Assembly: GCF_027484205.1 (NCBI RefSeq)
Contig: NZ_JAIXUB010000015.1
Coordinates: 310,001-374,000, forward strand
DNA length: 64,000 bases
Source of the DNA: Flavobacterium sp.
GTDB lineage: Bacteria; Bacteroidota; Bacteroidia; Flavobacteriales; Flavobacteriaceae
Reading direction: 5' to 3'
Position 1 is the stretch's first letter. Each line of letters begins with the position of its first letter. The notes beneath the pieces were generated by a model, which was given only the letters and a program-made list of their open reading frames with translations, ran no database searches and was not told the DNA's origin. This document shows, piece by piece, positions 1 to 64,000 of the stretch. The translations under genes were made by a program, and so were the position numbers.

Positions 1-1
1 A

Positions 2-514
2 GTTATTCCTGAAAAAGTGGCTGAAGCACTAAACACAAATGATATTGCAAAAGAAATTGCATCAATATATAAAGATGCACCAAATTGCCTCTATTTAGGT
101 AGAGGATACAATTTTCCTGTAGCTTTAGAAGGAGCATTAAAATTAAAAGAGATATCATACATTCATGCAGAAGGATATCCAGCTGCAGAAATGAAACATG
201 GTCCGATTGCTTTGATTGACGAAAAAATGCCAGTTGTAGTAATTGCACCAAAACAAGGTCACTATGATAAAGTGGTTAGTAACATTCAAGAAATTAAATC
301 GAGAAGTGGTAAAATTATAGCTGTAGTAACAAAAGGTGATACACAAGTAAAAGAATTAGCAGATCATGTTATAGAAATTCCAGAAACATCAGATGCTTTA
401 TCGCCACTTTTAACGACAATTCCTTTACAATTGTTGTCATACCATATTGCGGTTTTAAGAGGTTGTAATGTTGATCAACCTAGAAATTTAGCTAAATCAG
501 TGACGGTAGAATAA
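2..514 (+). CDS. glmS: Glutamine-fructose-6-phosphate aminotransferase (isomerizing), C-terminal fragment truncated by window edge
   Basis: Open frame from base 2; SIS-domain motifs such as YLGRGYNFPVALEGALKLKEISYIHAEGYPAAEMKHGPIALI and terminal DQPRNLAKSVTVE. Confidence 0.96.
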   Translation, partial: VIPEKVAEALNTNDIAKEIASIYKDAPNCLYLGRGYNFPVALEGALKLKEISYIHAEGYPAAEMKHGPIALIDEKMPVVVIAPKQGHYDKVVSNIQEIKSRSGKIIAVVTKGDTQVKELADHVIEIPETSDALSPLLTTIPLQLLSYHIAVLRGCNVDQPRNLAKSVTVE

Positions 515-533
515 AATTATTTAAATTTTTAAT

Positions 534-571
534 AAAACGCTAGTTAGATTTTTTCTTTCTAGCGTTTTTTT
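534..571 (+). terminator. Rho-independent terminator after glmS
   Basis: aaaacgctag...ctagcgttttttt stem-loop with T tract. Confidence 0.8.
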
Positions 572-804
572 ATTAAATTCATTTTTATTGTGATATATTT
601 AATAAAAATCAAAATTTATTATGTAAGCATAATATTTTTTAGTTAATATTTTGAAAATGTTAAATAAATCACAACAAAATTAAAATACAATATAAACAAC
701 AAAACACCTATTTGATTATTAAAAGTGAAATTTATTATTTGTTTTTTTAGTAATATAAAAAATATTTGTATTTTGGCTACTTAAACCAACAAAATTTAAA
801 CCTA

Positions 805-3660
805 ATGAAGATTTATTATTTTATTTTGACATTGTTTTTTTGTAGCATTTCTTTTGCACAAACCACAATTTCAGGTTCGGTAAAAGACAGTAAAAACGAA
901 CCAATTCCTGGAGCCAACATAAAAGTTGTTGGTGAATCAGACGGAACTGTCACGGATGTTGATGGAAAATTTATTTTTAAAACATCAAAAAAGGCACCTT
1001 TCAAAGTTGAAGTTTCGAGTATTGGTTACGAGGCACAAAACTTAGAAATTACTTCGAACAATCAAAAATTAGATGTTAATTTAGTTGAAGCTGATAAAGT
1101 TATTGACGAAATTGTAGTTTCTGCTTCAAGAACACCAGAGAAAGTTAAAGAATCTCCGGTTACTATTGAAAGAATGACTATTAAAGATATTAAAAAAACC
1201 GCTTCACCAACATTTTATGATGGTTTAGAAAACTTAAAAGAAGTGCATATGAATACAAGTAGTATGTCTTTTAAGTCAATAAACACTAGAGGTTTTGCCA
1301 CTGTTGCAAATACTCGTTTTATGCAATTAGTTGATGGAATGGATAATTCTTCTCCATTATTAAACTTTGTTTTAGGAAACTTAATTGGAGTTTCAGAAAT
1401 TGATGTTGCTAATGTTGAGTTATTACCTGGAGCTTCATCTGCATTATATGGTGCAAATGCGTTTAATGGTATTTTATTTATGAACAGTAAAAGTCCTTTT
1501 ACAAGTCAAGGAGTAACTGCTTATGCAAAATATGGACAAACCAGCCAAAAAGCAGCTGGAAATAATTTATATTATGACTATGGTGTTAGAGTTGCACATG
1601 CATTTACAAAACATTTTGCCGCAAAAGCAAATTTCACTTTCATGAATGGAACAGATTGGTATGCAACTGATTATGATGATTATTCAAGTCCAGGAAGAGA
1701 CAGAAGCCATCATAATTACAATGGGTTAAACGTTTATGGTGATGAAGTTTCTACAAATATTAGAGGTGTTGCAACAGGAATGTTTAATGCAGGTGTAATT
1801 AATGCTTCTCAATTAGCTGTTTTTAATTCAATTTTACCTGATTATAATGTTAGTAGAACTGGGTACAAAGAAGTTGAATTGACAGATAATAAGGTTCAAA
1901 ACTCTAAAATAGATTTCTCTTTACATTTCAAACCATGGGCTAATGATACAGAAATTATTTGGCAAAGTAAATTTGGTTTTGGAAACACTGTTTATCAAGG
2001 AGCAAATAGATATTACTTAAATGGATTTTTTATGCAACAACATAAATTAGAAGTTAAAGGTAAAAATTTCTTTGTAAGAGGATATACTACAACAGAAGAT
2101 GGTGGGAAATCATATGATATGTTGTTTACAGGAATAAACATTAACAGAGCATGGAAACCAGATTCAACTTGGTTTGGACAATATGCAGCAACTTATGTTC
2201 AATCAACATTATTAGGACAAACTCCAGAACAAGCGCATATTTCAGCTAGAAACGTAGCAGATACAGGAAGATTAATTCCGGGAACACCTGCTTTTGCATC
2301 TGCTTTTAATTCAGTAACTAGTAATCCAGATGTTTTAACAGGTTCTAAACTTCAGGATAATTCTAAAATTTGGCATTCTGATGCAAATTATAATTTCAGA
2401 GATTTAATAAAATTTGCAGAAATTCAAGTTGGAGGTTCATATAGATTATACGAGTTAAACTCAGGTGGAAGAATTTATACCGATGCTAATAGCCAAATCA
2501 ACTATACTGACTATGGTGCATACACACAACTACAAAAGAAATTCATGGATGACAGATTGAAGTTTACTGGATCTGTAAGATATGATAAATCTAAAAACTT
2601 TGATGGAAACGTTTCACCAAGAGTTTCATTCGTATACTCTGCTGGTGAACAAAAAAATCACAACTTCAGAGCTTCATTCCAAACTGGATTTAGAAACCCA
2701 ACTACTCAAGATCAATACATTGGATTCAATGTAGGAACAGCAGTACTTTTAGGTTCAGCTCCAGACAACTTAACTAGATATTCAGAAACACTACCTGTTT
2801 CATTAAATGGTCAACCTTTTGCAGGATCGTCAACAGTTACTATTAATGGTTTAAATGCTTATCAAAACTCATACACTGCTAGTTCAGCTGCTGCTTTTGG
2901 AGCTGCGGTTATTGCTGGAGGTTCAAATGCTGCTGCAATTGTAGCTGCATCATCTCTTCTTGATAGAACAGATGTTGATTATGTAAAACCTGAAATTGTA
3001 AAAGCTTTTGAATTAGGATACAGAGGACAAATAAAAGACTTCTCTTATGATATCAATGGTTATTATAATATTTACAATGATTTCATTGGAAACTTAACTG
3101 TTGTTGCGCCATTATATGGAGTTGCTACTGATGGTGGTGGAGACTTTACACCATTAAATCCTGCTTTCCAATCTGCTTTTGCTTTGACTCAAGGTGATAG
3201 AAGAGCATTCCAATTATACACAAATACTGATGTTGAAATTAAATCATTAGGTTTTGGTGTTGGTATGTCTAAAAAAATAGCTAAAAACTTTGAAATTGGA
3301 GCTAATTATAACTATGCACAATTTGATTTTGACCAAGCTAAAGATCCAAGTTTTGAAGCTGGGTTTAATACTCCAAAACATAGAGTTAAAGGAACAATCA
3401 GTAATGATAAATTGTTTAAAAACTTTGGTTTCAATGTAAGCGCAAGATGGAATAGCGAATATTTATACCAAGCATCTTTTGCTGATGGAATGATTGATGC
3501 TGCTACAGTAGTAGATGCACAATTAAGCTATGGAATGCCTAAATTGAAATCAACATTCAAAATAGGAGCAACAAATATTGGAGGAAAAGAATATAGACAA
3601 ATCGTAGGTGCTGGAGCAATCGGATCTCAATATTTTGCTTCTTGGACAATCAACCCATAA
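805..3660 (+). CDS. TonB-dependent receptor with N-terminal carboxypeptidase-like regulatory domain
   Basis: ORF 766-3660, likely start ATG 805 (MKIYYFILTLFFCSISFAQ signal peptide); SGSVKDSKNEPIPGANIKVVG, plug and beta-barrel sequence. Confidence 0.9.
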   Translation: MKIYYFILTLFFCSISFAQTTISGSVKDSKNEPIPGANIKVVGESDGTVTDVDGKFIFKTSKKAPFKVEVSSIGYEAQNLEITSNNQKLDVNLVEADKVIDEIVVSASRTPEKVKESPVTIERMTIKDIKKTASPTFYDGLENLKEVHMNTSSMSFKSINTRGFATVANTRFMQLVDGMDNSSPLLNFVLGNLIGVSEIDVANVELLPGASSALYGANAFNGILFMNSKSPFTSQGVTAYAKYGQTSQKAAGNNLYYDYGVRVAHAFTKHFAAKANFTFMNGTDWYATDYDDYSSPGRDRSHHNYNGLNVYGDEVSTNIRGVATGMFNAGVINASQLAVFNSILPDYNVSRTGYKEVELTDNKVQNSKIDFSLHFKPWANDTEIIWQSKFGFGNTVYQGANRYYLNGFFMQQHKLEVKGKNFFVRGYTTTEDGGKSYDMLFTGININRAWKPDSTWFGQYAATYVQSTLLGQTPEQAHISARNVADTGRLIPGTPAFASAFNSVTSNPDVLTGSKLQDNSKIWHSDANYNFRDLIKFAEIQVGGSYRLYELNSGGRIYTDANSQINYTDYGAYTQLQKKFMDDRLKFTGSVRYDKSKNFDGNVSPRVSFVYSAGEQKNHNFRASFQTGFRNPTTQDQYIGFNVGTAVLLGSAPDNLTRYSETLPVSLNGQPFAGSSTVTINGLNAYQNSYTASSAAAFGAAVIAGGSNAAAIVAASSLLDRTDVDYVKPEIVKAFELGYRGQIKDFSYDINGYYNIYNDFIGNLTVVAPLYGVATDGGGDFTPLNPAFQSAFALTQGDRRAFQLYTNTDVEIKSLGFGVGMSKKIAKNFEIGANYNYAQFDFDQAKDPSFEAGFNTPKHRVKGTISNDKLFKNFGFNVSARWNSEYLYQASFADGMIDAATVVDAQLSYGMPKLKSTFKIGATNIGGKEYRQIVGAGAIGSQYFASWTINP

Positions 3661-3687
3661 ACCAATAATAAATAAATTTAAAATATC

Positions 3688-5157
3688 ATGATAAAAAATT
3701 TCAAATGGCTATTCTTGGTTTCTTTAACCTTTATAGCTTGTACTAGTGATGATGAAAATACAGTTGTAAATAATACTTCTGATGGTTTGCCATTGACAGC
3801 AGGTTCAGCTGATTTTTCAAAATATGTTTCTCTTGGAAATTCTTTAACTGCCGGATTTAGTGATGGTGCTTTGTTTGTTGAAGGACAAAGTAACTCTTAC
3901 CCTAAACTTCTTGCGGATCAATTTTCTTTAGTAGGTGGTGGCGAGTTCAGGCTACCTTTAATGGATGATAATTTTGGAGGACTACTCTTAGGAGGATTAC
4001 AAGTTCAACCAAAAAGATTATATTTCAACGGTACAGGTCCAGTACAAGTTCCAGGTGCATCAACAACAGATATTTCAAATATTTTAACTGGACCTTTTAA
4101 TAATATGGGTGTTCCAGGAGCAAAAAGTTATCATTTATTAGCTCCTAATTATGGTAATATTGCTGGTGTCGCTTCAGGACAAGCAAATCCATATTTTGTT
4201 CGTTTTGCTTCATCTCCTTCAACTACAGTTCTTGCTGACGCAACTGCACAAAATGCTACTTTCTTTTCTCTATGGATTGGAAATAATGATGTCTTATCTT
4301 ATGCGCTTTCAGGTGGAACAGGAACTAATCAAACAGGAAATTTAAATCCTGCAACTTATGGAGCAAATGATATTACTGACCCAAATGTTTTTGCAAACGT
4401 TTACTCAACATTAGTAAATGGATTAACTGCAAATGGAGCTAAAGGAGTTGTTGCTAATTTGCCTTATGTTAATACAATTCCTTATTTTACCACAGTTCCA
4501 TACAATGCAGTGCCTCTAAATTCTGCTCAAGTTGCAGCATTAAATTCAGGATACACGGCTTACAATAATGGTTTGCTGTTTGCTGCAAGTAACGGTTTGA
4601 TTTCATCTGATGAAGTAGCAAGAAGAACTATTAATTTTGCTGTAGGTCAAAACCCTGTTGTAATTGTTGATAGTTATTTGACTAATTTATCAGGTTATGG
4701 AATTCCGTCTTATAGACAAGCTACTGCTCAAGATTATATATTATTACTTTCAGGAGGTGTTAGCGCTCAAGCTCATTTAGCTGCAGGAAACGGAACGCAA
4801 TTTCCACTAGCAGATAACTGGGTTTTATCAAAAGGTGAAGTGGCTGAATTAAAAACAGCAACTGATGCATACAATGCAGCTATTCAATCAATTGCTTCAT
4901 CGAGTAATTTAGCTTTTGTTGATGCAAATGCAGTTTTAAATCAAGTTGCAAATGGAGGAGTATCAGGAAATGGATTCAATGTTACTTCTACATATGTTAC
5001 TGGTGGAGGATTTTCTCTTGATGGAATTCATCCAAGTCCAAGAGGATATGCTTTAATTGCTAACAAATTTTTAGAAGCTATAAATGCTAAATATGGATCA
5101 AATTTTAAAGGTGTTGATTTAGGTGATTTTAGAATTCTTTATCCAGCTTCTCTTTAA
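3688..5157 (+). CDS. SGNH/GDSL-type hydrolase lipoprotein
   Basis: Lipobox FIACTSDDE; block I YVSLGNSLTAGF, block III IGNNDVLSYA, block V DGIHPSPRGYALIA. Confidence 0.8.
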   Translation: MIKNFKWLFLVSLTFIACTSDDENTVVNNTSDGLPLTAGSADFSKYVSLGNSLTAGFSDGALFVEGQSNSYPKLLADQFSLVGGGEFRLPLMDDNFGGLLLGGLQVQPKRLYFNGTGPVQVPGASTTDISNILTGPFNNMGVPGAKSYHLLAPNYGNIAGVASGQANPYFVRFASSPSTTVLADATAQNATFFSLWIGNNDVLSYALSGGTGTNQTGNLNPATYGANDITDPNVFANVYSTLVNGLTANGAKGVVANLPYVNTIPYFTTVPYNAVPLNSAQVAALNSGYTAYNNGLLFAASNGLISSDEVARRTINFAVGQNPVVIVDSYLTNLSGYGIPSYRQATAQDYILLLSGGVSAQAHLAAGNGTQFPLADNWVLSKGEVAELKTATDAYNAAIQSIASSSNLAFVDANAVLNQVANGGVSGNGFNVTSTYVTGGGFSLDGIHPSPRGYALIANKFLEAINAKYGSNFKGVDLGDFRILYPASL

Positions 5158-5181
5158 AATAGATTACAATATACATTCAAT

Positions 5182-5215
5182 AAACCACTGATTTTTGTCA
5201 GTGGTTTTTTATTTT
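5182..5215 (+). terminator. Rho-independent terminator
   Basis: aaaccactg atttttgt cagtggttttttattttt. Confidence 0.85.
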
Positions 5216-5313
5216 TCTAAAAAATTATTGATATTTGAGTTGTATCATTACTATAAAATTAAAAATATCAATAAAAAATAGCTTTTTGCTATTGATTTTC
5301 TATTTAGAAAAAT

Positions 5314-5321
5314 TATCTTTG
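5314..5321 (+). promoter_or_regulatory. Bacteroidota -7 promoter element TATCTTTG upstream of atpD
   Basis: TAnnTTTG consensus match, 60 nt upstream of atpD ATG. Confidence 0.6.
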
Positions 5322-5379
5322 CACTCTGAAAAAAGGATATATTTTTTCATTTCTAAAACGCTATTAAATAAATACATAA

Positions 5380-6894
<1,515 letters not shown>

Positions 6895-6898
6895 TAAA

Positions 6899-6970
6899 AG
6901 CTGGAAGTCAGAAGAATGAAGTCAGAAGTAAAATTCTCATCTTCCATCTTTCATCTTCCATCTTCTAACT
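6899..6970. repeat. Word-repetitive inverted repeat between atpD and atpC
   Basis: ggaagtcagaagaatgaagtcagaag opposite catcttccatctttcatcttccatcttct. Confidence 0.6.
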
Positions 6971-6978
6971 CAAAAAAT

Positions 6979-7260
6979 ATGATTTTAGAAATAGTATCAC
7001 CAGAAGCTACATTATTCAAAGGAGAAGTTACTTCGGTTTCTTTGCCAGGTATAGATGGTTCTTTTCAAATATTGAACAATCACGCTCCAATAGTTTCTAT
7101 TTTAAAACAAGGAACAGTAAAAGTTACTGCAACAAGTTTTAAATTTGATAAAGAAGTAGAAAATAAATTTACAAAAGTAAACGATCAAAACTACACTCTT
7201 GATATCACATCAGGAACTATTGAAATGAAAGACAATAAAGTAATTGTTTTAGCCGACTAA
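6979..7260 (+). CDS. atpC: F0F1 ATP synthase subunit epsilon
   Basis: MILEIVSPEATLFKGEVTSVSLPGIDGSFQILNNHAPIVS; start preferred at 6979 rather than 6916 because upstream codons fall in a repeat. Confidence 0.93.
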   Translation: MILEIVSPEATLFKGEVTSVSLPGIDGSFQILNNHAPIVSILKQGTVKVTATSFKFDKEVENKFTKVNDQNYTLDITSGTIEMKDNKVIVLAD

Positions 7261-7281
7261 GACAATTCAAAATAAAGTAAG

Positions 7282-7315
7282 AAAGCCAAGCATTATTGTT
7301 TGGCTTTTTTTATTT
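7282..7315 (+). terminator. Rho-independent terminator after atpC
   Basis: aaagccaa gcattattg tttggctttttttattttt. Confidence 0.85.
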
Positions 7316-7322
7316 TTGAATT

Positions 7323-8522
7323 ATGAAAAATTTCCCAAAATCATTATCTCAAAAACTACAACATCGTGAGCAAAACAATGCTTTACGAAAATTACCAGTT
7401 TCTAATAATTTAATTGATTTTGCCTCGAATGATTATCTTGGGTTTGCAAATTCTGAGGAAATTTTCAATCAAACACATCAGTATCTATTAGAAAACTACA
7501 TTAAAATAAACGGTGCAACTGGTTCACGATTAATCTCAGGGAATCATAATTTGTACCAAATCACAGAAGATTTTATTGCTGATTTCCATCAATCTGAAAC
7601 AGCATTAATTTTCAATTCGGGTTACGATGCCAATGTTGGATTTTTTAGTTCGGTGCCACAACGAAATGATATCATTCTTTATGACGAATTATGTCATGCA
7701 TCTATCCGCGACGGAATTCAAATGAGTAACGCAAAATCATATAAATTCCAGCATAATGATTTTGAAGATTTAGAAAATTTAATCTTAAAACAAAAGTCAA
7801 TTCAAAAAAACAATTGTCAGACTGTCCCAAAACTTCGGGAGTTCGAAGTCCTTTCAATTGAGATTTATATCGTTACGGAAAGCGTCTTCTCCATGGATGG
7901 CGATTCTCCAAATGTGGAAGAATTAATAAACCTTTGCGAAAAATATAATTGTTATTTGGTTATTGACGAAGCACATGCATTAGGTGTTTTTGGAGATTCA
8001 GGCGAAGGATTAATTCAATATCAAGGATTGCAGAATAAAGTTTTTGCTAGAATCATAACTTTCGGAAAAGGGTTAGGTTGTCACGGCGCAGCTATTTTGG
8101 GAAGTAATGAATTGAAAAACTATTTAATAAATTTTGCACGAAGTTTTATCTACACAACAGGACTTTCGCCTCATTCAGTTGCCACAATTTTGATTGCTTA
8201 TCAGTATTTAAAATCTGAAAAAGAAGCGATTCAAAAACTTAAAAACAACATTCAATTTTTCAATCGAGAAAAACTTCAAATGGGTTTGAAACCAATGTTT
8301 GTTTATAGTAAATCAGCCATTCAATGCGCCATAATTCCAGGAAATGAAAAGGTAAAATCTATAGCAAGTCAATTGCAAGAAAATGGATTTGATGTAAAAG
8401 CTATTCTTTCACCAACCGTTCCTGAAGGTCAAGAACGGCTTCGTTTTTGTTTACATTCCTACAATTCTCAAAAAGAAATCTCAGAAGTATTGCAACAACT
8501 TTCTTTATCTGTTTTTAAATAA
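7323..8522 (+). CDS. bioF: 8-amino-7-oxononanoate synthase
   Basis: PLP alpha-oxoamine synthase motifs: FASNDYLGFAN, GATGSRLISGNH, VTESVFSMDGD, VIDEAHALGVFG, TFGKGLGCHGA. Confidence 0.95.
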   Translation: MKNFPKSLSQKLQHREQNNALRKLPVSNNLIDFASNDYLGFANSEEIFNQTHQYLLENYIKINGATGSRLISGNHNLYQITEDFIADFHQSETALIFNSGYDANVGFFSSVPQRNDIILYDELCHASIRDGIQMSNAKSYKFQHNDFEDLENLILKQKSIQKNNCQTVPKLREFEVLSIEIYIVTESVFSMDGDSPNVEELINLCEKYNCYLVIDEAHALGVFGDSGEGLIQYQGLQNKVFARIITFGKGLGCHGAAILGSNELKNYLINFARSFIYTTGLSPHSVATILIAYQYLKSEKEAIQKLKNNIQFFNREKLQMGLKPMFVYSKSAIQCAIIPGNEKVKSIASQLQENGFDVKAILSPTVPEGQERLRFCLHSYNSQKEISEVLQQLSLSVFK

Positions 8523-8586
8523 TATAAAGTTAAAATCTTTGTGAATTTCGCGCTTTCTTTGCGAACTTTGCGTTTAAATTAAAGTC

Positions 8587-9219
8587 ATGAAACTATTCAT
8601 CACAGGAATCGGCACCGATGTAGGAAAAACTATTACATCAGCCATTGTAACCCAAGCATTAGAAGCAGATTATTGGAAGCCTATCCAAGCAGGAGATTTA
8701 GACAATTCTGATAGTCACAAAATTCAACGTTATATTTGTAGTGATAAAACCGTCATTCACGAAAATAGCTATAAATTAAAGACACCAGCGAGTCCACATT
8801 TAGCAGCAGCAATTGACGGAATTACAATCGATTTAAAAAAAATCATTGAACCATCCTTCGACAACGCTCTGGAAGCAAATCATCTTATTATAGAAGGCGC
8901 AGGTGGATTATTAGTTCCATTAAATGACAACGATACCATTATTGATTTAATTCAACCCGATTACAAAATAATATTGGTTTCACGCCATTATCTTGGAAGT
9001 ATAAATCATACATTATTGTCTTTTGAAGCTTTAAAAAGTAGAAATTTAAATGTAGCAGGAATCATTTTTTCAGGCAATGAAAATAAAGCTACTGAAGAAA
9101 TTATTCTCAATAAAACCAAAGCCAAATTTATAGGAAGAATTGATGACGAACCTTATTTCGACCAAAATGTAATCCAATATTACGCTGACAAGTTTCGTGA
9201 AAACCTTCTAAATTTGTAA
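8587..9219 (+). CDS. bioD: Dethiobiotin synthase
   Basis: MKLFITGIGTDVGKTITSAIVTQAL P-loop; EGAGGLLVPLN. Confidence 0.95.
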   Translation: MKLFITGIGTDVGKTITSAIVTQALEADYWKPIQAGDLDNSDSHKIQRYICSDKTVIHENSYKLKTPASPHLAAAIDGITIDLKKIIEPSFDNALEANHLIIEGAGGLLVPLNDNDTIIDLIQPDYKIILVSRHYLGSINHTLLSFEALKSRNLNVAGIIFSGNENKATEEIILNKTKAKFIGRIDDEPYFDQNVIQYYADKFRENLLNL

Positions 9220-9228
9220 TCAAGAAGA

Positions 9229-9317
9229 GCAAAGAAACAAGAAGAAAGATTAATTACTTAACGTATCTTTGTTGTTGTAATTTGAAAGAACATTAGTCTT
9301 TTTTCTTGTTTCTTTCC
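9229..9317. repeat. Imperfect inverted repeat between bioD and bioA
   Basis: gcaaagaaacaagaagaaag / cttttttcttgtttctttcc, 18 of 20 complementary, ~48-nt spacer. Confidence 0.65.
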
Positions 9318-9332
9318 TCTATTATCAAAAAA

Positions 9333-10634
9333 ATGAATCTATCCCAAAGAGACAAAAAACACAATTGGCATCCTTATACACAACACAAAACAGTTCCTGA
9401 TTTTCCAGCAATTGTTAAAGGAAAAGACGCATTGTTATGGGATGAAAACGGTAAAGAGTATATCGACGCCATCGCTTCTTGGTGGGTGAATCCTTTCGGA
9501 CATTCTAACAAAGTTATGGCAGATGCTATCTATGAGCAATTAACTACTTTAGAGCATGTTTTGTTTGGAGGTTTTACTCACAATAAAGCCGTAGAATTAT
9601 CTGAAAAATTAATGGAAATTCTGCCATCCAATCAACAAAAAATTTTCTATTCCGACAATGGTTCGACAGCCGTAGAAGTGGCAATAAAAGTGGCGCTCCA
9701 ATACAATTATAATAAAGGAATTAACACCCAAGCCAACAGCGAACTGAGCGTAGCTAAAACTAAAGTCATCGCTTTTGAAGATGCTTTTCACGGAGATACT
9801 TTTGGAGCTATGGCTGCAAGCGGAATTACTTTTTTTACAGAAGCTTTCAAAGGTTCGCTTTTAGAAGTTGTTCGCATTCCAGTTCCAACAAAAGGCAACG
9901 AAGAACAAACGATTAAAACCTTAGAAAATCTTGTAAAAACCAACGAATTTGCAGCCTTTATTTTTGAGCCATTAGTTCTTGGAGCTGCAGGAATGGTAAT
10001 GTATTCACCTGAAGTTTTAGATAAATTAATCACAATTTGTAACCAAAATAATGTATTCACAATTGCTGACGAAGTCATGACAGGTTTTGGCAAAACAGGA
10101 AAAACATTCGCCAGTGATTATCTAGAAAATAAGCCCGATATGATGTGCTTGTCTAAAGCATTAACAGGCGGAACAATCCCAATGGCAATAACAACATTCT
10201 CTCAAAAAATCTTCGAAGGATTTTATGATGATGACACCAATAAAGCGCTGTTTCACGGACACACTTTTACAGCAAATCCTACTGGTTGCGCCGCAGCTTT
10301 AGCTAGTATTTCACTTTTACAAACCGATGAAATACAGCAAAATATTCAATCAGTGCACCAATCGCATTTGGCTTTTCAATCCAAAATAAAAAACCATCCA
10401 AAAGTAAAGACCACTCGTGTTCTCGGAGTAATTTTTGCCCTAGAAATAAAAACCGAAACCCAAGAAAGTTACTACGGAACCATGCGCAACAAACTCTATA
10501 ATTTCTTCATCGAAAACGGCATAATTTTACGACCTGTTGGAAACATAGTTTACATTTTGCCACCATATATTATCACGCAAAATCAATTGCAAAAAGTATA
10601 TCAAACCATCGAAAATGCTCTGGAAATAGTGTAA
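9333..10634 (+). CDS. bioA: Adenosylmethionine-8-amino-7-oxononanoate aminotransferase
   Basis: HNWHPYTQHKT, ASWWVNPFGHSN, DEVMTGFGKTG, FHGHTFTANPTGCAAALA; start ATG 9333. Confidence 0.96.
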   Translation: MNLSQRDKKHNWHPYTQHKTVPDFPAIVKGKDALLWDENGKEYIDAIASWWVNPFGHSNKVMADAIYEQLTTLEHVLFGGFTHNKAVELSEKLMEILPSNQQKIFYSDNGSTAVEVAIKVALQYNYNKGINTQANSELSVAKTKVIAFEDAFHGDTFGAMAASGITFFTEAFKGSLLEVVRIPVPTKGNEEQTIKTLENLVKTNEFAAFIFEPLVLGAAGMVMYSPEVLDKLITICNQNNVFTIADEVMTGFGKTGKTFASDYLENKPDMMCLSKALTGGTIPMAITTFSQKIFEGFYDDDTNKALFHGHTFTANPTGCAAALASISLLQTDEIQQNIQSVHQSHLAFQSKIKNHPKVKTTRVLGVIFALEIKTETQESYYGTMRNKLYNFFIENGIILRPVGNIVYILPPYIITQNQLQKVYQTIENALEIV

Positions 10635-10674
10635 TTTTTTTGGGAGCGAATGGTTTGGGCTTTATCAGTGATGG

Positions 10675-10769
10675 TAATTCCTGCTTTACATTTCAATCTT
10701 TTTTACACCTGACAGGTTTCAAAAACCTGTCAGGTGTAAAAAAGGATTTCCATTTCAATCAGGGCTAAA
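10675..10769 (-). repeat. Flanked-hairpin repeat element, copy A (minus orientation)
   Basis: Reverse complement tttagccctgattgaaatggaaatcc-[22-bp hairpin]-gattgaaatgtaaagcaggaatt matches the copy at 30228-30318 in both flanks. Confidence 0.7.
10698..10744. repeat. 22-bp perfect palindrome with CCTGACAGG core
   Basis: CTTTTTTACACCTGACAGGTTT-CAA-AAACCTGTCAGGTGTAAAAAAG. Confidence 0.9.
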
Positions 10770-10807
10770 TTGTAAAACCATTTGAATTTCTGTAAGAGGC
10801 AGAAAAA

Positions 10808-10891
10808 ATTCGTGTACTATTTTACGCTTATTTTAATTTGTGAAAATTTGTGACCCGAGATCAAAGGTCGAATAGACGAAGTAAATTCGTG
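10808..10891. repeat. Degenerate AATTYGTG word repeat
   Basis: AATTCGTG 10808, AATTTGTG 10835, AATTTGTG 10845, AATTCGTG 10884. Confidence 0.6.
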
Positions 10892-10973
10892 TCAACTTTT
10901 TTTAAAATCATTTCCATAAAAACTAAAATCATAGCGAACTTTGCAAAAAACTTTGCGAACTTTGTGGCCAAGA

Positions 10974-12227
10974 ATGAAAACTAAAATTGCCATAACATCC
11001 TTAGCATCCATTTCACCTTTAGGGAAAAATCCTGAGGCTATTTGGCGTAATTATCTTTCAAATAAAACTTTAATTTCAACCAAAGACTTTAATGGAAAAT
11101 CACAATTTGTAGCTACAATTCCTCAAGAAATTAGAAATGAAATTGAAGTTTTAAAACAATCCGAAATTAAATACAAAGCTTTAGACGAAACCGTTTTGCT
11201 TTCCATATTAGTTTCGCGTCAAGCAATTAAAAATGCAGGTTGGAAAAGAGGTGACGACTTCGGAATCAATATTGGTTCGTCTCGTGGCGCCACACAATTA
11301 TTTGAAAAACACCACAAAGAATTTCTCGAAACTGGAAAAACGTCAACCTTAGCATCACCAACCACAACACTCGGAAATATTTCTTCTTGGGTAGCACACG
11401 ATTTAAAAAATAACGGTCCAGAAATTTCACATTCTATAACGTGTTCAACAGCTTTACATGCTGTTTTAAATGCGGTTGCTTGGTTACAATCGGGAATGGC
11501 AAGCAAGTTTATTGTTGGTGGAAGCGAAGCACCTTTAACCGATTTCACTATTGCGCAAATGCACGCTTTAAAAATTTATAGTAAAGAACCAATCCGATAT
11601 TTCGACAAGTTCAATACTCAGTGTGACCATAGTAAATCAATTGACAATAATGAAAATGAATGTCAGTCTGAGCATGTTGAAGAACTTTTCTATCCTTGCA
11701 AAGCTTTCGATTTTACAAAAACTAAAAACACTATGGTTCTGGGCGAAGCGGCTTCGGTAGCTTGTTTGGAAATTGGTGAACATAAAAATGCGTTGGCATA
11801 TATTGAAGGAATTGGCTATGCAACAGACGATATCGAACACAATATTTCAATTTCAGACGAAGCCAATTGTTTTCAAAAATCAATGAAAATGGCGTTGCAA
11901 AACACCAAATTAGAAGAAGTTGATGCTATTGTAATGCACGCGCCAGGAACTTTAAAAGGAGATACTTCAGAGTATAAAGCGATTCAGAAAGTTTTTTCTA
12001 AAAACATTCCAATGCTAACCACTAATAAATGGAAAGTAGGTCACACTTTTGGTGCATCAGGAATGTTGAATATGGAACTTGCCATCTTAATGATGCAGCA
12101 CAATCAATTTATCGAAGTACCATTTGCAGAAAAACAAATCGAAAGAAGAGAAATAAAAAAAGTATTAATTAATGCAGTTGGTTTCGGCGGAAATGCCGTA
12201 AGTATTCTTTTGTCAAAAGAGTTTTAA
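10974..12227 (+). CDS. Beta-ketoacyl-ACP synthase II-like protein in biotin cluster, carrying an apparent inserted palindromic repeat
   Basis: SITCSTALHAVLNAVAWLQSG active-site Cys, VMHAPGTLKGD and GHTFGASGMLNMELA His motifs; start ATG 10974. Confidence 0.88.
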   Translation: MKTKIAITSLASISPLGKNPEAIWRNYLSNKTLISTKDFNGKSQFVATIPQEIRNEIEVLKQSEIKYKALDETVLLSILVSRQAIKNAGWKRGDDFGINIGSSRGATQLFEKHHKEFLETGKTSTLASPTTTLGNISSWVAHDLKNNGPEISHSITCSTALHAVLNAVAWLQSGMASKFIVGGSEAPLTDFTIAQMHALKIYSKEPIRYFDKFNTQCDHSKSIDNNENECQSEHVEELFYPCKAFDFTKTKNTMVLGEAASVACLEIGEHKNALAYIEGIGYATDDIEHNISISDEANCFQKSMKMALQNTKLEEVDAIVMHAPGTLKGDTSEYKAIQKVFSKNIPMLTTNKWKVGHTFGASGMLNMELAILMMQHNQFIEVPFAEKQIERREIKKVLINAVGFGGNAVSILLSKEF

Positions 12228-12275
12228 GTTTCAAAAATAAATTTCAACTTCAAAATTTCAACTTGCAACCCGCAA

Positions 12276-12749
12276 CTATTTCTCCAACTCCTTAACTTTT
12301 TCATAAACACGTTCGCTTTCCCATCCTTTACGAAGTAAGTAATCACAGAATTTTTTTCGTTTTTTCAAATCGTTTTTTTCGGTAATCGTTTCCCAATGTT
12401 TTTCTGCTAAAGTTTCAAAAGTCATTTCATATTCCTCTGCTGGAATTTCTTTTAGTGCTTTAGTAACTAAATAATCAGATATCTTTCTTGCCTTCAATTC
12501 ATTTTTGATTCGAATTTTGCCCCATTTTTTCTGATGGAATTTACTTATTGAAAAAATAGACGCAAAACGTTCTTCATTTAAGAAATTGCTTTCAATTAAA
12601 TGTACTATAACTTGGTCTTTTTCATACTGATTCAAAACAAAAGAGCGCAATTTTTCAGATACTTCTATATGACATCGTTCTTGATAAGAACAGTAGTATT
12701 CCATCTTTTGTATAACTTCTTCTACAGAACTAATTGATTTTGAGTTCAA
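12276..12749 (-). CDS. recX: Regulatory protein RecX
   Basis: LIESNFLNEERFASIFSISKFHQKKWGKIRIKNELKARKIS, FCDYLLRKGWESERVYEKV. Confidence 0.88.
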   Translation of the reverse strand: MNSKSISSVEEVIQKMEYYCSYQERCHIEVSEKLRSFVLNQYEKDQVIVHLIESNFLNEERFASIFSISKFHQKKWGKIRIKNELKARKISDYLVTKALKEIPAEEYEMTFETLAEKHWETITEKNDLKKRKKFCDYLLRKGWESERVYEKVKELEK

Positions 12750-12874
12750 AACGGTTAAAAAGATTAAAATTTGTTAATAATTTGATAACGCAAAAGTATT
12801 GAAATTGTGTGGATTAGAAGTAATTTTGTAGTCCCAAATCGTTTTGCTAAAGACGAACTTTTTATTCATTCATT

Positions 12875-15800
12875 ATGAAAATTAAAATACTTTTTATTGC
12901 GCTGTTGTTTAGTTGTTTTACGTTTGGACAGATTTTGATCCCAAATACAACACCAATTACGCAAAACTTTGATGGCATGGGAAGTAGCGCTACGTCTACA
13001 TTGCCTGCGGGATTTAGAGTTAATTCTACAAATAATTACTCAACAGGAACAACTGCAACTACATTGGCTTATGGAACCACAGGTACTGGAGCGGTTACTG
13101 GAACGTCCAGTGGTGGTAATATAAATTGGGCAAATGGGGTTACTGCATCCTCAACTGATAGATGTTTAGGATTTTTGACAACAGGTACTTTTAGTAGTCC
13201 AAGAAGTATTATCCTTGCTATTCAAAATACTAATAGTACAAATTTAACTGATTTAACCATTTCATTTGACTACGAAAAGTATAGAACTGGAACTAGAGCT
13301 TTTAATTGGACTTTTTTTCATGGTTCAACGGCTACTGCAGTAAATACTGCCGCTACTTCTGGCGATCAAGCTTATGCAGCAGATGGGGCAAACGCTGTTG
13401 TAAATCCACCAACAACAATTAGTAAGTCTTTTACTATTTCAGGTTTGAGTATACCACCATCGGGATTGTATTATTTGTGTTGGACTTATACAGGATTATT
13501 AGGAGCAACTAATGCTCAAGGAATTGGTATTGATAATTTAACTTTAACTGCAACATTTGGAACTGGATGTTCGACACCAACCAATCAAGCGTCAACTTTA
13601 GCATTAGGTTCTATTTCAAATACTACTGCAGATTTTTCTTGGTCAAATGGCGGAGGAACAACTGGAACTGTTGTAACAGTTAGACCAACAGCTACAGCAG
13701 AAGTTTCACCTGTGAATGGAACATCTTATACAGCAAATACAAATTATTCACTTGCTCCAGAAACCACAGTAAGTTCTGGAAATAAAGTAGTTTATGTAAA
13801 CAATGGAACATCTTCTACGATAACTAATTTAATACCTGGAACTCAATATACTGCAACAATATATAGTTATAACACACCAAATTGTTATAACATTTCTTCT
13901 CCTGAATCGGTTACATTTTATACTTTAGCTAATGAACCATCTAGTCACGCTGCTAGTTTTAGTTGTTCAACTATTAGTGTTTCTCAAATTAATTTAACAT
14001 TCAGTGCCGCAAGTACAATTACTAACGCAAATGGATACGTAATTTTATATGGAGAAAATGTTATGCCAACTGGAGTTCCAACAGATGGAGCAATTCATTC
14101 TATTGGAACTGTTTTTGGAAACGCTACAGTTGCAGGTTACACAACTTCTTCTGCCGACACTACATTTAGTGTTACAGGTTTAAATGGTGGTACTACTTAT
14201 TATTTTTTATTAGTTCCTTATGGAGTAAGTGGTGCTATAGCTCAAACATATAATTATAGAACAACAGCTACAATTCCAATGAGTTCAGGTTGCATCACAT
14301 CTATAGCACCTGAAATTACTGTTAGAGGTGTGATTGGTTCAAATCCAACAATTTCTGATGGAGATGTTACACCTCAAGGAACTGACAATACTTTATATAC
14401 AACAATTGTAGTTGGAAACTCTCAAGCCAAAAATTTCAGAATTCAAAACCTTGGAAATGATGTATTGAATGTAACATCAATAAATATGGTTGGTGGAACA
14501 GCAGCTGGAGATTTTGCGGTTTCTGGAATAACATTGCCAACAACAATTGCCGTTGGAGCAAGTATAGATTTCGTAGTAACTTTTAGTCCAACAGCATCAG
14601 GAACAAGAAATACAACACTTACTATAGTAAATAATGATTCTAATGAAAACCCTTATGATTTTGTGATTCAAGGGACAGGAACAATTGTTTCCTCTATTGA
14701 TATTAATGTTTTAGGAAATACAATTAGCATTCCAGATAATAGTTTATATCCAATTGGAACAAATCATACTGCTTTTCCAGTAACAAATGTTTTAGCTACA
14801 TCAACTAGAATTTTTACAATTGAAAATCTTGGTTCAACTAATTTATCACTTACTGGCACACCTTATATTACAATTACTGGTCCACATGCGTCCTCATTTT
14901 CTATAACTATTCAACCAAGCTCTAATTCTATCCCAGGAGGTTCTTCATTAACATTTGAAGTTACTTTTGCTCCAACTTCATTAGGTGCAAAAAATGCTAC
15001 TATTATTATAAGCAACGATGATACAGATGAATCTATTTATAATTTTAATATTAGCGGTACAGCTAAAGGATTAAATAATATATATGTTTATGGAAATGGT
15101 AATGATGTAATTAAAGGGTCGACATCAACAAGTTTGACTAATTTAACCGATTTTAATTCTGTTGCAATTACAACAGGTGTTAAGCAAAATACTTTTGTAA
15201 TTACAAATTTAGCTGGAACATCAAGATATTTTTCAAATGTTACAATTTCGGGACCAGATGCAACAATGTTTACAGTTGTTTCAAATCCTACTGCAAATGC
15301 TTTAGCAAATGGAAATAGTAGCGCATTCACAATTAATTTTGCCCCAACTTCAGTTGGATTAAAGAATGCAACGGTTAGTTTTTCTGTTTATACTGATTCT
15401 GGGAAAACAATTGGAGATGCAATTGACCCTACATTTACATTTGCAATATCAGGAACAGGAATTGTTTTTACAGTTTGTAATAATGGACCAGTTCAAATAA
15501 TTGCGCAACAAGATTTTGAAGATGTTCCTGCAACGCCTGTTTGGAGTTATTCTCCTATTGTTCTTACATCAGAATCAGCAAATAATGGTACTCTTTTAAT
15601 TGGTGGTGGAACTTATAATAATGGCTCAGGTGTTAAAAACGCTTATATCGGTGCAAAATCTTTGCAATTTAGTGGATATCCTGATAGTGGAGAAAGCTCA
15701 AGTAATAATATTTATCAAACGGCTTCAATAACCCTTAATCCTATAGATGTAAGTTTATATAATAACATTAATTTTTCAATGAGGATTGGTGCTTTTAGAA

Positions 15801-17893
15801 CTGGTTCTCAAGGTTTAGATGTCAATGACTTGATTCAAGTTGAAACTAGTATCGATGGAGGTACTAACTGGTCAACGGAATCAGTATTAAGAGGTTATTC
15901 AAATTCAAGGTGGGATTTTCTTGCCTCAGGAACTTTAAATGCTTATTATACAGGAACTAATAATGGCGCAACTATTGATACTAGAAATGGGAATGCTGAA
16001 CTTGTAAATGGAATCTCAACATATAACGTAAGAAGCTTGCCATCAGTAGCCAATCTTTTAATTAGGATTACTATTAAAGTTGATAATGTGGCAGAGATTT
16101 GGGCAATTGATGATATCAAAATTGAAGGACAAATACCACAAATATCTATCTGGAATGGAAGTACTTGGTCGGCAGGGTTTCCTACTTCTAATACAAAAGC
16201 TATTTTTGATGCTGATTATATAACATCATCATTACCAAATCAAGGAAGTATAGAAGCTTGTGAATGTTTGATTAATTCAACTTCTAATGTAACTATTCAA
16301 CCAAATTATTATTTTGAGGTTCAAAGTGGTATCACAAATAATGGTACTTTAACTGTTGAAAATAGTGCAATGTTAGTTCAAGTAAATGATGCAGCTGTTA
16401 ATTCTGGAAATATCATAATGCGCAGAAATGCGAATATTAGAGAACTAGATTATGTTTTTTGGTCATCACCAATTGATGAGTTTACAGTTAGTAATATTTC
16501 TACCGGAACACCTTCTGATGTAATTTGGAAATGGAATCCAAGAGCTAGTAATCCAAATGGAGCTTTTGGTAACTGGATAAATTGTGCTTCAGATTTGATG
16601 GAAAAAGGGAAAGGTTATATTGTTCGTGGTCCAAATGGTTATTCTAATGTAACTCCTGCAAATTTTACTGCAACATTTCAAAACGCAATCGCTAATAAAG
16701 CAAAACCAAATAATGGTATTATAAACCAAAGACTGTATCGTGGACCTATGCAAGCTGCTAATTTAGGAACTTATACTAGTGCAAATACAGTTGCTTTTTC
16801 AGTAAATGATGATAACTGGAACTTAGTAGGAAATCCATACCCAAGTGCTATCAGTGTAAATTCATTTTTAACATACAATGCCGTTACTGTTCCTGTTATT
16901 GAAGGCTCAGTTAGAATTTGGAGTCATACTAATTTGCCAACTAGTTCAGTAAATCCATTTTACAATTCTTACCAATATAATTATGTTTCTTCTGACTATA
17001 TAACACATAATGGAACTGCAACAATATCCGGACCAACAACATTTGATGGTTTTATTGGAGCAGGACAAGGTTTCTTTGTTTTAATGAATGATGGGCCAGA
17101 AACTTTAGATGCTGCTGCGCCAATAAATTTAGTATTCAACAATTCGATGCGAGTTAAAACATCTAATAGTAATAGTCAATTTTTTAAAACATCTAATTCT
17201 ATAGTTACTGCAACAGAAGATAAGCATAGAATTTGGTTAGATTTAATCAATGATTCAGGAAGTGTTATTAGAACGGTTGTTGGTTATGTTCCAAATGCAA
17301 CTTTAGAAAAAGATGTTATGTATGATGCGTTTGCTCGAATTGATGGAACACAAAATTTCTACTCGGTTATTGGCGACGCAAAAGTGTGTATTCAAGGAAG
17401 ACCTGTTCCGTTTGAAAATTCAGATTTAGTGCCACTTGGAGTAGCAATACCTACTTCTGGTAATTACACTATTGCCATAGCTTTTGTAGATGGATTATTC
17501 TCTGATGTAAATCAAAACATTTATCTTGAAGATAAGTTACTTAATATAGTTCATAATTTAAGATCAGCACCTTATACATTTAATTCAACAACGGGTGTTT
17601 TCAATGATAGATTTGTACTTAGATATACGAATACAGCACTTGGAAATGACGAGTTTGATGCATCACAAAATGTTATTGTTACTACTCAATCACAAAACAT
17701 TACAATTAAATCAGAGATTGAAAACATAACATCAGTAATTATTTATGATTTACTAGGAAGAGAATTGGTTAACAAGAATAAGGTGAATAATAATGAAATT
17801 GTATTGTCGAATATTAATGCAAGAAATCAAGCATTAATTGTAAAAATTATTCTTGAAAATGGTAAAATTGTAACAAGGAAAATTATTTTATAA
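12875..17893 (+). CDS. Giant secreted protein with choice-of-anchor D-like/fibronectin-like repeats and a T9SS C-terminal sorting domain (type C-like)
   Basis: Signal peptide MKIKILFIALLFSCFTFGQ; repeated DFAVSGITLPTTIAVGASIDFVVTFSPTASGTRNTTLTIVNNDSNENPYDFVIQGTG units; C-term SVIIYDLLGRELVNKNKVNNNEIVLSNINARNQALIVKIILENGKIVTRKIIL. Confidence 0.85.
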   Translation: MKIKILFIALLFSCFTFGQILIPNTTPITQNFDGMGSSATSTLPAGFRVNSTNNYSTGTTATTLAYGTTGTGAVTGTSSGGNINWANGVTASSTDRCLGFLTTGTFSSPRSIILAIQNTNSTNLTDLTISFDYEKYRTGTRAFNWTFFHGSTATAVNTAATSGDQAYAADGANAVVNPPTTISKSFTISGLSIPPSGLYYLCWTYTGLLGATNAQGIGIDNLTLTATFGTGCSTPTNQASTLALGSISNTTADFSWSNGGGTTGTVVTVRPTATAEVSPVNGTSYTANTNYSLAPETTVSSGNKVVYVNNGTSSTITNLIPGTQYTATIYSYNTPNCYNISSPESVTFYTLANEPSSHAASFSCSTISVSQINLTFSAASTITNANGYVILYGENVMPTGVPTDGAIHSIGTVFGNATVAGYTTSSADTTFSVTGLNGGTTYYFLLVPYGVSGAIAQTYNYRTTATIPMSSGCITSIAPEITVRGVIGSNPTISDGDVTPQGTDNTLYTTIVVGNSQAKNFRIQNLGNDVLNVTSINMVGGTAAGDFAVSGITLPTTIAVGASIDFVVTFSPTASGTRNTTLTIVNNDSNENPYDFVIQGTGTIVSSIDINVLGNTISIPDNSLYPIGTNHTAFPVTNVLATSTRIFTIENLGSTNLSLTGTPYITITGPHASSFSITIQPSSNSIPGGSSLTFEVTFAPTSLGAKNATIIISNDDTDESIYNFNISGTAKGLNNIYVYGNGNDVIKGSTSTSLTNLTDFNSVAITTGVKQNTFVITNLAGTSRYFSNVTISGPDATMFTVVSNPTANALANGNSSAFTINFAPTSVGLKNATVSFSVYTDSGKTIGDAIDPTFTFAISGTGIVFTVCNNGPVQIIAQQDFEDVPATPVWSYSPIVLTSESANNGTLLIGGGTYNNGSGVKNAYIGAKSLQFSGYPDSGESSSNNIYQTASITLNPIDVSLYNNINFSMRIGAFRTGSQGLDVNDLIQVETSIDGGTNWSTESVLRGYSNSRWDFLASGTLNAYYTGTNNGATIDTRNGNAELVNGISTYNVRSLPSVANLLIRITIKVDNVAEIWAIDDIKIEGQIPQISIWNGSTWSAGFPTSNTKAIFDADYITSSLPNQGSIEACECLINSTSNVTIQPNYYFEVQSGITNNGTLTVENSAMLVQVNDAAVNSGNIIMRRNANIRELDYVFWSSPIDEFTVSNISTGTPSDVIWKWNPRASNPNGAFGNWINCASDLMEKGKGYIVRGPNGYSNVTPANFTATFQNAIANKAKPNNGIINQRLYRGPMQAANLGTYTSANTVAFSVNDDNWNLVGNPYPSAISVNSFLTYNAVTVPVIEGSVRIWSHTNLPTSSVNPFYNSYQYNYVSSDYITHNGTATISGPTTFDGFIGAGQGFFVLMNDGPETLDAAAPINLVFNNSMRVKTSNSNSQFFKTSNSIVTATEDKHRIWLDLINDSGSVIRTVVGYVPNATLEKDVMYDAFARIDGTQNFYSVIGDAKVCIQGRPVPFENSDLVPLGVAIPTSGNYTIAIAFVDGLFSDVNQNIYLEDKLLNIVHNLRSAPYTFNSTTGVFNDRFVLRYTNTALGNDEFDASQNVIVTTQSQNITIKSEIENITSVIIYDLLGRELVNKNKVNNNEIVLSNINARNQALIVKIILENGKIVTRKIIL

Positions 17894-17909
17894 TTGACTT
17901 TTCTACATA

Positions 17910-17950
17910 AAAAATGCCCCAAATAGTATCTAACTTTTTGGGGTATTTTC
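17910..17950. terminator. Stem-loop terminator after the giant secreted protein gene
   Basis: aaaatgcccc...ggggtatttt. Confidence 0.6.
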
Positions 17951-18042
17951 AATGATATAAATTACGATTAAAATGAGTTTCAAAAAAATGCTCCTAACTT
18001 CAGTAAGAGCAAGTTTAATAAACTATAATAAAAGTTGAATCT

Positions 18043-19128
18043 CTATTTACCTTTTATAGAAGCTTCTAGATTTCTTTCTATTTTATGTTCAGGTCTTGAC
18101 CATTTTGGTTTTTCACCTAACGATTGAAATTGAGAATCCTCAGCTTCAACTGTTTTAGGTTGCATCAATTTTATAAAAGGTTTTTGAGGTTGTAATCCTA
18201 ATGTTTCAAACATTTTCATGTCTTCATTAACATCTGGATTTGGAGTTGTTAGTAGTTTGTCACCTGCAAATATTGAATTGGCACCAGCAAAGAAACACAT
18301 TGCTTGTCCTTCTCGACTCATCTCAGTTCTACCTGCTGATAGTCTTACTTGAGTTTCGGGCATAACAATTCTCGTGGTTGCAACCATTCTAATCATTTCC
18401 CATATTTCAACAGGTTTTTCATTTTCCATTGGAGTTCCTTCAACAGCAACAAGAGCATTTATAGGCACTGATTCTGGTTGTGGGTTCAATGTTGAAAGCG
18501 CAACAAGCATTCCTGCTCTGTCTTCAATACTTTCGCCCATACCAATAATTCCACCACTACAAACAGTAACATTAGTTTTTCTAACATTGTCAATAGTTTG
18601 TAATCTATCCTCAAATCCACGAGTGGAAATAACTTCTTTATAATAATCTTCAGACGTGTCTAAATTGTGATTATAAGCATATAAACCTGCTTCGGCTAAA
18701 CGTTGTGCTTGGTTTTCTGTAAGCATACCTAAGGTACAACAAACTTCCATATCAAGTTTATTTATGGTACGAACCATTTCAAGAACTTGGTCAAATTCTG
18801 GTCCATCCTTTACATTTCGCCAAGCTGCACCCATACAAACTCTTGATGAACCGCTAGATTTTGCTCTTAATGCTTGTGCTTTTACTTGACTAACAGACAT
18901 TAAATCATTTCCTTCAATATCAGTATGATATCTTGCGGCTTGTGGACAATAGCCACAATCTTCTGGACATCCACCAGTTTTTATTGATAAAAGTGTTGAA
19001 ACTTGAACCGTATTTGGGTCATGATTTTCTCTATGGATTGTTGCTGCTTCATACATTAAATCCATTAATGGTTTGTTGTATATTGCTATAATTTCTTCTT
19101 TAGTCCAATTGTGTTTAGTGATGCTCAT
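18043..19128 (-). CDS. bioB: Biotin synthase
   Basis: Radical SAM GGCPEDCGYCPQAARYHT; MCFFAGANSIFAGDKLLTTPNP; start likely MSITKHNW. Confidence 0.97.
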   Translation of the reverse strand: MSITKHNWTKEEIIAIYNKPLMDLMYEAATIHRENHDPNTVQVSTLLSIKTGGCPEDCGYCPQAARYHTDIEGNDLMSVSQVKAQALRAKSSGSSRVCMGAAWRNVKDGPEFDQVLEMVRTINKLDMEVCCTLGMLTENQAQRLAEAGLYAYNHNLDTSEDYYKEVISTRGFEDRLQTIDNVRKTNVTVCSGGIIGMGESIEDRAGMLVALSTLNPQPESVPINALVAVEGTPMENEKPVEIWEMIRMVATTRIVMPETQVRLSAGRTEMSREGQAMCFFAGANSIFAGDKLLTTPNPDVNEDMKMFETLGLQPQKPFIKLMQPKTVEAEDSQFQSLGEKPKWSRPEHKIERNLEASIKGK

Positions 19129-19209
19129 TTTTGAAATAATATGTTGCATCAAAAGTAGTTAATTTGTTTTAACAAAAAAAGAAATTATAAATGGTAAATC
19201 ATTTGAAAT

Positions 19210-19668
19210 TTAACTCTCCACGTTATCAATGAATACATTTTTTGTTTTCCAATATTGTGTGTTTACAAAACTAACAATTAATACAGACGTAATTCCTTCT
19301 ATAAACAAACCAAAACTATATTGAGCAATTGAAGGATTTCCGCCAAAAAGGAATGCCTCAGAAAGGTTTTTTATGTAGGCAGCATCTTTAAAATTCAAAT
19401 AAATTACTAATCCTAGTATCGAAAGTGATATCGCTATAATTCCTGTTAAGCCACTTGAAAATAAATTTTTTAAATAACTTTTTTTTCCTTCCGATAAATT
19501 TGATTTGATAATTTTATTCAAACCATAGATGATTATAAAAATATTTAAAATTCTTAAATAATATAAATCAGAAAACCCTAAACCTTCCATTAGTAGAAAG
19601 TATAAACCAATAGCTATAAACAATAAAAAGCCAAACTTAAGTTCTTTTGATATTTTCATAATTTTCAT
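19210..19668 (-). CDS. Hypothetical multi-pass membrane protein
   Basis: 152-aa ORF with four hydrophobic segments. Confidence 0.6.
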   Translation of the reverse strand: MKIMKISKELKFGFLLFIAIGLYFLLMEGLGFSDLYYLRILNIFIIIYGLNKIIKSNLSEGKKSYLKNLFSSGLTGIIAISLSILGLVIYLNFKDAAYIKNLSEAFLFGGNPSIAQYSFGLFIEGITSVLIVSFVNTQYWKTKNVFIDNVES

Positions 19669-19753
19669 ATTTTATTAAAAAAGTTCAAATCAAATTTACG
19701 CATAATATGTGTAAATGTTATTTTTTTAACAAAATATACATGAATGTTTAGCT

Positions 19754-20689
19754 TTAAAAATTCTGTTTCTTGTAGAATTTTAATGTGGTTTGCTTATCAA
19801 TTTCAATTTGTTTTTTTAGTGATTCCAAAGAATCAAATTTCTGTTCATCACGAATAAAATCTAAAATTTCAATTGTTATTTTTTGATCATATAGGTTTGA
19901 ATCAAAATCAATAAAAAAAACTTCGATTGTTTGATTCAATCCATTTACTGTTGGACGTGTTCCAATATTCATCATGCCATAAAAATTGTTTCCCGAAATC
20001 AAACTTTTTACAATGTAAACTCCATTTTTTGGAATTAGTTTATATTCTTCATCGATGTTGATATTGGCTGTAGGAAAGCCTATTGTTCTACCAAGTTGTT
20101 TTCCTTTAACTACCGTTCCTGAAAAAGAATAATTATATCCTAAGTAATTGTTAGCTAAAGTTATATTACCATCTAAAATTGCAGTTCTTATTTTAGTTGA
20201 ACTCACTGAAATTTCGTCAATTTGTTGTGCTGAAATTTGCTCAACTTCAAAACCATATTGTTTGCCAAAAATGATTAAATCATCAATAGTAGCCGTTCTG
20301 TTTCTTCCAAAACGATGGTCATATCCAATTATTATTTTTTGAATATTAAATTTTTCAACTAATATAGTTTTTACGAAATCCTCAGCAGTAAGTCTTGAAA
20401 ACTCTTTATCGAATGGGTGAATGATTAAATTATCAATCCCAATGTTTTCTAAAAGTTTAGATTTTTCAGTAATCGTATTTAATAGTTTGACCTCATTATT
20501 TTCTTGTAAAATCATTCTTGGATGTGGAAAAAATGTCAAAACAAGACTTTCACTTTCACTGTTTTTTGCATCATAAACTAGTTTTTGCAAAATGTGATTA
20601 TGTCCTATATGCACACCATCAAAAGTCCCAATGGTTACAATTGATTTCTTCGATGTTTTATAAGAATTGATGGAGTTGAAAGTTTTCAA
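19754..20689 (-). CDS. ribF: Bifunctional riboflavin kinase/FAD synthetase
   Basis: VTIGTFDGVHIGHNHIL, IIGYDHRFGRNR, GRTIGFPTANI, GVYIVKSLI. Confidence 0.95.
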   Translation of the reverse strand: MKTFNSINSYKTSKKSIVTIGTFDGVHIGHNHILQKLVYDAKNSESESLVLTFFPHPRMILQENNEVKLLNTITEKSKLLENIGIDNLIIHPFDKEFSRLTAEDFVKTILVEKFNIQKIIIGYDHRFGRNRTATIDDLIIFGKQYGFEVEQISAQQIDEISVSSTKIRTAILDGNITLANNYLGYNYSFSGTVVKGKQLGRTIGFPTANINIDEEYKLIPKNGVYIVKSLISGNNFYGMMNIGTRPTVNGLNQTIEVFFIDFDSNLYDQKITIEILDFIRDEQKFDSLESLKKQIEIDKQTTLKFYKKQNF

Positions 20690-20731
20690 GCAATTATTTT
20701 TGGCAAATTTAAGAGATTTTATAAAACAAAT

Positions 20732-20775
20732 AAGGATTGGAAACTATATTATCCAATCCTTATTAATTTTTTTTT
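20732..20775. terminator. Stem-loop terminator
   Basis: aaggattgg...ccaatcctt flanked by an A/T tract. Confidence 0.65.
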
Positions 20776-20783
20776 ATTCAGAA

Positions 20784-22814
20784 TTACTCTTTAATAAAAC
20801 GCAAAGTTTTATTAGTGTTTTCTGTTGAAACATTTACAAAATAGGTTCCAATACTTAAATTAGAAGTATTAATTGTTAAGTCACTTTCAGAAGAAATTTG
20901 AACTTCTGTAATTTTTTGTCCTAACGCATTGTATATTGAATAAGCTTTTGGGAATTCAGAATTTGTAATGCCAATATTTACAAAATCCTTAGATGGGTTT
21001 GGATATAAATAAATGTTTGAAACTGTATCAAAAACTTCATTTGAAAGATAGTTGATGCTAAATGCTTTACTTTCTGTAGCTCCAAATTGTCCGCCTTCTC
21101 CAACTGTAATAGTATTGTCAGGCGATTTTATTGTATAATATCCATTTCCGTTTCCACAACAAATTCCGTTTGATCCTGCGTCATTAATAGTAAAAACGTA
21201 ACAAGCTCCAGCAGGAACAGTCCATGTTTGAGAAATAACAATTGAACCATTTCCATAAGGTCCACCACTGTACAGTGTTGTTCCAGAATTATTTTTTAAA
21301 TTCCAAGTTGTTTCTGATGCAACGTTATCTCTTTTTAATTTGAATAAAACAGTTGTAAAACTTGTGTAGTTTACAGGACCATTTGTTGCGGTAAAACTCC
21401 CTGAAGCAGTATTATTTGTACTTCTTTGATCTAAAACACCATTTGCATTTACAACTGATACAGTAATTGTACCACTTGTAGTACTTGAAACTGGCATGTC
21501 AAATGTTGAAAATTTATTAGGCTCTATGGTTCCACTCCAATTGTAAGTATAAACAGTTCCTCCGTTTACACTATAGTTTAATGTTGCCGAAGTTAAATTT
21601 GAAGTTCCTCTATTAAAAAGTGAAATTTTTTGATAGGACTGACTCGCACCACAAACAGGAGATACAGGTGCGCTACAAACTGCTTCTACTTTCACTTCAG
21701 CATCATTAGCAAATAATGGAATTGGAGTTCCTTTTGTAGAAGTTTTTAATGATAATCTTCTTGGAGCATTATTCATAATAACTACCATTCTGTCTTTTTG
21801 ATTTTGAGTATAAATATTCATACATCCATCATTGGTGTAGTCCATATAATTTTGAACCATTTCTAAACCTGTATTAGTACAATTTGTAACAGATGGACAA
21901 CCTCCATTTGAGGTATGATGCACAGGAGTATCTGCGCAAAAGTCATCACCACAAGACGAATCACCCCAAATGTGTCTTAAACCAACCCAATGACCAACTT
22001 CATGTGTCATTGTTCTTCCTTCGTTGTAAGGTGCGTTTAATAAAAACGTACCATCATTATAAGCAACTCCACCAAAAGTTGCATAATTTGCAACAACACC
22101 ATCAGTAGAAGCACTTCCTCCAGAAGCATTTAAACCAGGAAGTCCTGAAGCATCTGGAAATTGTGCATATCCTAGTAATGTTTGGTCAGTAAAGTTTACA
22201 GACCACATATTCAAATATTGTGTTGGATCCCAAATGGTATTAGGTTTTACTGTTGAATTAATATCAGCAGTTGACCAAGAAGATTGACACATATTAACTC
22301 GGTTAATTCCATTTGTAGGATTTCCATTTGGATCAACTTTTGCTAATACGAATTGAATTTCTGTGTCAGCACCAACAGGATTTGTATTGAAACCTGGTGT
22401 TCCCGAAAGTCTTCTAAAATCGTTGTTCATTACAGTAATCTGAGATTGAACTTGGGAATCTGTAATGTTAGGAGCAACACCAACAGATTGACCAGAATGG
22501 ATAACATGAACTACAACAGGAATAGTTATAATTTCAGTCGTTGAAGCAGTACTTCTTCTAGTTTTATAACTTTCAATTAATGGATTTATCCACGCTTCAA
22601 ATTGTTCATCTGTTAATCTATTTGAATCATTTTCTTGAAGATATTTTTCATACTCTACAGAAGCACATCTTACGTAGTCGTTTGTAGTGGTAACCTCTTG
22701 TTTTTTTCCAAAAAGCACCATTTGTTTAGTACTTTTTTCTTGAGCAAAACCTATTGTAGTAGCTAAAAATAAAATAGCCAAAAAAGACTTTGATGAAAGT
22801 AAATAGTTTTTCAT
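20784..22814 (-). CDS. Secreted M43-type zinc metalloprotease with T9SS type A-like C-terminal domain
   Basis: HEVGHWVGLRHIWGDSSCGDDFCADTP; NYMDYTNDGCM; C-term LYPNPSKDFVNIGI...GTYFVNVSTENTNKTLRFIKE. Confidence 0.9.
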   Translation of the reverse strand: MKNYLLSSKSFLAILFLATTIGFAQEKSTKQMVLFGKKQEVTTTNDYVRCASVEYEKYLQENDSNRLTDEQFEAWINPLIESYKTRRSTASTTEIITIPVVVHVIHSGQSVGVAPNITDSQVQSQITVMNNDFRRLSGTPGFNTNPVGADTEIQFVLAKVDPNGNPTNGINRVNMCQSSWSTADINSTVKPNTIWDPTQYLNMWSVNFTDQTLLGYAQFPDASGLPGLNASGGSASTDGVVANYATFGGVAYNDGTFLLNAPYNEGRTMTHEVGHWVGLRHIWGDSSCGDDFCADTPVHHTSNGGCPSVTNCTNTGLEMVQNYMDYTNDGCMNIYTQNQKDRMVVIMNNAPRRLSLKTSTKGTPIPLFANDAEVKVEAVCSAPVSPVCGASQSYQKISLFNRGTSNLTSATLNYSVNGGTVYTYNWSGTIEPNKFSTFDMPVSSTTSGTITVSVVNANGVLDQRSTNNTASGSFTATNGPVNYTSFTTVLFKLKRDNVASETTWNLKNNSGTTLYSGGPYGNGSIVISQTWTVPAGACYVFTINDAGSNGICCGNGNGYYTIKSPDNTITVGEGGQFGATESKAFSINYLSNEVFDTVSNIYLYPNPSKDFVNIGITNSEFPKAYSIYNALGQKITEVQISSESDLTINTSNLSIGTYFVNVSTENTNKTLRFIKE

Positions 22815-22919
22815 AAGTTAATTTTTTTTGTAAAAATATGAAAATTCCAATAAATTGTTAGTCTAAAAGTTAAAAAAAAAATATTATATTCGTCAAATGA
22901 AATTTTAAACTTGATAGTT

Positions 22920-25900
22920 ATGAAAAAGTACTTCTTAATTTTAGTTGTTACTGTTTTAAACTCCTTTGGGCAAAACTTACCAAATGGAATAGAAACAAAT
23001 TTAAGCCCAAACGGTGTTTTAGAAAATGTATTTGACCATTATGGTAACAAATATAAACTTACTGATATTGTTGTTGGTAAAGAGATTAAAGATGAAAATG
23101 GTCAAATTTTAAGATCCACTAATCCATTACCAATGACATGTGGATATTTTAATTTGTATTTTGAAGATGGTTGCGGAATGGAAAACACTTCTATTGCATC
23201 TCATATGGCCAGAAGAGCTGTTGTTTGTCAAGTTTTTACAGATTTATCTAACTTTATTAATACTCCATTAACTACAAATGGTTTAAATAATAAGGTTAAT
23301 ATATGGGTAAGAAATATTAATAATATTGTTCCGCCCGAATCATCATCAGATGTTTTAGGATTAGCTAGTTCCTTCTATAGTATGCCTTATAATACAACAG
23401 CGGGTTTTGGCGGAATTGTAGACAATGAAATATGGAAAACAATTCATACTGGTGTTGATTCGTATACAAATGTTGTTTCTCCATTAGTTAGTTCAGCTAT
23501 AAGTTCTGGAACATCGGGTATTTTTTATCATGGAATGATGGCTTTTAATTTTAATGCCACAACACCACCAATAAATTGGAATACAAATTTATCTATTACA
23601 TCTTTTCCTGATCTTTATGATTTATATTCAGTGGTTTTACATGAAGTTACTCATTCTTTAGGATTTGCAAGTTTAATAAGTTCAACTGGAACCTCTAAAT
23701 TTAATTCTGGATACAATTATTATAATAGATATGATAGGTTTTTAAAGAATAATGCCAATACTCAATTTTTATTAACTAGTTCAGGTTGTGGAACAGGCAC
23801 AGCAGGAAGTATGTATAATTATGGATTTAATCCTGCTTTAAACACAAGTATTTTACAACCAAATCCCACAAGTTGTTCTAATTCAATAAGATTTGTCGGG
23901 TTAACTAATGTTCAAGTATACACACCAACGGCTTTTTCTCCTCCAAGTAGCTTAAGCCATTTTGAAGGAACATGTGTTTTGCCAAATCCAAATTTTACCT
24001 TAACATATAGTATGGATACAAACGTAATTAGAAGATTTTTAAAACCGCAAGAAAGAAATGCTTTAGGAAATATAGGCTACAGTTTGAAAACATCATATGG
24101 AGTAAGCACAACTTATCAAGGGACAGCAATATACACTGGTGGTGTTTTGACTGGAGTTTCAGTTGCAGGTGTAAATGACGGACTTAATTCAAATGGGACA
24201 TTCAAATATATTGGTACAGCTGGAACACCTATTGTGATTAATAGTTCTACTGATACTTCAAAAAGAATTTTGAGTAATGACACGAGTACCTCAACTAATT
24301 TTGAATGTTTGCAAGATGTTTTTGATACCACTGCTACTTTTACTGCAACATCAGGCGTTGGTTCCACAACAAATGTATCTTTTACAAGTTCAGTTCCTGG
24401 TTTGCATCTTTTACGATATGTTCCACGAAATAGTACAGGAACACAGAAAGGAAACATAACTTATATTTACGTTTATGTAGATGCTATTAATAATTGTGTT
24501 TCAATGAATGCTTGTGATTATATAGGTAATGGAAATTTTGAGAGTTATTCTAGTTTACCATCAGAATTATCTCAAGTAAATTTGTCATGTGGATGGTTTA
24601 ATGCTCATTTTGGATCAGCAGATTACATGCATTCAAGCGCTACTTCAAGTATGGTTGATGTACCTTGCAATTATTTTGGATTTGAAAATGATAATATTTT
24701 AAGCAATGGTGCATATGTAGGAATGTTATTTAGTGTAAACGGCCCATTTAATAATCATTATTATGAAAGTATAAGAACAAAGTTGAAGACACCTCTTTCA
24801 TCAAATTCTAGTTATCAACTAAGCTTTGATGTTTCTTTAGCAGAAGGAGTGAGTATGTTATCGAATAAATTTCAAGCTTATTTAAGTAAAACTATCATTG
24901 CTACAGCAGGTGCTGGAGAAATTCCGATTTCAAATCCTAATATGTTGAAAACAAATTCAACATTTTCAACATGTTCCAATGGTTGGGAAAAAATAGTTTT
25001 GACATTTAATACTGATTCCATTGGAGGTGAAGAATATCTATATTTAGGAGGATTAAATGGTGTTGAGGAAATGGTTAAATCTGCAGCCACATCGATAGAT
25101 GGCTGTTTGTATTATAATTTTAATGGTACTAATAACTCTTATTATTATGTAGACAATGTTTCACTAATACCATTAAACGGAGGATCTTTTACTCTTCCAT
25201 CAACATTATGTCAACAACAAATCTTGTCAAATTTAAATACTTATCTGGATGGTTTACCAACAAATGGTGTTTTTTCTGGAACAGGTGTTGTGTACAGTGG
25301 AGGTGTTTACTCATTAAATAGCACTAGTATGCCTTTTGGGGTTAATACCATTTCCTATACTTATACAAATAGTTCTGGTTGTTCAGTTACAATTTATAGT
25401 AATATTACAATAGAAGATTGTGGATGTAATTGTTTGTCAACAATGTATTTTACTTACACAAATGTTGGAAATACAGTTACTTTTAATGTTTTAAATACTA
25501 ACCCAAATTGTACACTAAGTAGCATGTCGCCACTAAGGTTGTATTGGGAGTTTGGTGATGGTACGTCAGTTTTTAACGGCGGTACTACTTTTACCCACAC
25601 TTATCCTACAGCAGGAAGTTATTTAGTTAAGTTGTCGCCAAGAATAATGGGTCCAGCTGATGAAGTTATTTGTTCTAGAACAGGAAGAGATGTTATATCT
25701 AATACAGTTGTAACAAGCTCAGGAAGATCTTCAGTCGACTTAATTAATCAAAATACATCAGATAACGTGTCAATTTATCCTAATCCAACAACTTCAAAAT
25801 TTAATATAAATATTGAAAATAATATTGATAAAAAGGTATTAGTTGTTGTTAGAACAATAGAAGGCAAGGAAATATTTAAAGAGACCTACAATTTGAAAAA

Positions 25901-26015
25901 AGGTAATCAAACTATTGAAGTTGAATTATCGCCTTCTGTTAGTGATGGTTTGGTTTTGGTAGAAGTGAGCTCTAGTAATATTAAAGTTTCAAAAAACTTA
26001 TTAATTAAAAATTAA
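22920..26015 (+). CDS. Secreted HExxH protein (putative metalloprotease) with PKD-like domain and T9SS C-terminal domain
   Basis: SVVLHEVTHSLGFASLIS; WEFGDGTSVFNGGTTFTHTYPTAGSYLVKL; C-term IYPNPTTSKFNINIENN. Confidence 0.78.
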   Translation: MKKYFLILVVTVLNSFGQNLPNGIETNLSPNGVLENVFDHYGNKYKLTDIVVGKEIKDENGQILRSTNPLPMTCGYFNLYFEDGCGMENTSIASHMARRAVVCQVFTDLSNFINTPLTTNGLNNKVNIWVRNINNIVPPESSSDVLGLASSFYSMPYNTTAGFGGIVDNEIWKTIHTGVDSYTNVVSPLVSSAISSGTSGIFYHGMMAFNFNATTPPINWNTNLSITSFPDLYDLYSVVLHEVTHSLGFASLISSTGTSKFNSGYNYYNRYDRFLKNNANTQFLLTSSGCGTGTAGSMYNYGFNPALNTSILQPNPTSCSNSIRFVGLTNVQVYTPTAFSPPSSLSHFEGTCVLPNPNFTLTYSMDTNVIRRFLKPQERNALGNIGYSLKTSYGVSTTYQGTAIYTGGVLTGVSVAGVNDGLNSNGTFKYIGTAGTPIVINSSTDTSKRILSNDTSTSTNFECLQDVFDTTATFTATSGVGSTTNVSFTSSVPGLHLLRYVPRNSTGTQKGNITYIYVYVDAINNCVSMNACDYIGNGNFESYSSLPSELSQVNLSCGWFNAHFGSADYMHSSATSSMVDVPCNYFGFENDNILSNGAYVGMLFSVNGPFNNHYYESIRTKLKTPLSSNSSYQLSFDVSLAEGVSMLSNKFQAYLSKTIIATAGAGEIPISNPNMLKTNSTFSTCSNGWEKIVLTFNTDSIGGEEYLYLGGLNGVEEMVKSAATSIDGCLYYNFNGTNNSYYYVDNVSLIPLNGGSFTLPSTLCQQQILSNLNTYLDGLPTNGVFSGTGVVYSGGVYSLNSTSMPFGVNTISYTYTNSSGCSVTIYSNITIEDCGCNCLSTMYFTYTNVGNTVTFNVLNTNPNCTLSSMSPLRLYWEFGDGTSVFNGGTTFTHTYPTAGSYLVKLSPRIMGPADEVICSRTGRDVISNTVVTSSGRSSVDLINQNTSDNVSIYPNPTTSKFNINIENNIDKKVLVVVRTIEGKEIFKETYNLKKGNQTIEVELSPSVSDGLVLVEVSSSNIKVSKNLLIKN

Positions 26016-26043
26016 GTAATTTTAGTATTTATCTAATGATTAA

Positions 26044-26080
26044 GGAAACACTTTTTAAATATTTAAAAAGTGTTTCTTGT
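26044..26080 (+). terminator. Stem-loop terminator
   Basis: ggaaacactttttaaatatttaaaaagtgtttcttgttt. Confidence 0.75.
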
Positions 26081-26187
26081 TTTAGTGTCTTTAATTACTT
26101 TAAGTTTTTAAATGGCAAATAGTTAAATATTTTAAATAATCAATAAATATTATTATATTTGAAATCTTAAATTATTAATAAACTAAA

Positions 26188-28905
26188 ATGAAAAAACTAT
26201 TACTTACTTTAATTGTTGGCTTTTTCTTTGCCTTGCAAGGGAATGGTCAATCACTTTGGAACAAAACATCGGAAGATAGACTTCTAAGTTTTGAAAAAAT
26301 GGATAGGGCTTCTAAACCAACGGAGTCACTAATTTATTCTCTTGATTTTAATTTGTTTAAAGAGCAACTTTCAAGTGCTCCATCGAGAGATGTTACAGCT
26401 GATTCTTCATTAATTATTTCTTTTCCTTTATCTAATGGACAAATGAATAGATTTAAAATTTATGAAACTTCTTTGTTGCATCCTGAATTAGCAGCAAAAT
26501 TTCCAGATATTAAGACCTATGTTGGGAAAAGTGTTGATGATAATATTTCTGTAGTGCATTTTAGTACAACTATCTTCGGTTTACATGCTATGATTTTTAC
26601 TCCTAATGATGGCACTGTTTTGATAGATACATTTACAAAAAATTTAAATAATTATATTGTATACAACAAGAGTAAATTAGTAAAAACTGTTGATCATACA
26701 AGACAATGTTTAGTTGACGATTCAGCTTCAGATAGTCATGATTTAAATGGAAGAAGTGCTTCATCTTTGTTAGCTTCAGATGGTTTGTTTAGAACTTATA
26801 GACTTGCAATGGCTTGTACTATAGAATATGCTGCATATCATATTACAGCTGCAGCACTTCCAGTAACAGCAACAACGGCTCAAAAGAAAGCCGCTGTTCA
26901 AGCAGCAATGGCTGTTACAATGACAAGAGTTGGTGGTGTATATGAAAAAGACATGTCATTAAGATTTCAATTTGTTGCTAATAATGATGCAGTAATTTTC
27001 ATAACCACGGATAGTTTCTCAAATACTAATGCAAGTGCATTGATTGGGGAAAGTCAAACGGTCATCGATGCAAATATTGGTTCAGCAAATTATGATATTG
27101 GACACACAGTTAGTACTGGTGGTGGTGGTTTAGCACAAAGACCATCAGTTTGTGTTACTGGAAAAGCAAGAGGTATTACGGGTTCGCCAGCTCCAGTTGG
27201 AGATGCTTATGATATTGATTTTGTTGCTCATGAAGTAGGACACCAATTCGGGGCAAATCACACATTTGCTGGTGATACAGGAAATTGTACAGGAAATAGA
27301 AGTAATACAACTGCTGTTGAACCAGGAAGTGGTACAACAATTATGGCATATGCAGGAATTTGTTCTCCACAAGATGTACAGTCAAATAGTAATGATTACT
27401 TCCATGCAGTAAGTATTGCAGAAATGGTTGCACACATAACTGGATCAGGTAATTGTGTAACTGGTGTGGCAAATGGAAATTCAGCTCCTGTGGTTGCCGC
27501 TTTATCTAATTTTACCATTCCTTTTGGTACAGCTTTTAAATTAACTGCACCTACAGCAACTGATGCAAATGGTGATGCATTGACATATTGTTGGGAACAA
27601 AATAATGGAACTTTTAATACAAATTCAACTCCTCTTCCTTCAGCAACGGCAACAAATAGTACCAATTTTAGATCTTTAAGTCCAGTTACATCATTAGTTA
27701 GATATTTTCCTAAATTTTCTGATGTATTAAACGGAAATTTAGCACCTACGTGGGAAATTGTTCCAACTGTTGCAAGAACAATGAATTTTGCTTTGACAGT
27801 AAGGGATAATAGAACTCCAAATGGAGGACAAACAGCTAGAAGAGATAATGTGGTTACATTTGCTAATGTTGGACCATTCACAATTACAAGTCCAAGTGTA
27901 GCAGATGTTTCATGGCCATTAGGTTCAACACAAACAATTACTTGGAATGTTGCTGGAACAACAGCTAACGGTATTAATACAGCTAATGTAAATATTTTGA
28001 TCTCTACAGATGGAGGAGCAAACTTTACAACATTATTAGCCAATACACCTAATGATGGAACACAAGCAATAGTTGTTCCTTCTCCAGCATCTCCTAATTG
28101 TAGAATTTTAATTGAAGCTGTTGGAAATATTTTCTATGCAGTTTCTAAAAATATTGCAATAGGTTATACAGTTTCTACAGCATGTAATACATATTCAAAT
28201 AATACTGCGTTAGCGGTGCCAGATGGAACAGGTTCAAATATACCTGGAGCTGTTGTTAGTAAAACTATAGTTATACCTGCTCCAGCATCTGTAATTTCTG
28301 ATGTGAATGTAACATTAGGATTTACACACGCTTACATTGAAGATTTAGTTATTGCAATGAATCATCCTGATGGAACACAAGTTGGTTTATGGAACAGAAA
28401 TTGTGATAATGCACCAGGAACATTACAATATGTTTTTGATGATGCTGCTGCTGCAACAGTTCCTACAACAGGTTGTACAGCGACTTCTGGAACATGGAAA
28501 CCAGTTAGTTTATTATCAAACTTGAATGGTAAAAATAATAATGGAACATGGACTTTATTAGCTGCGGACTATTTTAACGGTGATATAGGAACCATAAATA
28601 ACTGGTCAATTGAAGTATGTGCTCAAACAGCGACATTAGTTATGGAAGATTTTGGATTAGATAATTTTGTTGTTTATCCAAATCCAAATAATGGTGAATT
28701 CACCGTACAGTTTAACTCAAATTCTACAAATGAAATTTTTATTAATGTTCATGATATGAGAGGAAGAGAAATTTTCAACAAAAACTATCAAAATTCTGGA
28801 TTGTTTGCTGAAAACTTAAAACTTGATAACGTTCAAGCTGGTGTTTATTTAGTTACAGTTCAAGACGGAAATAGAAAAGAAGTTAAGAAGATAGTTGTTG
28901 AGTAA
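26188..28905 (+). CDS. Reprolysin-like (M12B-type) metallopeptidase with P-domain and T9SS C-terminal domain
   Basis: DFVAHEVGHQFGANHTFAGDTGNC; IMAYAGICSPQDVQSNSNDYFHA; P-domain VTLGFTHAYIEDLVIAMNHPDGT; C-term VVYPNPNNGEFTVQF. Confidence 0.9.
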   Translation: MKKLLLTLIVGFFFALQGNGQSLWNKTSEDRLLSFEKMDRASKPTESLIYSLDFNLFKEQLSSAPSRDVTADSSLIISFPLSNGQMNRFKIYETSLLHPELAAKFPDIKTYVGKSVDDNISVVHFSTTIFGLHAMIFTPNDGTVLIDTFTKNLNNYIVYNKSKLVKTVDHTRQCLVDDSASDSHDLNGRSASSLLASDGLFRTYRLAMACTIEYAAYHITAAALPVTATTAQKKAAVQAAMAVTMTRVGGVYEKDMSLRFQFVANNDAVIFITTDSFSNTNASALIGESQTVIDANIGSANYDIGHTVSTGGGGLAQRPSVCVTGKARGITGSPAPVGDAYDIDFVAHEVGHQFGANHTFAGDTGNCTGNRSNTTAVEPGSGTTIMAYAGICSPQDVQSNSNDYFHAVSIAEMVAHITGSGNCVTGVANGNSAPVVAALSNFTIPFGTAFKLTAPTATDANGDALTYCWEQNNGTFNTNSTPLPSATATNSTNFRSLSPVTSLVRYFPKFSDVLNGNLAPTWEIVPTVARTMNFALTVRDNRTPNGGQTARRDNVVTFANVGPFTITSPSVADVSWPLGSTQTITWNVAGTTANGINTANVNILISTDGGANFTTLLANTPNDGTQAIVVPSPASPNCRILIEAVGNIFYAVSKNIAIGYTVSTACNTYSNNTALAVPDGTGSNIPGAVVSKTIVIPAPASVISDVNVTLGFTHAYIEDLVIAMNHPDGTQVGLWNRNCDNAPGTLQYVFDDAAAATVPTTGCTATSGTWKPVSLLSNLNGKNNNGTWTLLAADYFNGDIGTINNWSIEVCAQTATLVMEDFGLDNFVVYPNPNNGEFTVQFNSNSTNEIFINVHDMRGREIFNKNYQNSGLFAENLKLDNVQAGVYLVTVQDGNRKEVKKIVVE

Positions 28906-28925
28906 TCATCAATGTTAACATAAAA

Positions 28926-28956
28926 GTAAAAGCCCAACATTTGTTGGGCTTTTTAT
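28926..28956 (+). terminator. Rho-independent terminator
   Basis: aaaagcccaac atttg ttgggctttttat. Confidence 0.85.
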
Positions 28957-28969
28957 ATTTAAAATAGTT

Positions 28970-29506
28970 TTATTTTGAAATAGTATAGTTGAATGAATTT
29001 ATAACTTGTGGAACTTCTGTTATTTTAAAATTCAAATCAAGTATTATATTTTCTTTTTGGTTTTCAAGGAATAACTTACCTGACTGAACTTTATAATATC
29101 CTGTTTGTCCTCGACAAAAACAAATTCTTCCAAATATCATTTTAGTTTTTTGTAAGTCTCTATCAGAAAGAGATAATTGCTTTTCATTGTTATTGATTTC
29201 AAAAATAATTTCTTCTTTATAACTTGCATCTTGAAGACCTTCTTCAACATTTCTGTTATATCTATATAACACAACTGACGTATTCATATTATCAGTTAAG
29301 TTATAATAGTTTGATCCAAATTCATCCGATTTTACCTCTAAACTTTTATTTTTTATGACTTCAATTGTACATTTTCCATCAGATGGACAGGTCGAATTTG
29401 TCACAATTTCATCTTTTTTAATTTCAGAAGTTTTATCTGAAACTTTTTTTTGACAGTTACATGCGGTTATTAAAGTCAAAATCGGAATTATTAATAATTT
29501 TCTCAT
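28970..29506 (-). CDS. Hypothetical lipoprotein
   Basis: Lipobox LITACNC in MRKLLIIPILTLITACNCQKK. Confidence 0.65.
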   Translation of the reverse strand: MRKLLIIPILTLITACNCQKKVSDKTSEIKKDEIVTNSTCPSDGKCTIEVIKNKSLEVKSDEFGSNYYNLTDNMNTSVVLYRYNRNVEEGLQDASYKEEIIFEINNNEKQLSLSDRDLQKTKMIFGRICFCRGQTGYYKVQSGKLFLENQKENIILDLNFKITEVPQVINSFNYTISK

Positions 29507-29551
29507 CTTGATAATTTTTATTTAGTTAAAGATAAGCAAAAAGTTTACCAT

Positions 29552-30172
29552 TTATTTTCCGTTGAACAAATTCATCGTATTGTTTAAACCTGCTAAAGCA
29601 AATGAATTGATGATTTGTGCGCCAAGTTCAAGTCGTTCTGGTAATTTTGTTTTTTCATCATCGTTCCATTCTCCAAGAACATAATCTACTTGTCTTCCTT
29701 TTTTAAATTCATCACTGATGCCAAATCTAAACCTTGGATATTCTGTTGAATTTAGTAGTAATTGTATGTTTTTTAAACCATTATGACCACCATCACTTCC
29801 TTTTGATTTTATTCTAATTGCTCCAAAAGAGAGATTTAAATCATCAGTAATGACTAAAATATTTTCTTTTTCAATGTTTTCTTTTTCCATCCAATATTTT
29901 ACCGCCTTTCCACTTAAATTCATGTAAGTATTTGGTTTTAGTAAAATTAGAGTTCGACCTTTAGTTTTAAACTCAGCCACATCACCAAGTTTTGCTGTTT
30001 GAAATGAAATAGCTTCTTTTCTGGCAAAATAATCTAGTATTTTGAATCCAATATTGTGTCGTGTGTTTACATATTCGGCACCAATATTACCTAGACCAAC
30101 GATTAGGAATTTCTTCATTGGGGTTTCTTCTTGTTTGTTGTTTTGTTTAAAAATTCTTGAAAACCAATTCAT
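29552..30172 (-). CDS. pth: Aminoacyl/peptidyl-tRNA hydrolase
   Basis: KKFLIVGLGNIGAEYVNTRHNIGF, KPNTYMNLSGKAV, GGHNGLKNI; alternative start at 30118. Confidence 0.94.
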   Translation of the reverse strand: MNWFSRIFKQNNKQEETPMKKFLIVGLGNIGAEYVNTRHNIGFKILDYFARKEAISFQTAKLGDVAEFKTKGRTLILLKPNTYMNLSGKAVKYWMEKENIEKENILVITDDLNLSFGAIRIKSKGSDGGHNGLKNIQLLLNSTEYPRFRFGISDEFKKGRQVDYVLGEWNDDEKTKLPERLELGAQIINSFALAGLNNTMNLFNGK

Positions 30173-30227
30173 GTGGTAAAAATAGTATAATTGTTTTGAA
30201 AATGGAATTTTATGTAAATAGAATACT

Positions 30228-30318
30228 GTTTAACCCTGATGGCAATGGAAATTAAAAATGGTGATTGAGGCTGTCGAAATCACCATTTTTTATTGTAATG
30301 TACAGCAGGAAAAGGGTT
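30228..30318 (+). repeat. Flanked-hairpin repeat element, copy B
   Basis: gtttaaccctgatggcaatggaaatt-[13-bp hairpin AAAAATGGTGATT/AATCACCATTTTT]-attgtaatgtacagcaggaaaagggttt. Confidence 0.7.
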
Positions 30319-30348
30319 TATATGAATTCCTACTGATTCGTTTCAAAT

Positions 30349-30386
30349 AAAAAAAGCACCAGTAAATGAATACTGATGCTTTGATA
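30349..30386. terminator. Stem-loop terminator after rplY
   Basis: aaagcaccagta...tactgatgcttt. Confidence 0.7.
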
Positions 30387-30403
30387 TAAAGGTTTTGGAA
30401 AAA

Positions 30404-31012
30404 TTATTTTTTCTTTCCTTTTGCAGCTGTTTTTTCTGCTTTTGCAGCTTCTTGAGCAGCTTTCATAGCAGCACGTGAAATCTTCACTTGACAAACTACA
30501 GTATTGTCTGGGTGCATTAATTTGAAATTGTTTGTAGGTAATTTAGTTACATACAATTTGTTACCCATTTGTAATTCAGAAATGTTAGCTTCAACGAAAT
30601 CAGGAAGATTTTTTGGTAAAGCTTTCACTTTTAATCTTCTTTGATTTAAATTTAAAACACCACCTAAAAGTACACCTGGAGAAGTTCCTGTGATTTTTAC
30701 AGGTACTTCCATGATAATTTCTTTATCTTCTGATAATTGGAAAAAATCGATGTGTAAAATAGCATCACTTACTGGGTGAAACTGGATGTCTTGTAAAATT
30801 GCATCAAATTTTTTACCTCCTAAATCAATGGCAACTGTATGCGCATTAGGAGTGTAAACCAAACTTTTGAAAGCTTTCGCTTCTGCTTGAAAATGTACTG
30901 GTTGACTTCCTCCGTAAATTACGCAAGGAACCATTCCAGCATCACGTACGGCTTTAGTTGCCTTTTTGCCTACGTTTTCTCTTTCTGATCCTTTAATCGA
31001 AATTGATTTCAT
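30404..31012 (-). CDS. rplY: 50S ribosomal protein L25/general stress protein Ctc
   Basis: [34 protein letters not shown]. Confidence 0.94.
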
Positions 31013-31042
31013 TGTAAAAATATATAGTTAATAAATAATAAA

Positions 31043-31984
31043 TTACATTAAAAATTTTCCACTGATGGAATTGTTGTGTTGCACCATGTGCATTACTTCT
31101 GCAAAAAGAGGTGCACAACTCACCACTTTTATTTTGTTTGATTCTTTCTTTAACGGAATAGAATCAGTAACTATTAATTCTAATAATTTAGAATTCTCAA
31201 TCTTTTCGTATGCGTCACCTGAAAGAATGGCGTGTGTACAAATTGCTCTTACACTTAATGCGCCCTTTTCAATCATTAAATCAGCTGCTTTAGCTAATGT
31301 TCCTCCTGTATCAATCATGTCATCAACAAGAATGATATTTCTTCCTTTTACATCTCCAATTAATTCCATAGAACCAATTACATTAGCTGCTTTTCTTTGC
31401 TTATAACAAATAACTACGTCTGATTCTAAAAATTTAGAATAAGCATAAGCTCTTTTTGAACCGCCCATATCTGGTGATGCGATCGTTAAATTTTCTAAAT
31501 TCAAACTTTCTACATAAGGCAAGAAAATGGTTGAAGCAAATAAATGGTCAACTGGTTTTTCAAAGAAACCTTGAATCTGATCGGCGTGTAAATCCATGGT
31601 CATGATTCTAGTTGCACCAGCAGTTTCTAGTAATTTTGCTACTAGTTTTGCTCCAATTGGAACTCTTGGCTTATCTTTTCTATCTTGTCTTGCGTATCCA
31701 AAATAAGGAATTACAGGTGTTATATGTCTTGCTGAAGCTCTTTTTGCAGCATCAATCATTAATAATAACTCCATCAAATTGTCTGCTGTTGGAAATGTAG
31801 AGCAAACAATAAAGACGCGTAATCCTCTTATAGATTCTTCAAACGAAGGTTGAAATTCTCCATCACTAAATTTTGAGAACGTTACTTTGCCTAGCGGAAT
31901 TCCATAGTTTTTAGCTATTTCTTCTGCTAAATGAACACTTTGTGAACAGGCAAATATTTTTGCTTCTGGTTCTAAATGTGACAT
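31043..31984 (-). CDS. prs: Ribose-phosphate pyrophosphokinase
   Basis: FSDGEFQPSFEESIRG, MDLHADQIQGFF, NIILVDDMIDTGGTLAKAADLM. Confidence 0.97.
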   Translation of the reverse strand: MSHLEPEAKIFACSQSVHLAEEIAKNYGIPLGKVTFSKFSDGEFQPSFEESIRGLRVFIVCSTFPTADNLMELLLMIDAAKRASARHITPVIPYFGYARQDRKDKPRVPIGAKLVAKLLETAGATRIMTMDLHADQIQGFFEKPVDHLFASTIFLPYVESLNLENLTIASPDMGGSKRAYAYSKFLESDVVICYKQRKAANVIGSMELIGDVKGRNIILVDDMIDTGGTLAKAADLMIEKGALSVRAICTHAILSGDAYEKIENSKLLELIVTDSIPLKKESNKIKVVSCAPLFAEVMHMVQHNNSISGKFLM

Positions 31985-32368
31985 TATATTTTTGTTGTTT
32001 TAATTCGAACTATTTTAATTCTAATTTGTTCTCAATTTTATAAGAGCAGAATAAATTTAAATGCCTCGAATGTAGTTAGTTAGTTGTGTGTCGTTTTAAC
32101 GAGGTGCAAATTTAGAAATAAAATCCGAGTGTGAAAGGATATTTTTAACTATTTTCTTTAAAATATGAATTAAATTTTTTTACATTTGCAACGTGTTAAA
32201 ACAAATTGATTTTTTATCAATTTTAATGCGATGAAATGACTGTTGTTATTTCTGTCTCCAAGAGCAAAAATGGTAAATATTTATTTCCCTTTTGAAGCTT
32301 AGTCTGGATGGCAAAATATTTAATTAATTTTTTCTAAAAATTAGTATTTATTAATCCATCTAAAATCT

Positions 32369-32448
32369 GCCCGGATGGCGGAATTGGTAGACGCGCTGGT
32401 CTCAAACACCTGTGGGAAACCGTGCCGGTTCGACTCCGGCTCCGGGTA
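32369..32448 (+). tRNA. tRNA-Leu (anticodon CAA)
   Basis: GCCCGGA...TCCGGGT acceptor, GAATTGGTAGACGCG D-arm, CTCAAAC anticodon loop, long variable arm, GGTTCGACTCC T-arm. Confidence 0.95.
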
Positions 32449-32451
32449 CGT

Positions 32452-32485
32452 AAAAAGCTTCTGATTTTTCAGGAGCTTTTTTTAT
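32452..32485 (+). terminator. Terminator after tRNA-Leu
   Basis: aaaagcttctga tttt tcaggagctttttttat. Confidence 0.8.
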
Positions 32486-33484
32486 TTACAAAGAATTCCT
32501 AATAATCAAACTGTTTTTATTCTCTATTTGAACTTTTTTATTTTCTAAAATCATTTCCGCAAGTTGTCTTCCCATTTCATTAAAATCTGTAGAAATGGTT
32601 GTGATTCCGTTTTCTACAACTTTTTTTAATGGTGTCTCGTTGTAGGAAATGATTCCGAAATCTATACCTAATTTTAAATTCTGAATCTTTGATTTTTCGA
32701 TGACTTTAACTAAATCTCTATCGTCTGGAATTACATAAATATCACCTCTAATAAGCGTTCTTTCTTCAAATTGATTGATGACTTCATGATTCAAATGATT
32801 GTCATTACAGAATTTTACAAAGCCAATTTTCATTCCTAATGGTTCTCGAAATCCTGGAAAAATTAATATTAACTTTTCATATTTGTCAATCAGATATTTT
32901 CCTTTTTGTAATGCATCGTATATATCTTTTACAAAATTTTGATGAATGGAAGGATAATCTTTCAAATCTGAATTTGTTTGATCTAAAATATAAACATCAT
33001 GTTTTGGAAGAGTTTTTATCAACGTAGCTGCGCCAATTAAATTCGTTGGCATGATGATGTATTTTGAATAGTTTCCGTTACTTTCATTCAGTAATTTCTT
33101 GAACATTTCAAGATTAAAATGATGGAAAAAAATATCAACTTGTGCCGTGTTATTCATCTTTTCTAAAAACGAATTATAAATATCTTCTTTAAAAATATTT
33201 AATTCATCAAAAAGTAAAAATATTCTTTGCTCAAAACTGAACTCAACACTTTTTACATAATATCCTTTCCCTAAAATGGCATAAATAATGCCACGTTTTT
33301 TAAGTTCATCATAAGCTAGTAAAACCGTATCTCTTGAAATAGAAAACTCTAAACTAACTTTGTTAACAGAAGGTAGTTTGTCATTTTTTTTCAATCGATT
33401 TTCTGAAATAGCCGCTTCAATTGAAAACACTATTTGTTTGTACTTAGGTAAATTCGAGTGATTGTCAACAGTAATAATTTTCAT
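32486..33484 (-). CDS. GntR-family transcriptional regulator with periplasmic-binding-protein-like effector domain
   Basis: N-term LPKYKQIVFSIEAAISENRLKKNDKLPSVNKVSLEFSISRDTVLLAYDELKKRGII wHTH; LacI-like C-terminal region. Confidence 0.88.
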   Translation of the reverse strand: MKIITVDNHSNLPKYKQIVFSIEAAISENRLKKNDKLPSVNKVSLEFSISRDTVLLAYDELKKRGIIYAILGKGYYVKSVEFSFEQRIFLLFDELNIFKEDIYNSFLEKMNNTAQVDIFFHHFNLEMFKKLLNESNGNYSKYIIMPTNLIGAATLIKTLPKHDVYILDQTNSDLKDYPSIHQNFVKDIYDALQKGKYLIDKYEKLILIFPGFREPLGMKIGFVKFCNDNHLNHEVINQFEERTLIRGDIYVIPDDRDLVKVIEKSKIQNLKLGIDFGIISYNETPLKKVVENGITTISTDFNEMGRQLAEMILENKKVQIENKNSLIIRNSL

Positions 33485-33497
33485 GTAAAATAAATTA

Positions 33498-33536
33498 ACT
33501 GGTGGCAATTTACACAAAAACTGGTAGGTACTGGTA
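33498..33536. promoter_or_regulatory. Candidate operator: three ACTGGT direct repeats upstream of galM / GntR gene
   Basis: ACTGGT at 33498, 33520, 33530 in the divergent intergenic region. Confidence 0.4.
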
Positions 33537-33587
33537 TGGTTTAGAAATGTATTTTTTTACTTTTGATATTGTATTAATAAAATAACG

Positions 33588-34631
33588 ATGTTAAAAATTC
33601 GTAATTCGCATTTTAAAGAACTTAAAAAAGATAAATCATTTGGTCGTTTACCAAGTGGTGAGGAAGTATTTAGTTACAATTTATCAAATAAAAATGGTCT
33701 TGAAGTTGAGGTTATTAATTATGGAGCAGTAATCACTTCAGTAAAAATTCCTATTTCAAAAAATAAAAAAGTTGATGTAGTTTTAGGGTTTGAAACTTTA
33801 GAGAATTATATTCAATCATTTAATTTACCAAATGCTCCTTATTTAGGCACCATAGTTGGACGATATGCAGGACGAATAAATAATGCTGAGTTCATTTTAA
33901 ATGAAGATAAAATAGTACTTACTAAAAATCATGGTTCTCATCAACTTCATGGTGGAATAAATGGATTTAGTAAAGCGTTATGGAATGTAAAGAATGTTAC
34001 ATCAAATGCAATTACGTTAGAATATATTAGTGCTGCTAATGAAGAAAATTTTCCAGGACAATTAACAACACAAGTTACTTATACCATTACAGAAGATAAC
34101 GAATTGAAAGTAGATATGATTGCAAAATCTACTGAAGATACCATTATAAATCTTACACAACATAGCTATTTTAACTTAGATGGACAATCTGAAGATATTG
34201 TAAATCAAGATTTATTTGTAAATTCATCCAAAACTTTAGAAACCAATATTGAAAATATTCCAACAGGTAGATTTTTTGAAGTCGCAAGAAGCCCATTCGA
34301 TTTTAATTCATCTAAAGAATGTCCAACTAAAATTGATAATACATTTGTTTTAAATGATAAGGATACTGTTTCGGTTATTCTAAAAAGTAAAAAAAATAAT
34401 TTAAGAATGTCGGTTTATACAAATCAACCCGCAATTCATATATATGTTGGAGGAAATTGTTTTAATCAAATAAAAGGAAAGGGAAATGCTAGTTATCATC
34501 CGTTAAGTGGTATCTGTTTTGAAGCACAAAACTTTCCAGATGCGCCAAATCACAAACATTTTCCTAATGCTATTTTAAAAAAAGACGAAACCTACCATCA
34601 TAAAACTATATTCAAATTTGAAAAATTATAA
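33588..34631 (+). CDS. galM: Aldose 1-epimerase (galactose mutarotase)
   Basis: YLGTIVGRYAGRINNAEFILN, HGSHQLHGGINGFSKALW, NLTQHSYFNLDG. Confidence 0.93.
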   Translation: MLKIRNSHFKELKKDKSFGRLPSGEEVFSYNLSNKNGLEVEVINYGAVITSVKIPISKNKKVDVVLGFETLENYIQSFNLPNAPYLGTIVGRYAGRINNAEFILNEDKIVLTKNHGSHQLHGGINGFSKALWNVKNVTSNAITLEYISAANEENFPGQLTTQVTYTITEDNELKVDMIAKSTEDTIINLTQHSYFNLDGQSEDIVNQDLFVNSSKTLETNIENIPTGRFFEVARSPFDFNSSKECPTKIDNTFVLNDKDTVSVILKSKKNNLRMSVYTNQPAIHIYVGGNCFNQIKGKGNASYHPLSGICFEAQNFPDAPNHKHFPNAILKKDETYHHKTIFKFEKL

Positions 34632-34634
34632 CCT

Positions 34635-35711
34635 ATGAAAAAGCTTTTTATTTTAATTTTCAGTATTTCATTAGTATCATGTTCGTCAAGTGATGATACG
34701 CAACCAACACCAAATCCAACACCAACGGATGATTTTATTCGTGCAGCAGACGTTTCCTTTTTACCCTTAATCGAAAGTGAAGGCACTATTTACAAAAAGA
34801 ATGGTGTAGCTCAAGATGCATTAACAACATTAAAAAATGCAGGTTGTAATACCATAAGAATTCGTTTATGGAAAAATCCAACTGTAAACCAATCTACTTT
34901 TAATGAGGTAAAAACATTAGCAACAAGAGCTAAAAATGCTGGATTTAAAGTTTGGCTTTCCGTTCACTATTCTGATACTTGGGCAGATCCAGCTAATCAA
35001 ACAACTCCAGCAGAATGGCAAAGTTTAAGTTTTACTGATTTAAAAACTGCAGCAGTAAATTATACGTCAACCATTTTAACAGAAATCAATCCTGATATTA
35101 TTCAAATTGGTAATGAAATCAACAGCGGATTGCTTTGGCCTCAAGGACATTTAATCAATAATGAAAGTCAGAGTTTACAATTAATTGCTGCTATAAGTGC
35201 TAAAATTAGAACTCAAAAACCTAATACAAAAATAATACTTCATTATGCAGGAATTGGAAGTGGAGCTACATGGTTTTTCAATAAAATGAGCAGTATAAAT
35301 TATGATTATATCGGATTGTCTTATTATCCAATTTGGCACGGAAAAAATCTTGCAGATGTAAATTCTTCAATTACTTCTTTAGGACAAACACACAACAAAA
35401 AAGTTATAATCGCAGAAACAGCTTATCCTTTTACATTAAGTTGGAACGATTGGACTAATAATATTGTAGGACAAAATGATCAATTGATTACAACGTATCC
35501 AGCAACTAATGAAGGTCAGAAAAATTTTGTATTAGCTATAAAAAATCTTGTAAAACAAAATTCTCATGGACTAGGTTTTTGCTATTGGGGTTCAGAATGG
35601 GTTGCTTTTAGAGGAACAGAATCAACAAATGGTTCCTCATGGGAAAATCAAGCGTTATGGGATTTCAATTACAACGCGCTTCCAGTAATGGATGCTTTTA
35701 GTCAAAATTAA
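34635..35711 (+). CDS. GH53 arabinogalactan endo-beta-1,4-galactanase, surface-type lipoprotein
   Basis: Lipobox SCSSSDDTQ; RIRLWKNP, SVHYSDTWADPANQ, IQIGNEINSGLLWP, VIIAETAYPF. Confidence 0.9.
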   Translation: MKKLFILIFSISLVSCSSSDDTQPTPNPTPTDDFIRAADVSFLPLIESEGTIYKKNGVAQDALTTLKNAGCNTIRIRLWKNPTVNQSTFNEVKTLATRAKNAGFKVWLSVHYSDTWADPANQTTPAEWQSLSFTDLKTAAVNYTSTILTEINPDIIQIGNEINSGLLWPQGHLINNESQSLQLIAAISAKIRTQKPNTKIILHYAGIGSGATWFFNKMSSINYDYIGLSYYPIWHGKNLADVNSSITSLGQTHNKKVIIAETAYPFTLSWNDWTNNIVGQNDQLITTYPATNEGQKNFVLAIKNLVKQNSHGLGFCYWGSEWVAFRGTESTNGSSWENQALWDFNYNALPVMDAFSQN

Positions 35712-35713
35712 TC

Positions 35714-36721
35714 ATGAAAAATTTATTTTATGTAGTATCAATTGCATTGATTTTGACATCATGTACTGTTTACAAAGCTGCTTTCGCAAAAGGTGCCGAT
35801 GTTGGTTGGTTACCTCAAATGGAAGCCACAGGTTATAAATTTTATGACCAAGATGGTACCGAAAAAGAATGTTTGCAACTACTTAAAGATAGAGGAATGA
35901 ATTCAATTCGTTTGCGTGTTTGGGTAAATCCAAACGATGATAAAGCAAGCGGGCATTGTAGTAAAGATGAAACTGTAGCCATGGCATTGCGTGCTCAAAA
36001 AATGGGAATGCGCATAATGATTGATTTTCATTATTCCGATTCTTGGGCTGATCCTGCAAAACAAAATAAACCTGCAGCATGGAAAAATCATTCGTTTCCT
36101 GAATTATTAAACGATGTTTACAATCATACTTTTGAAGTAATTTCTGCTTTAAAAAATGCAGGTGTAATTCCAGAATGGGTTCAAATTGGGAACGAAATTC
36201 CAGGAGGAATGCTTTGGCCCGATGGAAGCACTGATAATTGGAACCAACTGGGACAACTTTTAAACAAAGGCTATGATGCAGTGAAAGCTGTGGATAAAAA
36301 AATCAAAGTAATTGTTCACGTTGATGAAGGAAATAACAATGCAAAATTCAGAACATTCTTCGATAATGCCACAGCTCAAAAGGTAAAATATGACATCATC
36401 GGACTTTCCTATTATCCATATTGGATTAAAAAAGATTATTCAGAAACCATTGCCGATTTAGAATTCAATCTTAACGATATGGTAAATCGATACAATAAAG
36501 ATGTTATGATTGTTGAAGTTGGTGGTGAAGACGATAAAGTTCAAAACACTTATGAATTGTTAAAAGCTACCATTGAAGCAGTAAAAAGAGTTCCAAATAA
36601 AAGAGGTTTGGGAGTAATGTATTGGGAACCACAAGGCGCAAAATCATGGAGTGGTTACAGTTTAAGCGCATGGCAAGCTGACGGAAAACCATCACCAGCA
36701 TTAGATGCATTTAAAGACTAA
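35714..36721 (+). CDS. GH53 arabinogalactan endo-beta-1,4-galactanase paralogue, lipoprotein
   Basis: Lipobox LTSCTVYK; RLRVWVNPNDD, DFHYSDSWADPAKQ, VQIGNEIPGGMLWP, IVEVGGEDD. Confidence 0.9.
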   Translation: MKNLFYVVSIALILTSCTVYKAAFAKGADVGWLPQMEATGYKFYDQDGTEKECLQLLKDRGMNSIRLRVWVNPNDDKASGHCSKDETVAMALRAQKMGMRIMIDFHYSDSWADPAKQNKPAAWKNHSFPELLNDVYNHTFEVISALKNAGVIPEWVQIGNEIPGGMLWPDGSTDNWNQLGQLLNKGYDAVKAVDKKIKVIVHVDEGNNNAKFRTFFDNATAQKVKYDIIGLSYYPYWIKKDYSETIADLEFNLNDMVNRYNKDVMIVEVGGEDDKVQNTYELLKATIEAVKRVPNKRGLGVMYWEPQGAKSWSGYSLSAWQADGKPSPALDAFKD

Positions 36722-36726
36722 TTACG

Positions 36727-39126
36727 ATGAAAAAAATATACTATTTTACTCTAATTCTAATGAGTCTAAGTACAACTTTTGCTCAGAAAAAAATCAGTTT
36801 AGACGAAGATTGGAAATTTCATTTTGGAAATGCAGCCGATGTTTCCAAAGATTTCGATTATGGAAAAACAGCCTTGCTTCACAAGTCTAATGTGTATGCT
36901 ACTACTATTGTAAACCCAAAATTTGTAGATACTTCTTGGAAAAAAATCAACGTTCCACACGATTGGGTTGTCGATCTTCCTTTTGTAAAATCAGATCAAG
37001 TTGAAATGGATAGTCACGGTTACAAACCTGTTGGCGGTGCTTATCCTGAAACGAGTATTGGTTGGTATCGCAAACATTTTTCTGTCGACAAAAGAGATGA
37101 TGGAAAACGATTTGAACTTCAATTTGACGGAATTTACAGAAATGCGGAAATTTGGTTCAACGGATTTTATGTGGGAACTAATTTTAGTGGTTACATTGGC
37201 AATTCTTATGATGTTTCAGATTATTTAAATTTTGAAGGCGATAATGTCATTGTAATTCGAGTAGATGCCACACAGTATGAAGGATGGTTTTATGAAGGTG
37301 CCGGAATTTATCGTCACGTTTGGTTGAATGTTACTGATAAAGTTTTCATTCCAAAAGATGGTGTTTTTGTTCATTCAAAAGTAAACGGTAAAAATGCAAC
37401 AGTAACTGTAGAAACAGAGGTTGAAAATAAAAATCTACAATCTTCTAATGCCGTTGTTTATTCCATAATTTCGGATAGAAACGGCAAGCAAATCGGCAAA
37501 ACTTCAGAACAAAAAGTAGCTCTTTCGGTTAACGGAAAAATGATCATTAAGCAAAATTTGAATCTGAACAATGTTACGCTTTGGTCACTTGAAAATCCGT
37601 ATTTGTATAAAGTAGTTTCTGTAATAAAATCGGGAAACCAAATTCTACATCAAACAAAAACTCGTTTCGGAATTAAAACGGTTAAATTCGATGCCAAAGA
37701 AGGCTTTTTCTTAAACGGAAAAAAAATCAAAATTCAAGGAACAAATAACCATCAAGACCACGCTGGAATAGGAGGTGCATTACCAGATTTTATGCAATAT
37801 TATCGTATAAAATTACTGAAAGAAATGGGTTCCAATGCTTACAGAGCTAGTCATAACGCACCAACTCCAGAACTTCTTGAAGCATGCGATAGTTTGGGAA
37901 TGTTGGTTTTAGACGAACAACGTTTGCTAAACAGCAGTCCAGAGTATATCGACCAATTTAAAAGAATACTCAAACGAGATAGAAATCATGCTTCTGTTTT
38001 TTTATGGTCCATTGGAAATGAAGAACAAAACATTCAAGGAAACGACTACGGAAAAAGAATTGCAAAATCACTTTTAGCCATTCAAGAAGAATTAGATCCA
38101 ACTCGAACTTCAACCTATGCTGCCGATATGGCAAATGATTTCAAAGGCGTGAATGAAGTAATTCCGATTCGTGGATTTAATTATCGAGAATATGCCGTTG
38201 CCGACTATCATCGTGATCATCCCAATCAACCATTGCTTGGAACCGAAATGGGAAGTACTGTAACGACAAGAGGAATTTATGAAAAAGATGAAATTAGAGC
38301 TTACGTTCCAGATCAAGATATAACGCATCCATGGTGGGCAAGCAAAGCCGAAACTTGGTGGAAATTAGCAGCAGAAAATGACTATTGGCTTGGAGGTTTT
38401 GTTTGGACAGGATTTGATTATCGTGGTGAACCAACACCTTATAAATGGCCAAATATCAGTTCGCATTTCGGAATTTTAGATGTTTGTGGTTTCCCAAAAA
38501 ACATTTATTACTACTATAAAAGTTGGTGGACAAACGAAGATATTCTGCACATTTCACCACATTGGAATTGGCCTGAGAAAGTTGGAAAACCTATTGATGT
38601 TTGGATAAATACCAATGCTGACGATGTTGAATTATTTCTTAACGGAAAAAGTTTGGGTAAAAAAGTGATGCCAAGAAACAGCCATTTACAATGGGAAGTC
38701 AACTATGAGCCAGGAACTTTAGAAGCAGTTGCTTATAAAAACGGAAAGAAATTAACTTCAAAAGTGGAAACTACAAATTACGCTACAAAAGTTATTGCTG
38801 TGGCCGATAAATCTTCGGTTTTAGCTGATGGTAAAGATGGTGTTGTGGTGAATGTTTCCATTGTTGATGATAAAGGAAGAGAAGTTCCAAATGCAAATAA
38901 TATGGTTTATTTCAAACTAACAGGCGATGCTAAAATTATTGGTGTTGGAAATGGTGATCCAAGTTCTCATGAAACTGATAAATGTGCTGATGGTGCTTGG
39001 CAAAGAAGTGCATTCAACGGAAAATGTCAAGTGATTATTCAAGCCGGAAAAACAGTTGGAGATGTAAAATTGGAGGTAAAATCAAATGGATTGCAATCAA
39101 CAACAGTTAATTTGAGCATGAAATAA
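36727..39126 (+). CDS. Glycoside hydrolase family 2 beta-galactosidase
   Basis: NVPHDWVVDLPF, GIYRHVWLNVTD, SHNAPTPELLEACDSLGMLVLDE, WSIGNEEQN, GTEMGSTVTTRG. Confidence 0.93.
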   Translation: MKKIYYFTLILMSLSTTFAQKKISLDEDWKFHFGNAADVSKDFDYGKTALLHKSNVYATTIVNPKFVDTSWKKINVPHDWVVDLPFVKSDQVEMDSHGYKPVGGAYPETSIGWYRKHFSVDKRDDGKRFELQFDGIYRNAEIWFNGFYVGTNFSGYIGNSYDVSDYLNFEGDNVIVIRVDATQYEGWFYEGAGIYRHVWLNVTDKVFIPKDGVFVHSKVNGKNATVTVETEVENKNLQSSNAVVYSIISDRNGKQIGKTSEQKVALSVNGKMIIKQNLNLNNVTLWSLENPYLYKVVSVIKSGNQILHQTKTRFGIKTVKFDAKEGFFLNGKKIKIQGTNNHQDHAGIGGALPDFMQYYRIKLLKEMGSNAYRASHNAPTPELLEACDSLGMLVLDEQRLLNSSPEYIDQFKRILKRDRNHASVFLWSIGNEEQNIQGNDYGKRIAKSLLAIQEELDPTRTSTYAADMANDFKGVNEVIPIRGFNYREYAVADYHRDHPNQPLLGTEMGSTVTTRGIYEKDEIRAYVPDQDITHPWWASKAETWWKLAAENDYWLGGFVWTGFDYRGEPTPYKWPNISSHFGILDVCGFPKNIYYYYKSWWTNEDILHISPHWNWPEKVGKPIDVWINTNADDVELFLNGKSLGKKVMPRNSHLQWEVNYEPGTLEAVAYKNGKKLTSKVETTNYATKVIAVADKSSVLADGKDGVVVNVSIVDDKGREVPNANNMVYFKLTGDAKIIGVGNGDPSSHETDKCADGAWQRSAFNGKCQVIIQAGKTVGDVKLEVKSNGLQSTTVNLSMK

Positions 39127-39129
39127 TAA

Positions 39130-39266
39130 TTTTAACCACATAGAAACATAGAAATAAAAGTTTTAAAGAAGCTTTGCTTAAGATAGATTTCATAGCTATG
39201 TGAAAAATGAAATTTCTATTTAAATCTTGTAATCACATTGTAATCTATGTTTCTATGTGGTTAAAA
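39130..39266. repeat. Element with perfect 23-bp terminal inverted repeats, 91-nt interior
   Basis: TTTTAACCACATAGAAACATAGA (39130-39152) / TCTATGTTTCTATGTGGTTAAAA (39244-39266). Confidence 0.85.
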
Positions 39267-39324
39267 AACATAAAAAGGTTTTGGGAATAATTAATAAAAG
39301 ATACTGAAACAAGTTCAGCATAAA

Positions 39325-40494
39325 ATGAAGAAAAAATTAATACAAAATACATCGGAGCATTTTGAAAAATCCTTTCAAAATAAACCCGAGCATATTTTCC
39401 TTTCACCAGGAAGAATCAATATTATTGGTGAACATGTTGATTATAATGATGGTTTTGTTTTGCCAGCTGCAATTAATAAATACGTTTGCATCGCGATTTC
39501 ACCTAATAAAAATTCCGATTGTAAAATCATAGCCAAAGATTTAAATGAGGTTTTCGAATTTAACTTGAAAGATACTTTAGTTCCAAATCAAATCATGTGG
39601 ATTAATTACATTCTAGGAGTTTTGCAACAACTGAAAGATCAAAAGCAATTTGATAACGGATTTAATGCAGTTTTTAGTAGTTCTGTTCCTATTGGTTCCG
39701 GACTTTCATCTTCTGCTGCAGTAGAATGTGGATTTGCTTATGCCTTTAATAAAATGTTTGGTTTAGGTTTAACCAAAGAAGAAATAGCGCTTATCGGACA
39801 AAAATCTGAGCATACTTTTGTTGGAGTAAATTGTGGAATTATGGACCAATTTGCTTCTGTTTTTGGTAAGAAAGATAAAGTAATCAAACTCGATTGTAAT
39901 ACTTTAGCATACGAATATCATAAAGCAGATTTCAAAAAATATTCACTACTTTTATTGGATAGTAGTGTAAAACATACTCATTTAACATCAGGTTACAACG
40001 ATAGAAGAAACGAGGTAGAACAAGGTTTAGCCATTATAAAAAGTCATTTCCCAGAAGTAAAAACCTTTAGAAATTGTACAGAAGAAATGGTAAATGCTCT
40101 TAAAAGTGAGCTAGGAGAAATTGTTTACAAAAGATGCCATTTTGTAGTAAAAGAAATTCAACGCGTTCAAGATGCAGTTGATGCTCTAGAAAATTCAGAT
40201 TTTAATAGATTAGGAAGTTTAATGACAGAGACACATCATGGTTTATCTAAAGAATATGAAGTGAGTTGTGAGGAATTGGATTTTTTAGTCGATGCTGTAG
40301 CCAATGAAACTTCAGTTTTAGGAGCAAGAATAATGGGTGGCGGTTTTGGAGGTTGTTCTATAAACCTAGTAGAAAAAGGTTCAGAGAAGGAACTAATCGA
40401 AAAAATTTCAGCACAATATCGTTCTAAATTTGGCATTGAATTAAAATCATACAAAGTAAAAATATCCAAAGGAACATCAGAATATAAGAATTAA
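39325..40494 (+). CDS. galK: Galactokinase
   Basis: SPGRINIIGEHVDYNDGFVLPAAI, PIGSGLSSSAAVE, GARIMGGGFGGCSINLV. Confidence 0.96.
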   Translation: MKKKLIQNTSEHFEKSFQNKPEHIFLSPGRINIIGEHVDYNDGFVLPAAINKYVCIAISPNKNSDCKIIAKDLNEVFEFNLKDTLVPNQIMWINYILGVLQQLKDQKQFDNGFNAVFSSSVPIGSGLSSSAAVECGFAYAFNKMFGLGLTKEEIALIGQKSEHTFVGVNCGIMDQFASVFGKKDKVIKLDCNTLAYEYHKADFKKYSLLLLDSSVKHTHLTSGYNDRRNEVEQGLAIIKSHFPEVKTFRNCTEEMVNALKSELGEIVYKRCHFVVKEIQRVQDAVDALENSDFNRLGSLMTETHHGLSKEYEVSCEELDFLVDAVANETSVLGARIMGGGFGGCSINLVEKGSEKELIEKISAQYRSKFGIELKSYKVKISKGTSEYKN

Positions 40495-40531
40495 TTAAAC
40501 CTGACAGGTTTCTAAAACCTGTCAGGTTTAA
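40495..40531. repeat. 17-bp palindrome with CCTGACAGG core, stand-alone copy
   Basis: TTAAACCTGACAGGTTT-CTA-AAACCTGTCAGGTTTAA. Confidence 0.9.
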
Positions 40532-40542
40532 AAAATAAGACT

Positions 40543-41595
40543 ATGCAAAACTTCAACCATAACGAACATCCACATAGAAGATACAATCCGTTGTTAGACG
40601 AATGGATTTTGGTTTCGCCACATCGCGCAAAACGTCCATGGCAAGGTCAAAACGAGAAAATTGCAGAAGACAATCGTCCAGAACACGATGCCAATTGCTA
40701 TTTGTGTTCGGGAAATGTGCGTTCTAATGGTATAAAAAATGACAATTATACTGATTGTTATGTGTTTGAAAATGATTTTTCTGCTTTGTTGCGAGATGAG
40801 GTTGATTTTGAAAATAATTCCAACAATTTATTTCAGTTAAAACCAGAACGTGGCATCAATAAAGTCATTTGTTTTTCACCAAAACATAATCTCACGTTAC
40901 CAGAAATGGAAGTTTCAGATATTGAAAAAGTGGTTAAAGTTTGGAAAGAGCAATATATCGAATTGGGAAGTCAAGATTTCATCAATTACGTTCAAATTTT
41001 TGAAAATAAAGGAAGTGTAATGGGTTGCAGCAATCCACATCCACATGGTCAAATTTGGGCACAATCTTCTTTACCAACTCAAATAGAAAAAACACAAAAA
41101 AACCTACGTTCTTACTACGATAAAAATCAATCCAGTTTGTTGAAAAATTATATTGAGCAAGAATTAAAGTTGCAAGAACGTGTTGTTATTGAGAATGAGC
41201 ATTTTGTAGTTTTAGTTCCGTTTTGGGCAACTTGGCCTTATGAAACCATGATTGTAAGCAAACGACATTTTGGAAATATCATAGCAATGACTAATGACGA
41301 AACGAAAGCATTTTCCGAGATTCTAAAAGGAATTACAGTTAAATATGATAATTTATTTGAAACGTCCTTTCCTTACTCAGCAGGAATTCATCAATCACCA
41401 ACGGATAGAGTTTCGCATCCAGAATGGCATTTCCACATGCATTTTTATCCACCATTATTGCGAAGTGCTACTGTGAAAAAATTTATGGTCGGTTACGAAA
41501 TGTTGGCTGAAGCCCAACGTGATATTTCACCCGAACAAAGTGCTAAAATTCTAAGAGACTTACCAAACCAACATTATAAAACTAAAACCAACTAA
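40543..41595 (+). CDS. galT: UDP-glucose-hexose-1-phosphate uridylyltransferase
   Basis: HRRYNPLLDEWILVSPHRAKRPWQGQ, NPHPHGQIWAQSSLP, EWHFHMHFYPPLLRS. Confidence 0.97.
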   Translation: MQNFNHNEHPHRRYNPLLDEWILVSPHRAKRPWQGQNEKIAEDNRPEHDANCYLCSGNVRSNGIKNDNYTDCYVFENDFSALLRDEVDFENNSNNLFQLKPERGINKVICFSPKHNLTLPEMEVSDIEKVVKVWKEQYIELGSQDFINYVQIFENKGSVMGCSNPHPHGQIWAQSSLPTQIEKTQKNLRSYYDKNQSSLLKNYIEQELKLQERVVIENEHFVVLVPFWATWPYETMIVSKRHFGNIIAMTNDETKAFSEILKGITVKYDNLFETSFPYSAGIHQSPTDRVSHPEWHFHMHFYPPLLRSATVKKFMVGYEMLAEAQRDISPEQSAKILRDLPNQHYKTKTN

Positions 41596-41596
41596 T

Positions 41597-43267
41597 ATGC
41601 AAACCTTAGCAACCAAAGACTATATTGTTTTCTTCCTCTATTTTATAATAATTGTAGGTTACGGATTTTGGATTTACAACCGAAAAAAGAAAGCACAAAC
41701 CAGTAGTAACGATTATTTCCTTGCCGAAGGTTCGCTAACTTGGTGGGCAATTGGAGCGTCTTTAATAGCAAGTAACATCAGTGCTGAGCAGTTTATTGGA
41801 ATGAGCGGAAGTGGTTTCAAAATGGGGTTGGCTATTGCCACTTACGAATGGATGGCAGCAATTACTCTGGTAATCGTGGCAATTTTCTTCATGCCAGTAT
41901 ATCTCAAAAACAAAATATTTACCATGCCTCAATATTTAAAGCAACGATATAATGGGAACGTTGCAATGATTATGGCTGTTTTTTGGTTGTTATTGTATGT
42001 ATTGGTAAATCTAACTTCTATTTTATATTTAGGTGCTTTAGCAATTAGTAGTATTTCAGGTTTGAATATTACTTTGTGTATGATTTTTTTGGCTGTTTTT
42101 GCAGTTATGATAACGCTTGGCGGAATGAAAGTTATTGGTTACACCGATGTTATTCAAGTGTTTTTCTTGATTTTAGGCGGATTGATTACCACATATTTAG
42201 CATTAAATTTAGTTGCAACCGAATTTGGTTCTGATGGAGTTATCAACGGATTTACAATTATGCGAGACAAGGCAGATGACCATTTTCATATGATTTTTGA
42301 TAAAACCAATCCAAATTATATGGATTTACCAGGACTTTCAGTACTAATTGGTGGAATGTTAATTATCAATTTGAATTATTGGGGTTGCAACCAATACATT
42401 ACTCAAAGAGCTTTAGGTGCCGATTTAAAAACAGCTCGTGGTGGAATTTTATTTGCCGCTTTCTTAAAATTATTGATGCCAATTATAGTTGTTTTACCAG
42501 GAATTGCCGCTTATGTTTTATATCAAAATGGACATTTTCAAACGGAAATGCTACAAGATGGAAGTGTAAATCCAGACCGAGCTTATCCTATTTTATTGAA
42601 TTTATTACCTGTTGGATTAAAAGGACTTTCGTTTGCAGCATTGACCGCAGCGATTGTAGCTTCTTTGGCAGGAAAAGCCAATAGTATAGCAACGATTTTT
42701 ACATTGGACGTTTATAAAGAAAAAATTAATGTTGAGGCAAGCGAGAAAAAATTAGTAAACATTGGAAAACTAACAATAATTACGGCAATGATTATAGCCG
42801 TTGTTGTAGCGCCATTTTTAGGAATAGATAAAAAAGGTGGTTTTCAATACATTCAAGAATATACTGGTTTTGTAAGTCCTGGCGTTTTTGCCATGTTTAT
42901 TTTGGGTTTCTTTTGGAAAAAAACTACTTCAAATGCCGCTTTGTTTGCAACGATTGGCGGATTTATTCTTTCAATCATTTTCAAATTCATGCCAGCTTTC
43001 GTTGATTTATCGTTTTTGAATCCGATGGGATTTGCGGTGCCAAATGCTAATGGCGTTTATGAAATTCCGTTTATTGATAGAATGGGATTTGTATTTTTAA
43101 TTTGCGTTATCGGAATGTACTTTATTAGTATCTATGAAACTAAAAAAGGTGTTCAAACTAATGGTCTAGAAGTCGATAAAACGATGTTCAAAATGTCACC
43201 AAGTTTCACTGTAGGAATGCTTGTGATTGTTGCAGTTACGGCAGCTTTATATACTGTTTTTTGGTAA
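41597..43267 (+). CDS. Sodium/sugar (SSS family) symporter
   Basis: SLTWWAIGASLIASNISAEQFIGMSGSGFKMGLAIATYEWMAA; multi-TM SGLT-like protein. Confidence 0.92.
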   Translation: MQTLATKDYIVFFLYFIIIVGYGFWIYNRKKKAQTSSNDYFLAEGSLTWWAIGASLIASNISAEQFIGMSGSGFKMGLAIATYEWMAAITLVIVAIFFMPVYLKNKIFTMPQYLKQRYNGNVAMIMAVFWLLLYVLVNLTSILYLGALAISSISGLNITLCMIFLAVFAVMITLGGMKVIGYTDVIQVFFLILGGLITTYLALNLVATEFGSDGVINGFTIMRDKADDHFHMIFDKTNPNYMDLPGLSVLIGGMLIINLNYWGCNQYITQRALGADLKTARGGILFAAFLKLLMPIIVVLPGIAAYVLYQNGHFQTEMLQDGSVNPDRAYPILLNLLPVGLKGLSFAALTAAIVASLAGKANSIATIFTLDVYKEKINVEASEKKLVNIGKLTIITAMIIAVVVAPFLGIDKKGGFQYIQEYTGFVSPGVFAMFILGFFWKKTTSNAALFATIGGFILSIIFKFMPAFVDLSFLNPMGFAVPNANGVYEIPFIDRMGFVFLICVIGMYFISIYETKKGVQTNGLEVDKTMFKMSPSFTVGMLVIVAVTAALYTVFW

Positions 43268-43272
43268 AAATA

Positions 43273-43713
43273 TTATAAGTTTTTAATCACATAAGTAACG
43301 ATTCCCCAAATTATCAACTCATTTTCGTCAGTGACTTTTATGGGTTGATAATTTTTATTTTCAGGCATTAAATACATGCAATCTTCTTCGGTTTTAATTC
43401 GTTTTACGGTAAATTCACCATCGATGAAACAAACCGCAATTTTATTGTTTTGAGGTTCTAAACTTCGGTCAACTACAAGAATATCTTTATTGTTTATTCC
43501 GGCATTTATCATAGAATTTCCATTAACTTTTATGTAAAAAGTTGATAATGGATTTTTACACAATTCTTTATTCAAATCGATGCCACTTTCCATAAAATCG
43601 GTTGCTGGTGATGGAAATCCAGCAGAAACGCCTTCTTTTATGTAAGGTATTTTCAATTCGCTTTCTAAATCAGGACGGAAGAAAGTTAAAGAAGGTTCTT
43701 TTTTTAGTGACAT
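43273..43713 (-). CDS. umuD: LexA/S24-family translesion polymerase accessory protein (UmuD-like)
   Basis: AGFPSPATDFMESGIDLN cleavage region; VNGNSMINAGI Ser and FTVKRIK Lys catalytic motifs. Confidence 0.92.
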   Translation of the reverse strand: MSLKKEPSLTFFRPDLESELKIPYIKEGVSAGFPSPATDFMESGIDLNKELCKNPLSTFYIKVNGNSMINAGINNKDILVVDRSLEPQNNKIAVCFIDGEFTVKRIKTEEDCMYLMPENKNYQPIKVTDENELIIWGIVTYVIKNL

Positions 43714-44978
43714 TTTATTTCTAGAATTTCGTTAAATCTTGTGGTATATCTTGGTGATAAATGATTTTGTTTCATATTCCAAGTGAGATTCAAATTTTGT
43801 GTTCCTAACTTTACTTTTCGATCTCCAATTTTAGCATTTAAAAAATCCATTGCTTTCATGATTGCCAAATGCTTCGGATTTTCTTCTTCAAACAACTGAA
43901 GCTGTTTTTTATCTTCATCAATTAATTCGGTAACTATTACACCAGCTTTTTTGAATTTAATTCCTTCATTGCCTTTGTACAAATCTTTCAACATGGATAT
44001 GGCAACATTTGAAATTGTTAAAGTTGAATTTGTTGCATAGGGTAAAGTCACAGCTTTATTGAAATAATATTTTTGAGATTCATATTTGTGTTTATCAATG
44101 ACTAACATTACAATTATCGTTTGACAGCACGATTTTTGTTTGCGTAATTTTTCGGCACAAACCGCTGAAAAGGTAGCCACGCGTTCTCGTAAATCATCAA
44201 ATTCTGAAATCTGTTTTGGAAAACTTCTTGTTGTTGCAATACTTTTCTTTTGTTCCCGAATGGGTTCTAAATCTAAAACCGATTTTCCTTCTAATTCATA
44301 TTTCAATCGCATGCCAATAACGCCCATTTCTTTTCTTATCCAAGCTTCGTGTTGAGGTTTGGTAAAATCGTAAGCAGTGAGAATATTGTGCGCCATCATT
44401 TTTTTTCTCAATCGGAAACCAATTCCCCAAACGTCTTCAATTTTGGTCCATTTTAAAGCTTTGATGCGTTTCTCTTCGGTATCAATTACATAAATTCCTT
44501 GTGTCCTGTCTTGAAATTTTTTAGCAATTCTGTTGGCTACTTTTGATAGTGCTTTGGTTGGAGCAAATCCAACGCAAACGGGAATTCCAACCCATTTTTG
44601 TACCCGTTTTTTCATCTGAATACCATAATCATGATAATCAGAAATTGACATTCCGTCAAAGTTTAGAAAAGCTTCATCGATGCTGTAAATTTCTACATTA
44701 GGCGTAAAACCTTCAAGAATTTTCATCACACGATTACTCAAATCGCCATACAGTGGATAATTAGAAGAAAATACTTTAACATTTTTCTCTTTAATCAATT
44801 CACGAATTTTAAATTCTGGTGCGCCCATTGGAATACCAACTTCTTTAGCTTCGTTACTTCTAGAGATGACACAACCGTCATTATTAGACAAAATAGCAAC
44901 CGGTTTTCCATTATATTGAGGTTGGAAAACACGTTCGCACGAAGCATAAAAATTGTTACAATCGACTAAAGCATACAT
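43704..44978 (-). CDS. umuC: Y-family DNA polymerase (UmuC-like)
   Basis: MYALVDCNNFYASCERVFQP, VLSNNDGCVISRSNEAK, YSIDEAFLNFDG. Confidence 0.96.
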   Translation of the reverse strand: MYALVDCNNFYASCERVFQPQYNGKPVAILSNNDGCVISRSNEAKEVGIPMGAPEFKIRELIKEKNVKVFSSNYPLYGDLSNRVMKILEGFTPNVEIYSIDEAFLNFDGMSISDYHDYGIQMKKRVQKWVGIPVCVGFAPTKALSKVANRIAKKFQDRTQGIYVIDTEEKRIKALKWTKIEDVWGIGFRLRKKMMAHNILTAYDFTKPQHEAWIRKEMGVIGMRLKYELEGKSVLDLEPIREQKKSIATTRSFPKQISEFDDLRERVATFSAVCAEKLRKQKSCCQTIIVMLVIDKHKYESQKYYFNKAVTLPYATNSTLTISNVAISMLKDLYKGNEGIKFKKAGVIVTELIDEDKKQLQLFEEENPKHLAIMKAMDFLNAKIGDRKVKLGTQNLNLTWNMKQNHLSPRYTTRFNEILEIKCH

Positions 44979-45036
44979 AGTACAAAATTAGTCAATAATT
45001 AAATTTCACAATTGTTAAATAGTTGGATTGTTGATA

Positions 45037-45069
45037 AATAAAAACCCAACAACTTTCGTCATCGGGTTT
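45037..45069. terminator. Terminator-like hairpin, first copy of flanking repeat
   Basis: aataaaaacccaacaactttcgtcatcgggttt. Confidence 0.7.
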
Positions 45070-45074
45070 AAAGA

Positions 45075-46511
45075 TTAAGCTTTAAATTTTCTAAAAGATT
45101 GAATCATTTCATAAATGCCAAAAGCAATTACAATTTTCCCAAAAATAAAAATTAACCAACTTAAAGGATTTGTCAAGTAAACTCTATCAGTTTCTAATGG
45201 ATTATAAAAATCAGTAACTAAGAAAAATCTAAATAAACCAGAGATAAAATGAGTCCAATTGTCCAAATTTAAAATTTCAACAGTATGATTATAATTTTCA
45301 ATTATATAAAAAAGAAAATATATGGAGAATCCCCAAAACAAAGTGAATTTTAATGCTCTTTTCCAATCTGTTCCATATTCTGAAACCACATCGCTTATCC
45401 ATAAAACAAAAGCATCTCTTTTTAATTGTTCAGGTTCTCTTATGCGATGATTCAGATGGTCTTTATCTTTTTCAAACTCTCTTAATTGTTTTCTTATATC
45501 TTCTCTATATGCATTAAATTCATATACCCTAAATTTATTATAGTCAATTTTATTTTCAGCTTTCTGAAGTTGTAATTTAATAGTTCGAATAGTCCTTCGG
45601 TTACAATTATATATTTGTTTAATTTGAATATCATCAAAGTTTGCTTGTTTCTCAAAAATTGTTCTGTCTATATCTACAATATCAAAATAGGTTTCTTGTA
45701 AAGATACAATGTCATTAAATTTTATGTTGTTAAATGATATTTTATGAATTCTAGATTTATTAAAACTTACTTGACTTAAAAATTCGCAATCATCAAATCG
45801 TAATATTGTTTTTATTTCATCACCAGTGTTTTCTATTTTAGTTACATTCAAAAACTTACAATTCGCAAAGTGTGTATCATTATTAAATTTAGATTCAAAA
45901 AAACTAGAGTAATTAAATTCACATCTATTAAAAAAAGCAGAATTATTTATATGATTAAATGTATTTCCAAAATAATCAAAATGACTTTTAAAGTAACAAT
46001 GAGAAAACAAAACTTGATTTAAATTGCATCTTACAATAGATACATTTTCTGAGAAATTTGAATTAATTAGTTGGATTTTTGAGAATTCATTAAAAATTAT
46101 ATTTTCAAAATCTAAATTTTTTATTTCTGACAAATCAATTTTTAAATTTCCCTTTCTAAAAACATTTTCCTCACTAAAATTTATCTCCAAAATATTGCAA
46201 TTTCTTATAATTACATATTCGCAATCAAATTGATTTGACACAAAATAAAGGCTCTGAAAAGTACAATCTCCTATGAATAAGTCTGTTAAAAAAGTGCAAT
46301 TTTTGAATGTAATGTAGTTGGAGTATTTATCTTTATTTTTATAAAAGCTAAATCTCTTTCCAGAAAAAATTATATTTTCGAAGACGAAATCATTCTTGAT
46401 CTCGCCTAAATCAATATTAGTAAATTTGTCAAATTCAATTTTACAATTTGAAATTGATTTTTCTTTTGAATATATGATACTTTTAAATTCAAGTTCATCA
46501 ATAATTTTCAT
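45075..46511 (-). CDS. Pentapeptide-repeat-like protein with C-terminal transmembrane segments
   Basis: Repeating F/L-rich units (FENIIFSGKRFSFY, FKNCTFLTDLFIGDCTFQSLYF, FDDCEFLSQVSF); basic linker then two or more TM helices. Confidence 0.7.
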   Translation of the reverse strand: MKIIDELEFKSIIYSKEKSISNCKIEFDKFTNIDLGEIKNDFVFENIIFSGKRFSFYKNKDKYSNYITFKNCTFLTDLFIGDCTFQSLYFVSNQFDCEYVIIRNCNILEINFSEENVFRKGNLKIDLSEIKNLDFENIIFNEFSKIQLINSNFSENVSIVRCNLNQVLFSHCYFKSHFDYFGNTFNHINNSAFFNRCEFNYSSFFESKFNNDTHFANCKFLNVTKIENTGDEIKTILRFDDCEFLSQVSFNKSRIHKISFNNIKFNDIVSLQETYFDIVDIDRTIFEKQANFDDIQIKQIYNCNRRTIRTIKLQLQKAENKIDYNKFRVYEFNAYREDIRKQLREFEKDKDHLNHRIREPEQLKRDAFVLWISDVVSEYGTDWKRALKFTLFWGFSIYFLFYIIENYNHTVEILNLDNWTHFISGLFRFFLVTDFYNPLETDRVYLTNPLSWLIFIFGKIVIAFGIYEMIQSFRKFKA

Positions 46512-46536
46512 CTATTTCTAATTTATCCAAATATAA

Positions 46537-46570
46537 ATAAAAAACCCAACAACTTTTAGTCATTGGGTTT
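46537..46570. terminator. Terminator-like hairpin, second copy of flanking repeat
   Basis: ataaaaaacccaacaacttttagtcattgggttt, nearly identical to 45037-45069. Confidence 0.7.
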
Positions 46571-46616
46571 CTTAATATTTTAAACTTTGTACTTCGTAAA
46601 TTGTACCTCGTACTTT

Positions 46617-48413
46617 CTAATCATTCAACTTCAAAACAGCCATAAACGCTTCTTGCGGAATTTCAACATTTCCTACTTGACGCATACGTTTTTTACCTTT
46701 TTTCTGTTTTTCAAGAAGTTTTCTTTTACGAGAAATATCTCCACCGTAACATTTTGCGGTAACGTCTTTACGTAATGCTTTTATAGTTTCGCGTGCAATA
46801 ATTTTAGCACCAATTGCCGCTTGAATTGGAATATCAAATTGCTGTCTTGGTATTAATTCACGTAATTTTTCAGTCATTTTTTTACCAATATTGTACGCGT
46901 TATCTTCGTGAATCAATGCAGAAAGTGCATCAACCGTTTGTCCGTTTAATAAAACGTCTAGTTTTACTAATTTAGAAGTTCGCATTCCTATTGGAGAATA
47001 ATCAAATGAGGCATAACCTTTAGAAACCGTTTTCAATCGATCATAAAAATCGAATACAATTTCTGCTAATGGCATGTCAAAATTCAATTCTACTCTTTCC
47101 GTTGTCAAATACGTTTGATTAGTAATTTGACCACGTTTTTCTATACATAAACTCATTACGTTACCCACAAAATCAGATTTTGTAATGATGGTTGCTTTTA
47201 TAAATGGTTCTTCCACTCGATCTAAACGTGAAGGTTCAGGCAAGTCAGAAGGATTGTTTACTACAAATGATGTTTCAGGATCTTTTTTAGTGTAAGCCAA
47301 ATACGAAACGTTAGGAACAGTAGTAATTACTGTCATATCGAATTCACGTTCCAAACGCTCTTGAATAATTTCCATGTGCAACATTCCCAAGAATCCGCAA
47401 CGGAAACCGAAACCTAAAGCAGCCGAACTTTCTGCTACAAATACTAATGAAGCATCATTCAATTGCAGTTTTTCCATTGAAGCACGCAAATCTTCATAAT
47501 CTTCAGTATCAACAGGATAAATTCCGGCGAAAACCATTGGTTTAACATCTTCAAATCCTGTAATCATATTGGTAGTTGGTGTTTTAGCATCGGTAATAGT
47601 ATCACCAACTTTTACTTCTTTAGCTTCTTTAATTCCAGAAATTAAATAACCAACATCACCAGCAGAAATAACATTTTTTGGAACCTGATTTAGTTTTAAA
47701 GTTCCTACTTCATCGGCAAAATATTCATTGTCAGTTGCCATGAATTTAATTTTTTGACCTTTACGGATTTCGCCGTTTTTCACTCTAAAAATTACTTCAA
47801 TTCCACGAAAAGGATTGTAAACAGAATCAAATATTAAGGCTTGCAACGGTTCATCAACAACACCTTTTGGTGCAGGAATTTTTTCAATAATGGCAGCCAA
47901 AATATTTTCGACACCAAAACCTGTTTTACCCGAAGCATGAATAATATCTTCTAATTTACAACCTAATAAATCGATAATATCGTCGCTAACTTCTTCAGGA
48001 TTAGCACTTGGTAAATCTACTTTATTTAAAACGGGAATAATTTCCAAGTCGTTTTCTAAAGCCAAATATAAATTAGAAATTGTTTGTGCTTGAATACTTT
48101 GTGCGGCATCAACAATCAATAATGCGCCTTCGCAAGCTGCAATTGAGCGAGAAACTTCATACGAAAAATCTACGTGTCCTGGAGTATCAATAAGGTTTAA
48201 GATATAATCTTCACCTTTATATTTATATTCCATTTGAATGGCGTGACTTTTTATGGTAATTCCACGTTCGCGCTCTAAGTCCATGTTGTCAAGCAATTGC
48301 GCTTTTTCTTCACGAGCTGTAACGGTTTGTGTTGCACCAAGAAGTCGGTCAGCAAGTGTACTTTTTCCGTGGTCAATATGTGCAATAATGCAAAAATTTC
48401 TAATGTGTTTCAT
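46617..48413 (-). CDS. lepA: Elongation factor 4
   Basis: [65 protein letters not shown]. Confidence 0.98.
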
Positions 48414-48438
48414 GCTTCAATTTCAATATCAAGTTCAA

Positions 48439-48454
48439 TCCCGAAACTTCGGGG
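48439..48454. repeat. CCCGAA-AC-TTCGGG palindrome upstream of lepA
   Basis: tcccgaaacttcgggg; same core as the intragenic copy in bioF at 7825-7840. Confidence 0.7.
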
Positions 48455-48558
48455 CAATAGCAATTCTAATGCAATTAATCTGCAAATATAAGCTAAAGTT
48501 TAGATTATAATGATATGTTTTTGAATCATAATATGGATTAAAGTTGAAACAAAGCCGT

Positions 48559-49638
48559 TTATTTTTTCAAATCGGTAATTGTACTTTTTTCGCCTTTACT
48601 TATTAAATACAATTGTTCTGACATTTCATAGAGATTTGTTGCGCTGGTATTACTAAAAACGATGATGCTTTTGTTGTCATCGAGCGTATGAATCCAATTG
48701 GTATTAGAACCAAGAATTCCGCCTGGACGATACACAAATTTAGTATTAAAAATACCATAACCATCGGCAAACCAAAATCCAAACGCCACATTTTCAAGTG
48801 CTCTGTTTGGCGCAATCATTAGTTCGGTAGTTTTTTTAGAAAGCAATTTATAGTTGAAAATACCGCTATCAAATTTTAATAAATCTTCCACAGTCGAATA
48901 CATAGAACCCGATCCAAAAAAGTTTTCTATATAATAAGGTTCGTCATTTTTGAATTCATTTGTTTTTTCATCTAAAGTATAAGAATCCACTAATCCCGAA
49001 ATAATATCAGTTGATTTTAACATATTGGTATTTTGCATTTGAAGCGGTTTTAGAATTTTTTCTTCCAAATTTTTTTCAAATGATTTTCCAGTTATGTTTT
49101 CGATAATTTTATGCAAAATCATGTAGTCACCATTATTATACGCGCTTTTTTTCCCTGGAATTGTATCTAATTTATTGCTACAATAAGTGTCAATATAGTC
49201 ATCAATAGACAACGGTAATTGGTAGGTTTTCAATTCAAGTTTTTCGGCAAGATTTGGAATTGCAGAACTGTAGGTAAGTAAATTTTCAATGGTAACTTTG
49301 TCTTTTGCTTCGCCTTTGTAATTTGGGAAATACGTTCCAAAAGTCGCTTTTAAATCAAGTTTTCCTTCTTGGTAAAGTTGCAAAATTAAAACAGCAGTAA
49401 ACGTTTTTGTTATCGATAAAATTTTGAATTTAGAATCGGCTTTTATGACATTATCCAATTGTCTATTAGCAATTCCAGTTCCGGTCAAGAAGTCGATTTT
49501 GCCATTAGTAGCTACTAAAACGGTTCCGTTAAAGTTTTTTTGCGAATGATAATAATTTATGACTTCGGTATATTTTTCTGTTTGCGCAAAACTGATTTGG
49601 CAAACTATAATTAGTATAATTGATAGAATTTTTTTCAT
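48559..49638 (-). CDS. Serine hydrolase, beta-lactamase class C-like family
   Basis: FKILSITKTFTAVLILQLYQEGKLDL (SxxK), YNNGDYMILHKII (YxN-like). Confidence 0.85.
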   Translation of the reverse strand: MKKILSIILIIVCQISFAQTEKYTEVINYYHSQKNFNGTVLVATNGKIDFLTGTGIANRQLDNVIKADSKFKILSITKTFTAVLILQLYQEGKLDLKATFGTYFPNYKGEAKDKVTIENLLTYSSAIPNLAEKLELKTYQLPLSIDDYIDTYCSNKLDTIPGKKSAYNNGDYMILHKIIENITGKSFEKNLEEKILKPLQMQNTNMLKSTDIISGLVDSYTLDEKTNEFKNDEPYYIENFFGSGSMYSTVEDLLKFDSGIFNYKLLSKKTTELMIAPNRALENVAFGFWFADGYGIFNTKFVYRPGGILGSNTNWIHTLDDNKSIIVFSNTSATNLYEMSEQLYLISKGEKSTITDLKK

Positions 49639-49695
49639 ATATGTAAAATTTATTTGTTAGCGGTCATATATTGTATCGCCTTTTTATTTATTGGG

Positions 49696-49717
49696 GTTTG
49701 CGTGAGCAAACTTTTTT
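49696..49717. terminator. Small hairpin with T tract
   Basis: GTTTGC gtga GCAAAC TTTTTT, itself within ATCGCC...GGCGAT. Confidence 0.45.
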
Positions 49718-49772
49718 GTTAATGGCGATTTCATAATTTAGTTTTAAAATTGTTCTCTAAACTACTGATTTT

Positions 49773-50132
49773 TTATCTTTTATTGAATTTTGCATTAAAA
49801 AAAGTGGTGTCCTTTTCAGAAAATAAGATTCTTCGGTTGTCTTCATTTTGAAATTCGAACGTATCGTTGACCACAAATTTTACTTCTGTAAATTTATAGC
49901 CGGTTTCTCCAGTAATTATTATTTGAAACAAACTGTCCTTTTTAATTTCCTTCATTTCGGTGTCGTAATCCCAAGACAAAGGTTTGTCGTTTCCTCGAAT
50001 TCCGACTTTTTTCACGTTTTTAATTTCCGAAGTATCTAATGTGAAAACGACAGTTTTTTTATAGGTTTTCTGAACGCAACTTGTTACCAATAAAGAAAAT
50101 ACAATTGCAGTTATTGTTACTATATTTTTCAT
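49773..50132 (-). CDS. Hypothetical lipoprotein
   Basis: MKNIVTITAIVFSLLVTSCVQKTYKK lipobox. Confidence 0.6.
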   Translation of the reverse strand: MKNIVTITAIVFSLLVTSCVQKTYKKTVVFTLDTSEIKNVKKVGIRGNDKPLSWDYDTEMKEIKKDSLFQIIITGETGYKFTEVKFVVNDTFEFQNEDNRRILFSEKDTTFFNAKFNKR

Positions 50133-50133
50133 A

Positions 50134-50616
50134 TTATGCTTTATTTTTAGTTAGTAAATAATCCATTCCAAATCGTCCTGAACCTATAATTAAATAGAAC
50201 ATGGCAACCCAAAGAAATCCCATTGCAGCAAGACAATTCCATAATCCATTTTGTATTTGTTGCATAAAAATGGCAACTAACATGGTGCAAATAATAAGGA
50301 ATGATGTTATCTTTGTTTGAAGTCCGAATAGTAAAAATAGTCCGCCAACAGCTTCTGCAAATGCGCCCATCCAAGCAAAAAACGCTGGAGCGATGGCGAA
50401 AATTCCACCATAACTAGCCACATCATTTGGAAACCAAAAAGCCACTTCAAACAATCCTAAATTATTATCGACTGGCGACCATGGCATTCCAAATTTAGAT
50501 GCGCCAAAATCGAAGGCAAGCAAGTAACCACAAACGATTCGTGGAATAGTTAAAAATAAATCTTGAGACCAATGAGGTAACAAAATGGGTTTTGTGATTT
50601 TAGATAGTAGTTTCAT
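50134..50616 (-). CDS. DoxX-like membrane protein
   Basis: Four TM segments; RIVCGYLLAFDFGASKFG, FAWMGAFAEAVGGLFLLFGLQTKITSFLIICTMLVAIF. Confidence 0.78.
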   Translation of the reverse strand: MKLLSKITKPILLPHWSQDLFLTIPRIVCGYLLAFDFGASKFGMPWSPVDNNLGLFEVAFWFPNDVASYGGIFAIAPAFFAWMGAFAEAVGGLFLLFGLQTKITSFLIICTMLVAIFMQQIQNGLWNCLAAMGFLWVAMFYLIIGSGRFGMDYLLTKNKA

Positions 50617-50658
50617 AGTTTTTGAAATTGAAATTGATTTTTGATTATGATTGAAACT

Positions 50659-51324
50659 TTAGTTTATAATTAAATTACCGTTTCCTGATTTTTTAGAATT
50701 AGAATCAAATTTGGCTTTTCCTTTATTGATGATATCGCCATTTCCGGTTAATTTTGCTGTAAGTTCTTCAGAAGCATTTGCAATTAAATTTCCATTTCCT
50801 GTGCTTTTTAAATCGGCTTTTTTTGCCAATAAATTTTCAGCATTTACATCACCATTACCAGTTTTAATAATATCTAGAACATCAATTGTTCCACTGATTT
50901 TGCTATTACCATTTCCTGTATTTTCTAGTTTGAAATAACGTCCAACAATATTTTCTACGGTTAAATCACTATTGCCTGTGTTTTTAATTACACTCGCTTC
51001 TGGCATTGTAATTTTGATTTTGAAATTGGTATCTTCTATATACATTTGATTGTTCTTGTTTCCTTTAAATTGAATTTTTAATTCATTTTCTGAAATGTTT
51101 TCTGAAAAATTCAAAAGATTTTCAAGATTGTCATCAATGGTCACTGAAATACTCCAAGTTTTTCCTATTTCAACTTCTATTTTTCCATCTAAATCTTCTA
51201 AAGTTAGTTTGTCGAAATTTTTATAATCATAATTTTTGGTACTAATTTTTCCTGAGCCTTTTAATTGTGCGTTTGCAAAAGTTGAAGTTAGTGTCAATAC
51301 AATTGCGATGATTAATTTTGTCAT
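50659..51324 (-). CDS. GIN-domain (DUF2807) secreted protein with TGNG repeats
   Basis: NTGNSDLTVENI, NTGNGNSKISGTI, KTGNGDVNAENL, STGNGNLIANA, LTGNGDIINKG; signal peptide after MTKLIIAIVL. Confidence 0.85.
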   Translation of the reverse strand: MTKLIIAIVLTLTSTFANAQLKGSGKISTKNYDYKNFDKLTLEDLDGKIEVEIGKTWSISVTIDDNLENLLNFSENISENELKIQFKGNKNNQMYIEDTNFKIKITMPEASVIKNTGNSDLTVENIVGRYFKLENTGNGNSKISGTIDVLDIIKTGNGDVNAENLLAKKADLKSTGNGNLIANASEELTAKLTGNGDIINKGKAKFDSNSKKSGNGNLIIN

Positions 51325-51377
51325 TTTTATTTGTTTTTGAAGTTGTTTTTTGATTTTGATTAATGATTGAAACACGT

Positions 51378-51734
51378 TTAATTTTTATATCCCATAGATA
51401 ATCCAGTATCGCCAGTAACATACAAATCGACAGATGCACCTTCATTAGATTTATTTTCAATAACTAAAGCGGTATTTTTTTCTGCTTTTACCGTTACAGT
51501 TTCATTTGGACTTACGGTAATTGGTGAATGTGTTCCACCAGAAATTGGAGCCATAATTATTTGTAAATCATGGTTGGAAACATTTTTAAGTTTTACTTTA
51601 AAGGTTCTGTGTTCGTTGTTTCCTAAAACAAAACTTTCGTTTGGTTTAATGGTTGTGTTTGAAGTTAGCGAACCAAAAATACTGCAAGAAGTAGTAAGTA
51701 ATAAAATAGCGAATAATGCAATTGTTGTTTTCAT
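51378..51734 (-). CDS. Hypothetical lipoprotein
   Basis: MKTTIALFAILLLTTSCSIFG lipobox. Confidence 0.6.
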   Translation of the reverse strand: MKTTIALFAILLLTTSCSIFGSLTSNTTIKPNESFVLGNNEHRTFKVKLKNVSNHDLQIIMAPISGGTHSPITVSPNETVTVKAEKNTALVIENKSNEGASVDLYVTGDTGLSMGYKN

Positions 51735-51800
51735 AATTTAAATTTTGATGATTAATAACAGGGCAAAATTGCGCCATTAATTATCGTCAATCGCTTCAAA

Positions 51801-51878
51801 TTATGATTTGAGACCTAAGTTTTTGAAATAAAATAAATTGATACTATCTGATAAACAACAGTTTATGATTTGATACCT
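51801..51878. promoter_or_regulatory. Candidate tandem operator TTATGATTTGAkACCT x2
   Basis: TTATGATTTGAGACCT 51801-51816 and TTATGATTTGATACCT 51863-51878, 15 of 16 identical, 62-bp period. Confidence 0.45.
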
Positions 51879-52364
51879 TTATTGATAGGAAGTTGGACTG
51901 CATTGCGCAAATTTTTCAGTCGCTGTTGATGAAAAAGTATATTCTTTTGCAAAAAGTTCTAATAGTCTTTGAAATTCTTTTTGTTTTTCTTCAGAAATTA
52001 AGTTTTCTGGAAGTACACTTTTTAGTTTGAAATTATAAATAAAATAATCGATTTTGCCATTTGGAGCAAAATAAATTCTTTGGAAACATTTGGTTTTGGT
52101 TTCCCATTTGAAGTTGTTTTTGTTTAAAAACGAACCAAAATCTTGAAGTAATTTAGTGTAAGATTCTTGTAATTTTTGCTGTTGTGCTTCAGTTTTGAAA
52201 ACAGCTTTTGTACTGTCAACATGAACAGCTGATTTGTATTCTAAATCTAATTTTTCGATACTAATTCCATTTTTTTGAGCTTCTTCAATAGAAAAAACTT
52301 TGGATTGTGATTGCATTTTATTGGATAACAAAACGACTAAAAGTATTTTTATAATGGTTTTCAT
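51879..52364 (-). CDS. Hypothetical secreted protein
   Basis: 161-aa ORF with signal-like N-terminus; follows 52366-53259 by 1 nt. Confidence 0.55.
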   Translation of the reverse strand: MKTIIKILLVVLLSNKMQSQSKVFSIEEAQKNGISIEKLDLEYKSAVHVDSTKAVFKTEAQQQKLQESYTKLLQDFGSFLNKNNFKWETKTKCFQRIYFAPNGKIDYFIYNFKLKSVLPENLISEEKQKEFQRLLELFAKEYTFSSTATEKFAQCSPTSYQ

Positions 52365-52365
52365 A

Positions 52366-53259
52366 TTAGTATTGGTTAATTATTTGATGCATTCCTGGTT
52401 CGCAAGTTAACAAATGCCAACCACCAAAAACAATGTAAACTCGATTATTAGTTTTAAGCAGTTCATTGGTTTTCTGTAATAAAAATTGGTCTCTTATTTC
52501 TTTTGATTTTCTACCAATTTCTTGAAATTTCCCATTTTTATCAAATGGATTTGTTGGTTTTAACGAATTGATTTCAAATGGTCTTCCTACTAATTCTTGA
52601 TAATTTTTCTTGAAATAGTCAAATGTTTTTTCATTTGGCGAAAGCGATAATTTTCCTTTTTTAATGATGTAATTAGCTAAAAATTTATTGTAATTAGAAA
52701 CAATCGAATCATAATTTGTGACTTTACTGTCATAAAGAGACCAAAGCAATCGTTCAGTAATAATATAAGTTAGGAATTCATTTTTAGAATATAATTTTGA
52801 AAGTTCCTTGAGCTCATAATCAATTTCAGGATCACCGTTAACGGTTTTAATTTTCAAACTATCGGATAAATATTTCAATAATCCAATCTCACCATCTTTT
52901 AAAATGGCTTCTCTCTTTGAAGTATAATTTTTTCCATCAACAGAACCTCCTTCGTTTATAGCAATTGAAGGATTAGTTTTTAAAAATGATTTTTCAATGT
53001 CTTTAAACATTTTGTTAGTTACATCATTATTATCTGTTAGATGTTCAACGCCACAAAATGTTATTGATTTTTCCTTTTTTTCGAATTTAATGATGTAAGG
53101 ATTGGATGGTAAATGTCCAAAACTATCGAGTTTTATATCTAAATAGCTTTTGGTTTTAAAGTTCTTAATAACTGAAGTTTTGTTTTTCTGATTCTCATTA
53201 CAAGAAATTAATAAGAGCAAAATACAGATTAAATAAAAAGGTGTGATTGAAAATTTCAT
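52366..53259 (-). CDS. Hypothetical lipoprotein
   Basis: Lipobox LLLISCNENQ; CGVEHLTDNN and VYIVFGGWHLLTCEPGM motifs suggest a TraB/GumN-like fold, weakly supported. Confidence 0.55.
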   Translation of the reverse strand: MKFSITPFYLICILLLLISCNENQKNKTSVIKNFKTKSYLDIKLDSFGHLPSNPYIIKFEKKEKSITFCGVEHLTDNNDVTNKMFKDIEKSFLKTNPSIAINEGGSVDGKNYTSKREAILKDGEIGLLKYLSDSLKIKTVNGDPEIDYELKELSKLYSKNEFLTYIITERLLWSLYDSKVTNYDSIVSNYNKFLANYIIKKGKLSLSPNEKTFDYFKKNYQELVGRPFEINSLKPTNPFDKNGKFQEIGRKSKEIRDQFLLQKTNELLKTNNRVYIVFGGWHLLTCEPGMHQIINQY

Positions 53260-53332
53260 TTGATTGATGATTGAAACCTTGATTAAGTAAAAATAAACCT
53301 CTTTAATTTAACAAAATTGTAAAATTGTAATC

Positions 53333-54538
53333 TCAAGAAATTAAATTCAAATACTCTTTTGGAGTTTTTCCAGTATTTTTTTTGAACGCACGGTTAAAAG
53401 TCGCTTTGGAATTAAATCCACAATCGTAAGCTATTCCTAATAAAGTAGATTTTTTGTGCTCGCCATTTGCAAAACTATTTTTTACAGCTTCAATTCGGTA
53501 GTTATTGATACAATCGTTAAAATTCATTTGGAAACCTTGATTGATGGTTTTTGAAATTACGGAAGCATTAGTTTCTAATTTTTTTGCTAAATCTGTCAGC
53601 GTTAATTCTGGATTTTGATAGAGTTTTTCTTCATGAATTAAGGTTTCAATTTTAGATTTCCAAAGTTCAATTTCGGGCGAGTTTGTTTCTTCAAACGTTT
53701 CATGCTCTATATCTATTACCGTTTCTTCGATAACAGTATTAGAAGATAAAAGATAAGTAGGTTGGTTGTTAAGAACTGATAATTTGAAAGCAATTTTAGA
53801 GATAACAGCATTACTATAACCAGTAACAGCAATATAATATAGTACAATGGAAAACATCAGAAAAAACCACCAAGTACCTTGATAAGAATCTAAAACAGGA
53901 AAAAATATGCTAGCAATGGTAAATGTTAATCGAATGCAAATCATGCATAAAAACGCAAATAGATAATTACGAATCCATCGAAACAGTAAGTCATCAGCAT
54001 TACTTGCAACTTGAAAAATTAATTTTTTGTATTTGAAATAATATCTTAAACTCAAACCAAAATAAATCGTCATCGAAATAAAACCAGAATATTGATACCA
54101 ATTATCAAAATCTTTATCAGCTTGATCTTCATAAAAATAATATGCTTTAAAAATAAATTTGTCGTAAATCCAAAAGCTCATCATTACAAATAGATACAAA
54201 ATACCAGGTAAAAAATGCAATAAATCTTTCTTTGAAAGTTTAAACATTGGATTCAATAAACTTTGTGTGTAAAAATATATTATTGGACCAATGAAGAATA
54301 AATGCTGAAATGGCATATAAAACATAAAATCTCTGTAAGGTTGATTGTCATACCAACCAGCAAAGCCCAACATCCAAGGTGCAATGAACAAACTGCATAA
54401 AAATATAAAAAGACTCAACCAATAGTTGGATTTATCCTCAGTTCTTATGGCTTTTACTAACAATAAAATGCTGTAAATTATTCCTTGCGTGAAGGAAATA
54501 AGTAAAAGCGAACTGTAAGATCCAAATTCAAAAAGCAT
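53333..54538 (-). CDS. AraC-family transcriptional regulator with N-terminal multi-TM domain
   Basis: C-term LTDLAKKLETNASVISKTINQGFQMNFNDCINNYRIEAVK...GIAYDCGFNSKATFNRAFKKNTGKTPKEYL. Confidence 0.9.
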   Translation of the reverse strand: MLFEFGSYSSLLLISFTQGIIYSILLLVKAIRTEDKSNYWLSLFIFLCSLFIAPWMLGFAGWYDNQPYRDFMFYMPFQHLFFIGPIIYFYTQSLLNPMFKLSKKDLLHFLPGILYLFVMMSFWIYDKFIFKAYYFYEDQADKDFDNWYQYSGFISMTIYFGLSLRYYFKYKKLIFQVASNADDLLFRWIRNYLFAFLCMICIRLTFTIASIFFPVLDSYQGTWWFFLMFSIVLYYIAVTGYSNAVISKIAFKLSVLNNQPTYLLSSNTVIEETVIDIEHETFEETNSPEIELWKSKIETLIHEEKLYQNPELTLTDLAKKLETNASVISKTINQGFQMNFNDCINNYRIEAVKNSFANGEHKKSTLLGIAYDCGFNSKATFNRAFKKNTGKTPKEYLNLIS

Positions 54539-54642
54539 GAAGAAGTTTTTGTAAAAATAAGTATTAAATATTATCTGTTTGTTACAATTATATTAATTTC
54601 ATAACTGAATATTCTTAACTATCTTTGCAAAAAAATAAAGCA

Positions 54643-55635
54643 ATGCCTAAAATAGGTAACATCATATTACCCGATTTCCCACTATTACTTGCGCCGATGG
54701 AAGACGTAAGCGATCCACCATTTCGTAGATTATGTAAATTACATGGTGCGGATTTGATGTATTCTGAATTTATTTCTTCTGAAGGATTGATTCGTGATGC
54801 TGTAAAAAGTCGTCAGAAATTGGATATTTTTGATTACGAACGACCAGTAGGAATCCAAATATTTGGCGGTGATGAAGAAGCCATGGAAATGTCGTCACGA
54901 ATTGTTGATGCTGTTCAACCTGATTTGGTGGATATTAATTTTGGTTGTCCTGTTAAAAAAGTGGTTTGTAAAGGTGCAGGCGCAGGTGTTTTGAAAGATG
55001 TAGATTTAATGGTGCGTTTGACCAAAGCTGTTATTAAAGGAACAAATCTTCCGGTAACGGTAAAAACACGTTTGGGTTGGGATGAAAATTCTATCAATAT
55101 TGATGAGGTTGCTGAACGTTTGCAAGATATTGGTGTTCAAGCTTTAACAGTTCATGCGAGAACTCGTGCGCAAATGTATAAAGGACATTCGGATTGGAGT
55201 CACATTGAACGTGTGAAAAATAATCCTAGAATTACGATGCCAATCTTTGGAAATGGCGATATTGACTCTCCAGAAAAAGCATTAGAATATAAAAACAAAT
55301 TTGGCCTTGACGGAATGATGATTGGTCGCGCTGCAATAGGCTATCCTTGGATTTTTAACGAAATCAAGCATTACTTTGCGACAGGAGAACATCTAGCAAA
55401 ACCAACAATTTCCGATAGAGTAGAAGCTGCAAGAAATCATTTAACATGGTCAATGGATTGGAAAGGTGAACGCCTTGGAATTATAGAAATGCGTCGTCAT
55501 TATACTAATTATTTCAAAGGAATTTCAAATTTCAAAGATTACCGATTGAAATTGGTTACTATTGATGATGCCGAAGGTTTATTTAAAGCTTTAGATGAAA
55601 TTCAGGATGTTTATTCAAGTTATCAAGTCATTTAA
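54643..55635 (+). CDS. dusB: tRNA-dihydrouridine synthase
   Basis: LAPMEDVSDPPFRRLCKLHGADLMYSEF, DINFGCPVKKV, HARTRAQMYKG, IGRAAIGYPWIF. Confidence 0.94.
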   Translation: MPKIGNIILPDFPLLLAPMEDVSDPPFRRLCKLHGADLMYSEFISSEGLIRDAVKSRQKLDIFDYERPVGIQIFGGDEEAMEMSSRIVDAVQPDLVDINFGCPVKKVVCKGAGAGVLKDVDLMVRLTKAVIKGTNLPVTVKTRLGWDENSINIDEVAERLQDIGVQALTVHARTRAQMYKGHSDWSHIERVKNNPRITMPIFGNGDIDSPEKALEYKNKFGLDGMMIGRAAIGYPWIFNEIKHYFATGEHLAKPTISDRVEAARNHLTWSMDWKGERLGIIEMRRHYTNYFKGISNFKDYRLKLVTIDDAEGLFKALDEIQDVYSSYQVI

Positions 55636-56837
55636 TCTAAAACACTTTTACTAGCGCGACTACTTGCAATTAAACTTGCTAGAAATCCTAATAACATGAT
55701 TGTTATAAAAACAATTACAATATTTTCAATAGAAAAGACAACAGGATAAGCAAGTGATTCTGTTATCATTATCAATTCAAATTGTTGTTGTATAAGAACA
55801 ATTGCTGAACCTAATAAAAGCCCAATAATTCCTGCAATTGCACACGATAAAATTCCTTGATATAGAAAAATTGACTTTAGTTTCTTTGGTTCAACTCCTA
55901 AATGATATAATGTTTTTAAATTATCTTTTTTGTCTAAAACCATCATGATAATTGCACCTGAAAAAGCAAACAAAATCATAATGATCACTAAAGTAAAAAT
56001 CAAATAAATTGCTAAATTTTCGGTGTTGAGCATTTTGTGTAAAGTAGCATTTAATTGTGCTCTGTTTTTTACTTCAACTTTTCCATTGAAAACAGAATTG
56101 ATGGAGTCAATAATTTTATTTTCATCAACATTAGGATTCGTTTTTATTTCAATTCCCGAAACTTGATTAGGTTTATATTCTAATAATTCTTGTGTTAAAC
56201 TTAAATCGGCAAAGACAAATTTAGAATCTAATTCTTCGCTTATAGCATATATTCCAACAGGAATAAGTGATGTTTTGTTGAAAGCATCTTCAATATTTTC
56301 TATACTAATATTTCCTTTTCCTGGTTTTGGAACAAAAACTTCAAACGGATTGTTAAAATCAAATAACCCTAATGATAATTTTTCTGAAATTCCATAACCA
56401 ATGACAACCTGATAGGTATCTTTTTTGAGCCATTGACCATTAAATAATTTATCTGAAACTTTATTAACTTTTGAATAATTCGAATCAATTCCTTTTAGAG
56501 ATGTAAAATATTCTTTTTCGTTGAAAGAAAACATTACTCGCTCTTCAATTATTTTGCTGTAACTTACAACACCTTCAATATTTTTGATTTTTTTTTCTTG
56601 TTCAGATGAAACTATGAAGGATTTACCTAATTTTGAATTTACCTTTAAATCAGGATCAAAATCATTTGAAAAAGATAAGCTAAATACACGTAATCCGCTA
56701 AATACAGAGAGTACAATAAACAAAGCCATTGCACCAATAATAATTCCACCCGATGCAATTCGAGTAATAATATTGATAGCATTATTTTTACTTTTACTAA
56801 AAATGTAGCGTTTAGCTATGTAAAGCGGAAAATTCAC
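55632..56837 (-). CDS. ABC transporter permease, FtsX/LolE-like
   Basis: MNFPLYIAKRYIFSKSKNNAINIITRIASGGIIIGAMALFIVLSVFSGL; C-terminal three-TM FtsX region. Confidence 0.88.
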   Translation of the reverse strand: MNFPLYIAKRYIFSKSKNNAINIITRIASGGIIIGAMALFIVLSVFSGLRVFSLSFSNDFDPDLKVNSKLGKSFIVSSEQEKKIKNIEGVVSYSKIIEERVMFSFNEKEYFTSLKGIDSNYSKVNKVSDKLFNGQWLKKDTYQVVIGYGISEKLSLGLFDFNNPFEVFVPKPGKGNISIENIEDAFNKTSLIPVGIYAISEELDSKFVFADLSLTQELLEYKPNQVSGIEIKTNPNVDENKIIDSINSVFNGKVEVKNRAQLNATLHKMLNTENLAIYLIFTLVIIMILFAFSGAIIMMVLDKKDNLKTLYHLGVEPKKLKSIFLYQGILSCAIAGIIGLLLGSAIVLIQQQFELIMITESLAYPVVFSIENIVIVFITIMLLGFLASLIASSRASKSVLD

Positions 56838-57230
56838 TTATGCTTTTTTTCTTTTTTCTAAAAGATCACGATTTTCAATTGGATTTTCTTCACCTTTCAA
56901 AGCATTATCGATTTTTTCAATATAATCCAAAGAATCATCAATGTAAAAGGAAAGATTAGGTACTTTACGTAATTGCAGTTTTACTCTCTGTGATAAATCG
57001 TGTTTAATTAAAGGAGCATTTGATTTTACTGCTTCTAAAATTTCTTTAGCTTTATCTTGAGGGAATACACTTAAATATACACGCGCCACACCTAAATCGG
57101 TTGTAACACTAACTTTAGAAACCGAAATTATCAAATTTGTAAGTCCGTTTTTTCTCACTTCACCTTGAAGAATATCTACTAAATCATTTTGTAGAACACT
57201 TCCTATTTTTTTCTGTCTATTTGTTTCCAT
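56838..57230 (-). CDS. rbfA: 30S ribosome-binding factor
   Basis: METNRQKKIGSVLQNDLVDILQGE, VTTDLGVARVYLSVF, LRKVPNLSFYIDDSLDYIEKID. Confidence 0.93.
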   Translation of the reverse strand: METNRQKKIGSVLQNDLVDILQGEVRKNGLTNLIISVSKVSVTTDLGVARVYLSVFPQDKAKEILEAVKSNAPLIKHDLSQRVKLQLRKVPNLSFYIDDSLDYIEKIDNALKGEENPIENRDLLEKRKKA

Positions 57231-57250
57231 AGTGCAAAAATACGATTTTT

Positions 57251-57401
57251 TTAAAGCCACGAAGACTCAAAGGCGCAAAGTTTAATTTTTTCTACTATGT
57301 GTTGTTTCAGAAATTTAATTTTTAAGGTTACTTTTTTTAAATTAATTTTTGGAAATTACTTAATTTTACAAAACCTTAGAGTCTTAGAGACTTTGTGGCA
57401 A
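57251..57401. repeat. Imperfect inverted repeat between rbfA and the epimerase gene
   Basis: aaagccacgaagactcaaaggcgcaaag opposite ccttagagtcttagagactttgtggcaaaaaag. Confidence 0.6.
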
Positions 57402-57407
57402 AAAAGC

Positions 57408-57809
57408 ATGAGAAAAATAGAACACATAGGAATAGCCGTAAAAAGTTTAGAAACATCTAATTTATTATTTGAAAAATTATTTGGCGCGCCTGCATATAAA
57501 CAAGAAGAAGTAGCAAGTGAAGGAGTAAAAACCTCTTTTTTCATGAATGGTCCAAATAAGATAGAATTACTTGAAGCCACAAATCCAGATAGTCCAATTG
57601 CAAAATTCATTGAAAAAAAAGGAGAAGGAATTCATCATATCGCTTTTGATGTAAAAGATATTGTATCAGAAATGAAAAGATTAGAAGAAGAAGGGTTCAT
57701 TTTGCTAAATGCAGTCCCAAAAAAAGGAGCTGATAATAAACTTGTAGCTTTTTTACACCCAAAAACCACTAATGGAGTTTTGATAGAATTATGTCAAGAA
57801 ATAGAATAG
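57408..57809 (+). CDS. mce: Methylmalonyl-CoA epimerase-like VOC protein
   Basis: MRKIEHIGIAVKSLETSNLLFEKLFGAPAYKQEEV, GEGIHHIAFDVKDI, LHPKTTNGVLIELCQ. Confidence 0.9.
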   Translation: MRKIEHIGIAVKSLETSNLLFEKLFGAPAYKQEEVASEGVKTSFFMNGPNKIELLEATNPDSPIAKFIEKKGEGIHHIAFDVKDIVSEMKRLEEEGFILLNAVPKKGADNKLVAFLHPKTTNGVLIELCQEIE

Positions 57810-57918
57810 AATAATTGAATTTCAAACAATTATGAAAATATATAAAATCTAAAAAATCAAAAACAAAAAAACACTTGCAATAAATTAAAAATAGTAGTAA
57901 TATTGCAACCTCATAATC

Positions 57919-57992
57919 GGTCCTATAGCTCAGTTGGTTAGAGCACCTGACTCATAATCAGGTGGTCCTTGGTTCGAGCCCAAGTGGGACCA
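57919..57992 (+). tRNA. tRNA with CAT anticodon (elongator Met more likely; Ile2 not excluded)
   Basis: GGTCCTA...TGGGACC acceptor, CTGACTCATAATCAG anticodon arm, GGTTCGAGCCC T-arm. Confidence 0.93.
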
Positions 57993-57996
57993 CATT

Positions 57997-58030
57997 TTAA
58001 AAAGACTTCTTTTTTGAAGTCTTTTTTTAT
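57997..58030 (+). terminator. Terminator after tRNA
   Basis: aaaaagacttc ttttt tgaagtcttttttta. Confidence 0.8.
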
Positions 58031-58174
58031 TTTTTGAAAACTAAAAACAATTATTTTACGTTTATAATAACAACAAGTAGATTAAGTTAACAAATTGTCA
58101 TTAAATTTCTACAAGTATTAAATTATAAGCGAAAATATTTTGATAAAGAGATTTTTTTTTTACTTTTACGCCCT

Positions 58175-58375
58175 ATGAGAATTGTCCCAAGTAGAAAAGT
58201 TTTATTATTAGTAGGTCTTTTGGGTTGTAACGTTATGTTTGCAGCACCTGATCCTCCGCCACCAATTCCACCACCTCCAGGGTTGCCAATTGATGGTTGG
58301 ATTACTTTTGTTGTATTCTTATCATTGGTTTTTGGATTATACAAAATATACAGAATAAAAAAAGCTTCAAATTAA
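58175..58375 (+). CDS. Small secreted/membrane protein with proline tract and PID-CTERM-like sorting signal
   Basis: MRIVPSRKVLLLVGLLGCNVMFAA signal peptide; PDPPPPIPPPPGLPIDG; single TM; basic tail YRIKKASN; own terminator. Confidence 0.75.
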   Translation: MRIVPSRKVLLLVGLLGCNVMFAAPDPPPPIPPPPGLPIDGWITFVVFLSLVFGLYKIYRIKKASN

Positions 58376-58392
58376 TTTTGAAGCTTTTTTTA
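58358..58392 (+). terminator. Terminator overlapping the stop of the small ORF
   Basis: aaaaaagcttcaaattaattttgaagctttttttat. Confidence 0.8.
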
Positions 58393-58408
58393 TTTTTGTC
58401 ACAATTTA

Positions 58409-58996
58409 TTATCTTATGGAATGAAGTTTAGAAACATATTTTCCAATTACATCAAATTCTAAATTTATTTTTGTACCAATAACAAAGGTGTTAAAGTTGG
58501 TATGTTGATAGGTATAAGGAATAATAGCTACACTAAATTCATTAATTTTCGAATCTACAACAGTTAAACTAACACCATTTACAGTAATAGAACCTTTTTC
58601 AATAGTTAAATTATTTAAAGAAGCATCATATTCAAAGGTATATTTCCAACTGCCGTTAGTTTCCTCAATTGATTTACATACTCCAATATGATCAACATGC
58701 CCTTGAACAATATGACCATCTAGACGATCACCAAGTTTCATTGCGCGCTCAAGATTAACAAAATCATTAATTTTCCAACTTCCAACATTGGTTTTGTCAA
58801 TTGTTTCTTTAATTGCGGTTACCGTGTAATTGTCATTTTCAATCCCTACAACAGTCAAACAAACACCATTGTGTGCAACACTTTGATCAATTTTTAGTTC
58901 ATTAGTAATGGATGAATTAACCGTAATGTGAAAATTTTCTTCTTCTTTTTTAATGTCTTTTATTGTTCCTAGTGTTTCTATAATTCCTGTAAACAT
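58409..58996 (-). CDS. ribE: Riboflavin synthase subunit alpha
   Basis: MFTGIIETLGTI, HNGVCLTVV, DGHIVQGHVDHIG, ITVNGVSLTVVD. Confidence 0.95.
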   Translation of the reverse strand: MFTGIIETLGTIKDIKKEEENFHITVNSSITNELKIDQSVAHNGVCLTVVGIENDNYTVTAIKETIDKTNVGSWKINDFVNLERAMKLGDRLDGHIVQGHVDHIGVCKSIEETNGSWKYTFEYDASLNNLTIEKGSITVNGVSLTVVDSKINEFSVAIIPYTYQHTNFNTFVIGTKINLEFDVIGKYVSKLHSIR

Positions 58997-59056
58997 TTGT
59001 CGTTTTATTTTACTAAATTTGCACTTCAAAAATAGCAATAAATAAGAAGAGTCACT

Positions 59057-60121
59057 ATGAAAAAAGCAGAAAATATAATTGTTGGAATTTCAATTGGAGA
59101 TTTAAACGGTATTGGAAGCGAAGTAATATTAAAAACATTTGAAGATACTCGAATGTTAGAACTGTGCACGCCTGTAATTTTTGCTAATGTAAAAATTCTT
59201 TCTTTCATAAAACGAAATTTGAATTCTGATGTAGCTCTTCATGGAATTGATAAAATAGAACAATTAGTTAAAGGTAAAATTAATGTTTTAAATGTTTGGA
59301 GAGAAGGAGTTGATATTAATTTTGGTCAAAATGATGAAAACGTAGGTAAATACGCTATTAAATCATTTGTTGCAGCAACAAAAGCACTTAAAGAAGGTTT
59401 GGTTGATGTTTTGGTGACAGCTCCAATTAATAAATACAATATTCAATCGGAAGAATTTAAGTTTCCTGGACATACAGATTATTTGGATAAAGAATTGGCA
59501 GGAAACGCATTAATGTTAATGGTTCAAGATAATCTAAGAGTTGGGTTGTTGACAGATCATGTTCCTGTTAATGACGTTGCAAAACATTTGACAGAAAAAT
59601 TAATTTTCCAAAAAATTGAAACCATTAACTTGACACTGAAACAAGATTTCAGTATTACAAAACCTAAAATTGCTATTTTAGCTTTGAATCCACATGCTGG
59701 AGATAATGGTGTAATAGGTAAAGAAGATGATGAAATTTTGAAACCAGCCATAAAAAAATTATTTGACAAAGGAATTTTAGCATTTGGACCTTATTCTGCT
59801 GATGGTTTTTTTGGAAGTGGCCAGTATGAAAAATTTGATGCTGTTATTGCAACCTACCATGATCAAGGTTTAATACCTTTTAAAACACTTTCATTTGGTA
59901 GTGGTGTAAACTATACTGCGGGTTTAGATAAAATAAGAACTTCTCCAGATCATGGAACGGCATATGAAATTGCAGGAAAAGGATTAGCAGATAATAGTTC
60001 TTTCAAAGAAGCAGTTTATCTTGCAATTGATGTTTATCATTCACGAAATGAGTATTTAGAACTCTCAAAAAACCCACTAAAAATAAAAGAAATTCAATTA
60101 GAAACAAAAAAAGGTGCGTAA
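59057..60121 (+). CDS. pdxA: 4-hydroxythreonine-4-phosphate dehydrogenase
   Basis: GISIGDLNGIGSEVILKTF, TAPINKYNIQ, FPGHTDYL, ALNPHAGDNGVIG, TSPDHGTAYEIAGKG. Confidence 0.96.
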   Translation: MKKAENIIVGISIGDLNGIGSEVILKTFEDTRMLELCTPVIFANVKILSFIKRNLNSDVALHGIDKIEQLVKGKINVLNVWREGVDINFGQNDENVGKYAIKSFVAATKALKEGLVDVLVTAPINKYNIQSEEFKFPGHTDYLDKELAGNALMLMVQDNLRVGLLTDHVPVNDVAKHLTEKLIFQKIETINLTLKQDFSITKPKIAILALNPHAGDNGVIGKEDDEILKPAIKKLFDKGILAFGPYSADGFFGSGQYEKFDAVIATYHDQGLIPFKTLSFGSGVNYTAGLDKIRTSPDHGTAYEIAGKGLADNSSFKEAVYLAIDVYHSRNEYLELSKNPLKIKEIQLETKKGA

Positions 60122-60196
60122 CGCTTTTGAATTTATAATTAATTTATATCTTTGCACTCCCAAAGTCGAATCTTCGGTTTTGGACAAATTGATGAA

Positions 60197-60742
60197 ATGA
60201 TGAAAGTTACAAATGAATTTTTAATTCCATTTATAGGATTAAAGTTAGGAAAACATCAATTTGAGTATCAAATTAATAAAAAGTTCTTTGATAGTTTTGA
60301 TTATCACGAATATGAAGATTGTGATATCAATGTAAATGTAGTTTTAGAGAAAAAAAGCACCATGTTAGAGCTTTCTTTCAAACACAAGGGTACAATTTAT
60401 GTGCCTTGTGATTTAACAAACGAAATGTTTAATCTTCCAATAAAAGGGAAAATAAAATTAGTTGTTAATTTTGGAGATGAGTTTAATAATGATAACGAAG
60501 AGTTATTGATTTTGCCTCATGGTGAGCATCAAATAGATATATCACAATATATATATGAGATGATAGTTTTATCTGTTCCATTAAAAAGAGTTCATCCTGG
60601 TGTAAAAGATGGTACTTTGCAATCTGAAGCAATAGAAAAATTATCTAAACTAACAATAAAAGAACAAAAAGAAGAGAGTAAAAAAGAAGAAAATACTGAC
60701 CCACGTTGGGACAAATTAAAACAACTATTAACGGATAAATAA
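60197..60742 (+). CDS. DUF177/YceD-like protein
   Basis: Immediately upstream of rpmF; VPCDLTNEMFNLPIKGKIKLVVNFG, DPRWDKLKQLL; start moved inside the ORF because 60152 lies in a promoter-like motif. Confidence 0.85.
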   Translation: MMKVTNEFLIPFIGLKLGKHQFEYQINKKFFDSFDYHEYEDCDINVNVVLEKKSTMLELSFKHKGTIYVPCDLTNEMFNLPIKGKIKLVVNFGDEFNNDNEELLILPHGEHQIDISQYIYEMIVLSVPLKRVHPGVKDGTLQSEAIEKLSKLTIKEQKEESKKEENTDPRWDKLKQLLTDK

Positions 60743-60751
60743 TATAGTAAA

Positions 60752-60946
60752 ATGGCACATCCTAAAAGAAAAATCTCGAAAACAAGAAGAGATAAGAGAA
60801 GAACTCATTACAAAGCAACTGCTGCAACAATTGCAACTTGTCCTGTAACAGGCGAAGCGCATTTATACCACAGAGCTTACTGGCATGAAGGAAAAATGTA
60901 TTACAGAGGTCAAGTTGTTATTGATAAATCAGTAGCTGCTGCTTAA
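60752..60946 (+). CDS. rpmF: 50S ribosomal protein L32
   Basis: [22 protein letters not shown]. Confidence 0.97.
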
Positions 60947-60965
60947 TATATTTTTAAATATACAC

Positions 60966-60998
60966 TTAAACTCTCACTACAATGTGAGAGTTTTTTGT
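60966..60998 (+). terminator. Terminator after rpmF
   Basis: aaactctcac tacaat gtgagagtttttt. Confidence 0.8.
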
Positions 60999-61088
60999 TT
61001 TTTATAAAATTTAATTATAACTAAATAATTTTTTGTAAATTCCACCTCTTTTAAAATTTACTTTTTAAAGAGATTATAAAATAGTAAT

Positions 61089-62087
61089 ATGAGTACAATT
61101 ACAGCCGCAATTACCGCTGTCGGTGGTTATGTTCCAGATTTTGTTCTTTCAAATCAGGTTTTAGAAACTTTGGTTGACACTAATGATGAATGGATAACAA
61201 CAAGAACAGGGATAAAAGAGAGAAGATTATTAAAAGAATCTGGTAAAGGAACTTCTTATTTAGCAATAAAAGCCGCTCAAGATTTAATTAAAAGAGGGAA
61301 TGTAAATCCTGCAGAAATTGATTTAGTAATCATGGCTACAGCAACTCCTGATATGCCAGTTGCAACAACTGGTGTATATGTTGCAACACAAATAGGTGCA
61401 GTAAATGCTTTTGCATATGATTTATCTGCGGCATGTTCTAGTTTTCTTTATGGAATGTCAGCTGCTGCTGCTTATGTTCAATCGGGTAGATATAAAAAAG
61501 TATTATTAATTGGAGCTGATAAAATGTCTTCGATTATAGATTATACAGACAGAGCAACATGTATCATTTTTGGTGATGGTGCTGGTGCAGTTTTGTTTGA
61601 GCCTAATAATGAAGGGCTGGGATTGCAAGATGAATTTTTACGTTCCGATGGAATTGGTAGAGAATATTTAAAAATTGATGCAGGAGGTTCTATTTTACCT
61701 GCTTCAAAGGAAACAGTTGAAAATAGTCAGCATTATGTTTTTCAAGATGGTAAAACTGTATTTAAATATGCGGTTTCGGGTATGGCAGATGTGAGTGAAA
61801 AAATAATGGAGCGTAATAATTTAACTAAAGACGATATCAATTGGTTAATTGCGCATCAGGCTAACAAAAGAATTATTGATGCTACTGCTTCTAGAATGGG
61901 ACTTGAAGAAGAAAAAGTATTAGTAAATATTCACAAATATGGTAATACAACTTCAGGAACATTACCATTATTATTGAGTGATTTTGAAGATAAATTTAAA
62001 AAAGGTGATAACCTAATATTTGCTGCGTTTGGTGGCGGATTTACATGGGGTTCGATTTACCTTAAATGGGCATACAACAAACAATAA
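61089..62087 (+). CDS. fabH: Beta-ketoacyl-ACP synthase III
   Basis: TRTGIKERRLL, DLSAACSSFLYGMSAAAAYV, WLIAHQANKRII, GNTTSGTLPLLL. Confidence 0.97.
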   Translation: MSTITAAITAVGGYVPDFVLSNQVLETLVDTNDEWITTRTGIKERRLLKESGKGTSYLAIKAAQDLIKRGNVNPAEIDLVIMATATPDMPVATTGVYVATQIGAVNAFAYDLSAACSSFLYGMSAAAAYVQSGRYKKVLLIGADKMSSIIDYTDRATCIIFGDGAGAVLFEPNNEGLGLQDEFLRSDGIGREYLKIDAGGSILPASKETVENSQHYVFQDGKTVFKYAVSGMADVSEKIMERNNLTKDDINWLIAHQANKRIIDATASRMGLEEEKVLVNIHKYGNTTSGTLPLLLSDFEDKFKKGDNLIFAAFGGGFTWGSIYLKWAYNKQ

Positions 62088-62113
62088 AAAACTATAACTA
62101 AAAACAAATAATT

Positions 62114-62593
62114 ATGGATTTAAAAGAAATTCAAAACCTAATCAAATTTGTATCAAATTCAGGTGTTGCTGAAGTAAAGTTAGAAACTGGTGATATTAAA
62201 ATCACTATACGAACTACTTTAGAAGGTAATACTCCAGATATAACTTATGTTCAACAAGCTCCGATGCAACAAGCTGTGCCGCAAATTGCTCAAGCTCCAG
62301 TTTCTCAAGCTCCAGCTGCTCCAGCGGCAACACCAGCAGACGATAATGCAAAATATATTACAGTAAAATCTCCAATGATTGGAACATTTTATAGAAAGCC
62401 AGCTCCAGATAAAGCTCCGTTTGTAGAAGTTGGTGCAACAATTGGAAAAGGTGATGTGTTATGTGTTGTTGAAGCAATGAAATTATTCAATGAAATTGAA
62501 GCAGAAATTTCAGGTAAAATTGTTAAAATTTTAGTTGATGATATGTCTCCAGTTGAATTTGATCAACCTTTATTCTTGGTTGACCCATCTTAA
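62114..62593 (+). CDS. accB: Acetyl-CoA carboxylase biotin carboxyl carrier protein
   Basis: [37 protein letters not shown]. Confidence 0.97.
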
Positions 62594-62596
62594 TTT

Positions 62597-62684
62597 AGGT
62601 TTCAGATTTTTAGGTTTTTAGTACTGTGTAGATTTCTAATTATCCAAAAATCCAACAATCCAATTGTCTAATAATCTAAATTAA
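62597..62684. repeat. Degenerate word-repeat spacer between accB and accC
   Basis: agatttttaggtttttag...attatccaaaaatccaacaatccaattgtctaataatct. Confidence 0.45.
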
Positions 62685-62690
62685 AAGAAG

Positions 62691-64000
62691 ATGTTTAAAA
62701 AAATATTAATTGCCAACAGAGGTGAAATTGCTCTAAGAGTAATTAGAACTTGTAGAGAAATGGGCATTAAAACAGTAGCGGTTTACTCAACAGCTGATGC
62801 CGAAAGTTTACATGTGAAGTTTGCAGACGAAGCAGTTTGTATTGGTCCACCACCAAGTAATTTATCTTACTTAAAAATGTCAAATATTATTGCAGCAGCA
62901 GAGATTACAAATGCTGATGCAATTCATCCAGGTTATGGTTTTTTGTCTGAAAATGCTAAATTTTCAAAAATTTGTCAAGAACATGGAATCAAGTTTATTG
63001 GTGCTTCACCAGAAATGATTGATAGAATGGGTGATAAGGCTACTGCAAAATCAACTATGATTGAAGCAGGAGTTCCATGCGTTCCAGGTTCAGAAGGGAT
63101 TTTAGATTCTTATGAAGACGCTGTAGAAGTTGCTAAAAAAATTGGATATCCAGTAATGATGAAAGCAACTGCTGGAGGTGGAGGTAAAGGAATGCGTGCT
63201 ATTTGGAAAGAGGAAGATTTGCTAAAAGCATGGGAAAGTGCTCGTCAAGAAGCAGCAGCAGCATTTGGAAATGACGGTATGTACATGGAAAAACTTATTG
63301 AAGAGCCACGTCATATCGAAATTCAAGTTGTTGGAGATTCTTATGGAAAAGCTTGTCACCTTTCAGAAAGAGATTGTTCTGTTCAAAGACGTCACCAAAA
63401 ATTAACCGAAGAAACACCTTCACCATTCATGACTGATGAATTACGTCATAAAATGGGTGAAGCTGCTGTAAAAGCGGCTGAATATATTAAATATGAAGGC
63501 GCTGGTACGGTTGAGTTTCTAGTAGATAAACACAGAAATTTCTACTTCATGGAAATGAATACTCGTATCCAAGTAGAACACCCAATTACTGAACAAGTTA
63601 TCGATTACGATTTGATTCGTGAGCAAATTCTTGTTGCTGCTGGTGTGCCGATTTCTGGTAAAAATTATTTACCTCAATTACACTCTATAGAATGTCGTAT
63701 AAACGCTGAAGATCCATATAATGATTTTCGCCCTTCGCCAGGAAAAATTACAGTTCTTCATGCTCCAGGCGGACATGGTGTACGTTTAGATACACACGTT
63801 TATGCTGGATATACAATTCCTCCAAATTATGACTCTATGATTGCAAAGTTGATTACAACAGCGCAAACACGTGAAGAAGCTATCAATAAAATGAAGCGTG
63901 CTTTAGATGAATTTTATATTGAAGGAATTAAAACAACTATTCCTTTTCATAGACAATTGATGGATGAACCAGATTATGTTGCGGGAAATTATACAACTGC
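62691..64000 (+). CDS. accC: Acetyl-CoA carboxylase biotin carboxylase subunit, truncated by window edge (absent from supplied ORF list)
   Basis: [71 protein letters not shown]. Confidence 0.96.

Follow-up and report, generated by a model that had tools for sequence, protein, structure and literature searches.

The window, a stretch of 64,000 nucleotides from a Flavobacterium sp. genome, contains a gene for a KAS II-like beta-ketoacyl synthase whose best fold matches are FabF structures (Table 1). The expected Cys-His-His set (C157, H322 and H357) is invariant in the ketosynthase orthologues (n = 36 orthologues), and the catalytic residues of the insert-bearing enzyme are intact. The adjoining genes, named from a reading of their ORFs, we take to be bioD/bioA-like. 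The window also holds two matches to the Flavo-1 RNA of Rfam.

Inside the ketosynthase the protein runs from KIYSKEPIR through the extra residues to YPCKAF, and the DNA encoding them consists of an inverted pair of repeat units with their tags facing inward. A sequence-only reading of this DNA had described an imperfect palindrome, translated in frame as about 30 residues; its arms, ttcgacaagttcaatactcagtgtgacc at 11601-11628 and tgtcagtctgagcatgttgaagaa at 11661-11684, lie where it placed them, an ORF check found the frame open through the whole repeat, and its estimate of the added length is borne out. The palindrome itself holds in part: the inverted arms are real, but the repeat unit is a single arm (~21-27 nt), the "palindrome" being an inverted pair of such units, and the 111-nt region folded as single-stranded RNA is not unusually stable compared with shuffles (z -0.35), in part because the TTCAATA addition splits the left arm. 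In the window, TCAGTCTGAGCNNGTTGAAG at up to 3 mismatches gave 1 match against 0.03 expected, and Rfam returned no family for the insert. The AATCAATTG part of the spacer recurs in intergenic copies (e.g. L003, L018 and L024) and in the orthologues L134 and L135.

Table 1 Features at and near the ketosynthase gene in the window, with GIY-YIG genes found inside repeat clusters at other loci
Feature	Position	Strand	Basis or remark
Beta-ketoacyl synthase (KAS II-like) gene, 417 aa	10974..12227	+	ORF; Pfam PF00109 and PF02801; FabF relatives and folds in PDB
In-frame insert, 93 nt / 31 residues (209-239): repeat pair, spacer and T-rich tail	11598..11690	+	Absent in F. aquatile and G071 orthologues; altered form in L134 and L135
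Left repeat unit, consensus CTTCGACAAGCTCAGTGTGACA read on +	11600..11628	-	Compared with genome pattern, L134 and L135
7-nt addition TTCAATA in left unit	11610-11616		Splits left arm
Spacer of repeat pair, ATAGTAAATCAATTGACAATAATGAAAATGAA	11629..11660	+	Comparison with intergenic copies and L134/L135
Right repeat unit TGTCAGTCTGAGCATGTTGAAGAA, read as CQSEHVEE	11661..11684	+	0 mismatches to genome-wide pattern
Tail CTTTTC	11685..11690	+	Like ACcTTTTT after many right units between genes
Flavo-1 RNA match (Rfam RF01705)	10673-10770	-	Just upstream of ketosynthase gene
Flavo-1 RNA match (Rfam RF01705)	30228-30316	+	
GIY-YIG gene in repeat cluster, L257	2627-2941		
GIY-YIG gene in repeat cluster, L106	~2160-2460		
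GIY-YIG gene in repeat cluster, L252	4148-4474		Ends within a unit (SSTSSD)
GIY-YIG gene in repeat cluster, L253	3161-3484		Ends within a unit (SSTSSD)
GIY-YIG gene in repeat cluster, L255	2278-2568		
GIY-YIG gene in repeat cluster, L272			

A dispersed hairpin repeat in Flavobacterium genomes

The repeat unit reads TGTCA-NN-CTGAGCNNGTCGAAG-nn. Searching the 3.6-Mb genome that holds the window with GTCANNCTGAGCNNGTYGAAG, we found 55 copies at up to one mismatch (control, 0) and 82 at up to three (control, 6), lying both between and within genes, so that the proposed resemblance to a flavobacterial GTCACACTGAGC..GTCGAAG-type repeat was right and the alternative of a single-copy sequence, on which the insertion reading would have been given up, failed. 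At up to one mismatch the repeat is held by 25 of 61 genus genomes, patchily, with many having none and this genome the most. Some copies stand alone and others form arrays; paired copies span ~100-120 bp when their tags face inward, as in the ketosynthase, and ~55-65 bp when the tags face outward.

Every unit forms a short hairpin of its own, with an outer stem that covaries: the two bases NN pair with the two that follow GAAG in 47 of the 55 copies, compared with a shuffle mean of 17 and none of 2000 shuffles as good, through the combinations CA/TG, GT/AC, TC/GA and GA/TC. Four of the six reading frames of the unit lack a stop codon, and an insertion of suitable length and phase therefore stays translatable. 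The intragenic share is modest, with about 8 of the 55 copies at up to one mismatch lying within genes.

The ketosynthase loop among orthologues

In most of the orthologues aligned, taken from the genus and the order, only a few residues span the loop. In F. aquatile (G013, NZ_JRHH01000002.1) it reads KIYSKEESEFPCRAF, and in G071, which is 94% identical over the N-terminal half, KIYSKETSEYPCRAF; neither has a segment homologous to the extra residues, which upholds the claim of an insertion. F. aquatile and G071 lack the insert, but it is not unique to the species, being present in two close relatives, and other unit types occupy the same loop elsewhere.

In these close relatives, the metagenome-assembled L134 and L135, the element and its spacer are the same but the in-frame indels differ. 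The insert therefore dates back at least to their common ancestor, unless recombination moved it between them. An assembly artefact or a chance similarity might be suspected from a region in which the right arm alone matches the pattern exactly and which folds no better than shuffles. The same insert in independent assemblies argues against an assembly error, and neither the genome search at up to one mismatch nor the loop search at up to two had a control match; we put the probability of such an origin at practically nil.

Repeat-derived sequence occupies the ketosynthase loop in 9 of 81 orthologues, as pairs in the window, L134, L135 and L161 and as solo units in L136, L166, L178, L205 and L211, and the pattern matched the loop 10 times at up to two mismatches compared with 0 for the backwards pattern. 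Mapped on the tree, presence and absence of the insert takes 5 changes, and counting strong branches alone still leaves a minimum of 3 for the pair label and 3 for the solo label; the nine occupied loops require several gains or losses. It is unlikely, although a reading of some weight, that the insert instead arose in a single gain deep in the genus, most lineages having since lost it or trimmed it in frame, which would make the loop an old feature and not a repeated target. The spacer shared by the window, L134 and L135, clearly one event, agrees with this, as does the near-same peptide, (P/A)K(D/N)C(H/L)PEL(V/G)EWACRA, read from the solo units of L136, L166 and L178 in two distant clades; however, unit types, orientations and sizes differ by clade (long-spacer pair; short-spacer pair in L161; solo forward; solo reverse in L205), the tree asks for the 5 changes, and most of the 81 orthologues carry no trace.

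Gain and loss at the loop are not polarisable, because the tree leaves the branching among the window, L134, L136 and L154 unresolved, and the pair also occurs in L135, which falls outside that group. The left junction differs among the window, L134 and L135, and a clean target-site duplication is not definable; the TAT direct repeat seen at the junctions of the window copy was ruled out as such a duplication, since L134 and L135 have different sequence at the left junction.

Two side observations concern these orthologues. L154 has a unit-like ACTTCGACAGGCTCAGCA in a second ketosynthase loop near residue 341 (GTSTGSA = GGCACTTCGACAGGCTCAGCA), where the corresponding sequence of L135 is degraded. 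Records titled Klebsiella, Rhizobium and Sphingobacterium (the metagenome-assembled L205, L155 and L177) hold Flavobacterium-like ketosynthases, and these titles are probably binning or naming errors.

The insert in the protein

The sequence-only reading had proposed a surface loop, and the AlphaFold2 model fits this: pLDDT falls below 50 at residues 208-236, and the insert is accordingly predicted to be a disordered segment. Outside the insert, dN/dS is 0.06 against both L134 and L135 and 0.08-0.09 against the other three relatives tested; within it the value is 0.54 against L134 and 1.38 against L135, rough figures drawn from 27 codons only. Purifying selection on the gene is strong, and on the insert much weaker. 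Together, the low-confidence model, the dN/dS values and the frame-preserving indels fit a passenger loop that is translated and tolerated. To judge from the open reading frame and the codon changes, the 31 residues are probably present in the mature protein, and we infer that they are near-neutral and have no function of their own.

A repeat-encoded loop that has been co-opted and is now functional, for instance in partner contact or by changing enzyme stability, is very unlikely. Such a role would agree with an insert that has stayed open in three lineages, where all indels preserve the frame, but not with its high nonsynonymous divergence, with the low model confidence there, or with near relatives that manage without it.

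In-frame copies in other conserved genes

At least seven other conserved genes of the same genome carry the repeat in frame, which from our own reading of the sequences, with no family search, we take to encode RmlD, a radical-SAM protein (rSAM), IcmF, a GSCFA-domain protein, AroA, MetH and HemB. Copies in long ORFs were compared with the orthologues of G013, G026, G028, G021 and G036. RmlD has extra residues ending RQTELVEV, MetH has CQTELVEV, AroA has RHTELVEV and a second stretch, and the GSCFA-domain protein has VTLSLSK and LRQAQSHRI; the radical-SAM protein has CHTELVEV, and its counterparts in F. aquatile and G021 have other repeat-like peptides (CHSELVSES, CHSEEGEIS). HemB (VDAEPVEV), at 3 mismatches to the pattern, is a weaker case.

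IcmF (VKLSLSK...LRQAQPD) was rejected as a lengthening insertion and is counted as in-frame presence of the repeat: its loop, of about the usual length, equals that of two of five relatives, exceeds that of two others by one residue and falls short of the fifth by four. Given that loop length is hardly changed, simple insertion is not the sole route. Left out of the count were an ABC protein (LPQAQED), a weaker case at 2 mismatches, and HsdR (L116, 2 mismatches) and L131 (3 mismatches), which had no orthologue comparison. Copies near an ORF N-terminus (L072, L084, L088, L094, L100 and L107) probably lie upstream of the true start and were set aside.

In other genomes, 5 of 24 copies examined lie in long ORFs, and 3 of the 24 are in frame at loops also occupied in this genome (RmlD of G071; GSCFA of G071 and G012). 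A small GSCFA tree places G012 outside G013, which is without the repeat, so that two events, two gains or else one gain plus one loss, are required at the GSCFA loop.

The same loops hold other repeat-like peptides, NSQLTTHN, NRQPTTDN and NLQPTTYN, in the relatives L243, L245 and L246 (RmlD), L237 (AroA) and L222 (MetH), which resemble translated AACTCGCAACT-type repeats found between genes. Where MetH of this genome has the repeat, that of the metagenome-assembled L250 (G028:C42:200-2700) has a domain of ~140 residues, edged by PLTPEGG/APPSGAGG and, by eye, presumably a DUF559-type nuclease.

Spread of the repeat

Like REP/RAYT systems and MITEs, the repeat is a small, dispersed, non-coding palindrome without a transposase of its own. 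A short palindromic element with inverted arms, in a genome that has three Y1_Tnp genes, could be the MITE of some known insertion sequence or a REP mobilised by an IS200/Y1-type (RAYT) transposase. The stretches retrieved around these three genes nevertheless contain no repeat unit at up to 4 mismatches, leaving no RAYT or IS partner among the Y1 genes examined and none of these genes bordered by the repeat; comparison of the junctions of the window, L134 and L135, which differ from one another, revealed no target-site duplication; and the literature reports no transposase beside CGTC-type repeats (PMC3733652). We regard a MITE or RAYT origin as quite improbable.

Five genomes (G000, G002, G005, G025 and G061; Table 1) have small GIY-YIG nuclease genes within repeat clusters, with two such sites on C5 of G000 and a third, with weaker units, on its C27; the G005 and G025 clusters are one shared genomic neighbourhood. 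By a rough count, the 94 kb surrounding 30 GIY-YIG genes contained 20 repeats, against 21 in control loci totalling 538 kb, among which are the decorated ketosynthases themselves. Most GIY-YIG genes have no repeats nearby, and genomes without units also have GIY-YIG genes. The association is a lead only, and a search of openly licensed papers found no literature linking GIY-YIG to such repeats. It is conceivable but improbable that a small single-domain GIY-YIG nuclease (MKTYFVYILKC..YTG.TN..) spreads or seeds the units in a RAYT role, with the variable loops of ketosynthase, RmlD and GSCFA as recurrent landing places.

Discussion

The segment in the ketosynthase gene is an in-frame insertion of a multi-copy repeat whose unit has a covarying stem. 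Very probably, a dispersed REP-like palindromic element entered an exposed ketosynthase loop and persists there in frame as a disordered passenger. In this scenario the element, an inverted pair of ~21-nt hairpin units with TGTC tags facing inward, would have landed in or been copied into the loop in an ancestor of the species and its near relatives; selection would have removed insertions that broke frame or fold, and the ketosynthase copy would have persisted as the passenger loop. Its arrival would be owed to mobility of the element.

The analogy with Rickettsia palindromic elements drawn by the sequence-only reading proved apt, in that the closest described repeats, the CGTC-tagged REPs (Di Nocera et al. 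2013), include RPE-4 and RPE-6 of Rickettsia and have Bacteroidetes among their listed host phyla (PMC3733652). The Rickettsia elements (Ogata et al. 2000, 2002, as cited in PMC10969869) are described there as palindromes of ~100-150 bp that lie in frame in unrelated genes and are translated, with intergenic copies too. The Flavobacterium repeat likewise sits in frame in unrelated protein genes and, judging by the open frame and codon evolution, is probably translated. It differs in belonging to another phylum and in having as its unit a short hairpin, alone or paired, with a modest intragenic share.

With the CGTC-tagged REPs the repeat shares inverted pairs, intragenic copies, no adjoining transposase, a stem of 8-9 bp and a loop of 4-5 nt, here CNNGT (5 nt). 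The tag also agrees, T preceding GTC in 53 of the 55 copies and C in 2, where this first base is the sole independent test, since the search pattern fixed GTC within 1 mismatch. The complementary A/T of stem positions 1-2 is not seen, the first A having its T partner in 14 of 55 copies and the second position being mostly C/G; the tails vary (Ctatt, Cttct, Cttttt), whereas those of CGTC-tagged REPs are unpaired and mostly CCA; and the stem, unlike theirs, has two conserved non-Watson-Crick (G-A/A-G) positions. The Flavobacterium repeat works like the CGTC-tagged REPs and may be related to them, but because the A/T stem rule and CCA tail fail we do not claim membership. Intragenic MITEs, e.g. 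of Coxiella burnetii, and intragenic ERIC (PMC5896051, PMC10969869) are likewise small repeats fused in frame with host genes, and differ in sequence, size and host.

Intragenic palindromic repeats have been described for Rickettsia, several Proteobacteria and a verrucomicrobium (PMC3733652, PMC10969869). Among openly licensed papers we found nothing on the core sequence beyond PMC3733652 and general reviews, and no report of intragenic repeats in Flavobacterium genes, which does not prove their absence.

In-frame palindromic insertion into conserved proteins, best known from Rickettsia, thus also occurs in free-living Flavobacterium. A caution to annotators is that CHTELVEV, VTLSLSK, LRQAQCD and similar peptides in these proteins come from the repeat. 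The GIY-YIG genes provide a lead on how such repeats might spread, a question that the literature leaves open, and the near-empty sites in close relatives, together with several occupied states of one loop, bring the route of gain, tolerance and loss within reach of tests in bacteria that can be cultured.
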